Shown in pieces: positions 1 to 33,656 of a stretch of DNA of 33,656 nt (its first letter is position 1; the number at the start of each line of letters is the position of its first letter). The notes beneath the pieces were generated by a model, which was not told where the DNA came from, ran no database searches, and worked only from the letters and a program-made list of their open reading frames with translations. Source of the stretch: Vulcanimicrobiota bacterium (GTDB lineage Bacteria > Vulcanimicrobiota > Vulcanimicrobiia > Eremiobacterales > Eremiobacteraceae); the NCBI GenBank assembly GCA_014304875.1, contig JACRUD010000034.1, forward strand, positions 1-33,656. The letters are read 5' to 3'. The position numbers were made by a program, and so were the translations under genes.

Positions 1-515
1 GCCATCGCCTTTGAGACCCAAACACTGACCTCCCAAATGCGAAGCAATATCGCCAGACGCAGACCGATGGAGCGACGTTCGACTACTCCCGTGCGTTGGC
101 GCCATGCGTCAAAGTCTTCGCTTCGGCAGCCACCCAATATGCGCGCGTCACATCCGGACCGCCGGCGATCTTGGGAAAACGGTTGCCGTTCGTGCCCGAT
201 CGTTCGGCTGATGTCGGACTGATCGCGGATGTCGGGCCAGTGACCTACGGTTCCGCGCTGACGTTCCTGGGCGCGGAATTTGCCGACGACATCAACGCGG
301 TACGGCTCGGCTCCGCGCTTGTGGCCAGCGCTCGAGTCTCCGTCGTCGGACGCTCGGGCACGACGCTGGCTCTGACGGCCGAAAACGTCAGCGACCGGAC
401 GTACCTGTCGAGCGAGAACCGTTTGGGACCGCCCTCGATGTATGCGCTGACGCTCAGCGTGCCGATCACCGGCCGAGCCCGGCAACGGAAAGCGGCCGAG
501 CTCGATTGCCAATGA
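1..515 (+). CDS. TonB-dependent outer-membrane receptor, C-terminal fragment (5' partial, probable frameshift)
   Basis: The C-terminal 130 or so residues read as alternating beta-barrel strands ending in a classic TonB-receptor finish: LTAENVSDRTYLSSENRLGP, then PSMYALTLSVPI. Such receptors import siderophores, vitamin B12 or other large ligands through the outer membrane. The frame of this part (positions divisible by 3) is closed by a stop at 12-14, whereas frame 1 is open from base 1 and reads like the preceding barrel strand, ending SQMRSNIA. The two join sensibly as NIA + QTQTDGATFDYS if one C is missing around 54, in the gccag stretch. The gene is therefore either frameshifted or carries a one-base sequence error. 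The TTG at 96 is not a credible start. Ligand cannot be told from this fragment. Confidence 0.72.
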
Positions 516-665
516 CCGTTCGCTGAGCGGCAAACACGCACGTCTTTTGGCCATCGCGCCGCTGGTCGCTCAAGCGCTCGAACGCGCCGCTGCCAAGGTC
601 CGCCGCTACGGCAGCTCATCCCATGCCGGTTACGGACGGCGAGGCGGGCAGCCGGGGGTGAGCGC

Positions 666-1121
666 TTAGCCGGCTACAACAGACTTGTAGAGCTCGTGAA
701 GATCATCGAGCGTGTTTAGCGTGACGGCATCGCTGACATCGTTGCGCTTGACCCCCATCGCGCTCCGCATGTTCTGCGCGGTTTCGCCGGAATGGTTGTA
801 ACCCAGGATCGCTTCGTTATGCTTCTTGACGACGGCAGGATCGATGTGACCACCTTTTTTTTGCAAGACCCACTCCTCGAATTGGGGATACGTGGGCTTT
901 TGCGTCTTGATGAATTGCATGACCTCATCTTTGTTGAGCCCAAGATCGTTGAGCGTCAGCGAGTCGAAGCCCGGCCCGATGGAATCATACCCTTCGGCTA
1001 AGACTCCGGCGCAATGCAACGTGAGTTTGGACCACAGCCGGGGCAGATGCATGACTCCGAGAGGACCGGCGGTTCCGGAGCTCACGAGCGGGACGATCTT
1101 CGTTCCTGTTGTCATCGCCAT
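666..1121 (-). CDS. DUF5069 family protein
   Basis: This 151-residue soluble protein has no signal peptide or membrane segment. The N-terminal block, SSGTAGPLGVMHLPRLWSKL followed by an AG-L-EGY segment and a FD...LGL...FI pattern, matches the DUF5069 layout and aligns loosely with the second DUF5069 gene of this window at 31707-32048. No function is established for the family. A longer frame begins at a TTG at 1136, but the ATG at 1121 is preferred because GGAGG lies 8 bases upstream (complement of 1130-1134). It is the last gene of the minus-strand hut run, 55 bases after the dehydrogenase gene, and may be co-transcribed with it. Membership is fairly sure; role unknown. Confidence 0.75.
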   Translation of the reverse strand: MAMTTGTKIVPLVSSGTAGPLGVMHLPRLWSKLTLHCAGVLAEGYDSIGPGFDSLTLNDLGLNKDEVMQFIKTQKPTYPQFEEWVLQKKGGHIDPAVVKKHNEAILGYNHSGETAQNMRSAMGVKRNDVSDAVTLNTLDDLHELYKSVVAG

Positions 1122-1129
1122 AAGGTCAA

Positions 1130-1134
1130 CCTCC
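1130..1134 (-). promoter_or_regulatory. Ribosome binding site of the DUF5069 gene
   Basis: The minus strand reads GGAGG here, 8 bases before the ATG at 1121. This decides the start against the upstream in-frame TTG at 1136, which overlaps the site. Confidence 0.75.
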
Positions 1135-1176
1135 AAAGGATGGGAGTAAGGGATTCGATGCTCTCATAGACTTATG

Positions 1177-2085
1177 TTAGGCCGCAGTCGACCGTTTGCC
1201 ATGCCGATCGGCAAAGGTCAGTTCGGCGATGCCGGATTTGTCCATCTCTCCCAACCCCAGTTCGATCATTTTATCGAATTGATTCTTCGTCGCCTCAGCC
1301 AAGGGCAGGGTGAGCCCGACATCGCGCCCGAGCTTGAGGGCGATCCCCGAATCCTTCGCCGCGTGGGCCGCGGAGAAATAGACCTCGTGGTCGCGGTTTT
1401 GCATGTCGGCGCCATCGGTCTCCAATACCCTCGAACCAGCGCCGGTCTGACTGAAGATCTCGCGCAACATGTTGAGGTCTAAGCCCAAAGCCGCCCCCAA
1501 GCCGAGGCCTTCGGCGAGTGCGGCGGTGTTGATGTTCATTACCATGTTCACCAAGGCTTTGACCTTGGCCGCTTGCCCGGCCGGCCCCACGTACTTGAGA
1601 GACGAGCTCAACTTCTGCAGCATAGGCTTGGCGCGTTCGAATGCCTCGGAGCCGCCGGCGCACATCATGTACAACGTGCCTGCTCTGGCTTGCGGAATCG
1701 AGCTGGCCAAGCACGCTTCCAGGCTCTGAGCGCCGGCCTGCCTTGCCGCTTCCTCAACGTTCGCGTGGACGTCGGGCGTGACGGTCGCGCAGTTGACGAA
1801 CAGCTTCCCCGCCGCGCCGTTCAACAAGCTGTCCCCGGATCGCGCGAAGATGCGCCGCATCGCTTCGTCATCGGTCACGACAGTGATGATCGTGTCTGAA
1901 AGCTTCGTCACCTCGGCGAGGGAACCGGCTGCGGCGGCTCCCAGCTCGGGTGCGAGGGCGGCCGCCGTTTGTGGACGGACGTCGAAGACGGCCGTGATCG
2001 GATACCCGGCATCGCGAAGGCGGCGCGCCATGTTGGCGCCCATACGGCCGACGCCGACGAAGCCCACGGGGGGCAACGCTGTCAT
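1177..2085 (-). CDS. Beta-hydroxyacid dehydrogenase (3-hydroxyisobutyrate dehydrogenase family)
   Basis: A 302-residue NAD(P)-dependent oxidoreductase. The Rossmann start VGFVGVGRMGANMARRL carries the GxGxMGxxMA dinucleotide motif. The C-terminal helical part contains GPAGQAAKVKALVNMVM, where the family's catalytic lysine and following asparagine lie. The usual substrate-binding motif DAPVSGG is replaced by a divergent stretch, EACLASSIPQARAG, so the substrate cannot be inferred; 3-hydroxyisobutyrate, tartronate semialdehyde and succinic semialdehyde are among the family's choices. AGGAG lies 6 bases before the ATG. The gene follows hutU by 97 bases on the same strand, so it may belong to the histidine or another amino-acid catabolic operon, although a weak terminator-like hairpin lies between. 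Confidence 0.88.
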   Translation of the reverse strand: MTALPPVGFVGVGRMGANMARRLRDAGYPITAVFDVRPQTAAALAPELGAAAAGSLAEVTKLSDTIITVVTDDEAMRRIFARSGDSLLNGAAGKLFVNCATVTPDVHANVEEAARQAGAQSLEACLASSIPQARAGTLYMMCAGGSEAFERAKPMLQKLSSSLKYVGPAGQAAKVKALVNMVMNINTAALAEGLGLGAALGLDLNMLREIFSQTGAGSRVLETDGADMQNRDHEVYFSAAHAAKDSGIALKLGRDVGLTLPLAEATKNQFDKMIELGLGEMDKSGIAELTFADRHGKRSTAA

Positions 2086-2091
2086 CTTGCT

Positions 2092-2096
2092 CTCCT
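2092..2096 (-). promoter_or_regulatory. Ribosome binding site of the beta-hydroxyacid dehydrogenase gene
   Basis: The minus strand reads AGGAG, 6 bases before the ATG at 2085. Confidence 0.7.
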
Positions 2097-2146
2097 CGAC
2101 TCGGATGCCGGCGGCGGGGATGGAGACCGAGGCGGTTCAGCGCGAG

Positions 2147-2165
2147 AAAAAGCCCCTCCTTCGGG
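2147..2165 (-). terminator. Weak hairpin plus T-run after hutU
   Basis: Read on the minus strand, GCCC and GGGC arms enclose a 7-base loop and are followed by TTTTT, about 20 bases downstream of the hutU stop. The stem is only about 4 bp, so at best it would attenuate read-through into the dehydrogenase gene. Confidence 0.3.
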
Positions 2166-2185
2166 CGACGCTGATCGATCCGCCG

Positions 2186-3844
2186 CTAAAATCGCCAATC
2201 GATGCCGCCCCGGTCGGCTGCGGCGATGGCTTCCGGATAGCCCGCGTCCGCGTGGCGGACGACGCCCATCCCCGGATCGGTCGTCAGCACGCGCGACAGA
2301 CGGCCCCGCGCGTCTTCGGAGCCGTCGGCCACCACCACCATGCCGGCGTGAATCGAATAGCCGATCCCGACTCCCCCGCCGTGATGGACGCTGACCCAAT
2401 GCGCACCGCCTACCGCGTTGATGAGAGCGTTGAGAATTGGCCAGTCCGCGATGGCGTCGGACCCGTCTCGCATGGATTCTGTTTCGCGATACGGCGAGGC
2501 GACCGATCCGGCATCCAGGTGGTCGCGGCCGATGACGATGGGGGCGCGCAAGGTCCCGCGCCGCACCATGTCGTTGATGCGCAGACCGAACCGCTGCCGC
2601 TGGCCGTACCCAAGCCAGCAGATACGTGCCGGTAAGCCTTGAAATGAGACGCGCGTCTGAGCAAATGATATCCAGCGTCGCAACAAGGCATCCTCTGGAA
2701 ACGTGTCGAGCAAGGCCTCGTCTAACGCTTGGATGTCGGAGGGGTCGCCCGACAGCGCAACCCACCGGAAAGGTCCTTTGCCTTGGCAAAAGAGCGGCCT
2801 GATGAAGGCCGGCACGAATCCGGGGAAGCAAAAAGCGTCATGTACACCGGCTCGCTGCGCCTGGGCCCGGATGTTGTTCCCGTAATCGAAGACAATCGCA
2901 CCCGTGCACTGGAAGTCGAGCATCGCGCTCACGTGCTGGGCTATTGAGGCGAGGCTCCGTTTTTCGAATTGATCGGGGTCCTGCTCGCGCAATTCCGCGG
3001 CACCTTCGGCCGACAGACCGCCCGGCACGTATCCGTTCAGAAGATCGTGTGCCGACGTCTGATCGGTCACCACATCGATCGGTGCGCCGCGTCGCCGCAG
3101 TTCGGGAAACACTTCGCAAGCGTTTCCGAGCAGCGCGATGGAAACCGCGCGCCCTGCACGTTTCGCCGCCTGCGCTTTTGCCAAAGCGTCATCGACATCG
3201 GTCGCGGCCTCGTCGCAGAACTTCGTGTCGATGCGCCGTGCGATGCGAGCTGCGTCGATTTCGACGACGATCGCGATCCCGCCGTTCATCGTGATGGCGA
3301 GCGGCTGAGCTCCGCCCATTCCGCCCAAACCTGCGGTCAAGACGATCCGCCCTTTGAGCGATCCCCCGAAATGCTCGGCGGCAAGCGCGGCAAACGTCTC
3401 GTAGGTGCCTTGCAAAATGCCCTGCGTGCCGATGTAGATCCACGACCCTGCAGTCATCTGACCGTACATCGTCAGACCCTGCGCCTCCAGACGGCGAAAG
3501 GTCGCCCAATCGGCCCAGGCAGGAACGAGCATGGCGTTGGAGATCAAGACTCGCGGCGCGCCTTCGTGCGAGCGGAAAACAGCGACCGGCTTTCCGGACT
3601 GCACGATCAAAGTCTCATCGTCCCGCAGCCGCCGAAGAGTGCGAACGATGGCCTCGAACGCATCCCACGAACGCGCCGCTCGGCCGCTCCCACCGTACAC
3701 CACCAAGTCCTGCGGACGTTCGGCTACCTCGGGATCCAGGTTGTTCATGAGCATGCGCATGGCCGCTTCTTGCCCCCAGCCAAGACACGTTCGGCTGGGG
3801 CCTCGGGGTGCCCGAACGAGATGCGCCGTCGCCGCAGGTGCCAT
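2186..3844 (-). CDS. hutU: Urocanate hydratase (urocanase)
   Basis: Full length at 552 residues, the family's usual size. It hydrates urocanate to 4-imidazolone-5-propionate, the second step of histidine degradation, in the cytoplasm and with tightly bound NAD+. Visible hallmarks are RAPRG at the N-terminus, [20 protein letters not shown] at 23-42, the NAD-binding [12 protein letters not shown] at 172-183, [11 protein letters not shown] at 351-361, and [13 protein letters not shown] with Cys409, matching the essential cysteine of characterised urocanases. Further conserved are [19 protein letters not shown] and [15 protein letters not shown]. The ATG lies 4 bases after the hutH stop with GGAGA upstream inside hutH, so the two genes form one transcript. 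Confidence 0.97.
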
Positions 3845-3848
3845 CGCC

Positions 3849-5381
3849 TTACAAGTCTCCTATCTCGGCTTGCACGGCCGCGACGAGTTCGCCGCTGGAA
3901 AGCAATTGCCGCGCGGTCGCGATGTCGACGCTCAAATCCCGATCGCCGTCTAGGTGCGGCACCCGCGAGCGGAGGAGCGAGTATGCCGCCGCGGTTCCCT
4001 GGCCGCATGCGAGGGGCGCCCGGAAGTCCAGGGCTTGCGCCGCTTCAAGCAACTCGATGGCGATGATGTTTTCGAGATTTGCGACGACCTGAGCGCACTG
4101 GCGGGCTCCGATCGTTCCCATGCTCACGTGATCCTCCTGACCGGCAGACGTCGGAATCGAATCGACCGACGCCGGAAAAGCTAAGGTCTTGTTCTCGGAG
4201 ACAAGCGCTGCCGCCGTGTACTGAGCCAGCATGAAACCGCTGCACAAGCCGTGCCTCTCCGTCAGAAACGGCGGCATGCCTTGAGTGCCGTCGAGAAGCT
4301 TGTCGATGCGCCGTTCCGCGATGGAACCCAGCTCGGACAGAGCGATCGCGAGGTAGTCCATAGCGAGGGCGACGGGTTCGCCATGGAAGTTGCCGCCGCT
4401 GATGAAAACGCCGTCTTCGGGGAAGACGATGGGATTGTCGGTCACCGAGTTCATCTCGATCTCAACGGTGTTCGCGGCAAAGCGCAGCGTATCGCGCACC
4501 GGGCCGTGGACCACATGAGTGCAGCGAAAAGAATACGGGTCTTGAACGCGGTCGCATCCACGATGGGAAGCCATGATGCCGGAATCCCGCAGCAAGTGGC
4601 GCAGGTTCGCGGCAACGCGGGCTTGCCCGGCATGCGGGCGAAGCGCATTGAGCCGCTCATCGAAGGCGGCATCGGTTCCCAAGTAGGCCTCGAGGCTCAT
4701 CGCAGCCGTGATGTCCGCCGCCTTACAAATGTTCGCCGCGCGCTCAAGGACCAGCGCACCGATTCCCGTCATGATCTGGGTGCCGTTGATGAGCGATAGC
4801 CCTTCCTTATAAGACAGCACGAGCGGTCGAAGTTGGGCTCGTTCGAGAGCCATAGCGCCGCTCTCGCGGCGTTCGCGAAACCACGCCTCGCCCTCGCCCA
4901 TCAAGACGAGAGCCATGTGTGCGAGCGGCGCCAAGTCGCCGGAAGCGCCGACCGAGCCCTGGCTCGGGATGACCGGCGTCACCCGTCGGTTCAGCAATTC
5001 CAAAATCAGCTCGATCAATTCCAACCGAACGCCGGAATTGCCGCGGGCGAGCGAGTTGGCGCGCAGCAGCAAGCCCGCCCGCACCACCTCCTCGGATAGC
5101 GGCTCACCGACGCCCGCGCTGTGGCTGCGCACCAGATTTTGCTGCAGGGCGACGGCTTCAGCGGCGGGGATTCTGACGTTCTTCAGGCGGCCGAACCCCG
5201 TCGTCACACCATAGATGCAGTCGTTCGTCGCGACGGTGCGCTCTACTAAGTCGCGCGCCGCCCGAATCTTCGGCACCGCGCGCGCGTCCAAAGCCGCTGG
5301 GATGAAGCGACGCGCGACTGCGACGACATCGCCAAGCGATAGGTCGGCGCAGCCGATCGCAACCGGGGCAAAAGGTTCCAT
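3849..5381 (-). CDS. hutH: Histidine ammonia-lyase
   Basis: At 510 residues this is a complete member of the aromatic amino-acid lyase family. It removes ammonia from L-histidine to give trans-urocanate, the first step of the Hut pathway. The Ala146-Ser147-Gly148 triad that cyclises to the MIO electrophile sits in [25 protein letters not shown] at 57-64 and [14 protein letters not shown] also match the family. HutH is favoured over tyrosine or phenylalanine lyases because hutU is immediately downstream. The ATG at 5381 is the only sensible start; no clear Shine-Dalgarno sequence precedes it. hutI, hutG/hutF and a hutC regulator are absent from the window, so the rest of the pathway must be elsewhere. 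Confidence 0.96.
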
Positions 5382-5573
5382 TGGCTTGGCGGATTTCGCT
5401 GGGCCGCCGCAATCATCCGTTTTGCGTCCGGTGGTGCACGTGAGCGCAAGCGAGTCGCTGCGTCCGTCGGGGCTGGTCGGCGTGGGACTTCGTCCTTTGC
5501 AGAGTGCTTCGCGCAGCGCAGAACCGGGGAGACCTTGACCCGGTCAAGCCAAACCGTTTACCATTCGCAGGTG
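5382..5573. other. Divergent intergenic region between hutH and cmk
   Basis: About 190 bases separate the outward-facing hutH and cmk genes. It must contain the hut promoter, but no convincing -35/-10 pair is visible on the minus strand. The right end holds the 15-bp palindrome and candidate cmk promoter described separately. Confidence 0.5.
5534..5564 (+). promoter_or_regulatory. Candidate cmk promoter with a palindrome over the -35 box
   Basis: TTGACC at 5535-5540 and TACCAT at 5559-5564 are 18 bases apart and fit a sigma-70 promoter moderately (5 of 6 and 4 of 6 matches). The -35 box lies in a perfect 15-bp inverted repeat, CTTGACC-C-GGTCAAG at 5534-5548, a shape typical of a repressor operator. 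If used, transcription would begin near 5571, only a few bases before the ATG at 5574, giving an almost leaderless mRNA. Confidence 0.4.
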
Positions 5574-6272
5574 ATGCAAAACCGGCCGGCGCGGCCAACG
5601 TGGCGCCACGTCGCGATCGACGGCCCGGTCGCGTCGGGAAAAAGCACGGTCGCGCGCTTGCTCGCGATCGATCTCGGGGCGACGTTTCTGGATACCGGAG
5701 CGCTGTATCGGGCGGTCGCGTACCTCGCGCTCTGCGCGCGCGCCGACCCGAATGACGATGCCACGGTCCTAAGACTGCTTGCTGCGCATCCGCCGGCAGT
5801 CAAGGCCGGTCCGCAACCGCTCCAGTACTCCATCGCGGTCGATGGGCAGACGCTCGACAGGCAGCTTTTTACGCCGTCGGTGTCGCGCGCCGTTTCCGCG
5901 GTCGCCGCGATGCCTGAGGTAAGACACCGGCTCATCGGAGTGCAGCGCGCGTTCGCGGCCGAGCGCGATGTGGTGATGGCCGGGCGCGACATCGGATCGG
6001 TCGTTCTGCCGAACGCCGACTTCAAGTTCTTTCTCACAGCCTCGCTCGACGCGCGGGTGCAGCGCCGGCTGCGGGAATTGGTCCAGCAGGGTATCGATAT
6101 CGATGCTGCGGCACTGCGCGAAGAGATCAAGGGCCGTGACGACCGTGATGCCGGTCGCGCGCTATCTCCGCTGGTCAAAGCACCCGAAGCGCTTGAGATC
6201 GATACGTCCGCGATGTCGGTCGGCGAAGTCGTCCAAACGCTCAGCGCTATCGTGCGGAAGAATTCAGAATGA
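5574..6272 (+). CDS. cmk: Cytidylate kinase
   Basis: Phosphorylates CMP and dCMP with ATP in pyrimidine nucleotide recycling. With the ATG at 5574 the protein has 232 residues, normal for bacterial Cmk. The Walker A loop GPVASGKST is at 17-25, followed by LDTGALYRAVAYLA, the CMP-binding segment; GRDIGSVVLPNADFKFFLTA and the lid arginines (ARVQRRLREL) also match. A TTG at 5535 would add 13 residues unlike the family and falls inside a candidate promoter, so the ATG is preferred even though its Shine-Dalgarno is poor. The stop overlaps the next start by 4 bases (ATGA). The cmk - plsC - ispH order is common in Firmicutes and related lineages. Confidence 0.93.
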   Translation: MQNRPARPTWRHVAIDGPVASGKSTVARLLAIDLGATFLDTGALYRAVAYLALCARADPNDDATVLRLLAAHPPAVKAGPQPLQYSIAVDGQTLDRQLFTPSVSRAVSAVAAMPEVRHRLIGVQRAFAAERDVVMAGRDIGSVVLPNADFKFFLTASLDARVQRRLRELVQQGIDIDAAALREEIKGRDDRDAGRALSPLVKAPEALEIDTSAMSVGEVVQTLSAIVRKNSE

Positions 6273-6862
6273 GCCTCTATACCGCTTGTCGGGCGGCATT
6301 GATACCGCTGACGCGCCTGGCCTTTGGAGCTCGCGTTCGGGGTGTCGAGAGAGTGCCGGCGACGGGCGCGCTGGTCGTGGCGGCCAACCATCGTTCGTAT
6401 CTGGACCCACCGCTTTTGGGGACCTGGTTCCCGCGCGTCATCCACTTCATGGCCAAACGGGAGCTATTCGAGATTCCGATTCTGGGCCGCTTGCTCGGAC
6501 GCGTCAACGCCTTTCCGGTGGAGCGGGACCGTGCGGATCTGAAGTCGGTGCGCCGTGCTTTGCGGCTGCTCAAAAAGGGCGAAGTCGTCGGCATTTTTCC
6601 CGAGGGCCGGCGCAATAGCGACGGGGCGGCGCGTGCTCGCGGCGGAGCGGTGCTCATCGCCGCCACCGCCGGCTGCCCTCTCCTTCCCGTGGCGATCGTT
6701 AATTCGGACGAGGCGCTGCGTCGTTTGCGGCACAGCGCAGTGGAGATCCGCATCGGGGAACCGATGACGTTCCAGGGAAGAGAACGAAAATTAACGAAGG
6801 GCGAACTGCGGGATTGGACCGAGCAGGTTGCCGGCGCCATCAGCGCGCTGGGTGCAAAATAG
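6269..6862 (+). CDS. plsC: 1-acyl-sn-glycerol-3-phosphate acyltransferase (PlsC family)
   Basis: A 197-residue acyltransferase that would convert lysophosphatidic acid to phosphatidic acid at the cytoplasmic membrane. The catalytic HX4D motif is seen as NHRSYLDP near residues 40-47, and the glycerophosphate-binding motif as FPEGRR near 110. A third conserved block, GCPLLPVAIVNSDE, follows. The hydrophobic N-terminus fits membrane association. It overlaps cmk by 4 bases and ispH begins 8 bases after its stop, so the three are one operon. Together with plsX further right it covers parts of the phosphatidate pathway; no plsY is in the window. The exact acyl donor (acyl-ACP or acyl-CoA) cannot be told. 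Confidence 0.9.
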   Translation: MSLYTACRAALIPLTRLAFGARVRGVERVPATGALVVAANHRSYLDPPLLGTWFPRVIHFMAKRELFEIPILGRLLGRVNAFPVERDRADLKSVRRALRLLKKGEVVGIFPEGRRNSDGAARARGGAVLIAATAGCPLLPVAIVNSDEALRRLRHSAVEIRIGEPMTFQGRERKLTKGELRDWTEQVAGAISALGAK

Positions 6863-6865
6863 GAG
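6861..6865 (+). promoter_or_regulatory. Ribosome binding site of ispH
   Basis: AGGAG overlaps the plsC stop codon and lies 4 bases before the ATG at 6870. It sets the ispH start there rather than at an in-frame codon at 6828 inside plsC. Confidence 0.75.
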
Positions 6866-6869
6866 AGCG

Positions 6870-7727
6870 ATGGAGATTCTGAGGGCGCGCACCCAAGGCT
6901 TTTGTTTCGGCGTCGAACTGACGTACAAGAAGGCTCTGGCCGAAACGTCGGAACGCGACAACGTCTTCACGATGGGTAACATCGTTCATAATCCGCTCAT
7001 CGTCAAAGAACTAGAGGACAACGGCCTCAAGAACGTCAGCGAGCTTGCTGACATCCCCGAGGGAACGCTGTTCGTCCGCGCCCACGGGCTGCCTCCTCAG
7101 ACCCTCGCGCTCGCCGAGGAGAGAGGGCTGCGCGTCGTCGACGCGACTTGTCCGATGGTGACCCGGACGCAGAGGCTGGCGCGCAGGCTATACGAAGAAG
7201 GTCGGACGGTCGTCATCTTGGGCGATCCGAACCATCCCGAAGTCAAGGGAATCGCCGGACATGCCCCAGGCTGCTTCGTGCTCAACGATTGGCCCACCGA
7301 CGAAACGGAGATCCGGCGTTTGCGGCGCATCGCGATCGTGGCCCAGAGCACGATCAATCAAGCGAAGTTTCGAGAACTGGTCGGCAAGATCGCCGGCATA
7401 AACTACGAGACGCGCGTCTTCAATACGATCTGTTCGGATACGCAGGGCCGCCAAGACTCCGCCCGCGACTTAGCGAGCGAGGTGGACGCTATGGTCGTCA
7501 TCGGAGGCACGAACTCCGCCAACACCCGCCATCTGGCCGAGATCGCGGAAAGCGCGGGCGCGAAGGCCTACTTGGTGGAGAGCGCCGCCGATGTGCGCCG
7601 CGAGTGGTTTGACGGCGAAGAGCGCGTCGGGATCGCGACCGGCGCGTCAACGCCCGGTTTCTTGGCCGACGAGGTGGTCGCTAAGCTGACGGCCTGGTTT
7701 CCTCAAGCGCAGGCCGTCGGAGTTTAA
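6870..7727 (+). CDS. ispH: 4-hydroxy-3-methylbut-2-enyl diphosphate reductase
   Basis: The last enzyme of the MEP pathway, reducing HMBPP to IPP and DMAPP with a [4Fe-4S] cluster. The three cluster cysteines are visible: Cys12 in GFCFGVE, Cys94 in DATCPMV and Cys188 in NTICSDTQ. Substrate-binding His40 (GNIVHNP), His72 (RAHG), and His122 and Glu124 (GDPNHPEVKG) are also in place, as is the GGTNSANTRHLAEI segment. Length is 285 residues, usual for the family. ispD and ispF occur at 22903-24092, and a polyprenyl synthase that would use the products lies only 400 bases downstream. Confidence 0.97.
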   Translation: MEILRARTQGFCFGVELTYKKALAETSERDNVFTMGNIVHNPLIVKELEDNGLKNVSELADIPEGTLFVRAHGLPPQTLALAEERGLRVVDATCPMVTRTQRLARRLYEEGRTVVILGDPNHPEVKGIAGHAPGCFVLNDWPTDETEIRRLRRIAIVAQSTINQAKFRELVGKIAGINYETRVFNTICSDTQGRQDSARDLASEVDAMVVIGGTNSANTRHLAEIAESAGAKAYLVESAADVRREWFDGEERVGIATGASTPGFLADEVVAKLTAWFPQAQAVGV

Positions 7728-7739
7728 CGCTGCCGGCGC

Positions 7740-8147
7740 TTGAGACGAAATGGGCGCGGCAAGCGCGGCGGTGAACCCCAAACCCTCGGCCAACTGGAGC
7801 TCGCGGTGTTGCGTTGCGTGTGGCGAAGAAAGCACGCGACGGTGCGGGAGGTCTGGTCCGACATCGAGCGGAGACGGCACGTGGCGTACACGACCGTCGC
7901 CACCGTCATGACGCGGCTGACCGAAAAAGCGCTGCTGCGCCAGGCCCGCAATGGAAACGTGTACGAATACGCCGCCACTCGCTCCGAAGAGCGGGTGATC
8001 GGTTCTGTGTTAGACGCGACGGTGAAGCGGTTGCTCGGCGGCCGGCCAGCCCTACTCCTCGCCGCCTTGGTCCGTCACAAGGCGCGGCTCACGCCGGACG
8101 ATGTGGTGACGTTGGAAAGTCTTGGCAAAGATATCCGCCGGCGCTGA
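7740..8147 (+). CDS. BlaI/MecI/CopY-family transcriptional regulator
   Basis: A 135-residue winged-helix protein. LGQLELAVLRCVWRRKHATV (residues 16-35) and the recognition region YTTVATVMTRLTEKALLRQA are typical of the penicillinase-repressor family, which bind palindromic operators as dimers. The C-terminal part would form the dimerisation helices. The only usable start is a TTG at 7740, in frame with the ispH stop 13 codons earlier and with no clear Shine-Dalgarno. No BlaR1-type sensor protease or beta-lactamase is present in the window, so the signal and targets are unknown. It overlaps the next gene by 26 bases and sits between ispH and a polyprenyl synthase. Confidence 0.86.
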   Translation: MRRNGRGKRGGEPQTLGQLELAVLRCVWRRKHATVREVWSDIERRRHVAYTTVATVMTRLTEKALLRQARNGNVYEYAATRSEERVIGSVLDATVKRLLGGRPALLLAALVRHKARLTPDDVVTLESLGKDIRRR

Positions 8148-9123
8148 TCTCGGAGACTGCTTCGAACGCTATCTCCAATCGTTTCTGCGGGAACAATCGA
8201 CCTCAAGCGCGGTCTACGGGCAAATCCACCGGCACTTCGGGTGCGGTTCCGACGGTATCCTTCGCCGTGGAAAGCGGCTGCGGCCGGCAATGCTTGGGGC
8301 TGCCGCGCGTTCTTTGGGTGCGCCGTTGTCGGCCACGCTCGCAGCAGCGGCGGCGATCGAGCTTCTTCACAACTACTCGCTGATCCACGACGACATCGAA
8401 GACGGGGATCGCCTGCGACACGGTCGGGAAACTTTGTGGTGCCAGTTCGGCCTCGCGCATGGAATCAATGCCGGGGATGCCGTCGGATCCTTGGCTCAGC
8501 TCGCGCTTGAGCCGGCGGGCAAGGAGCTGGGCTTCGAGGCGGCGTTCGCCATGAGCATGGAGCTTGCCCAAGCCAACCGGCGTATGTGCGAGGGACAAGC
8601 GCTTGATTTGGAACTTGAGGTCGCCGAGCCGCGCAGTGTGACGATTCAGACGTATATGACCATGATCGAAGGCAAGACCGCTGCTCTGTTCCGCTGCGCC
8701 GCGATGCTTGGCGCTCTCTGCGCCGCAGCCGACCACGATGACCTGCGCCGCTGCAGCGATATCGGACGTGTCTTCGGGCTTGGTTTTCAGATCGACGATG
8801 ACATCGCCGGATGTTGGGGATCCGCCGAAGAGACGGGCAAGATTCCCGCTTCCGATATCGCCCGACGTAAGAAGACGTATCCGATTGTCTGGACGATGGA
8901 GCGCGGTCCAAGAGATGCCGCGCGCATAGTCGCAGACGCTTGCAGGCGCCAACAGACGCCGCTCGATGAAGCGGCTAGCCGTGAGGTGCTCGACGCCCTC
9001 GCAAGCGCCGGGGCCCAGTCTGCGGCGCGGGAAGCTGCGAACTCTTATTTCACGCAAGCACTCGAGCGGGCAGAGAAGTTCCCTCCCCTAGCGCGGTTTA
9101 TTCAGCCATGGCACAAGGCGTGA
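8122..9123 (+). CDS. Polyprenyl diphosphate synthase (geranylgeranyl/farnesyl type)
   Basis: A 333-residue trans-isoprenyl diphosphate synthase. GKRLRP (50-55) binds the diphosphate of IPP. The first aspartate-rich motif is HDDIED (89-94) followed by RLRHG, and the second is QIDDDIAG (223-230) followed by a TGK...D...RRKKTYP segment. Tyr85, five residues before the first motif, suggests a medium-chain product (C15-C20) rather than a long quinone tail, but product length is not settled by sequence. The start is a TTG inside the BlaI-like gene, after GGAAAG. The gene precedes the fused membrane glycosyltransferase and could help make its lipid carrier, although the usual carrier precursor needs a cis-prenyltransferase that is not seen here. 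Confidence 0.92.
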   Translation: MAKISAGADLGDCFERYLQSFLREQSTSSAVYGQIHRHFGCGSDGILRRGKRLRPAMLGAAARSLGAPLSATLAAAAAIELLHNYSLIHDDIEDGDRLRHGRETLWCQFGLAHGINAGDAVGSLAQLALEPAGKELGFEAAFAMSMELAQANRRMCEGQALDLELEVAEPRSVTIQTYMTMIEGKTAALFRCAAMLGALCAAADHDDLRRCSDIGRVFGLGFQIDDDIAGCWGSAEETGKIPASDIARRKKTYPIVWTMERGPRDAARIVADACRRQQTPLDEAASREVLDALASAGAQSAAREAANSYFTQALERAEKFPPLARFIQPWHKA

Positions 9124-9174
9124 GATGCCGTTCGTGCGGACGCCGCCTGCCGCGGCGCAAGAGGGGCAGCGCGC

Positions 9175-12100
9175 GTGCCGGACCGAACCGAGTCGCGCGT
9201 GGCTAGACCAAACGCCGGAACGTTAGCGTCCCTTCAGAAGAAGAAGTCGGACGAGGGAGCGGCGCGTTTGCGTGACGCTCCGGCGGCTACCGGGTCGACT
9301 TTCGCCCTAAATCGCGGCGAAACCGGGGCATTGGCCGCTTTGGGTCTCGTCGCCATCCTCATTCGCTTGATTCTTGTGCCGCTAGCCGGCCACGTTACCG
9401 ACGTCGGGACTTTTGAGGCGTGGACGCAAAGCCTCATCAAGTACGGCGCCGGGCAGTTCTATGCCCACGCCGGTTTCGTCGACTATCCGCCCGGCTACAT
9501 GCTCGTTCTTTGGCTCACCGGACTTGTTTATAAAGCGACGTTCATGGCCGGCGATTCATCGCTGACCGCTTTGCGCATTTTTGTCAAATTGCCGGCCGTG
9601 CTGGCGGATGTGGGTCTGACCTACCTCGTCTATCTCATCGCGCGCCGAAGTTACAGCGCTTCAAAATCACTTTTTGCCGCCGCGGTGATCGCCTTGAATC
9701 CGGCGGTGTGGCTTGTTTCCGCATACTGGGGACAGGCGGATTCCGTGGCTGCGGTCTTCCTGCTGTGGGCGATTTATCTCGCGGTCACTCGTAGGTACGA
9801 ATGGGCCTGGGCCGCCCTGGCTCTGGCGGTCTTGATTAAACCGCAGCCGCTCGTTTTTGCTCCAATGCTCGCCGCCTGGCAAGTCCGCAGCGCAGTCTCG
9901 CCGCGCGGCGCGCTGCGCGTGCTTGTGGCCCCGCTGATCGGGCTGATCGTGGCGTACTTGGGTTCTGTCGCTTTCGCGCCGCACGGGCAGCCCGGTCAGG
10001 TCCTGGCCTGGCTCTACGATCGCTATCATGCGGGCATGAGCGTGTATCCGTTCAACTCGGTCAACGCATTCAACCTGTATTCCGTATCGCGCGATTTTTG
10101 GCAACCCGATAACCTTAGGATCCTGGGCATCCCGCAATATGTTTGGGGGACGGTAATTTTCGTCTTTCTGCTTGCCGCACTGGTGCTGCGGCAATGGCGG
10201 ACGACTGGGACCGACCGGCCGGATGCGGATCGGGAGCGCAGCTTCTACACGGCCGCCTTCGTCGCGCTTCTCGGGCTTTTCATGCTGACCACGCGCATGC
10301 ACGAGCGATACATGTTTTCGGCGCTGGCGGTCGCTCCCCTGATATGGAACATCGGATCGCTCCAGCGACTTGTCGTCTCCCTGCTCTCGTTGACCTTTGT
10401 GGCCAATCTCTTCTACGCGCTGCAATATCTTTTCCATCAGAGCACGGATCTGCATCCGCTGGAAGTACACGGGCTGTCGCTGCTGAACGTCGCCTGCCTT
10501 TTCTTCGTCGCGGGCGTCTATCTCATCGACGAGATGGGGACGGCCGTGGACGGCTTTTTCCGCGCCGCGGGCAGCCGCAAAGCGATGACCGAGAGCTGGA
10601 CCGGCCGTCGCGTGCCGCTCATCTTCGAAGGCCTTGTGGGCCTGTCGAAAGCCGATTATCTCATCGCGGGCGGATTGACGGCCGCGACCGGCATTCTGCT
10701 GTTGCACAACATCGGTGCACCGCACGAGCGCATCTTCGACGAGATCTACTACGCCCGGGCGGCTCAAGAGTACCTCGCGCACAAAGACATCTACGAATAC
10801 ACCCATCCACCGCTGCCGAAACTGATCATGGCGGTCGCGGTATGGCTCTTTCGGGGCATGCCGGACCCTCAAGCAGCCCGCGTGGCCAGCGCTCTGTTCG
10901 GGACGCTCACCGTTCCGCTTCTCTACGCGTTCGCGAAGCGGCTGTTCTCATCGACTGCCTTTGCGGCCGTCGCCGTCTTTTTGTTGCTGACCAGCGGCTA
11001 CCATTACGTGCAGTCGCGCATCGCGACGCCGGAAATCTTCTTGGCGTTTTTCGCCCTGTTGACGCTCTACTGCACGTACCGGCTATGGACAGCGTCTCAG
11101 ATCGTCGCACGTCCCGCCCGGTCCGCAGATGTGGACTTGCGGCCCTTCACGGCCACAGGCGGGGTGGTGTTGCTGACGGTGCTCTACGCCTATGTGGAAG
11201 CCGCCCATCAGTCCGCGGCCCCCTACGTCGTTTTCATCGCGATACTGGCGGCTGTCTGCACGGCGGCATACCTGCAAGAGAGACGCAGGACCGGCGCAAT
11301 GATCGTTTATCCGGATGGAACGCGCAAGGAAGGTGATGCGATCCGCTTTCCTTGGGGTGAGCGGCGGAGCTTGAAGAGCGCGGCTTCGGCCCAAGATGGC
11401 CAGAGTTTGCGCTTCACCGCTGAAGCCGCCGTGCTGGAGGAGCATGGCGGCGTTTTGCAATGGCAAAATGACGGAGCCATGGCCGGAACCCATGGCCGTG
11501 CTGTCATCCGTGATGCGCAACGATGGCCGGTGTGGCTGCTCTTGTCCAGCTTGGCTGTCGCCTGCGTCATCTCGAGCAAATGGGTCGGCAGCTTCGACCT
11601 GACCGTGATATGGTGCATTGCGGCTCTCGTGAGCGCCCAGCAGTTCCTTCCGCTGGCATCCAAGCCGAAAGAGAGTGACGGCGGCTCGGTTCCTTGGCGT
11701 CTTCTATGGGGCAACCCATTCGGCTTTCGGTTGCCGCTTTTCGTCGCAGCCACGCTGCTGGCAACCGCCGTGGTCTATTTCCTGTGCTACATTCCTTATT
11801 TCAGCCAGGGAGCCGGACACAGTTTCCGCGACCTCGTGAACTTGCAGCTGGCGATGTTCCGCTACCATTATTCGCTGGTCGCCACCCACCCCTACAGTTC
11901 GAAGTGGTGGACGTGGCCGCTCGAGCTGCGCCCCGTTTCGTACTATTATAAGCCGTTTGGCGGCAGCGGCCCGACCCAAATCGTGGCCGAGATCCTTGCC
12001 GTTCCCAACCCGGCTGTATGGTGGGCGGGTGTCATCACCGTCCCCCTGGCCGGTTGGCTGGCTTGGCGGGAGCGCCACAAGGGCATGATGCTGTGCGTCT

Positions 12101-12405
12101 TCGCCTACCTGGTCCAGTGGCTGCCGTGGGCCGCGTCGCCGCGCATCGATTTTCAGTACAATTTCTACCCAAACCTTGCCATTATCTGCCTGTGCTCCGC
12201 CTACGCGCTCGCGCGATTGTGGAGCAATGCTGGCGCGACGGAGGACGGCCGGCGCCGGGCGCAGATCTTCGTCGGCTGTTACTTGGCCGTCTGTCTGGCC
12301 CTTTTCTTATTCTTCTTTCCCGTGCTTAGCGGCGATCATATATCCTGGCGGCACTGGCACGAGCGGATGTGGCTGCCGTACGGCTGGCCGTACGGATGGA
12401 TTTGA
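9175..12405 (+). CDS. Fused GT-C membrane glycosyltransferase: Gpi18-like half plus PMT-like half
   Basis: A 1076-residue polytopic protein with two glycosyltransferase-C units. Residues ~45-465 resemble Gpi18-type mannosyltransferases: TDVGTFEAW with the acidic first-loop residue, YPPGYML, SAYWGQADS and LIKPQPLVFAPM. Residues ~490-1076 resemble bacterial protein O-mannosyltransferases (PMT, GT39): the catalytic-type FDEIYYARAAQEYL, THPPLPKL near 540, ATPEIFLAFF, ISSKWVGSFD, and a PMT C-terminal domain with SSKWWTWPLELRPVSYYY near 911. An extra soluble stretch of about 75 residues (~708-782) interrupts the PMT half. Both families use polyprenyl-phosphate sugars on the outer face of the membrane. 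The GTG start has AGAGGGG upstream. The DPM1-like gene overlaps its 3' end. Sugar and acceptor are inferred. Confidence 0.88.
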   Translation: MPDRTESRVARPNAGTLASLQKKKSDEGAARLRDAPAATGSTFALNRGETGALAALGLVAILIRLILVPLAGHVTDVGTFEAWTQSLIKYGAGQFYAHAGFVDYPPGYMLVLWLTGLVYKATFMAGDSSLTALRIFVKLPAVLADVGLTYLVYLIARRSYSASKSLFAAAVIALNPAVWLVSAYWGQADSVAAVFLLWAIYLAVTRRYEWAWAALALAVLIKPQPLVFAPMLAAWQVRSAVSPRGALRVLVAPLIGLIVAYLGSVAFAPHGQPGQVLAWLYDRYHAGMSVYPFNSVNAFNLYSVSRDFWQPDNLRILGIPQYVWGTVIFVFLLAALVLRQWRTTGTDRPDADRERSFYTAAFVALLGLFMLTTRMHERYMFSALAVAPLIWNIGSLQRLVVSLLSLTFVANLFYALQYLFHQSTDLHPLEVHGLSLLNVACLFFVAGVYLIDEMGTAVDGFFRAAGSRKAMTESWTGRRVPLIFEGLVGLSKADYLIAGGLTAATGILLLHNIGAPHERIFDEIYYARAAQEYLAHKDIYEYTHPPLPKLIMAVAVWLFRGMPDPQAARVASALFGTLTVPLLYAFAKRLFSSTAFAAVAVFLLLTSGYHYVQSRIATPEIFLAFFALLTLYCTYRLWTASQIVARPARSADVDLRPFTATGGVVLLTVLYAYVEAAHQSAAPYVVFIAILAAVCTAAYLQERRRTGAMIVYPDGTRKEGDAIRFPWGERRSLKSAASAQDGQSLRFTAEAAVLEEHGGVLQWQNDGAMAGTHGRAVIRDAQRWPVWLLLSSLAVACVISSKWVGSFDLTVIWCIAALVSAQQFLPLASKPKESDGGSVPWRLLWGNPFGFRLPLFVAATLLATAVVYFLCYIPYFSQGAGHSFRDLVNLQLAMFRYHYSLVATHPYSSKWWTWPLELRPVSYYYKPFGGSGPTQIVAEILAVPNPAVWWAGVITVPLAGWLAWRERHKGMMLCVFAYLVQWLPWAASPRIDFQYNFYPNLAIICLCSAYALARLWSNAGATEDGRRRAQIFVGCYLAVCLALFLFFFPVLSGDHISWRHWHERMWLPYGWPYGWI
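12376..12399 (+). repeat. 12-bp tandem duplication spanning a stop/start junction
   Basis: Two copies of ccgtacggNtgg, differing at one base (c at 12384, a at 12396), encode a repeated PYGW at the end of the fused glycosyltransferase. The base change in the second copy creates the ATG used as the start of the GT2 gene. Confidence 0.8.
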
Positions 12406-13148
12406 GTCGTGCGTCGGATAAGCGAGTCTCTGTAAGCGTCTTTTTTCCCGCTTTTAACGAAGAAGAAATCATTGAGAAGACGGTGCTAGACGCGCTGCGT
12501 TGTATAGGCCCGCTAGCCGATGACCTGGAGGTCATCGTGGTCGACGACGGCAGCGTCGACGGCACAGCTCGGCGCGTCGCCTCCCTGGCGGAGCGAGACG
12601 GAAACGTCCGACTCGTGCGCCATCCCCGAAATCTAGGCTACGGAGCGGCGCTGCGGACCGGCTTTGCGAGCGCGACGAAAGACCTGGTGTTTTTTTCCGA
12701 CGCCGACGGCCAGTTTGATCTCGCTGAGACCGCAGGTCTGCTGCCGCTGCTCCGCTGTGCTCCCGTCGTCGCCGGCTTCCGCATCAAAAGGAGTGATCCG
12801 CCGCACCGGCTTTTCATTGCAAAGACCTACCGGCTTATCATCGGGCTTGTTTTCGGCGTCTGGCTGCGGGATATCGATTGCGCGTTCAAGCTCTTTCGCC
12901 GGGAAGTCCTCGAGGGTCTCAACCTTGAATCGAACGGCGCGTTTATCAGCTCGGAGCTTTTGATCAAACTCCGGCGTCGCAACGTTCCGATCGCGGAAAA
13001 GGGCGTGCATCACTATCCCCGCACGACGGGCTATTCCAAGGGCGCTAACTTCCGCGTGATCGTCAGGACTATTCGCGATATCATCCGGTTGCGGCTGGGC
13101 CTGCCCCTGACGGCGCGCCGAGAAACCGCGGCCGGCACGGGTCCTTAG
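12396..13148 (+). CDS. Polyprenyl-phosphate mannose synthase-like glycosyltransferase (GT2, DPM1 type)
   Basis: A 250-residue GT-A enzyme. FPAFNEEEII near the N-terminus, VVDDGSVDGT (48-57), the NLGYGAALRTGF loop and the metal-binding DADGQFD (102-108) are typical of DPM1-like GT2 enzymes, as is the HHYPRTTGYSKG segment near the C-terminus. Such enzymes transfer mannose (or another hexose) from a nucleotide sugar to polyprenyl phosphate on the cytoplasmic side. No C-terminal membrane helices are seen, as in soluble DPM1. A GTG at 12369 would add 9 residues unlike the family; the ATG at 12396 is chosen. Its overlap with the fused GT-C gene suggests it makes that enzyme's lipid-linked donor. 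The sugar is inferred. Confidence 0.88.
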   Translation: MDLSRASDKRVSVSVFFPAFNEEEIIEKTVLDALRCIGPLADDLEVIVVDDGSVDGTARRVASLAERDGNVRLVRHPRNLGYGAALRTGFASATKDLVFFSDADGQFDLAETAGLLPLLRCAPVVAGFRIKRSDPPHRLFIAKTYRLIIGLVFGVWLRDIDCAFKLFRREVLEGLNLESNGAFISSELLIKLRRRNVPIAEKGVHHYPRTTGYSKGANFRVIVRTIRDIIRLRLGLPLTARRETAAGTGP

Positions 13149-13152
13149 CGCG

Positions 13153-13917
13153 ATGTCCGGTCACTCTAAGTGGCACAACATTCGATTGCGCAAGGGGAAG
13201 GTTGACGCGCAACGCGGTCAGCTCTTCACCAAGCTGAGTAAAGAGATCATCGTCGCGGCCAAATCTGGACCATCCGACCCGGAGGCGAATCTCCGGCTGA
13301 AGATGGCCGTCCTGAAAGCGCGCGGAGCGAACATGCCGGTGGAGACCATCAAACGGGCGATCGCGCGCTCAGGCGGTGAAGTCAAGGGGCAGACGCTCGA
13401 AGAGGTCCGCTACGAAGGGTACGGACCGGTCGGGGTCGCCATCATGGTCGATGCGGTGACCGATAATCGACACCGCACTGCCTCCGAGATGCGCTACGTT
13501 TTTTCCCGCAATGGCGGCAACCTCGGCGAGACCGGCTGCGTCGCGTGGCTGTTCGTGGAACGCGGCGTGCTCACCGTTCCCACCGCAGGAACGCTCAGCG
13601 AAGAAGATCTCTTAGACTGCGTTGCCGTCGACGGCGTCCTAGACGTGCGGTTCGAAGGCGACACCGCGGACATCATCACGGAGCCGCCGAGCTTGGGCGC
13701 TATTCGCGAGCACATAGAGCGCACGGTTGTGGCGCCCCGCAAAAAGGCCATACTCTTCGCCGGGATTCGATCCATCGCGAAGGCGCAGATAGACGTGCCT
13801 CCCGTGGACGGGGCGTCGGTGCTGGCGCTCTTGGACAGACTTGAAGAGCACGACGACGTCACATCGGTTGCCTCGAATGCCGACATCGCCGACGCCGTCC
13901 TCGAAGCGCTGGCGTGA
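13153..13917 (+). CDS. yebC: YebC/PmpR/TACO1-family protein
   Basis: A 254-residue member of a near-universal family, recognised from its invariant start MSGHSKWHNIRLRKGKVDAQ and from NMPVETIKRAIARSGGE, YEGYGPVGVAIMVDAVTDNR and NGGNLGETGCVAWLF. Members were annotated as transcriptional regulators; later work on YebC and mitochondrial TACO1 points to a role in translation of difficult stretches such as polyproline. Such a role would suit a genome with Pro-rich linkers like those at 14700 and 32500, but this is inference. The ATG is 4 bases after the GT2 stop, and the gene's own stop overlaps the PASTA gene start by 4 bases. The usual neighbour ruvC is absent. Confidence 0.95.
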   Translation: MSGHSKWHNIRLRKGKVDAQRGQLFTKLSKEIIVAAKSGPSDPEANLRLKMAVLKARGANMPVETIKRAIARSGGEVKGQTLEEVRYEGYGPVGVAIMVDAVTDNRHRTASEMRYVFSRNGGNLGETGCVAWLFVERGVLTVPTAGTLSEEDLLDCVAVDGVLDVRFEGDTADIITEPPSLGAIREHIERTVVAPRKKAILFAGIRSIAKAQIDVPPVDGASVLALLDRLEEHDDVTSVASNADIADAVLEALA

Positions 13918-15008
13918 ACCGCACCGGCAATCGACGCAGGTCCAGCGCACAGGAGGGCGCACTGGCGCTGCGGCCACGACGGCATTTTAGCCACTACATT
14001 CCCGTCGGTCTATTTTCGCTGCTGATTCTTGCTTTATTGCTCGTCGCCATCGCCGTCGCGCGCTGGTTTTGGCCGGCCGGACCCGCCGTCGTGGTTCCGC
14101 GGTTCGTCGGCATGTCCTACGACCAGGCCGACGCCCTTGCAACGGCGCACCGCCTCTCGCTTAAAGTGATCTCGCGCCGCGCCGACTATCAAGTCCCAAA
14201 AGATGAGGTCCTCGGGCAATTGCCGGCTGCCGGAGAACACGTGCGCGAAGGCAGGACCGTGGACCTCATCGTTTCAGACGGCGTTCCGTCGGAGAAGGTG
14301 CCCAATGTCGGTGATGTGCCCCTGCGCGAGGCGACGATTGCGTTGCAGAACGCGCGCTTGAAGGTCGGCAAAGTGGCGTACTTGACCGACCCCACGGCCG
14401 TGGACGGAACGGTGCTGACGTCCAGCCCTGACGCGTTGGCCGTGGTTCCGGCCGGCACAAAAGTCGATCTCGTCATCGCCAGAGGAGGAGCCGGAGCCCG
14501 GATCCCTGATTTCAGCGGCTTGCCCCTCTCGTTGGCGCAAGCCGCGGCAAAAGGTCTCAATCTCGACATCAAGACTCCGCCGACGTATCAGCCTATCGCA
14601 CCCGGGAGCAAACCGTACGGCATCGTCGTTTCACAAAAGCCCAGCCCGGGTCAAACATCTCAGCCCAAACACCCCATCGAGCTCACCCTCAGCGGCGGCG
14701 CTCCGCCCACTCCCCAGCCATCAATCGCTACGCTGACGCCGCCGCCATCCGCCGCCCCGACGGCCGCCCCGACAAGCGCTTTGCCCGCACCCAACGCGAA
14801 GCGCAGCCTGCACGTCGTGGTCTCGCTTCCGTCGTATCCGACAGCCAAGCGTCTGCGCATCGCGCTGCTCGACGCCGACGGGGCCCGCACGCTGTATAAT
14901 GCCATAACCAAGGGCGGTCTGACTTTGTCGTTCGACGTCGTGGTGGCCGGGTCGGCGACTATAGAGACCTACGCCGACAACTACCTCGTGAATGCGACGC
15001 CGCTCTGA
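13914..15008 (+). CDS. Membrane-anchored PASTA-domain protein without a kinase domain
   Basis: A 364-residue protein: a short basic cytoplasmic tail (1-28), one transmembrane helix (about 31-53), three PASTA repeats (about 59-126, 128-191, 193-265), a Pro/Ala/Thr-rich linker (about 266-304) and a C-terminal domain (about 307-364) that I do not recognise. PASTA repeats bind cell-wall muropeptides or beta-lactam-like ligands in PrkC/PknB kinases and some penicillin-binding proteins. Here no kinase or transpeptidase domain exists, though the position before rpe is where Firmicutes carry prkC. The GTG start overlaps the yebC stop (GTGA). A non-catalytic wall sensor or anchor seems likely. Confidence 0.88.
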   Translation: MNRTGNRRRSSAQEGALALRPRRHFSHYIPVGLFSLLILALLLVAIAVARWFWPAGPAVVVPRFVGMSYDQADALATAHRLSLKVISRRADYQVPKDEVLGQLPAAGEHVREGRTVDLIVSDGVPSEKVPNVGDVPLREATIALQNARLKVGKVAYLTDPTAVDGTVLTSSPDALAVVPAGTKVDLVIARGGAGARIPDFSGLPLSLAQAAAKGLNLDIKTPPTYQPIAPGSKPYGIVVSQKPSPGQTSQPKHPIELTLSGGAPPTPQPSIATLTPPPSAAPTAAPTSALPAPNAKRSLHVVVSLPSYPTAKRLRIALLDADGARTLYNAITKGGLTLSFDVVVAGSATIETYADNYLVNATPL

Positions 15009-15150
15009 ATCCGGCCGATTCGTTGCTTTCCGGCGGCTCACACGTTGCGCCGCGTGGCGGCCGCGGCCGTCGAGGCGCGACCGGGCCGTTGTCCCCCACG
15101 CCGATGAAGGCTGCATGGGGATGTCGCTGTAAGCGCGAGAAGGGCCAAGC

Positions 15151-15831
15151 ATGCTCGGCATAATGAATGACGGCGGCCCGAAGATAGCTCCATCGTTGCT
15201 GTCCGCTGATTTTGCGTTCATCCGCGAGCAGATCGCCCTCGTCGAAGAGGCCGGCGCCGATTACCTCCACATCGACGTCATGGACGGGCGATTCGTGCCG
15301 AATATCACCTGGGGACCAAAGATCGTTCGCGATCTTCGCCCGCTGTCGAAGCTGCCGCTCGACGTTCACTTGATGATCGTAGAGCCGGAGCGCTACGTCG
15401 ATCGATTTATCGAAGCTGGAGCGCAGCTCGTCAGCGTCCACTGGGAGGCCACGGTCCACGCACACCGCCTCATGGAGCAGATCCGGTCCAAGGGGGCGCG
15501 AGCCGGGCTGGCCATCAATCCGGCCACATCGCTCGACGTGTTGCCTGAGATCCTTCCGTACGTCGACGTGCTGTTGGTGATGAGCGTCAATCCCGGCTTC
15601 GGAGGCCAAAAGTATATCCCCACGTCGACGGCAAAGGTGGCCGGCGCCAGGCGGCTTCTTGAACAGCGCGGGCTCGACGTGGAGATCGAAGTGGACGGCG
15701 GCGTCACGCTGACGAACGTCGCCGAAGTCGTGCGCGCGGGCGCCGACACTGTGGTGATGGGCGCCGGCATCTACGAGACGGCTTCACCCGCCCAAACCAT
15801 CCGGCAAGTTCGCAAAGCGTGCGCCCGCTAG
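15151..15831 (+). CDS. rpe: Ribulose-phosphate 3-epimerase
   Basis: A 226-residue TIM-barrel enzyme interconverting ribulose 5-phosphate and xylulose 5-phosphate in the pentose phosphate pathway. Family blocks are APSLLSADF (13-21), LHIDVMDGRFVPNITWGP (39-56, metal-binding His and Asp), DVHLMIVEPE (71-80, metal-binding His), VLLVMSVNPGFGGQKYIP and EVDGGVT (catalytic Asp), then phosphate-binding GADTVVMGAGIY. The ATG at 15151 has AGAAGGG 6 bases upstream; a second ATG at 15163 is possible. A 142-base gap with no clear promoter or terminator precedes it. The rsgA gene that separates prkC and rpe in many Firmicutes is missing. Confidence 0.97.
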   Translation: MLGIMNDGGPKIAPSLLSADFAFIREQIALVEEAGADYLHIDVMDGRFVPNITWGPKIVRDLRPLSKLPLDVHLMIVEPERYVDRFIEAGAQLVSVHWEATVHAHRLMEQIRSKGARAGLAINPATSLDVLPEILPYVDVLLVMSVNPGFGGQKYIPTSTAKVAGARRLLEQRGLDVEIEVDGGVTLTNVAEVVRAGADTVVMGAGIYETASPAQTIRQVRKACAR

Positions 15832-16841
15832 AGCAAGGCGCCCAGAAGTCTGAGAATCGAATCGTGGCGGCGATCGCCGAAGCTATAGGGGCTTCTCCGC
15901 GAGCGATTCGTCTGGGAATCGGCGATGACGCAGCGGCGTGGAAAGCGTCGCCGCACCATCTTAGCCTTATCACCACAGACATGCTGGTGGACGGAGTTCA
16001 CTTCCGTTGCGCTGAAACCGAACCGGCCGCTCTGGCCCACAAAGCATTGGCGCAAAACCTCTCCGATATCGCGGCGATGGGAGGATGCCCGCTGCTTGCA
16101 GTGGTGGCGCTGGGACTGACGCATGCGGTCGACGAGCACTGGATCCGCCGGTTCTACGCGGGCATGGCCACTCTGGCGAACTCCGCTCGCTGTGCGATCG
16201 CCGGCGGTGACTTGACGCGCGCTCCGGCGTTGACGATCGGCTTGACGGTCGTCGGCGAGGTGCGAACCTCTCGCCTCAAGCGGCGGTCGGGCGCCCGGCC
16301 GGGTGATGCGCTGCTTGTGAGCGGTTCGTTGGGGTGGGCTGCGGCCGGATTGTTGCTGCAAGACGGTTCCAAAGCTCGCTCCGTCAGCGGCGCGCATGCG
16401 CGCCGCGCTCGCCAAGCGTACCTCTTGCCTTCGCCTAGGCTCCGCGAAGGCCGCTATTTCGCAGCATCCAGAGCGGTCCATGCCTTGATGGATATCTCGG
16501 ACGGAATTTCGATAGACTTAGCCAGGATGGCCATAGCGTCGGGCGTGGACGCGATCATCGACGAGCGCATGCTGTGCGTCGACGATGGAGTGGACGAGAT
16601 AGCTCGCGCCTTCGAGCGCAACCCGGCGTCGCTGATCTTAAACGGCGGAGATGACTACGAACTGCTGGCGGCGGTTGACAACCGCGGCGTCGACCGGCTT
16701 GCCATCGGGTTTCGTCATCGCTTCGGTCGGCCGCTGCAACGCGTGGGATGGTTTGTTCCCGGCAACGGACAGGTCTGGCTACAGTCGGAGAAAGCACGGA
16801 CGCAACTCACTCCGGCGGGTTACGATCACATGCTCCGGTAA
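15819..16841 (+). CDS. thiL: Thiamine-monophosphate kinase
   Basis: A 340-residue ATP-dependent kinase of the PurM/ThiL fold that phosphorylates thiamine monophosphate to the active cofactor thiamine diphosphate. Conserved blocks are GIGDDAA (33-39, Mg2+ binding), TTDMLVDGVHF (52-62), KALAQNLSDIAAMGG, AIAGGDLTRAP, ALMDISDGISIDLARM and LNGGDDYELLAAV. The start is a GTG inside rpe, overlapping it by 13 bases. A perfect 20-bp palindrome lies inside the gene at 16387-16406. It is the last gene of the long + strand run before rpmB on the other strand; no strong terminator follows. No other thiamine gene is in the window. Confidence 0.95.
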   Translation: MRPLEQGAQKSENRIVAAIAEAIGASPRAIRLGIGDDAAAWKASPHHLSLITTDMLVDGVHFRCAETEPAALAHKALAQNLSDIAAMGGCPLLAVVALGLTHAVDEHWIRRFYAGMATLANSARCAIAGGDLTRAPALTIGLTVVGEVRTSRLKRRSGARPGDALLVSGSLGWAAAGLLLQDGSKARSVSGAHARRARQAYLLPSPRLREGRYFAASRAVHALMDISDGISIDLARMAIASGVDAIIDERMLCVDDGVDEIARAFERNPASLILNGGDDYELLAAVDNRGVDRLAIGFRHRFGRPLQRVGWFVPGNGQVWLQSEKARTQLTPAGYDHMLR

Positions 16842-16897
16842 GACGCCCCGATGATCCGCGGAAGGCGAGCCTTGGAGTCGCCGCGCCGAGGGCGGGA

Positions 16898-17089
16898 TTA
16901 GACGGCGCGCGCAACCTTCTTGGAGCGCAGGCAGCGGGTGCAGACGCGAGCTGTTTTGACGGTGCCCCGCTCTTTGACTCGTACGGATTGGAGATTCGGC
17001 AACCAACGCCGCCGCGTCTTGTGCATTGAATGGCTGACATTGTTTCCCGACGCGGGCCCTTTGCCGCACACGTCGCATCGTTTCGCCAC
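16898..17089 (-). CDS. rpmB: Large ribosomal subunit protein bL28
   Basis: A 63-residue ribosomal protein. [20 protein letters not shown] followed by [17 protein letters not shown] is diagnostic for L28. The paired cysteines at 5 and 8 (CDVC) and in CTRC near 50-53 mark the zinc-binding form. The start is GTG, with AGGAG 6 bases upstream on the minus strand (complement of 17096-17100). The gene is on the opposite strand to all its neighbours. In Firmicutes rpmB also lies beside yloV (fakA) and is likewise often divergent, so the arrangement is conserved rather than accidental. Confidence 0.97.
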
Positions 17090-17095
17090 CCTACT

Positions 17096-17100
17096 CTCCT
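17096..17100 (-). promoter_or_regulatory. Ribosome binding site of rpmB
   Basis: The minus strand reads AGGAG here, 6 bases before the GTG start codon at 17089. Confidence 0.75.
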
Positions 17101-17111
17101 TGAGAAGAAAC

Positions 17112-17127
17112 CGGAAATGGATTTCCG
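17112..17127. promoter_or_regulatory. Inverted repeat between rpmB and fakA
   Basis: CGGAAAT-GG-ATTTCCG has perfect 7-bp arms and lies in the 64-base gap between the divergent rpmB and fakA starts. This is a plausible operator position; it could also be a chance palindrome. No clear -35/-10 pair is seen for either gene. Confidence 0.35.
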
Positions 17128-17153
17128 CCGCACCGACTAAAGATAACTACGGT

Positions 17154-18812
17154 ATGGCGCCCGTTACGACCTGCGACGGTAAAGCTTTTACCGACTTCTT
17201 GGTCGCCGGCACTTTCTTCTTGCGCAAGTACCGAAGCGCCGTCGACGCGCTGAACGTCTTTCCCGTGCCCGATGGCGACACCGGCGCGAACATGTTGCTC
17301 ACCACCCGGAGCGCGATGATAAAAGCCCGCAGGTTGCGATCGCCCCGAGTGAGCGCCGCCGCGGCAGCCGCCGCGGAAGGGTCGCTCATGGGAGCGCGCG
17401 GCAACTCGGGCGTCATAATCTCGCAGATGCTGCGCGGCTTTTCCAACGCGGTTCGTGATGTCGATGAGCTCGATGCGCAGGGGCTAGCCGACGGGCTGGG
17501 CGCGTCAGTGCGAGCCGCACGAGAAGCGCTCGTGGATCCGGTCGAGGGAACGATGCTCTCCGTCGCGGCCGCGGCAGCAGAGGCAGCCGCAAAGGCGGCG
17601 CCGGGCGAGACTGATCTTCTGCGAGTTTTAGCGGCTATGGTCGAAGCGGCAAACATCGCCTTGGAGCGAACGAAGGAGCAGCTGCCCGTGCTTTCGGAGG
17701 CGCAGGTCGTCGACGCCGGCGGCCAAGGGTTGGCGTACTTCTTGGAGGGTGCGCTCCGGATGCGTGCCGGAAACGCCCCGTACCAAAGCTCGTTTCCTTT
17801 GCGGGCGTCGGCGAATTCAACCTTTTCGGTCCGCCAAAGGGTCGACGAAAACCGCTTCTGTACCGAGTTTTTGATCGAGGGCGCGCAAACGACCGCCGGC
17901 GAGCTTCGCGCCATACTGCATCCGCACGGCGATTCCCTCATCGTGGCCGGCGGAGACAGCGTGCTGCGCGTTCACCTGCACACCGATTTCCCGCAACGTG
18001 TCGCGCGCTTGGCGGGCGTCCATGGTCGCGTGACGAACCTCAAGGCGCAAAACATGGAGGAACAGCACGATGTGCTGGTCGCGGACAAGCCGAGCAAAGC
18101 GCGTGGTCTGGTGGCCGTCGTGCCGGGCGAGGGGTTCGCCAAGATATACAGAGAGCTCGGAGCCGACGTGACCGTCATGGGCGGTTGGGGTTCGAACCCA
18201 TCGGTGAAGGATCTTCTGGCCGCGGTGAATCGAGTTCTAGCTCGGACCGTGTATCTGCTCCCCAACGACAAAAACGGGCTGTTGGCGGCCGAAGAAGTCG
18301 ATGCGCTCACGGACCGGCGGGTCATCGTCGTTCCAAGCCGCTTCGCGACGGAGGGGATAGCGGTGTTGATAAATTTGACGAACGAATGGTCCCTGCTCGA
18401 CGGTGGCCGCGAAGACGAAAGTCAGGCCCGGCCCGGCACGCTGACGAGTGAGGAGTTGAAACACTACACGGAGGGCGTCCTGGCGAACTGCTCGATCTTC
18501 CACGCCGGCAAGGACGCAATCGTCGGCGACGTTTCGCTGAAAAAGGGCGAATTGGTCGGGGCAGTGGACTGCCGCGACGCTCCCAATCCGCGTCTCATCC
18601 CAGGCGCCGATGCGCGAGCCATAGCCGTCGACTGCATCCGCGCCGCAGCGCCCAAGTCAGCGTCGCTCGTCACGTTTTACTACGGAGCCGGCCGGACGAG
18701 CGAAGACGCCGATGAAGTCGCCGACGCCGTGCGCGCAACGTTTCCTCTGCTGGCCGTCGAGGCGTACTACGGCGGCCAAGCATCCGATTACGTGATCTCG
18801 ATTGAACGCTAG
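17154..18812 (+). CDS. fakA: Fatty acid kinase catalytic subunit FakA (YloV/DAK2-like)
   Basis: A 552-residue two-part protein. The N-terminal DhaL-like ATP-binding domain shows VFPVPDGDTGANM (metal-binding Asp40 and Asp42), SLMGARGNSGVIISQMLRG (77-95) and VDAGGQGLAYFL. The C-terminal half has the FakA pattern VAVVPGEGFAKIYRELGADV, then MGGWGSNPSVKDLL. In Firmicutes FakA phosphorylates fatty acids presented by FakB (DegV) proteins, feeding acyl phosphate to PlsX/PlsY. A FakB-like gene and plsX follow directly, which supports this role. An open frame extends back to 16920, but that part is antisense to rpmB, so the ATG at 17154 is chosen; its Shine-Dalgarno is poor. The stop overlaps plsX by 11 bases. 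Confidence 0.93.
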   Translation: MAPVTTCDGKAFTDFLVAGTFFLRKYRSAVDALNVFPVPDGDTGANMLLTTRSAMIKARRLRSPRVSAAAAAAAEGSLMGARGNSGVIISQMLRGFSNAVRDVDELDAQGLADGLGASVRAAREALVDPVEGTMLSVAAAAAEAAAKAAPGETDLLRVLAAMVEAANIALERTKEQLPVLSEAQVVDAGGQGLAYFLEGALRMRAGNAPYQSSFPLRASANSTFSVRQRVDENRFCTEFLIEGAQTTAGELRAILHPHGDSLIVAGGDSVLRVHLHTDFPQRVARLAGVHGRVTNLKAQNMEEQHDVLVADKPSKARGLVAVVPGEGFAKIYRELGADVTVMGGWGSNPSVKDLLAAVNRVLARTVYLLPNDKNGLLAAEEVDALTDRRVIVVPSRFATEGIAVLINLTNEWSLLDGGREDESQARPGTLTSEELKHYTEGVLANCSIFHAGKDAIVGDVSLKKGELVGAVDCRDAPNPRLIPGADARAIAVDCIRAAAPKSASLVTFYYGAGRTSEDADEVADAVRATFPLLAVEAYYGGQASDYVISIER

Positions 18813-19821
18813 CGACACTCGCATCGCGGTCGATGCGATGGGCGGCGATCGCGCACCGGAGGAAATCGTGGCGGGATCGCTTCGCGCTGCGGAAGCGTTG
18901 CACTGCCGCATTCTCTTAGTCGGCGACTCGCGCCGCATCGGCACGCTCGTGGCCCGGCATCCGGCGCGCGGCCGAATCGACGTCATCGATGCGGGGGAGA
19001 CGGTGGCGATGGATGAGGCTCCGGCCGCCGCGCTGCGCCGCGGAACCGCCACATCCATGGGCAAGACGATCGAGTTGCTTCGGGATCAGACCGCCGATGC
19101 CGCGTTCAGCGCGGGCAACAGCGGGGCGCTGCTGGCGCTGGCGACCATCCGTTTGCGCACAGTGGCCGGCATCGCGAGGCCGGCGATTGCGACCGTTTGG
19201 CCGGCGCGTAAAGGCCCGCTGCTACTATTGGACGCCGGCGCCAACGTGGATTGCCGTCCCGAGTGGATCGCCCAGTTCGCGATAATGGGAACTGCCTACG
19301 CGCAGGGCGTGCTCGCAATAGCGCGACCAAAGGTGGGCCTACTTTCCATCGGGGAAGAGGAGAAGAAGGGGAATGCTCTGACCGAAGCCGCTTTCGCCCT
19401 GTTGTCGCGGGCGCCGATCCGGTTCGTCGGCAACGTCGAGGGGCGGGATTTGTTATTGGGCGACGTCGATGTGGTGGTTTGCGACGGTTTCGTAGGAAAC
19501 GTCGCTCTCAAAGTGGCCGAAGGCGCCGCCGAATACCTGTTCAGCAGCATGCGCGCTCTGGCGATGGCAAGCCTACGTGGCAAGCTCGGCGCAGCAATCT
19601 TACGCCCGATGATGGGCGCTCTTCGAGCGAAAATGGATTACCGCGAATACGGGGGAGCGCCTTTGCTTGGCGTTCGCGGAGTGTGTCTCATCGGTCACGG
19701 CCGTACCGATGCCCTGGCTGTGGAGAATGCATGCCGGACGGCCGCTCGCGCCATCGGTCAGGATGTCGTCGGGGCCATCGGCGGCATGGTCGCGGAATCG
19801 GTTGCGTCGCCGTCACTATGA
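18802..19821 (+). CDS. plsX: Phosphate acyltransferase PlsX
   Basis: A 339-residue enzyme that makes acyl phosphate from acyl-ACP (reversibly), the donor for PlsY in phospholipid synthesis; it works as a peripheral membrane protein. Conserved blocks are IAVDAMGGDRAPEEIV, SMGKTIELL, AAFSAGNSGALLALA, DAGANVDCRPEWIAQFA, GLLSIGEEEKKGN, FVGNVEGRDLLLGDVDVVVC, DGFVGNVALK and EYGGAPLLGV. The start is a TTG inside the end of fakA, so translation is probably coupled. Its stop overlaps the next gene by 4 bases (ATGA). The fabD/fabH genes that follow plsX in many bacteria are replaced here by a FakB-type gene. Confidence 0.96.
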   Translation: MNASDTRIAVDAMGGDRAPEEIVAGSLRAAEALHCRILLVGDSRRIGTLVARHPARGRIDVIDAGETVAMDEAPAAALRRGTATSMGKTIELLRDQTADAAFSAGNSGALLALATIRLRTVAGIARPAIATVWPARKGPLLLLDAGANVDCRPEWIAQFAIMGTAYAQGVLAIARPKVGLLSIGEEEKKGNALTEAAFALLSRAPIRFVGNVEGRDLLLGDVDVVVCDGFVGNVALKVAEGAAEYLFSSMRALAMASLRGKLGAAILRPMMGALRAKMDYREYGGAPLLGVRGVCLIGHGRTDALAVENACRTAARAIGQDVVGAIGGMVAESVASPSL

Positions 19822-20687
19822 GCGCGGGCAGCATTGCCGTCGTGACCGACTCATCGGCCGATCTGGGTCCGCTGGCCGCGCAAAACAAAATCGTCGTGGT
19901 GCCGCTGCGAGTACGTTTCGGGTTGAACGAGTACGACGACGGCAGCGATTTGAGCGCGGCCGATTTTTACGCCAAACTCAAGGCCGAGCGCGACGTCCCG
20001 TCAACCGCACAGCCTTCGCCCGCTTCCTTTCAGGAAACCTATCGCCGGTTGTTGGCGGACGGCGCGCCGCACATTCTGTCGCTGCACCTTTCCGCCAAGC
20101 TATCCGGAACGTTTAACGCGGCGCGCATGGCCGCCGCCGAGGTCGCGCCGGAGCGGATCACGACGGTCGACACGGGGACCGTCTCATCGGGCTTGGGATT
20201 GCTTGCCCTCCATGCGCGCCGAAGAATCGCCGACGGCGCCACGTTCGAGGCCGCGCAGGCATTGGTCGCCGAACTGATTCACCGCCTTTGGCTCTACGCC
20301 ACCGTCCCGAGCCTCACGTATCTGGCGCGCGGCGGCCGAATAGGGCGATTGCGTGGCCTTATCGGAAACGCGCTGAAAATCGTACCCGTGCTGACACTGA
20401 CTGACGGCGAAGTCAAGGAGTATGCGAAGGTGCGCACGTTCGGGCGCGCGGTGGATGCCATCGTCGACGCCGCGAAAAGCCGACTTGCTCGCCCAGGGGC
20501 CGGCTTGTCGGCAGGCTGCGGATTGCGCTGCGCGGTTATTCACGCGGTCGCGCCCGAGCTTGCCGAATCAATCGCGCGCCGTCTGAGCGACGTGGTGGAT
20601 GGTGCCGAGATGATGATCTGCAGCGTCGGTCCGACCGTCGGAACTCATGCGGGGCCGGGGGCGATCGGTGTGTTCTGCCTGGCGTGA
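19818..20687 (+). CDS. fakB: DegV family fatty-acid-binding protein (FakB-like)
   Basis: A 289-residue EDD-fold protein. The start IAVVTDSSADLGP, STAQPSPASF (62-71), SLHLSAKLSGTFNAA (88-102) and YLARGGRIGRLRG are the landmark segments of DegV proteins, which hold one fatty acid in a tunnel with the carboxyl group bound by the conserved Ser/Thr residues. Between plsX and hemW and two genes after fakA, it is the natural partner for FakA. The ATG at 19818 overlaps the plsX stop; a longer open frame back to 19251 is a shadow of plsX. Chain-length or saturation preference cannot be read from the sequence. Confidence 0.92.
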   Translation: MSAGSIAVVTDSSADLGPLAAQNKIVVVPLRVRFGLNEYDDGSDLSAADFYAKLKAERDVPSTAQPSPASFQETYRRLLADGAPHILSLHLSAKLSGTFNAARMAAAEVAPERITTVDTGTVSSGLGLLALHARRRIADGATFEAAQALVAELIHRLWLYATVPSLTYLARGGRIGRLRGLIGNALKIVPVLTLTDGEVKEYAKVRTFGRAVDAIVDAAKSRLARPGAGLSAGCGLRCAVIHAVAPELAESIARRLSDVVDGAEMMICSVGPTVGTHAGPGAIGVFCLA

Positions 20688-21838
20688 AGTTTCGAGACGA
20701 GGCCGGCTGCTACGTCCATATCCCGTTTTGCGACCGCATCTGCCCGTACTGCGATTTCGCCGTCGTGCGGTTTCAGGAGGCGCGCGTCAAGCGCTATCTC
20801 GACGCCCTGCACGCCGAGATCGCGGCCGCGCCCAGTCGAGGCCGCAGAATCGATACAATGTACATCGGCGGCGGCACTCCCTCAACCCTTTCCGCCGATG
20901 CGATCCGGGAGCTGTTGCAGGGCTTGTTCACGAAGTTCGAGGTTGGCCCTGGTACGATTGAATGCACGCTCGAAGCCAATCCATCGCGTGACAAGGCCGA
21001 GCTTGAGCTCTGGCGCGCTGCTGGTGCTAACAGGCTGTCGATCGGAGTGCAGTCTCTCGACGATCAAGAGCTGCGCCGCTTGGGACGGACGCACTCGGCC
21101 GCGCAGGCCCTCGAGTTTGTCCGGGCTGCCCGGTCGGCCGGGTTCGATAATCTGAGCCTGGATCTCATAGCGGGCGCGCCTAACCAGAGCATCGCATCGT
21201 TTGATCGGACTTTGAATATGGCGCTTGAATGCGCTCCGCCACACCTGTCCGTCTACGGCCTGCAGATCGAACCGCAGACGCCTTACGCAGCCTGGCAACG
21301 CCGAGACCCAAGCGCGTTCCCGGACGACGACGCGGTGGCGGATTTCCTCGAGCACGCCGAGGGACTGCTCACGGGGGCAGGCTACCGACACTACGAGATT
21401 TCGAATTTCGCGCGGCCGGGATACGAGTGCGCTCATAACCTCAAATATTGGCGGCAGAGCGACTGTTTCGCATTCGGCATGTCCGCGGCCGGTTACGAGT
21501 CCGGCTTGCGCTACCGCAACCTGCGGGACTACGGGGAGTATTGCGATGCGGTGGAGGCACGCAGATCGCCGCGCGAAGAAGAGGAAAGGCTGAGTGCGCC
21601 GCGCCGGGTCGGTGAAGCGGCTGTGCTAGCGCTGCGCACGGCGGACGGTATCGAAAACGAAGATTTCAGCCGTCGTTTCGGCGTCGACCCGCGTTCGTTC
21701 TTCGCCGACGCATGCAAAAAATGCTCGGCGGTCGGTTTGCTCGAAGTTGACGAGCTTGGCGCGCGGCTAACGGCCCGGGGGCGCTTGCTCGCCAATACCG
21801 TCTGCGCCGAGTTCTTACTGCCGACGCCGTCTTTGTGA
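20684..21838 (+). CDS. hemW: Radical SAM heme chaperone HemW
   Basis: A 384-residue radical SAM protein. The N-terminal YVHIPFCDRICPYCDF carries the CxxxCxxC motif (Cys16, Cys20, Cys23) for the [4Fe-4S] cluster. MYIGGGTPSTLS, LEANP, RLSIGVQSLDDQELRRLGRTH, GYRHYEISNFARPGYECAHN and the HNLKYW tail are typical of HemW. HemW binds and delivers heme and differs from the coproporphyrinogen oxidase HemN, whose extra N-terminal residues and cysteine pattern are absent here. The GTG start overlaps the FakB stop by 4 bases. In Firmicutes hemW lies near lepA and hrcA-dnaK, which are not present. Confidence 0.93.
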   Translation: MKFRDEAGCYVHIPFCDRICPYCDFAVVRFQEARVKRYLDALHAEIAAAPSRGRRIDTMYIGGGTPSTLSADAIRELLQGLFTKFEVGPGTIECTLEANPSRDKAELELWRAAGANRLSIGVQSLDDQELRRLGRTHSAAQALEFVRAARSAGFDNLSLDLIAGAPNQSIASFDRTLNMALECAPPHLSVYGLQIEPQTPYAAWQRRDPSAFPDDDAVADFLEHAEGLLTGAGYRHYEISNFARPGYECAHNLKYWRQSDCFAFGMSAAGYESGLRYRNLRDYGEYCDAVEARRSPREEEERLSAPRRVGEAAVLALRTADGIENEDFSRRFGVDPRSFFADACKKCSAVGLLEVDELGARLTARGRLLANTVCAEFLLPTPSL

Positions 21839-21847
21839 CATGATACA

Positions 21848-22906
21848 TTGAGAAAAATAGCTTTCCGGATAGTGTTCGCCGCTTTGTTCGGACTGCTGGG
21901 AGTCCTGGCGGCTCACGAAATCGCCCTGAGCCTGCATGTGCTCGCGCGTGCCGGCGGCGCTATCGGTTTGATGCGGGACTTCGTTTTGCCGGCGATCGGC
22001 GGCGTGGTAGGCGTTTTGGTGTCTCCCGCCCTGCTGCGTCTCTTCGAGCGCCTTGTGACGGCGGTGGAAGACAGTATCGCGGGTCTGGCGCCTGCCGAAG
22101 CGTTGTCGGGCGCCATCGGGCTCGTAGTCGGACTCATCGTCTCTTTCTTCGTGCGCGACATCTTCCAAGGTTTCAATTACCTTCCGCACTACGGCCCGCT
22201 TCTTTCGTTCGTCCTCTACGCGCTGATCACGCTCTTTTTTAGCTACCTGGGGGTACGGGTCGGCTTGCGCCAGCGTCTGTCGTCCTGGACTCGCGCGACG
22301 TTGCATGGCGGCGACGCTCCGGCCAAGCTTTTGGATACGTCGGTGATCATCGACGGCCGAATCTTGGAAATCGTCCAATCGGGCTTTATGGACGGCCGCC
22401 TGCTGGTGCCCAAATTCGTGCTGAAGGAACTCCAGAGCATCGCCGATTCGGTCGATACGATCAAGCGCAGCCGAGGGCGCAGGGGTTTGGAGATCCTCAA
22501 TCACCTGCGCGAGGTATCCGGAAATCTGGAGATCTACGACCATGACGCCCCCGAACGCGACGTCGACGGCAAGCTCGTCACGGTCGCGCGCCAGTTGCAC
22601 GCGCAGATACTCACGAACGACTACAATTTAAACCGAGTCGCACGTCTGCAAGGCATCACGGTCTTGAACATCAACGAGCTTGCGAATGCGCTGAAGCCTG
22701 TCGTTTTACCCGGTGAAGACATGTCGGTGGCGATCGTCAAGGACGGCAAAGAGCAGAACCAGGGCATCGGCTACTTGGAAGACGGTACGATGATCGTGGT
22801 GGAGAACGGGCGCAGCCTTAAAGGTGAACAGATCGGCGTCCAGGTGACGTCAGTGCTTCAGACTGCCGCCGGACGGATGATCTTCGCGAAACTCAAAAAA
22901 CAGTGA
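21848..22906 (+). CDS. YacL-like PIN-TRAM membrane protein
   Basis: A 352-residue protein of the Bacillus YacL type. Four hydrophobic helices (about 7-24, 43-63, 87-103, 118-138) are followed by a PIN nuclease-like domain beginning at KLLDTSVIIDGRI (160-172, acidic Asp163 and Asp169), with VPKFVLKELQ and ILTNDYNLNRVA supplying further acidic residues, and a C-terminal TRAM RNA-binding domain (about 285-345, GIGYLEDGTMIVVENGR). The family is presumed to act on RNA at the membrane; the substrate is unknown. The TTG start at 21848, 9 bases after hemW, leaves the expected short tail before helix 1. It overlaps ispD by 4 bases, the same adjacency as in Bacillus (yacL-ispD). Confidence 0.92.
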   Translation: MRKIAFRIVFAALFGLLGVLAAHEIALSLHVLARAGGAIGLMRDFVLPAIGGVVGVLVSPALLRLFERLVTAVEDSIAGLAPAEALSGAIGLVVGLIVSFFVRDIFQGFNYLPHYGPLLSFVLYALITLFFSYLGVRVGLRQRLSSWTRATLHGGDAPAKLLDTSVIIDGRILEIVQSGFMDGRLLVPKFVLKELQSIADSVDTIKRSRGRRGLEILNHLREVSGNLEIYDHDAPERDVDGKLVTVARQLHAQILTNDYNLNRVARLQGITVLNINELANALKPVVLPGEDMSVAIVKDGKEQNQGIGYLEDGTMIVVENGRSLKGEQIGVQVTSVLQTAAGRMIFAKLKKQ

Positions 22907-23613
22907 CCCAGCGGGTATGCGCAATCGTCGCGGCGGCCGGACACGGTGCTCGTTTCGGCCGCCGCAAACAACTCGTCGAATTGGCTGGCAAGCCGCTCGC
23001 GGCGTGGTCGCTTGAGCTCTTTGGCGCCTGTCCTCTGGTCGACGACGTCGTGGTGGCCTGCGACGCGGAAGAGCGTTCTCAGTTCGAAATCATGGGACGC
23101 CGCTTCGGAGCCGGTAAAGTACGTAAGGTCGTCGTCGGGGGCGCTCGCCGACAAGATTCGGTCAATGCGGCCTTTGAAGCGGCTGATCCGATGCCGACGC
23201 TTGTCATCGTCCACGATGGCGCGCGACCTTTTGCGACGCCCGATATGGTGGATCGCGTGATAAACGCAGCGCGGAGTTGGGGAGCGGCGGTCGTGGCGCT
23301 GCGGGTGAAGGACACGATCAAGGAGACAAGAGACGACGGCGCTTTAGTGGCCCGCACGATACCGCGCGAGCGCCTGTGGGCAGCGCAGACGCCGCAGGCC
23401 TTTGCCTACGGCGTTTTGCGACGCGCGTACGAGGCTGTGCGGGTCGACGACTTCGTCGGGACGGACGAAGCGATGTTGGTGGAACGCAACGGTGACCCGG
23501 TGGCCATCGTCGAGGGGGCCGAGGAGAACATCAAGATCACGGCGCCGGAAGACCTCTTCGTTGCCGAACGCATCGCCGCGCTGAAGGACGGTTCGCCGGA
23601 GTCGAGCCGGTGA
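22903..23613 (+). CDS. ispD: 2-C-methyl-D-erythritol 4-phosphate cytidylyltransferase
   Basis: The third enzyme of the MEP isoprenoid pathway, joining CTP and MEP to CDP-ME. At 236 residues it is normal for the family. AIVAAAGHGARFGRRKQLVELAGKP is the nucleotide-binding loop with its conserved Arg and Lys, split here as AIVAAAGHGARFG (7-19) and RRKQLVELAGKP (20-31). VHDGARPFATPDMVDRVI, VKDTIKE, LWAAQTPQAF, TDEAMLVE and NIKITAPEDL complete the match. The GTG start overlaps the YacL stop, and its own stop overlaps ispF, both by 4 bases. Confidence 0.97.
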   Translation: MTQRVCAIVAAAGHGARFGRRKQLVELAGKPLAAWSLELFGACPLVDDVVVACDAEERSQFEIMGRRFGAGKVRKVVVGGARRQDSVNAAFEAADPMPTLVIVHDGARPFATPDMVDRVINAARSWGAAVVALRVKDTIKETRDDGALVARTIPRERLWAAQTPQAFAYGVLRRAYEAVRVDDFVGTDEAMLVERNGDPVAIVEGAEENIKITAPEDLFVAERIAALKDGSPESSR

Positions 23614-24092
23614 GGGTTGGTTTCGGCTTCGACGCCCACGCGCTCGTCGTGGGGCGGCCGCTTATTTTGGCGGGCGTGGCGGTGCCCTTCGAGCGTGGTC
23701 TGGCGGGCTTTTCGGATGCGGACGTCGCCACCCATGCCGTCGTCGATGCCCTGCTAGGGGCGGCTGGCCTCGGCGATTGCGGCACGCATTTCCCGGCCGG
23801 CGACAACCGTTATGCGGGCGCCGACAGCGTTGCTCTGCTGCGCCGCAGCGTCGAGCTCGTTCGGCATGCCGGCCTGCGGATATGCAACGTCGACTGCACC
23901 ATCGTCGCCGAGGCGCCGCCGCTGGCCGAATACGTTGAGAGGATGCGGCAGACTCTCGCAGCGGCCATGCAGCTCGACGTCTCGCTGGTCAGCGTCAAAG
24001 CCAAGCGGACCGAAGGCTTGGGGTTCACGGGTGAAGGCAAAGGCATGGCGGCCTATTCGGCGGCATGCTTGCAAGAAGAGGCGTCGCGGTGA
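23610..24092 (+). CDS. ispF: 2-C-methyl-D-erythritol 2,4-cyclodiphosphate synthase
   Basis: A 160-residue trimeric enzyme that cyclises CDP-ME 2-phosphate in the MEP pathway. VGFGFDAHAL supplies metal-binding Asp8 and His10; FSDADVATHAVVDALLGAAG contains the third metal ligand (His42) and the IspF signature. GDCGTHFP, NVDCTIVAEAPPLAEY and VSVKAKRTEGLGFTGEGKGM follow as expected. The GTG start overlaps ispD by 4 bases and the gltX start overlaps its end by 4 bases. ispE, the enzyme acting between IspD and IspF, is not in the window. Confidence 0.97.
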   Translation: MRVGFGFDAHALVVGRPLILAGVAVPFERGLAGFSDADVATHAVVDALLGAAGLGDCGTHFPAGDNRYAGADSVALLRRSVELVRHAGLRICNVDCTIVAEAPPLAEYVERMRQTLAAAMQLDVSLVSVKAKRTEGLGFTGEGKGMAAYSAACLQEEASR

Positions 24093-25588
24093 CCGAGCCT
24101 ACCGTTCGGGTGCGCTTCGCCCCCGCGCCGACCGGCATGCTGCATGTCGGCGGGGCCCGCACCGCCTTGTTCAACTACTTGTTCGCGCGGCGCGCCGGCG
24201 GAACGTTTCTATTGCGCTCGGAGGACACCGATGCGAGCCGCTCGTCGCTGACTGCCGAGAGTTCCATCGCGGCTGATCTGCATTGGCTTGGGATAAGTTG
24301 GGACGAGGGCCCCGATATCGGGGGCGCGTGGGGCCCGTACCGGCAAAGCGAGCGGCAAGAGCACTACGGTCTGGCCGCAGCGCGGTTGATGGAGAGGGAG
24401 CTCGCGTATCCCTGTTTTTGTTCCCCTGAAGAGCTCGATGCCGAACGGGTCGCGTCCGAAGCAAAGGGGGTCGCGCCGAAATATTCAGGCAAATGCCGCG
24501 GGCTGACGATGGCGCAGCGTCGAGCTTTGGAAACGCAGGGACGCCGCCCGGCGCTGCGCTTCATCATGCCTCCACGCGACATCTATGTGGAAGATCTCGT
24601 CCGCGGTGCGGTCCACTTCCCGGGCGGCCTCATCGGCGACTTCGTCGTGGTGAAGTCTGACGGTGTGCCGGCCTACAACTTCGCCGCCGTGGTCGACGAC
24701 AGCGCCATGGAGATAAGCCATGTCATCAGGGGCGACGAGCATTTACCCAACACGCCTCGCCAAGTCGCGCTGTACGAAGCGCTCGACATGCCGCTGCCTT
24801 TATTCGCTCACGTCTCCATGATACTGGCTCCCGATCACCACAAGCTGTCCAAGCGCCATGGAGCGACCGCCGTCAGCGAATATCGGGATCGCGGCTTCCT
24901 TGCCGAAGCGCTTATCAATTATCTCGCGCTCTTGGGATGGTCGCCGGGAAATGACCGGGAGTTTTTTCGGCTCGAGGAGCTGGTCGACGCGTTTTCATTG
25001 GAGCGCATCAGCAAAGGGCCGGCCATCTTCGACCACGCGAAGCTGCTTTGGTTCAACGGGCAGTACTTACGCGCGAAGCCGGTAGCGGAGAGAGCCGCCT
25101 TGTTCGCAGCATGGGCACGCAGAGACGATCGGCTCGCAAGCTTGGCGGAACTCTCCGACGACGAATGGCTCGTGACGTTGGCCGCGGCTATCTCGGACCA
25201 CGTCGGCGTCCTGGCCGACGTGGCGAAGGAAACTGCGACGGTACTCGCCGAGCCTTCGCAGATCGACGGCGAGACCAAAGCTGCTTTGGCGCATCCTGCG
25301 AGCCGAAAGGCGGTCGCCGAACTCGGTGCGGTGGCGCGGCGCTGTGGAACGGACCGTCGTGCCTTCGCCGCTGCAACCGCGCGGGCAGCCCTAGCCGACA
25401 TCGGAGTCCGCACGGGCGCAAAGGGACGGGCGCTCTATCGTCCGATGCGATTGGCGGTCACCCGCCAAGAACACGGCATCGAGCTTCCTGTCTTGCTGCC
25501 TCTTCTTGGGCCGCAACGCGTTGCCGCGAGAATCAGCGCGGCGCTCGACGTCTCAGCGCCGGGGCAGGAGGCCCAAGCGTCCGGTTGA
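24089..25588 (+). CDS. gltX: Glutamyl-tRNA synthetase
   Basis: A 499-residue class I aminoacyl-tRNA synthetase charging tRNA-Glu. VRFAPAPTGMLHVGGARTAL holds the HIGH-type motif as HVGG (19-22), FLLRSEDTD follows, and the KMSKS-type motif is KLSKRHGA (252-259). The middle has VVDDSAMEISHVIRGDEHLP, N..TPRQVALYEAL, and an anticodon-binding C-terminus. The GTG at 24089 overlaps the ispF stop as at the previous two junctions and follows AAGAGG; an in-frame ATG at 24065 adds eight residues unlike the family. Whether it discriminates between tRNA-Glu and tRNA-Gln cannot be seen. A 112-base gap follows. Confidence 0.96.
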   Translation: MTEPTVRVRFAPAPTGMLHVGGARTALFNYLFARRAGGTFLLRSEDTDASRSSLTAESSIAADLHWLGISWDEGPDIGGAWGPYRQSERQEHYGLAAARLMERELAYPCFCSPEELDAERVASEAKGVAPKYSGKCRGLTMAQRRALETQGRRPALRFIMPPRDIYVEDLVRGAVHFPGGLIGDFVVVKSDGVPAYNFAAVVDDSAMEISHVIRGDEHLPNTPRQVALYEALDMPLPLFAHVSMILAPDHHKLSKRHGATAVSEYRDRGFLAEALINYLALLGWSPGNDREFFRLEELVDAFSLERISKGPAIFDHAKLLWFNGQYLRAKPVAERAALFAAWARRDDRLASLAELSDDEWLVTLAAAISDHVGVLADVAKETATVLAEPSQIDGETKAALAHPASRKAVAELGAVARRCGTDRRAFAAATARAALADIGVRTGAKGRALYRPMRLAVTRQEHGIELPVLLPLLGPQRVAARISAALDVSAPGQEAQASG

Positions 25589-25700
25589 GAACTACGGCGC
25601 ATGGACACCGCGATGAAGCCGCCGCCTGCCGATATTCAATTTTGAAGCGAAGCTGACGTTTCGCGGTCGCTGTTCGGTCGGCTTCATTTAGGCGGTCTTG

Positions 25701-26375
25701 ATGCGCCACGAATCCATTGTCGGGCAAATCCGGCGCGATTTTGAGGCATGCCTCGCGCGCGACCCGGCGGCCCGGACGCGGCTCGAAGTTTTGTTGTGCT
25801 ATCCCGGCCTGCACGCGATCGCGGCGTATCGCATCTTTCACCTGCTGCACGGTTGGGGTTTCCCGCTGCTCGCCCGCCGCCTCTCGCATATCACGCGGGC
25901 CCACACCGGGATCGAGATTCATCCGGCTGCGGAAATCGAATCGGGAGTCTTTATCGATCACGGCATGGGCGTGGTGATTGGGGAAACCGCCGAAATCGGG
26001 CATGATTGCACGCTGTATCAAGGCGTGACGTTGGGCGGGACCACATTGCAGCACGGCAAGCGCCACCCGACCTTGGAGGACGGCGTCATCGTCGGTGCGG
26101 GAGCAACGGTGTTGGGAGCCATCGTCATCGGGCAGCAGACCAAGATCGCCGCTGGCGCGGTTGTCGTCGGATCCGTGCCGCCGAACAGCACGGTGGTGGG
26201 AGTGCCGGGCCGCGTCGTGTATAAGGACGGGAAGAAGGTCGCCGAACCCGTGATACCGCGCGTCGAGATGCCGGACCCCAACGCCGACGCAGTCGCGGCC
26301 TTGGCGCGCCGGATCGAATCGCTCGAAGAGCAAGTTCGAGAGCTGGAGCGACGGCATGGCACTGCGTCTCTTTAA
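25701..26375 (+). CDS. cysE: Serine O-acetyltransferase
   Basis: A 224-residue left-handed beta-helix acetyltransferase making O-acetylserine for cysteine synthesis. The N-terminal helical part contains DPAARTRLEVLLCYPGLHAI, and the hexapeptide-repeat part contains IEIHPAAEIESGVFIDHGMG, VVIGETAEIG and YQGVTLGGT, with the catalytic histidine in IDHGMG. GAGATVLGAI and VPPNSTVVGVPGR follow. The end (about 195-220) is a short charged coiled coil. The ATG at 25701 follows AGGCGG; a TTG directly before it is less likely. No T-box leader is seen in the 112-base upstream gap, unlike Bacillus cysES. It overlaps cysS by 20 bases. Confidence 0.96.
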   Translation: MRHESIVGQIRRDFEACLARDPAARTRLEVLLCYPGLHAIAAYRIFHLLHGWGFPLLARRLSHITRAHTGIEIHPAAEIESGVFIDHGMGVVIGETAEIGHDCTLYQGVTLGGTTLQHGKRHPTLEDGVIVGAGATVLGAIVIGQQTKIAAGAVVVGSVPPNSTVVGVPGRVVYKDGKKVAEPVIPRVEMPDPNADAVAALARRIESLEEQVRELERRHGTASL

Positions 26376-27795
26376 CAGCCGCAGCCGTTCCTTGGAGCTT
26401 TTCGTGCCCATCGAGGCCGCCGAAGTCTCGATCTACGTCTGTGGAATGACGCCCAGCTGGCACCCGCATATCGGCCACGCGCGGACTTTTCTGACGTTTG
26501 ACGTTCTGCGCCGGCACCTGATGGCGAAGGGGCGCAAAGCCACCTACGTGCAAAACATCACCGATATCGACGACAAGATCATCGAGCGAGCCGCGGCCGA
26601 ACACGAGCCGTGGGAGGCTATCGTACGACGTTACTACGGCGAATACGAGGCGTGCGCGCGCAGGCTGGGCCTTCTCGAACCGGATGTTTCCCCGCGGGCC
26701 ACCGAGCACGTACCCGCGATCATCGCGATGATCCGAGGCTTGGTCGAGTCCGGCGCCGCATACGAGACCAGCGACGGGGTGTACTTCGCGGTTGAACGTT
26801 TTCCGGCATACGGCCGTCTCAGCAACCGGCAAATCGACGAGTTACGGGCCGGAGCTCGGATAGCCGTCCGCGAAGAAAAGCACGACTGGCTTGACTTCGC
26901 GCTGTGGAAAAAGCAAAAGCCCGGTGAACCTGCTTGGCCAAGCCCCTGGGGTGACGGCAGACCAGGCTGGCACATCGAATGCTCGGCGCTGGCGCGGGAA
27001 TACTTGGGCGACCAGTTCGACATTCACGGTGGCGCGAGCGATCTGATCTTCCCGCACCACGAGAACGAGATAGCGCAGACGGAGTCGCTTACCGCTCGCG
27101 AGCCCATGGCACGCATCTGGATGCATGCCGGCCTCGTCATGGTGGACGGGCAAAAAATGAGCAAATCGCTAGGGAATTTCCTGCCACTCACGACTCTTTT
27201 AGACCGCTATCCGGCCGCCGCTATCCGCTTCCTATTCTTGCAAACGGGATACAGAAAGCCCACGAATTTCACCGAGGACGCCGTCGAAGCGGCGGTCAAG
27301 GGTTTGCGAGGACTGTATGCCGAGCTTGATGCGTTGCGGCTGCGGAGTTCAAACGGTCGGCCGGCTCTCTCGGGCGGCTCCTCGGATTCGGCGTTCGACG
27401 ATTTCGAAGCGTACTTGGACGATGACCTGAATACCGCCGGGGCACTCGGTTGGCTGCAGAAGACGATGCGCGGGGGGCTGGTCACTCCGACGCTTGTAGA
27501 CCGGTGCTTAAACGTCTTGGGGCTACCGCTTCGCGGGGCCGACGCCGGTTTCGACTCACCGTCGCGCGAGGTGCGGTTAGACGAGCCGGCTCGCAGGGCG
27601 CTGCGCGAGCTCACTGACGACCGCCCGGCCAGCGACGCGGCACTCGTTGAAAGAGTGCTCGCCCTGCGCGGCGCCGCCCGTACGGCCAAGGACTTTGCGA
27701 CCTCCGATAAGCTGCGTGCCGCTCTGGCGGCGGCCGGCATCTCGATCAAAGACACAAAGGACGGGACCGATTGGTCGCTCGATGGGCACCGATGA
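26356..27795 (+). CDS. cysS: Cysteinyl-tRNA synthetase
   Basis: A 479-residue class I synthetase charging tRNA-Cys. VCGMTPSWHPHIGHART contains the zinc-ligand Cys29 and HIGH (38-41). TYVQNITDIDDKII, GRPGWHIECSALAREYLG (second zinc cysteine), FDIHGGASDLIFPHHENEIAQ (zinc His and Glu) and KMSKSLGNF (267-275) complete the active site. It starts inside cysE, so cysteine supply and its loading onto tRNA are translationally coupled. The stop lies 14 bases inside rlmB. The mrnC (mini-RNase III) gene found between cysS and rlmB in Bacillus is missing. Confidence 0.97.
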   Translation: MALRLFNSRSRSLELFVPIEAAEVSIYVCGMTPSWHPHIGHARTFLTFDVLRRHLMAKGRKATYVQNITDIDDKIIERAAAEHEPWEAIVRRYYGEYEACARRLGLLEPDVSPRATEHVPAIIAMIRGLVESGAAYETSDGVYFAVERFPAYGRLSNRQIDELRAGARIAVREEKHDWLDFALWKKQKPGEPAWPSPWGDGRPGWHIECSALAREYLGDQFDIHGGASDLIFPHHENEIAQTESLTAREPMARIWMHAGLVMVDGQKMSKSLGNFLPLTTLLDRYPAAAIRFLFLQTGYRKPTNFTEDAVEAAVKGLRGLYAELDALRLRSSNGRPALSGGSSDSAFDDFEAYLDDDLNTAGALGWLQKTMRGGLVTPTLVDRCLNVLGLPLRGADAGFDSPSREVRLDEPARRALRELTDDRPASDAALVERVLALRGAARTAKDFATSDKLRAALAAAGISIKDTKDGTDWSLDGHR

Positions 27796-28558
27796 TGAGA
27801 TCATTGTCGGACTCCACGCGGTCGCGGAGGCTTTGGCCGCGGGCGAACGATTGCGCCGGATTATCATCGGTCAGCAGCGCCGCAACGATCCGGCGCTAAA
27901 GGATATCGTCCGCGCTGCCGCCGACAGCCAAATCACCATCGAATACCGATCGGACGCGCAACTTCGTTCCCTCGGCGCGGACAGATATCAGCACGTCGCT
28001 GCCGTCGCGCCTCCGTTCGGGTATGTGGCATGGCCGGACATGCTGCGCAGCATTCAGCGCGACGGCGAATCGCTCGTCGTCGCGATCGATCACGTCGAAG
28101 ACCCGCACAACCTGGGCGCTATCCTGCGCAACGCGGAGGCGGCCGGAGCTGCGGCGGCTATTATCCCCGAGCGCCGCAGCGCGATGGTCACTCCCGCGGC
28201 TCGGCGCTCGGCGGCCGGCGCGGCGTCTCACCTCGCTGTGTCCCGCGTAACGAACCTGACCCAAGCACTAAAAGCACTCAAAGGCGCGGGTCACTGGATA
28301 ATCGGAGCCAGCCTCGCCGGCGAGGCGCGCCCGTACACTGAAGTCGACCTCACCGGCAGTTGCACGATAGTCATCGGTTCGGAGGGCCGCGGCTTGTCAC
28401 GATTGGTCGCCGAAAGCTGCGATTTGCTGGCCCGCATCCCGTTGCACGGCCGAGTCGCTTCGCTGAACGCGTCAGCGGCCGCGGCGGTGCTGCTGTTCGA
28501 AGCGGTCCGTCAACGTGCGCAAAGAAGCAGCGGAGCGGCGCAGAACAAGCCGCACTAG
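27782..28558 (+). CDS. rlmB: 23S rRNA 2'-O-methyltransferase (RlmB/TrmH, SpoU family)
   Basis: A 258-residue SPOUT methyltransferase with an N-terminal substrate-binding domain (IVGLHAVAEAL...) and the three SpoU motifs: DPHNLGAILRNAEAAGA, CTIVIGSEGRGLSRLV and IPLHGRVASLNASAAAAVLL. RlmB methylates G2251 (E. coli numbering) of 23S rRNA; the target here is inferred from the family and from the conserved cysS-rlmB order. The open frame extends 45 codons back into cysS, but that part is unlike the family, and the ATG at 27782 starts the known N-terminal domain. yacP, next in Bacillus, is missing, and the sigma factor gene follows with its own promoter. Confidence 0.93.
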   Translation: MGTDDEIIVGLHAVAEALAAGERLRRIIIGQQRRNDPALKDIVRAAADSQITIEYRSDAQLRSLGADRYQHVAAVAPPFGYVAWPDMLRSIQRDGESLVVAIDHVEDPHNLGAILRNAEAAGAAAAIIPERRSAMVTPAARRSAAGAASHLAVSRVTNLTQALKALKGAGHWIIGASLAGEARPYTEVDLTGSCTIVIGSEGRGLSRLVAESCDLLARIPLHGRVASLNASAAAAVLLFEAVRQRAQRSSGAAQNKPH

Positions 28559-28569
28559 GCCGACAATCC

Positions 28570-28599
28570 TTGACGAAGGAGGCACCCGAACCCTATAAT
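28570..28599 (+). promoter_or_regulatory. Strong sigma-70-type promoter of the SigH-like gene
   Basis: TTGACG at 28570-28575 and a perfect TATAAT at 28594-28599 are 18 bases apart, the best housekeeping promoter in the window. It lies in the 90-base gap after rlmB. Transcription should begin near 28606, about 43 bases before the TTG start. Confidence 0.82.
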
Positions 28600-28606
28600 T
28601 GCTGTA

Positions 28607-28626
28607 GGACTGCGAGTACGCCGTCC
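28607..28626 (+). promoter_or_regulatory. Hairpin at the 5' end of the SigH-like mRNA
   Basis: GGACTGCG and CGCCGTCC pair over 8 positions with one mismatch around an AGTA loop. The predicted transcript starts at about 28606, so the hairpin would be at the very 5' end, where such stems often protect mRNA from decay or affect translation. Confidence 0.5.
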
Positions 28627-28648
28627 TGCGCATGGGGGACAAGAGAAT

Positions 28649-29296
28649 TTGGGGGCACTGCACGCAGCCGATGACAACTTCGACTATAGCGAACGTGCCG
28701 ACGAAGAGCTAGTTAACGCAGCAAAGTGCGGCGACAACCTTGCCATGGAATTTTTGCTCAATAAATACAAAAACTTCGTTCGGATCAAGGCAAAGAGCTA
28801 CTTTTTGATAGGGGCGGACCGCGAGGATATCATCCAAGAGGGGATGATCGGCCTCTATAAGGCCGTCCGCGATTTCCGTGCGGATAAGCTATCGTCGTTT
28901 CGCGCGTTCGCCGAGCTATGCATCACGCGTCAGATCATTACGGCGATCAAGACTGCCACCCGGCAAAAGCACATCCCGCTGAATCAGTACATTTCACTCA
29001 ACAAACCGATCTACGACGAAGACAGCGAGCGGACCCTGCTCGACGTCATGGCGAGCGCCAAGATGTCGGATCCTGAAGAGCTCGTGATCAACCAAGAGGT
29101 CTCCGAAGACATCAAAGAGCGCATCCAGGAGAACCTGAGCGACCTGGAATCGCAGGTGCTCTTGAGCTACTTGGAAGGCAAATCGTACCAGGAGATGGCT
29201 CGCGACCTGAACCGCCACGTCAAATCGATCGACAACGCGTTGCAGAGGGTGAAGCGGAAAATCGAAAAAAACTTGAGCGAGGTTGACCTCTACTAG
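28649..29296 (+). CDS. RNA polymerase sigma factor, SigH (Spo0H)-like
   Basis: A 215-residue sigma-70 family factor. Region 2 reads LLNKYKNFVRIKAKSYFLIG, then DREDIIQEGMIGLYKAVRDF and ELCITRQIITAIKTATRQKH, very like Bacillus SigH; region 4 is LSDLESQVLLSYLEGKSYQE plus a helix-turn-helix ending VKSIDNALQRVKRKIEK. Its place after cysS-rlmB is that of sigH in the Firmicutes yac cluster. In Bacillus SigH controls entry to stationary phase and sporulation; the role here is unknown, and sporulation should not be assumed in a probable diderm. The TTG start has a GGGGGA about 10 bases upstream. It has its own strong promoter and two terminators after it. Confidence 0.92.
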   Translation: MGALHAADDNFDYSERADEELVNAAKCGDNLAMEFLLNKYKNFVRIKAKSYFLIGADREDIIQEGMIGLYKAVRDFRADKLSSFRAFAELCITRQIITAIKTATRQKHIPLNQYISLNKPIYDEDSERTLLDVMASAKMSDPEELVINQEVSEDIKERIQENLSDLESQVLLSYLEGKSYQEMARDLNRHVKSIDNALQRVKRKIEKNLSEVDLY

Positions 29297-29305
29297 CGTC
29301 GAATG

Positions 29306-29335
29306 AACGGCCGGAACGATTCCCGGCCGTTTTCC
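29306..29335 (+). terminator. Rho-independent terminator after the SigH-like gene
   Basis: AACGGCCGG and CCGGCCGTT form a perfect 9-bp stem around an 8-base loop, followed by TTTTCC. It lies 10 bases after the stop codon. Confidence 0.85.
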
Positions 29336-29337
29336 TA

Positions 29338-29381
29338 GGGGGTGCCGAAGAGCCGTTAAAGACGGCGGGCACCCTTGTTTT
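29338..29381 (+). terminator. Second hairpin with nested stems and a U-rich tail
   Basis: An outer perfect stem, GGGTGCC (29340-29346) with GGCACCC (29368-29374), encloses an inner stem GCCGT/ACGGC with a 5-base loop, and TTGTTTT follows. It is only 3 bases behind the first terminator and about 50 bases before the next gene. It is either a backup terminator or a small structured leader of that gene. Confidence 0.7.
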
Positions 29382-29433
29382 GAATGGCGGTTGGCGGTTG
29401 ATTGTTTGAGGCGGGTCCGGTTCGGGGGCAGCA

Positions 29434-30084
29434 ATGATCGACAGGCTTGTAAAGAACGTCGCTAGTTTCGTTTCGGGAGGCCTGTACCGTCGAAGTGAAG
29501 TCGACGGTTGCATCTTTGAAGCTCCGCTCGAGCGTTACAAGACATCGTCCCTAGCGGGCCGCGCGAATTTGGACGTCTTTGCGGTGGCTCTGGCCGCGAC
29601 GACCCGCCGCACCGTTCAAGAGCTGACCTGCGATCTCGAGATCCCCGAATATCTCGCCGCCATGAAGAGAGCAGACAAAGAGAGGCTGGCAAACCTTGCG
29701 GCTTTTGTCGCATGGCGCGAGACGATAGCGCTGCTCGAGGAGGAGCGCGCGGCCGCCGAAGATTCGGATGGCGAATCGGGCGACGGCAACGATTGGATTC
29801 GAGACGCCGGCCTGGTCGAAACGATTATGTACCCGCAGAATGAAGAAGTGCAAGCCGCTATCGCGGACCAGATGCATGTGACGAGCGATCAGGGCGCACA
29901 GGGCCCGACGGCGCACGAGCGGACGCTCGGAGAGTCGGTGGACCGGCTCTTAGGCCTAACGGCGCTCTCATCTTCGGTCGATTCCGATCGCCGCGCCGCC
30001 GCGGTCGCCGCCGTATTCGCCAAGGACCGACGCCTCCTCGCCCAGACGATAGGCGGGTTGGCCGGTGGGCCCCGCGCGCAATAG
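29434..30084 (+). CDS. Hypothetical protein, unrecognised
   Basis: A 216-residue soluble protein with no signal peptide or membrane helix. I recognise no family. Residues 1-105 look folded and mostly helical (FAVALAATTRRTVQEL, then YLAAMKRADKERLANLAAFV). A strongly acidic segment (about 100-125, EEERAAAEDSDGESGDGND) separates this from a C-terminal helical part rich in Ala and Arg. The ATG has GGGGGC 4 bases upstream. Codon use and GC look like the neighbours, so recent transfer is not suggested. It is isolated by terminators on its left and an 86-base gap on its right. Being a real gene is likely from length, start and base composition; its function is open. Confidence 0.75.
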   Translation: MIDRLVKNVASFVSGGLYRRSEVDGCIFEAPLERYKTSSLAGRANLDVFAVALAATTRRTVQELTCDLEIPEYLAAMKRADKERLANLAAFVAWRETIALLEEERAAAEDSDGESGDGNDWIRDAGLVETIMYPQNEEVQAAIADQMHVTSDQGAQGPTAHERTLGESVDRLLGLTALSSSVDSDRRAAAVAAVFAKDRRLLAQTIGGLAGGPRAQ

Positions 30085-30170
30085 TCGTTTTGCGCCCTCG
30101 TCCCAGCCGCTTGGGCTAGCGCATTTAATCGGTCCGCTTCCTCGTTGCACGTAGAGAGCCTTGCACGAAA

Positions 30171-31622
30171 ATGCATGTCTTAGTGACAGGGGCAACCGGT
30201 TATATCGGCGGACGTCTCGTGCCGCTGCTTCTTCGCCAGGGTCATAAAGTTCGCTGCTTGGCTCGTCACTCCGAGCGCCTGGCCGGGAGATTCGAGGGCG
30301 CGCAGATCGTTGAAGGCGACGTAGACGATGCACAAAGCGTCGAAGACGCATGCGCCGGCATCGATGTCGCTTATTATCTCGTGCACGCGTTGAGCGACGC
30401 GAGCGATTTTCGCGACGCCGACCGCAGGCGCGCGTTCACCTTCGTCACCGCAGCCCGTCGTGCCGGGATCGGACGGATTATCTATCTGGGCGGACTTGGC
30501 CGGGATGGCGTTTCGCTCTCACCGCATTTACGCAGCCGTCACGAGGTGGGCGCCGTTCTGCGGCAGGGCGGCGTCACCGTTATAGAGTTTCGGGCTGCGG
30601 TTATCATCGGATCCGGAAGCGTCTCCTTCGAGATGATGCGGTACCTCACGGAGCGTCTTCCTGTCATGGTCGCTCCCCGTTGGGTACGGACCTTGTGTCA
30701 ACCTATTGCCATACGTGACGTGCTTGCGTATCTCACGCAAGCGATCGAACTCGCCGGAGGTTCATCGCAGGTCTATGAGATCGGCGGCGCCGACGTCCTT
30801 TCCTACAAGGACATGATGCTGGCGTATGCGCGTTTGCGCAGGCTGAAGCGCCTGGTTCTTGTGGTGCCTCTGTTCACCCCGCGTCTTTCATCTTATTGGG
30901 TCCATTGGGTCACGCCGATTCCGGCACGGATGGCCCAGCCACTTATCCTCGGACTCTATAACGAAGTCATCGTGAAGGACAATCGGGCTGCAGCGGATTT
31001 TCCGCGAATTCGGCCGGTCGACTTTGCGACGGCATTGAGCCGGGCGCTCGACCGTTATCGGACCGTTGGACCCGAGACGACTTGGTTCGATGCCTCCGAC
31101 GTGCGCCGCTTGCCGCGCGAATTCACGGGCGTTCGCGAAGGGATGTTTATCGACCGTCGGGAGCGCGTCGCGCGCGCTCCCGCCTCGGCCGTCGCGGCAG
31201 TATTTCAAAGCCTCGGGGGTAAGCGTGGCTGGCTTTACGCGGACGTGTTGTGGAAATTGAGAGGAGCGGTCGATTGGGCCGTGGGCGGTGTGGGCTTTCG
31301 TCGCGGTCGCCGGTCGGCGAGCGATGTGCGCCTCGGCGATGCGGTCGACTTTTGGCGCGTCGAGGCGTATCAGCCCGGCCGGCTGTTGAGACTACGGGCT
31401 GAGATGAGGCTCCCCGGAAAAGCGTGGCTACAATTCGAGGCAGAAGAGCTCGATGGCGGCCGTACACGGCTGCGGCAGACCGCTTTTTTCGAGCCCCGCG
31501 GCGTCTTCGGTTACATCTACTGGTATGTGCTCGCCGTGTTCCACGGCCGGATCTTCGCCAACTTGGCGGCCCGCATCGTCAGCGCCGCCGAATCGGCAAC
31601 TGCAGCGGCTATCTCATTGTAG
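30171..31622 (+). CDS. SDR-family NAD(P)-binding protein with C-terminal DUF2867 domain
   Basis: A 483-residue protein. Residues 1-290 form an atypical short-chain dehydrogenase: VLVTGATGYIGGRLVPLLLR (4-23) is the dinucleotide motif, DVDDAQSVEDACAGIDVAYYLVHAL and GRIIYLGGLG follow, and the usual YxxxK catalytic pair is replaced by a LRSRHEVGAVLR segment. Residues about 320-480 match DUF2867 (FDRRE-like RREGV...VFQSLGG, W..D..W..RG..D, and a closing FEPRGVFGYIYWYVLAVFHG). The combination is widespread in bacteria, without an established substrate; the missing Tyr-Lys suggests a binding or isomerase-like role. The ATG at 30171 directly precedes the Rossmann strand. No clear promoter is seen in the short gap before it. 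Confidence 0.88.
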   Translation: MHVLVTGATGYIGGRLVPLLLRQGHKVRCLARHSERLAGRFEGAQIVEGDVDDAQSVEDACAGIDVAYYLVHALSDASDFRDADRRRAFTFVTAARRAGIGRIIYLGGLGRDGVSLSPHLRSRHEVGAVLRQGGVTVIEFRAAVIIGSGSVSFEMMRYLTERLPVMVAPRWVRTLCQPIAIRDVLAYLTQAIELAGGSSQVYEIGGADVLSYKDMMLAYARLRRLKRLVLVVPLFTPRLSSYWVHWVTPIPARMAQPLILGLYNEVIVKDNRAAADFPRIRPVDFATALSRALDRYRTVGPETTWFDASDVRRLPREFTGVREGMFIDRRERVARAPASAVAAVFQSLGGKRGWLYADVLWKLRGAVDWAVGGVGFRRGRRSASDVRLGDAVDFWRVEAYQPGRLLRLRAEMRLPGKAWLQFEAEELDGGRTRLRQTAFFEPRGVFGYIYWYVLAVFHGRIFANLAARIVSAAESATAAAISL

Positions 31623-31706
31623 GTAGGTTCGTAGCGCTCGGGACTCGGACAACGTTCCGCCCAGTCCAAGGATGTGACTCAGCGCCGGTTTCGAAAGACA
31701 GCGACT

Positions 31707-32048
31707 TTAGGTGTGGATCTCCTCCTCGTCTTGGCGATCCAAATTGCTGGATTTGTCTATTAATATCCAGCGGTTGGCGTCCTCTCGTTGTCTGCCGGTG
31801 ACGCGCTGGTCGAAAAACGAAACGATGTCGTCATCGGTCTTTCCTTGCGCTATGAATTCCAGGTAGGCGGCTGGCTCGACGCCCGCCCTTGATAAAAATC
31901 CCTCGTCCATCGGACATAAGCAGATGTATTCGTCCAGCGTCCCGGCCGCCTTAGCGCGCGCTTTATCATTAAGTCTTGCCAGCCAGGCATAGCCTCCCAA
32001 GAACTCTCGGCCTCTGCGCGGATTCTGAGTACGTAAGTCCAACCCCAT
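31707..32048 (-). CDS. DUF5069 family protein
   Basis: A 113-residue soluble protein. LDLRTQNPRRGREFLGGYAW, LARLNDKARAKAAGTLDEYI and MDEGFLSRAGV...YLEFIAQGKTDDDIVSFFDQ give the full DUF5069 pattern. Function of the family is unknown. The ATG has GAGGAG 9 bases upstream on the minus strand. It converges with the SDR gene (84 bases between stops) and is divergent from the lipoprotein gene 350 bases away. It is the second DUF5069 gene in the window and the shorter, more typical form; the one at 666-1121 is longer and more divergent. Confidence 0.87.
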   Translation of the reverse strand: MGLDLRTQNPRRGREFLGGYAWLARLNDKARAKAAGTLDEYICLCPMDEGFLSRAGVEPAAYLEFIAQGKTDDDIVSFFDQRVTGRQREDANRWILIDKSSNLDRQDEEEIHT

Positions 32049-32398
32049 TTGCTCGCACTCCTCGGAAGGGCAAGTAGCTTAAAGGATACGTCTGCTTTAG
32101 GTTTGGCGCTGCGCATGCTAGCTTTACCCGCGCGAATTGCATCCAAACAATTGCAGATGACTAGAGCTCTAAAGGCTCCCGATTCCAGCCCGCCCATCGG
32201 CACCGGCCGAGCCGGCGGCGACCGAGCCCGGCGGCAGAGCGTCACGTGTCGTGCCTCACGCTTTGTCGACGGGCGGTGGAACGACACAAAGGGCACGGTG
32301 ACTGTGATTGTTGGCATAGAGCGAAGACGGCCTTTCCCATTATGATGATCGCGGGCTGTTCATAAGAGCGGCGCTGATTCTATTGCGGTGAGGATAAA
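32049..32398. other. 350-base intergenic region between divergent genes
   Basis: This gap must hold the promoters of the DUF5069 gene (-) and the lipoprotein gene (+). An open frame at 32049-32345 has a TTG start, no Shine-Dalgarno beyond the antisense of the neighbour's site, and an unnatural composition, so it is not called. Possible -10 elements (TATGAT at 32341) have no matching -35. I see no RNA gene, repeat or terminator. Confidence 0.5.
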
Positions 32399-33656
32399 GT
32401 GGCAGTCTCGCTCAAAAAGACCATAACGTGCTGGACTTGCGCGTTCATCGCCGTCGCTTCCTTAGCCGGTTGCGGCGGCGGCGGTTCATCGCCTACTTTG
32501 CCCGGCAACGTTGGTAGTTTCATCGGGGCTCCATCGACGCCAACCCAAAAGCCGATACCGCCTGCAGCCGGCGGCCAGTCCCCATCGCCTCAAACCTCAG
32601 CGTCACCCGGATCATCTGCGCGGCCCACGCCGCTGGTCAGTGCCTCGCCGACCGCGGTTCCTACTTCCAATGCGGCGCCCCCGACGGTCGGACCCAGTGC
32701 AACGCCCATACAGTCTCCCAGCGCGTCGCCGACCGCCCGTCCGACCGCGACCCCGACCGCGCGGCCGACGGCGACTCCGACCCCACGGCCTACTGCATCC
32801 CCCACGGTGCGCCCTACTGCGACGCCGACCGCCCGTCCGACGGCGACTCCGATAGCGGTGCCTCCGCCCACGCGGATCACGAGCTCATGGGGCAAGTTGG
32901 CGCTTTTCCAAGTCTTCGACGAGCGAGCGCACCACGGCATGACGACGACGCAGATACTGCAGGATGGCTCGCGCTACGATGCTGTCTGGGGCGGCTCGCG
33001 AGCATCTTCTTGGAAGGACTCTCATCCTTCGATGCTTGTGTCGCTCTACTTTATCCAAGAACAGGACTGGATACAAGCCGGTGGCCATAACTTGGCATGG
33101 TGGCGATCGAACCATCCCGATTGGATCCTCTACGCCTGCGACGGCAGCGGTGCGCCGACACATCAGATCGCGTACATGCACGGGGAGACCAACGTGCCGC
33201 TAGATATCCATAATCCGGCGGTGGGCGACTACCAGATCCGCCAAACGTTCGCACCCTACGCGATCGCGCATAATTACAACGCACTGTCGGTCGATGAAGT
33301 ATTTTTCAATAACGTCATGGGAAAAGATCTGGGTCCAGGCTACTTCGGTTGCGGCGTGTGGAAGAACGGCAGCTTCATCCGTCGCTACAACGCCATCAAC
33401 GACCCGCAATGGTCGAGCGACACTGCCGCTTGGGTGAAGGCCGCGAAGTCGATCATGACCTCGGACCCCGTCATAGGCCGGCATCACCTCGCACTGATCG
33501 TCAATCACCCGCCCAGCAACGTGTCCAGCGCGAACGAACAGGAGCTTTTGGCCAACGTCGACGTGCTGCTAGACGAAGCGGGCTTCTCGATGTACGGGAA
33601 CTACCCGTCGGACCCGCATTACTTCAAGGCCACGTTGGACTACATGATCTATGCAC
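32399..33656 (+). CDS. Lipoprotein with Pro-Thr repeat linker and putative glycoside-hydrolase-like domain (3' partial)
   Basis: The open frame runs off the window after 419 codons. Residues 1-25 are a lipoprotein signal peptide ending in the lipobox LAGC (Cys25). A low-complexity linker rich in Pro, Thr, Ser and Ala (about 27-157) contains five PTARPTAT-type repeats. The rest looks folded: WWRSNHPDWILYACDGSG, HGETNVPLDIHNPAVGDYQI and ALSVDEVFFNNVMG resemble putative TIM-barrel glycosidases (GHL15-like), in which the NHPDW...lDi.NP...DnV pattern recurs. That assignment is tentative. The GTG start has GAGGA about 5 bases upstream. The linker is a plausible O-glycosylation target for the PMT-like enzyme at 9175-12405, as inference only. 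Confidence 0.82.
   Translation, partial: MAVSLKKTITCWTCAFIAVASLAGCGGGGSSPTLPGNVGSFIGAPSTPTQKPIPPAAGGQSPSPQTSASPGSSARPTPLVSASPTAVPTSNAAPPTVGPSATPIQSPSASPTARPTATPTARPTATPTPRPTASPTVRPTATPTARPTATPIAVPPPTRITSSWGKLALFQVFDERAHHGMTTTQILQDGSRYDAVWGGSRASSWKDSHPSMLVSLYFIQEQDWIQAGGHNLAWWRSNHPDWILYACDGSGAPTHQIAYMHGETNVPLDIHNPAVGDYQIRQTFAPYAIAHNYNALSVDEVFFNNVMGKDLGPGYFGCGVWKNGSFIRRYNAINDPQWSSDTAAWVKAAKSIMTSDPVIGRHHLALIVNHPPSNVSSANEQELLANVDVLLDEAGFSMYGNYPSDPHYFKATLDYMIYA
32729..32848 (+). repeat. 24-bp in-frame tandem repeats (five copies, PTARPTAT type)
   Basis: Five imperfect 24-base units encode PTARPTAT, PTARPTAT, PTPRPTAS, PTVRPTAT and PTARPTAT. They make up the most regular part of the lipoprotein linker (residues 111-150). 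Synonymous differences between units indicate an old array rather than a fresh expansion. Confidence 0.85.

What the first reader, a model, noticed from the sequence alone, without database searches (positions are those of the whole stretch)
9175..12405. Two GT-C glycosyltransferases fused in one 1076-residue protein
The N-terminal half has Gpi18-like features (acidic first-loop motif, WGQADS, KPQPLVFAP) and the C-terminal half has PMT/GT39 features (FDEIYYA, HPPLPKL, a PMT C-terminal domain). These are normally separate enzymes. A fusion could make two consecutive transfers, for example one priming and one extending mannose on the same acceptor.
Basis: partly seen in the sequence, partly recalled or inferred. 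Interest (0 to 1): 0.75.

Follow-up and report, generated by a model that had tools for sequence, protein, structure and literature searches.

The report
Two-enzyme protein mannosyltransferase fusion in Eremiobacteria
A whole class of barely studied soil bacteria carries, in one long membrane protein, two sugar-transferring enzymes that are separate in the organisms where they have been studied; the second is of the protein-mannosylating kind, and the pair probably attaches a first sugar to exported proteins and then adds another, which awaits a bench test.

Summary
ORF 9175-12405 (+, 1076 aa) is one uninterrupted protein carrying two complete GT-C modules. The C half is a protein O-mannosyltransferase (PMT/GT39; Pfam PMT and PMT_4TMC above cut-off, Pmt4 fold). 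The N half matches no single curated family above cut-off, but models confidently as a GT-C enzyme (pLDDT 95) closest to Dol-P-Man-dependent GPI mannosyltransferase I; its invariant motifs suggest it is active. It is not an assembly join: about 98 of 110 class Eremiobacteria genomes holding the N half have it in one long frame (the rest look truncated at contig ends), including a single-contig genome, in a fixed housekeeping locus next to a polyprenyl diphosphate synthase. Best reading: an intramolecular two-step O-glycan enzyme (PMT primes, N half extends), the pair that mycobacteria keep as separate PMT and PimE. Acceptor, sugar and order of action are not shown. Presence outside the phylum could not be searched. 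New variant of a known kind.

The parts
9175..12405 (+). Fused gene: N-terminal GT-C module plus C-terminal PMT (GT39) module, 1076 aa
   Evidence: start codon uncertain
9307..10524 (+). N-terminal GT-C module, residues 45-450; nearest solved fold Candida GPI mannosyltransferase I (Gpi14)
   Evidence: AF2 pLDDT 95.3, pTM 0.94; Foldseek 9wno_A TM 0.67/0.70, E 8e-6; profile to PIG-M chain E 6.6e-7
9400..9402 (+). Asp76, putative catalytic base in first periplasmic loop of the N module
   Evidence: invariant in 61/61 and 75/75 aligned relatives
10525..10647 (+). Interdomain linker, residues 451-491, Lys/Arg-rich, probably cytoplasmic
   Evidence: median 42 aa, 12.5% K/R against 2.6% in N-half EL1; pLDDT below 50 at 466-480
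10648..12378 (+). C-terminal PMT module, residues 492-1068 (PF02366, PF13231, PF16192)
   Evidence: Pmt4 by profile E 5e-22 and by fold TM 0.71
10738..10743 (+). Asp522-Glu523, the DE motif of PMTs (MtPMT D74)
   Evidence: invariant 61/61; aligned with the DE of Pmt4
11032..11034 (+). Glu620 at the position of the essential second Asp of PMTs (MtPMT D176)
   Evidence: aligned with Asp of Pmt4; Glu in 61/61; Asp in most PMTs of other classes of the phylum
11140..11283 (+). Extra transmembrane hairpin, residues 656-703, absent from several close relatives
   Evidence: 4 of 61 rows lack it
11290..11514 (+). Beta-strand domain, residues 706-780, inside the PMT half; probably cytoplasmic
   Evidence: about ten strands in the model; found in fused proteins and one of seven solo PMTs of the class, not in the other-class fusion
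12142..12144 (+). Arg990 of the Rx2F motif (MtPMT R441/Y444)
   Evidence: invariant Arg 61/61, aromatic Phe/Trp 61/61 three residues on
8122..9123 (+). Polyprenyl diphosphate synthase, upstream neighbour; may supply the lipid carrier
   Evidence: Pfam PF00348 E 5e-52; near the fusion in 61 of 80 loci
12369..13148 (+). GT2 of the polyprenyl-phosphate hexose synthase type (ArnC/DPM-synthase-like); candidate donor maker
   Evidence: PDB hits ArnC E 3e-16, DPM synthase E 1e-10; beside the fusion in nearly all genomes of the same family
13914..15008 (+). Membrane-anchored PASTA protein with Pro/Ser/Thr-rich linker: a possible acceptor (lead only)
   Evidence: three PASTA domains; P/S/T-rich stretch in own-family members, not in most of the class

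Best explanation
A bifunctional periplasm-facing O-glycosylation enzyme. Both halves are GT-C modules whose active sites face the periplasm and which draw on a polyprenyl-phosphate sugar. The C half (PMT) transfers a first hexose, most likely mannose, to Ser/Thr of exported proteins; the N half adds a second hexose to that sugar. Shown: the fusion, its folds (predicted) and its conservation. Inferred: catalysis by both halves, the sugar, the protein acceptor, the order and the coupling.
For: C half is a PMT by profile and by fold with DE, HPP..K and R-x2-F/W conserved. N half is a confident GT-C fold nearest to a Dol-P-Man mannosyltransferase, with invariant D76, DYP-GY, WGQ-D, KP and TR-HERY residues, unlike PIG-U, a GT-C subunit whose DxD became SSW (PMC12653191). 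The fusion is fixed in the class, beside a polyprenyl synthase and, in the own family, a polyprenyl-phosphate hexose synthase-like GT2. Mycobacteria do the same two steps with separate PMT and GT87 PimE (PMC12757957, PMC12331936). A Rv3264c-type mannose-1-phosphate guanylyltransferase homologue exists in the genome.
Against: No glycoprotein or activity from this class was found in the literature searched. The N half reaches no curated family cut-off, so linkage and sugar are open. The second PMT acid is Glu, and D176E of MtPMT is nearly inactive (PMC12331936). No ManC-type GMP_PMI guanylyltransferase match is found in 61 genomes and the ManB homologue is below its curated cut-off, so mannose is not certain. 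Solo N-half and solo PMT paralogues exist in some genomes, so the halves can work apart.
Confidence: 0.5

Rival explanations
1. Two independent enzymes sharing one donor pool: the PMT half glycosylates proteins, the N half glycosylates a lipid or wall polymer. The fusion only fixes dosage and location.
For: The nearest solved structures of the N half (Gpi14, ALG3, ALG6) act on lipid-linked acceptors; PimE itself also makes PIM glycolipids (general knowledge); the locus holds phospholipid and isoprenoid genes.
Against: A class-wide fusion with few fissions suggests coupling of steps; mycobacterial GT87 enzymes do extend PMT products (PMC12757957).
Confidence: 0.27
2. The N half is a structural or regulatory partner that has taken the place of the second subunit of PMT dimers (as in Pmt1-Pmt2 or Pmt4-Pmt4) and does not itself catalyse.
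For: Fungal PMTs are solved as dimers of GT-C units (entries listed); the GT-C protein PIG-U is a precedent for a non-catalytic GT-C subunit (PMC12653191).
Against: D76 and other loop motifs are invariant in 75 sequences, which a scaffold would not require; its best fold match is a catalytic mannosyltransferase rather than a PMT.
Confidence: 0.1
3. The PMT half no longer does canonical protein O-mannosylation: with Glu at the second acid and a new beta domain, it uses another hexose donor or another acceptor.
For: Glu620 in 61/61 fused proteins against Asp in most PMTs of other classes in the phylum; NCBIfam Pmt equivalog score 84 against a cut-off of 800; no ManC-type enzyme in the class.
Against: Other PMT motifs (DE, HPP..K, THPYsS.wW.WP, R990) are retained.
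Confidence: 0.12
4. Assembly or frameshift artefact joining two genes.
For: None found.
Against: Same fusion in 66 closed ORFs holding both halves, from independent assemblies, and in a single-contig 3.5-Mb genome (L142).
Confidence: 0.01

Closest known systems
Bacterial and eukaryotic protein O-mannosyltransferase (PMT, CAZy GT39: MtPMT, Pmt1/2/4)
   Same: C half: Pfam PMT + PMT_4TMC, DE motif, HPP..K, EL4 THPY..WP motif, R-x2-aromatic; Pmt4 fold
   Different: Second catalytic acid is Glu and not Asp; extra TM hairpin and beta domain after TM4; fused behind another GT-C; far below the NCBIfam Pmt equivalog cut-off
PimE / GT87 mannosyltransferases that extend PMT products in Mycobacterium
   Same: Proposed role of the N half; weak GT87 profile match
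   Different: GT87 score below cut-off in the window protein; PimE is a separate gene and also acts on PIMs
GPI mannosyltransferase I (PIG-M/Gpi14, GT50)
   Same: Best structural match of the N half, solved with Dol-P-Man bound; profile E 6.6e-7
   Different: No DxD (Asp76-Val-Gly); bacterial; no Pbn1/PIG-X-like partner looked for; acceptor GlcN-PI not expected
ALG6/ALG8 (GT57) and ALG3 (GT58)
   Same: GT-C fold; Alg6_Alg8 profile match below cut-off
   Different: Lipid-linked oligosaccharide acceptors; separate enzymes

Membership tests
PMT (GT39) | Pfam PMT (PF02366) and PMT_4TMC (PF16192) above gathering cut-off | tested here: met
   51.3 bits (cut-off 22.7) and 73.3 bits (cut-off 32.4)
PMT (GT39) | DE motif before horizontal helix 1 in EL1 (MtPMT D74) | tested here: met
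   D522-E523 invariant in 61 sequences, aligned with the DE of Pmt4
PMT (GT39) | Second essential Asp in EL2 (MtPMT D176, ScPmt1 D189) | tested here: not met
   Glu620, Glu in 61/61 fused proteins; still acidic
PMT (GT39) | R-x2-Y/F in EL5 (MtPMT R441/Y444) | tested here: met
   R990-x2-F993; Arg 61/61, Phe 54 and Trp 7
NCBIfam PrMnsylTfPmt equivalog NF058602 | Score above curated cut-off 800 | tested here: not met
   83.9 bits
PMT (GT39) | Transfer of mannose from polyprenyl-P-Man to Ser/Thr | not testable with these tools
   needs biochemistry
GT-C superfamily (N half) | GT-C membrane fold with catalytic acid in first external loop | tested here: met
   AF2 pTM 0.94; Foldseek hits with E below 0.001 are GT-C proteins; D76 invariant
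GT87 (PimE-type) | PF09594 above cut-off 25 | tested here: not met
   18.8 and 21.3 bits; 15 of 75 relatives match at E up to 0.01
Gpi18/PIG-V (GT76) | PIG-V family profile match | tested here: not met
   not among families matched by any of 75 N halves at E up to 0.01
GPI-MT-I (GT50) | DxD in first luminal loop | tested here: not met
   D76-V77-G78; only D76 is invariant
ALG6/ALG8 (GT57) | PF03155 above cut-off 25 | tested here: not met
   22.7 bits

The most novel reading that the evidence does not exclude
A class-defining, single-chain two-step O-glycan synthase with an altered PMT active site (Glu for the essential second Asp) and an added beta domain, fixed at the root of class Eremiobacteria and paralleled by a second fusion in another class of the phylum. 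It would be a general, perhaps indispensable, protein O-glycosylation system in these bacteria.
Probability: 0.4. Interest if true: 0.68.

Novelty: new variant of a known kind. Interest (0 to 1): 0.52.

Why it matters
The GT-C enzymes met here in the literature and among solved structures are single catalytic modules per chain. A tandem that is conserved across a bacterial class gives a natural test of whether initiation and extension of O-mannosyl glycans are coupled, and it predicts class-wide protein O-glycosylation in Eremiobacteria, for which no report was found. The natural Asp-to-Glu change at a residue that is essential in the tuberculosis enzyme is a ready probe of the PMT mechanism.

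Tried and rejected
Assembly join: rejected by conservation. Recent duplication of one GT-C into two: profile comparison of the halves gives only weak similarity over 122 columns (16% identity), so they are distinct GT-C lineages. N half as Gpi18: no profile support. Mannose excluded for lack of ManC: not accepted, because an actinobacterial-type ManB homologue is present. PASTA protein as general acceptor: the Pro/Ser/Thr-rich linker is found in own-family members but not in most of the class. Adjacent separate GT-C and PMT genes in G064 (L153) as a split version: the upstream GT-C is a PMT_2-type protein, so not clearly orthologous. Searches for the fusion outside the phylum: plasmid records gave only PMT-part matches, viral contigs none, and genome searches could not be centred on other phyla, so presence elsewhere is untested. 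Literature searches for a GT39/GT87 fusion returned nothing.

Full report
What is there. The window is contig C120 of a 2.49-Mb, 211-contig genome; nearest named records place it in Candidatus Eremiobacterota, and I refer to its class as Eremiobacteria. ORF 9175-12405 is open over 1076 codons. Pfam assigns residues 507-1068 to PMT, PMT_2 and PMT_4TMC above cut-off and gives only a sub-threshold GT87 match (104-365) in the N half.

The N half is a glycosyltransferase of the GT-C kind. Seventy-five N halves, each scanned alone, match PMT_2 (44), GT87 (15) and Alg6_Alg8 (11), which are all GT-C families (general knowledge), with no single winner. A profile finds the solved PIG-M/GPI mannosyltransferase 1 chain (E 6.6e-7). 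AlphaFold2 gives pLDDT 95.3, pTM 0.94, and the PDB matches with E below 0.001 are GT-C proteins, led by Candida GPI-MT-I with Dol-P-Man bound (TM 0.67/0.70), then ALG3, ALG6, PIG-U, STT3 and ArnT. The first-loop Asp76, DYP-GY, WGQ-D, KP and TR-HERY are invariant in 61 aligned full-length proteins. PIG-U shows what a non-catalytic GT-C looks like (DxD replaced by SSW, PMC12653191); the N half keeps its acid.

The C half is a PMT. The profile of the full alignment hits Pmt4, Pmt1 and Pmt2 (E 5e-22 to 1.5e-11); the full model aligns with Pmt4 (TM 0.71 by target) and separately with GPI-MT-I (TM 0.70 by target), so one chain holds both folds. The full model is less certain than the N half (pLDDT 83.8, pTM 0.65), so the relative placement of the halves is not known. 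The C half has two additions: a transmembrane hairpin (656-703) that some close relatives lack, and a beta domain (706-780). From the N-in topology measured for MtPMT (PMC12331936) both lie after TM4, which would put the beta domain in the cytoplasm (inference). Solo PMTs of the class lack the beta domain except one.

A changed active-site residue. Alignments with Pmt4 put Glu620 opposite the Asp that corresponds to MtPMT D176 (correspondence from PMC12331936). It is Glu in all 61 aligned fused proteins and in six of seven solo PMTs of the class (the seventh was not matched by the motif), while PMTs of other classes of the phylum whose motif could be read clearly have Asp. D176E nearly abolishes MtPMT activity (PMC12331936). 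So the lineage either compensates or has shifted its chemistry.

Distribution and history. With an N-half profile, 110 of 116 class genomes and 1 of 32 other-class genomes of the phylum match; by my count from the table, 98 of the 110 have the N half in an open frame of 883 aa or more, and the rest look truncated at contig ends. PMT_4TMC hits lie in frames of the same length on the same contigs. The locus order cmk-plsC-(ispH)-polyprenyl synthase-fusion-yebC-PASTA-rpe is conserved. In quick trees both halves separate the same main families, and solo PMTs nest inside the fused set with at least four changes forced by supported branches, so solo PMTs in the class look secondary. Placement of solo N halves is unsure because of long branches. 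In one genome of another class (G068, L141) a 1135-aa ORF also joins an N-half-like GT-C (E 3.4e-16) to a PMT (E 4e-49), without the beta domain and with Asp at the second acid: either an older fusion lost elsewhere, or a parallel one. The other out-of-class PMTs listed are solo frames of about 350-595 aa.

How it probably works. The neighbour 8122-9123 is a polyprenyl diphosphate synthase. The next gene, 12369-13148, resembles ArnC and dolichol-P-mannose synthase and sits beside the fusion in nearly all genomes of the own family, though not in the rest of the class. A Rv3264c-type guanylyltransferase homologue is encoded elsewhere in the genome. The Lys/Arg-rich linker (12.5% against 2.6% in the N-half EL1) fits a cytoplasmic linker with the N-half active site outside (inference). 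In mycobacteria PMT adds the first mannose to exported proteins and a GT87 enzyme, PimE, elongates it (PMC12757957, PMC12331936). The fusion is most simply this pair in one chain. That the halves act in sequence on one acceptor is inference (about 0.5).

Limits. No experiment bears on this protein. Whether the fusion occurs outside the phylum could not be tested. The literature searched is open-access only.

Noticed in passing
L141:2506-5913 (+), genome G068, another class of the phylum: A second, divergent fusion of an N-half-like GT-C with a PMT, 1135 aa, with a large insert in the N part, no beta domain and the canonical second Asp.
   Followed up: partly
window 11290-11514 (residues 706-780 of the fusion): A beta-strand domain of unknown family inside the PMT half, present across the class; no Pfam match.
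   Followed up: partly
L140 (G029:C63:59800-65401): A second PMT copy with the beta domain (616 aa) lies beside the fused gene; possibly a tandem duplicate of the C half.
   Followed up: partly
L001:556-2196 (-) and L003:694-2235 (-): Two further GT-C-like proteins in the own genome: one ArnT-like, one Agl23-like next to a GtrA-like gene.
   Followed up: no
L153:2020-4709 (+), genome G064: Adjacent separate genes for a PMT_2-type GT-C and a PMT, in the same order as the two modules of the fusion.
   Followed up: partly
window 13914-15008 (+): PASTA protein without kinase domain; in the own family it carries a Pro/Ser/Thr-rich linker, a possible O-glycosylation target.
   Followed up: partly
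L155:2584-3855 (-), genome G063: An N-half-like GT-C stretch joined to an NPCBM/NEW2 domain.
   Followed up: no
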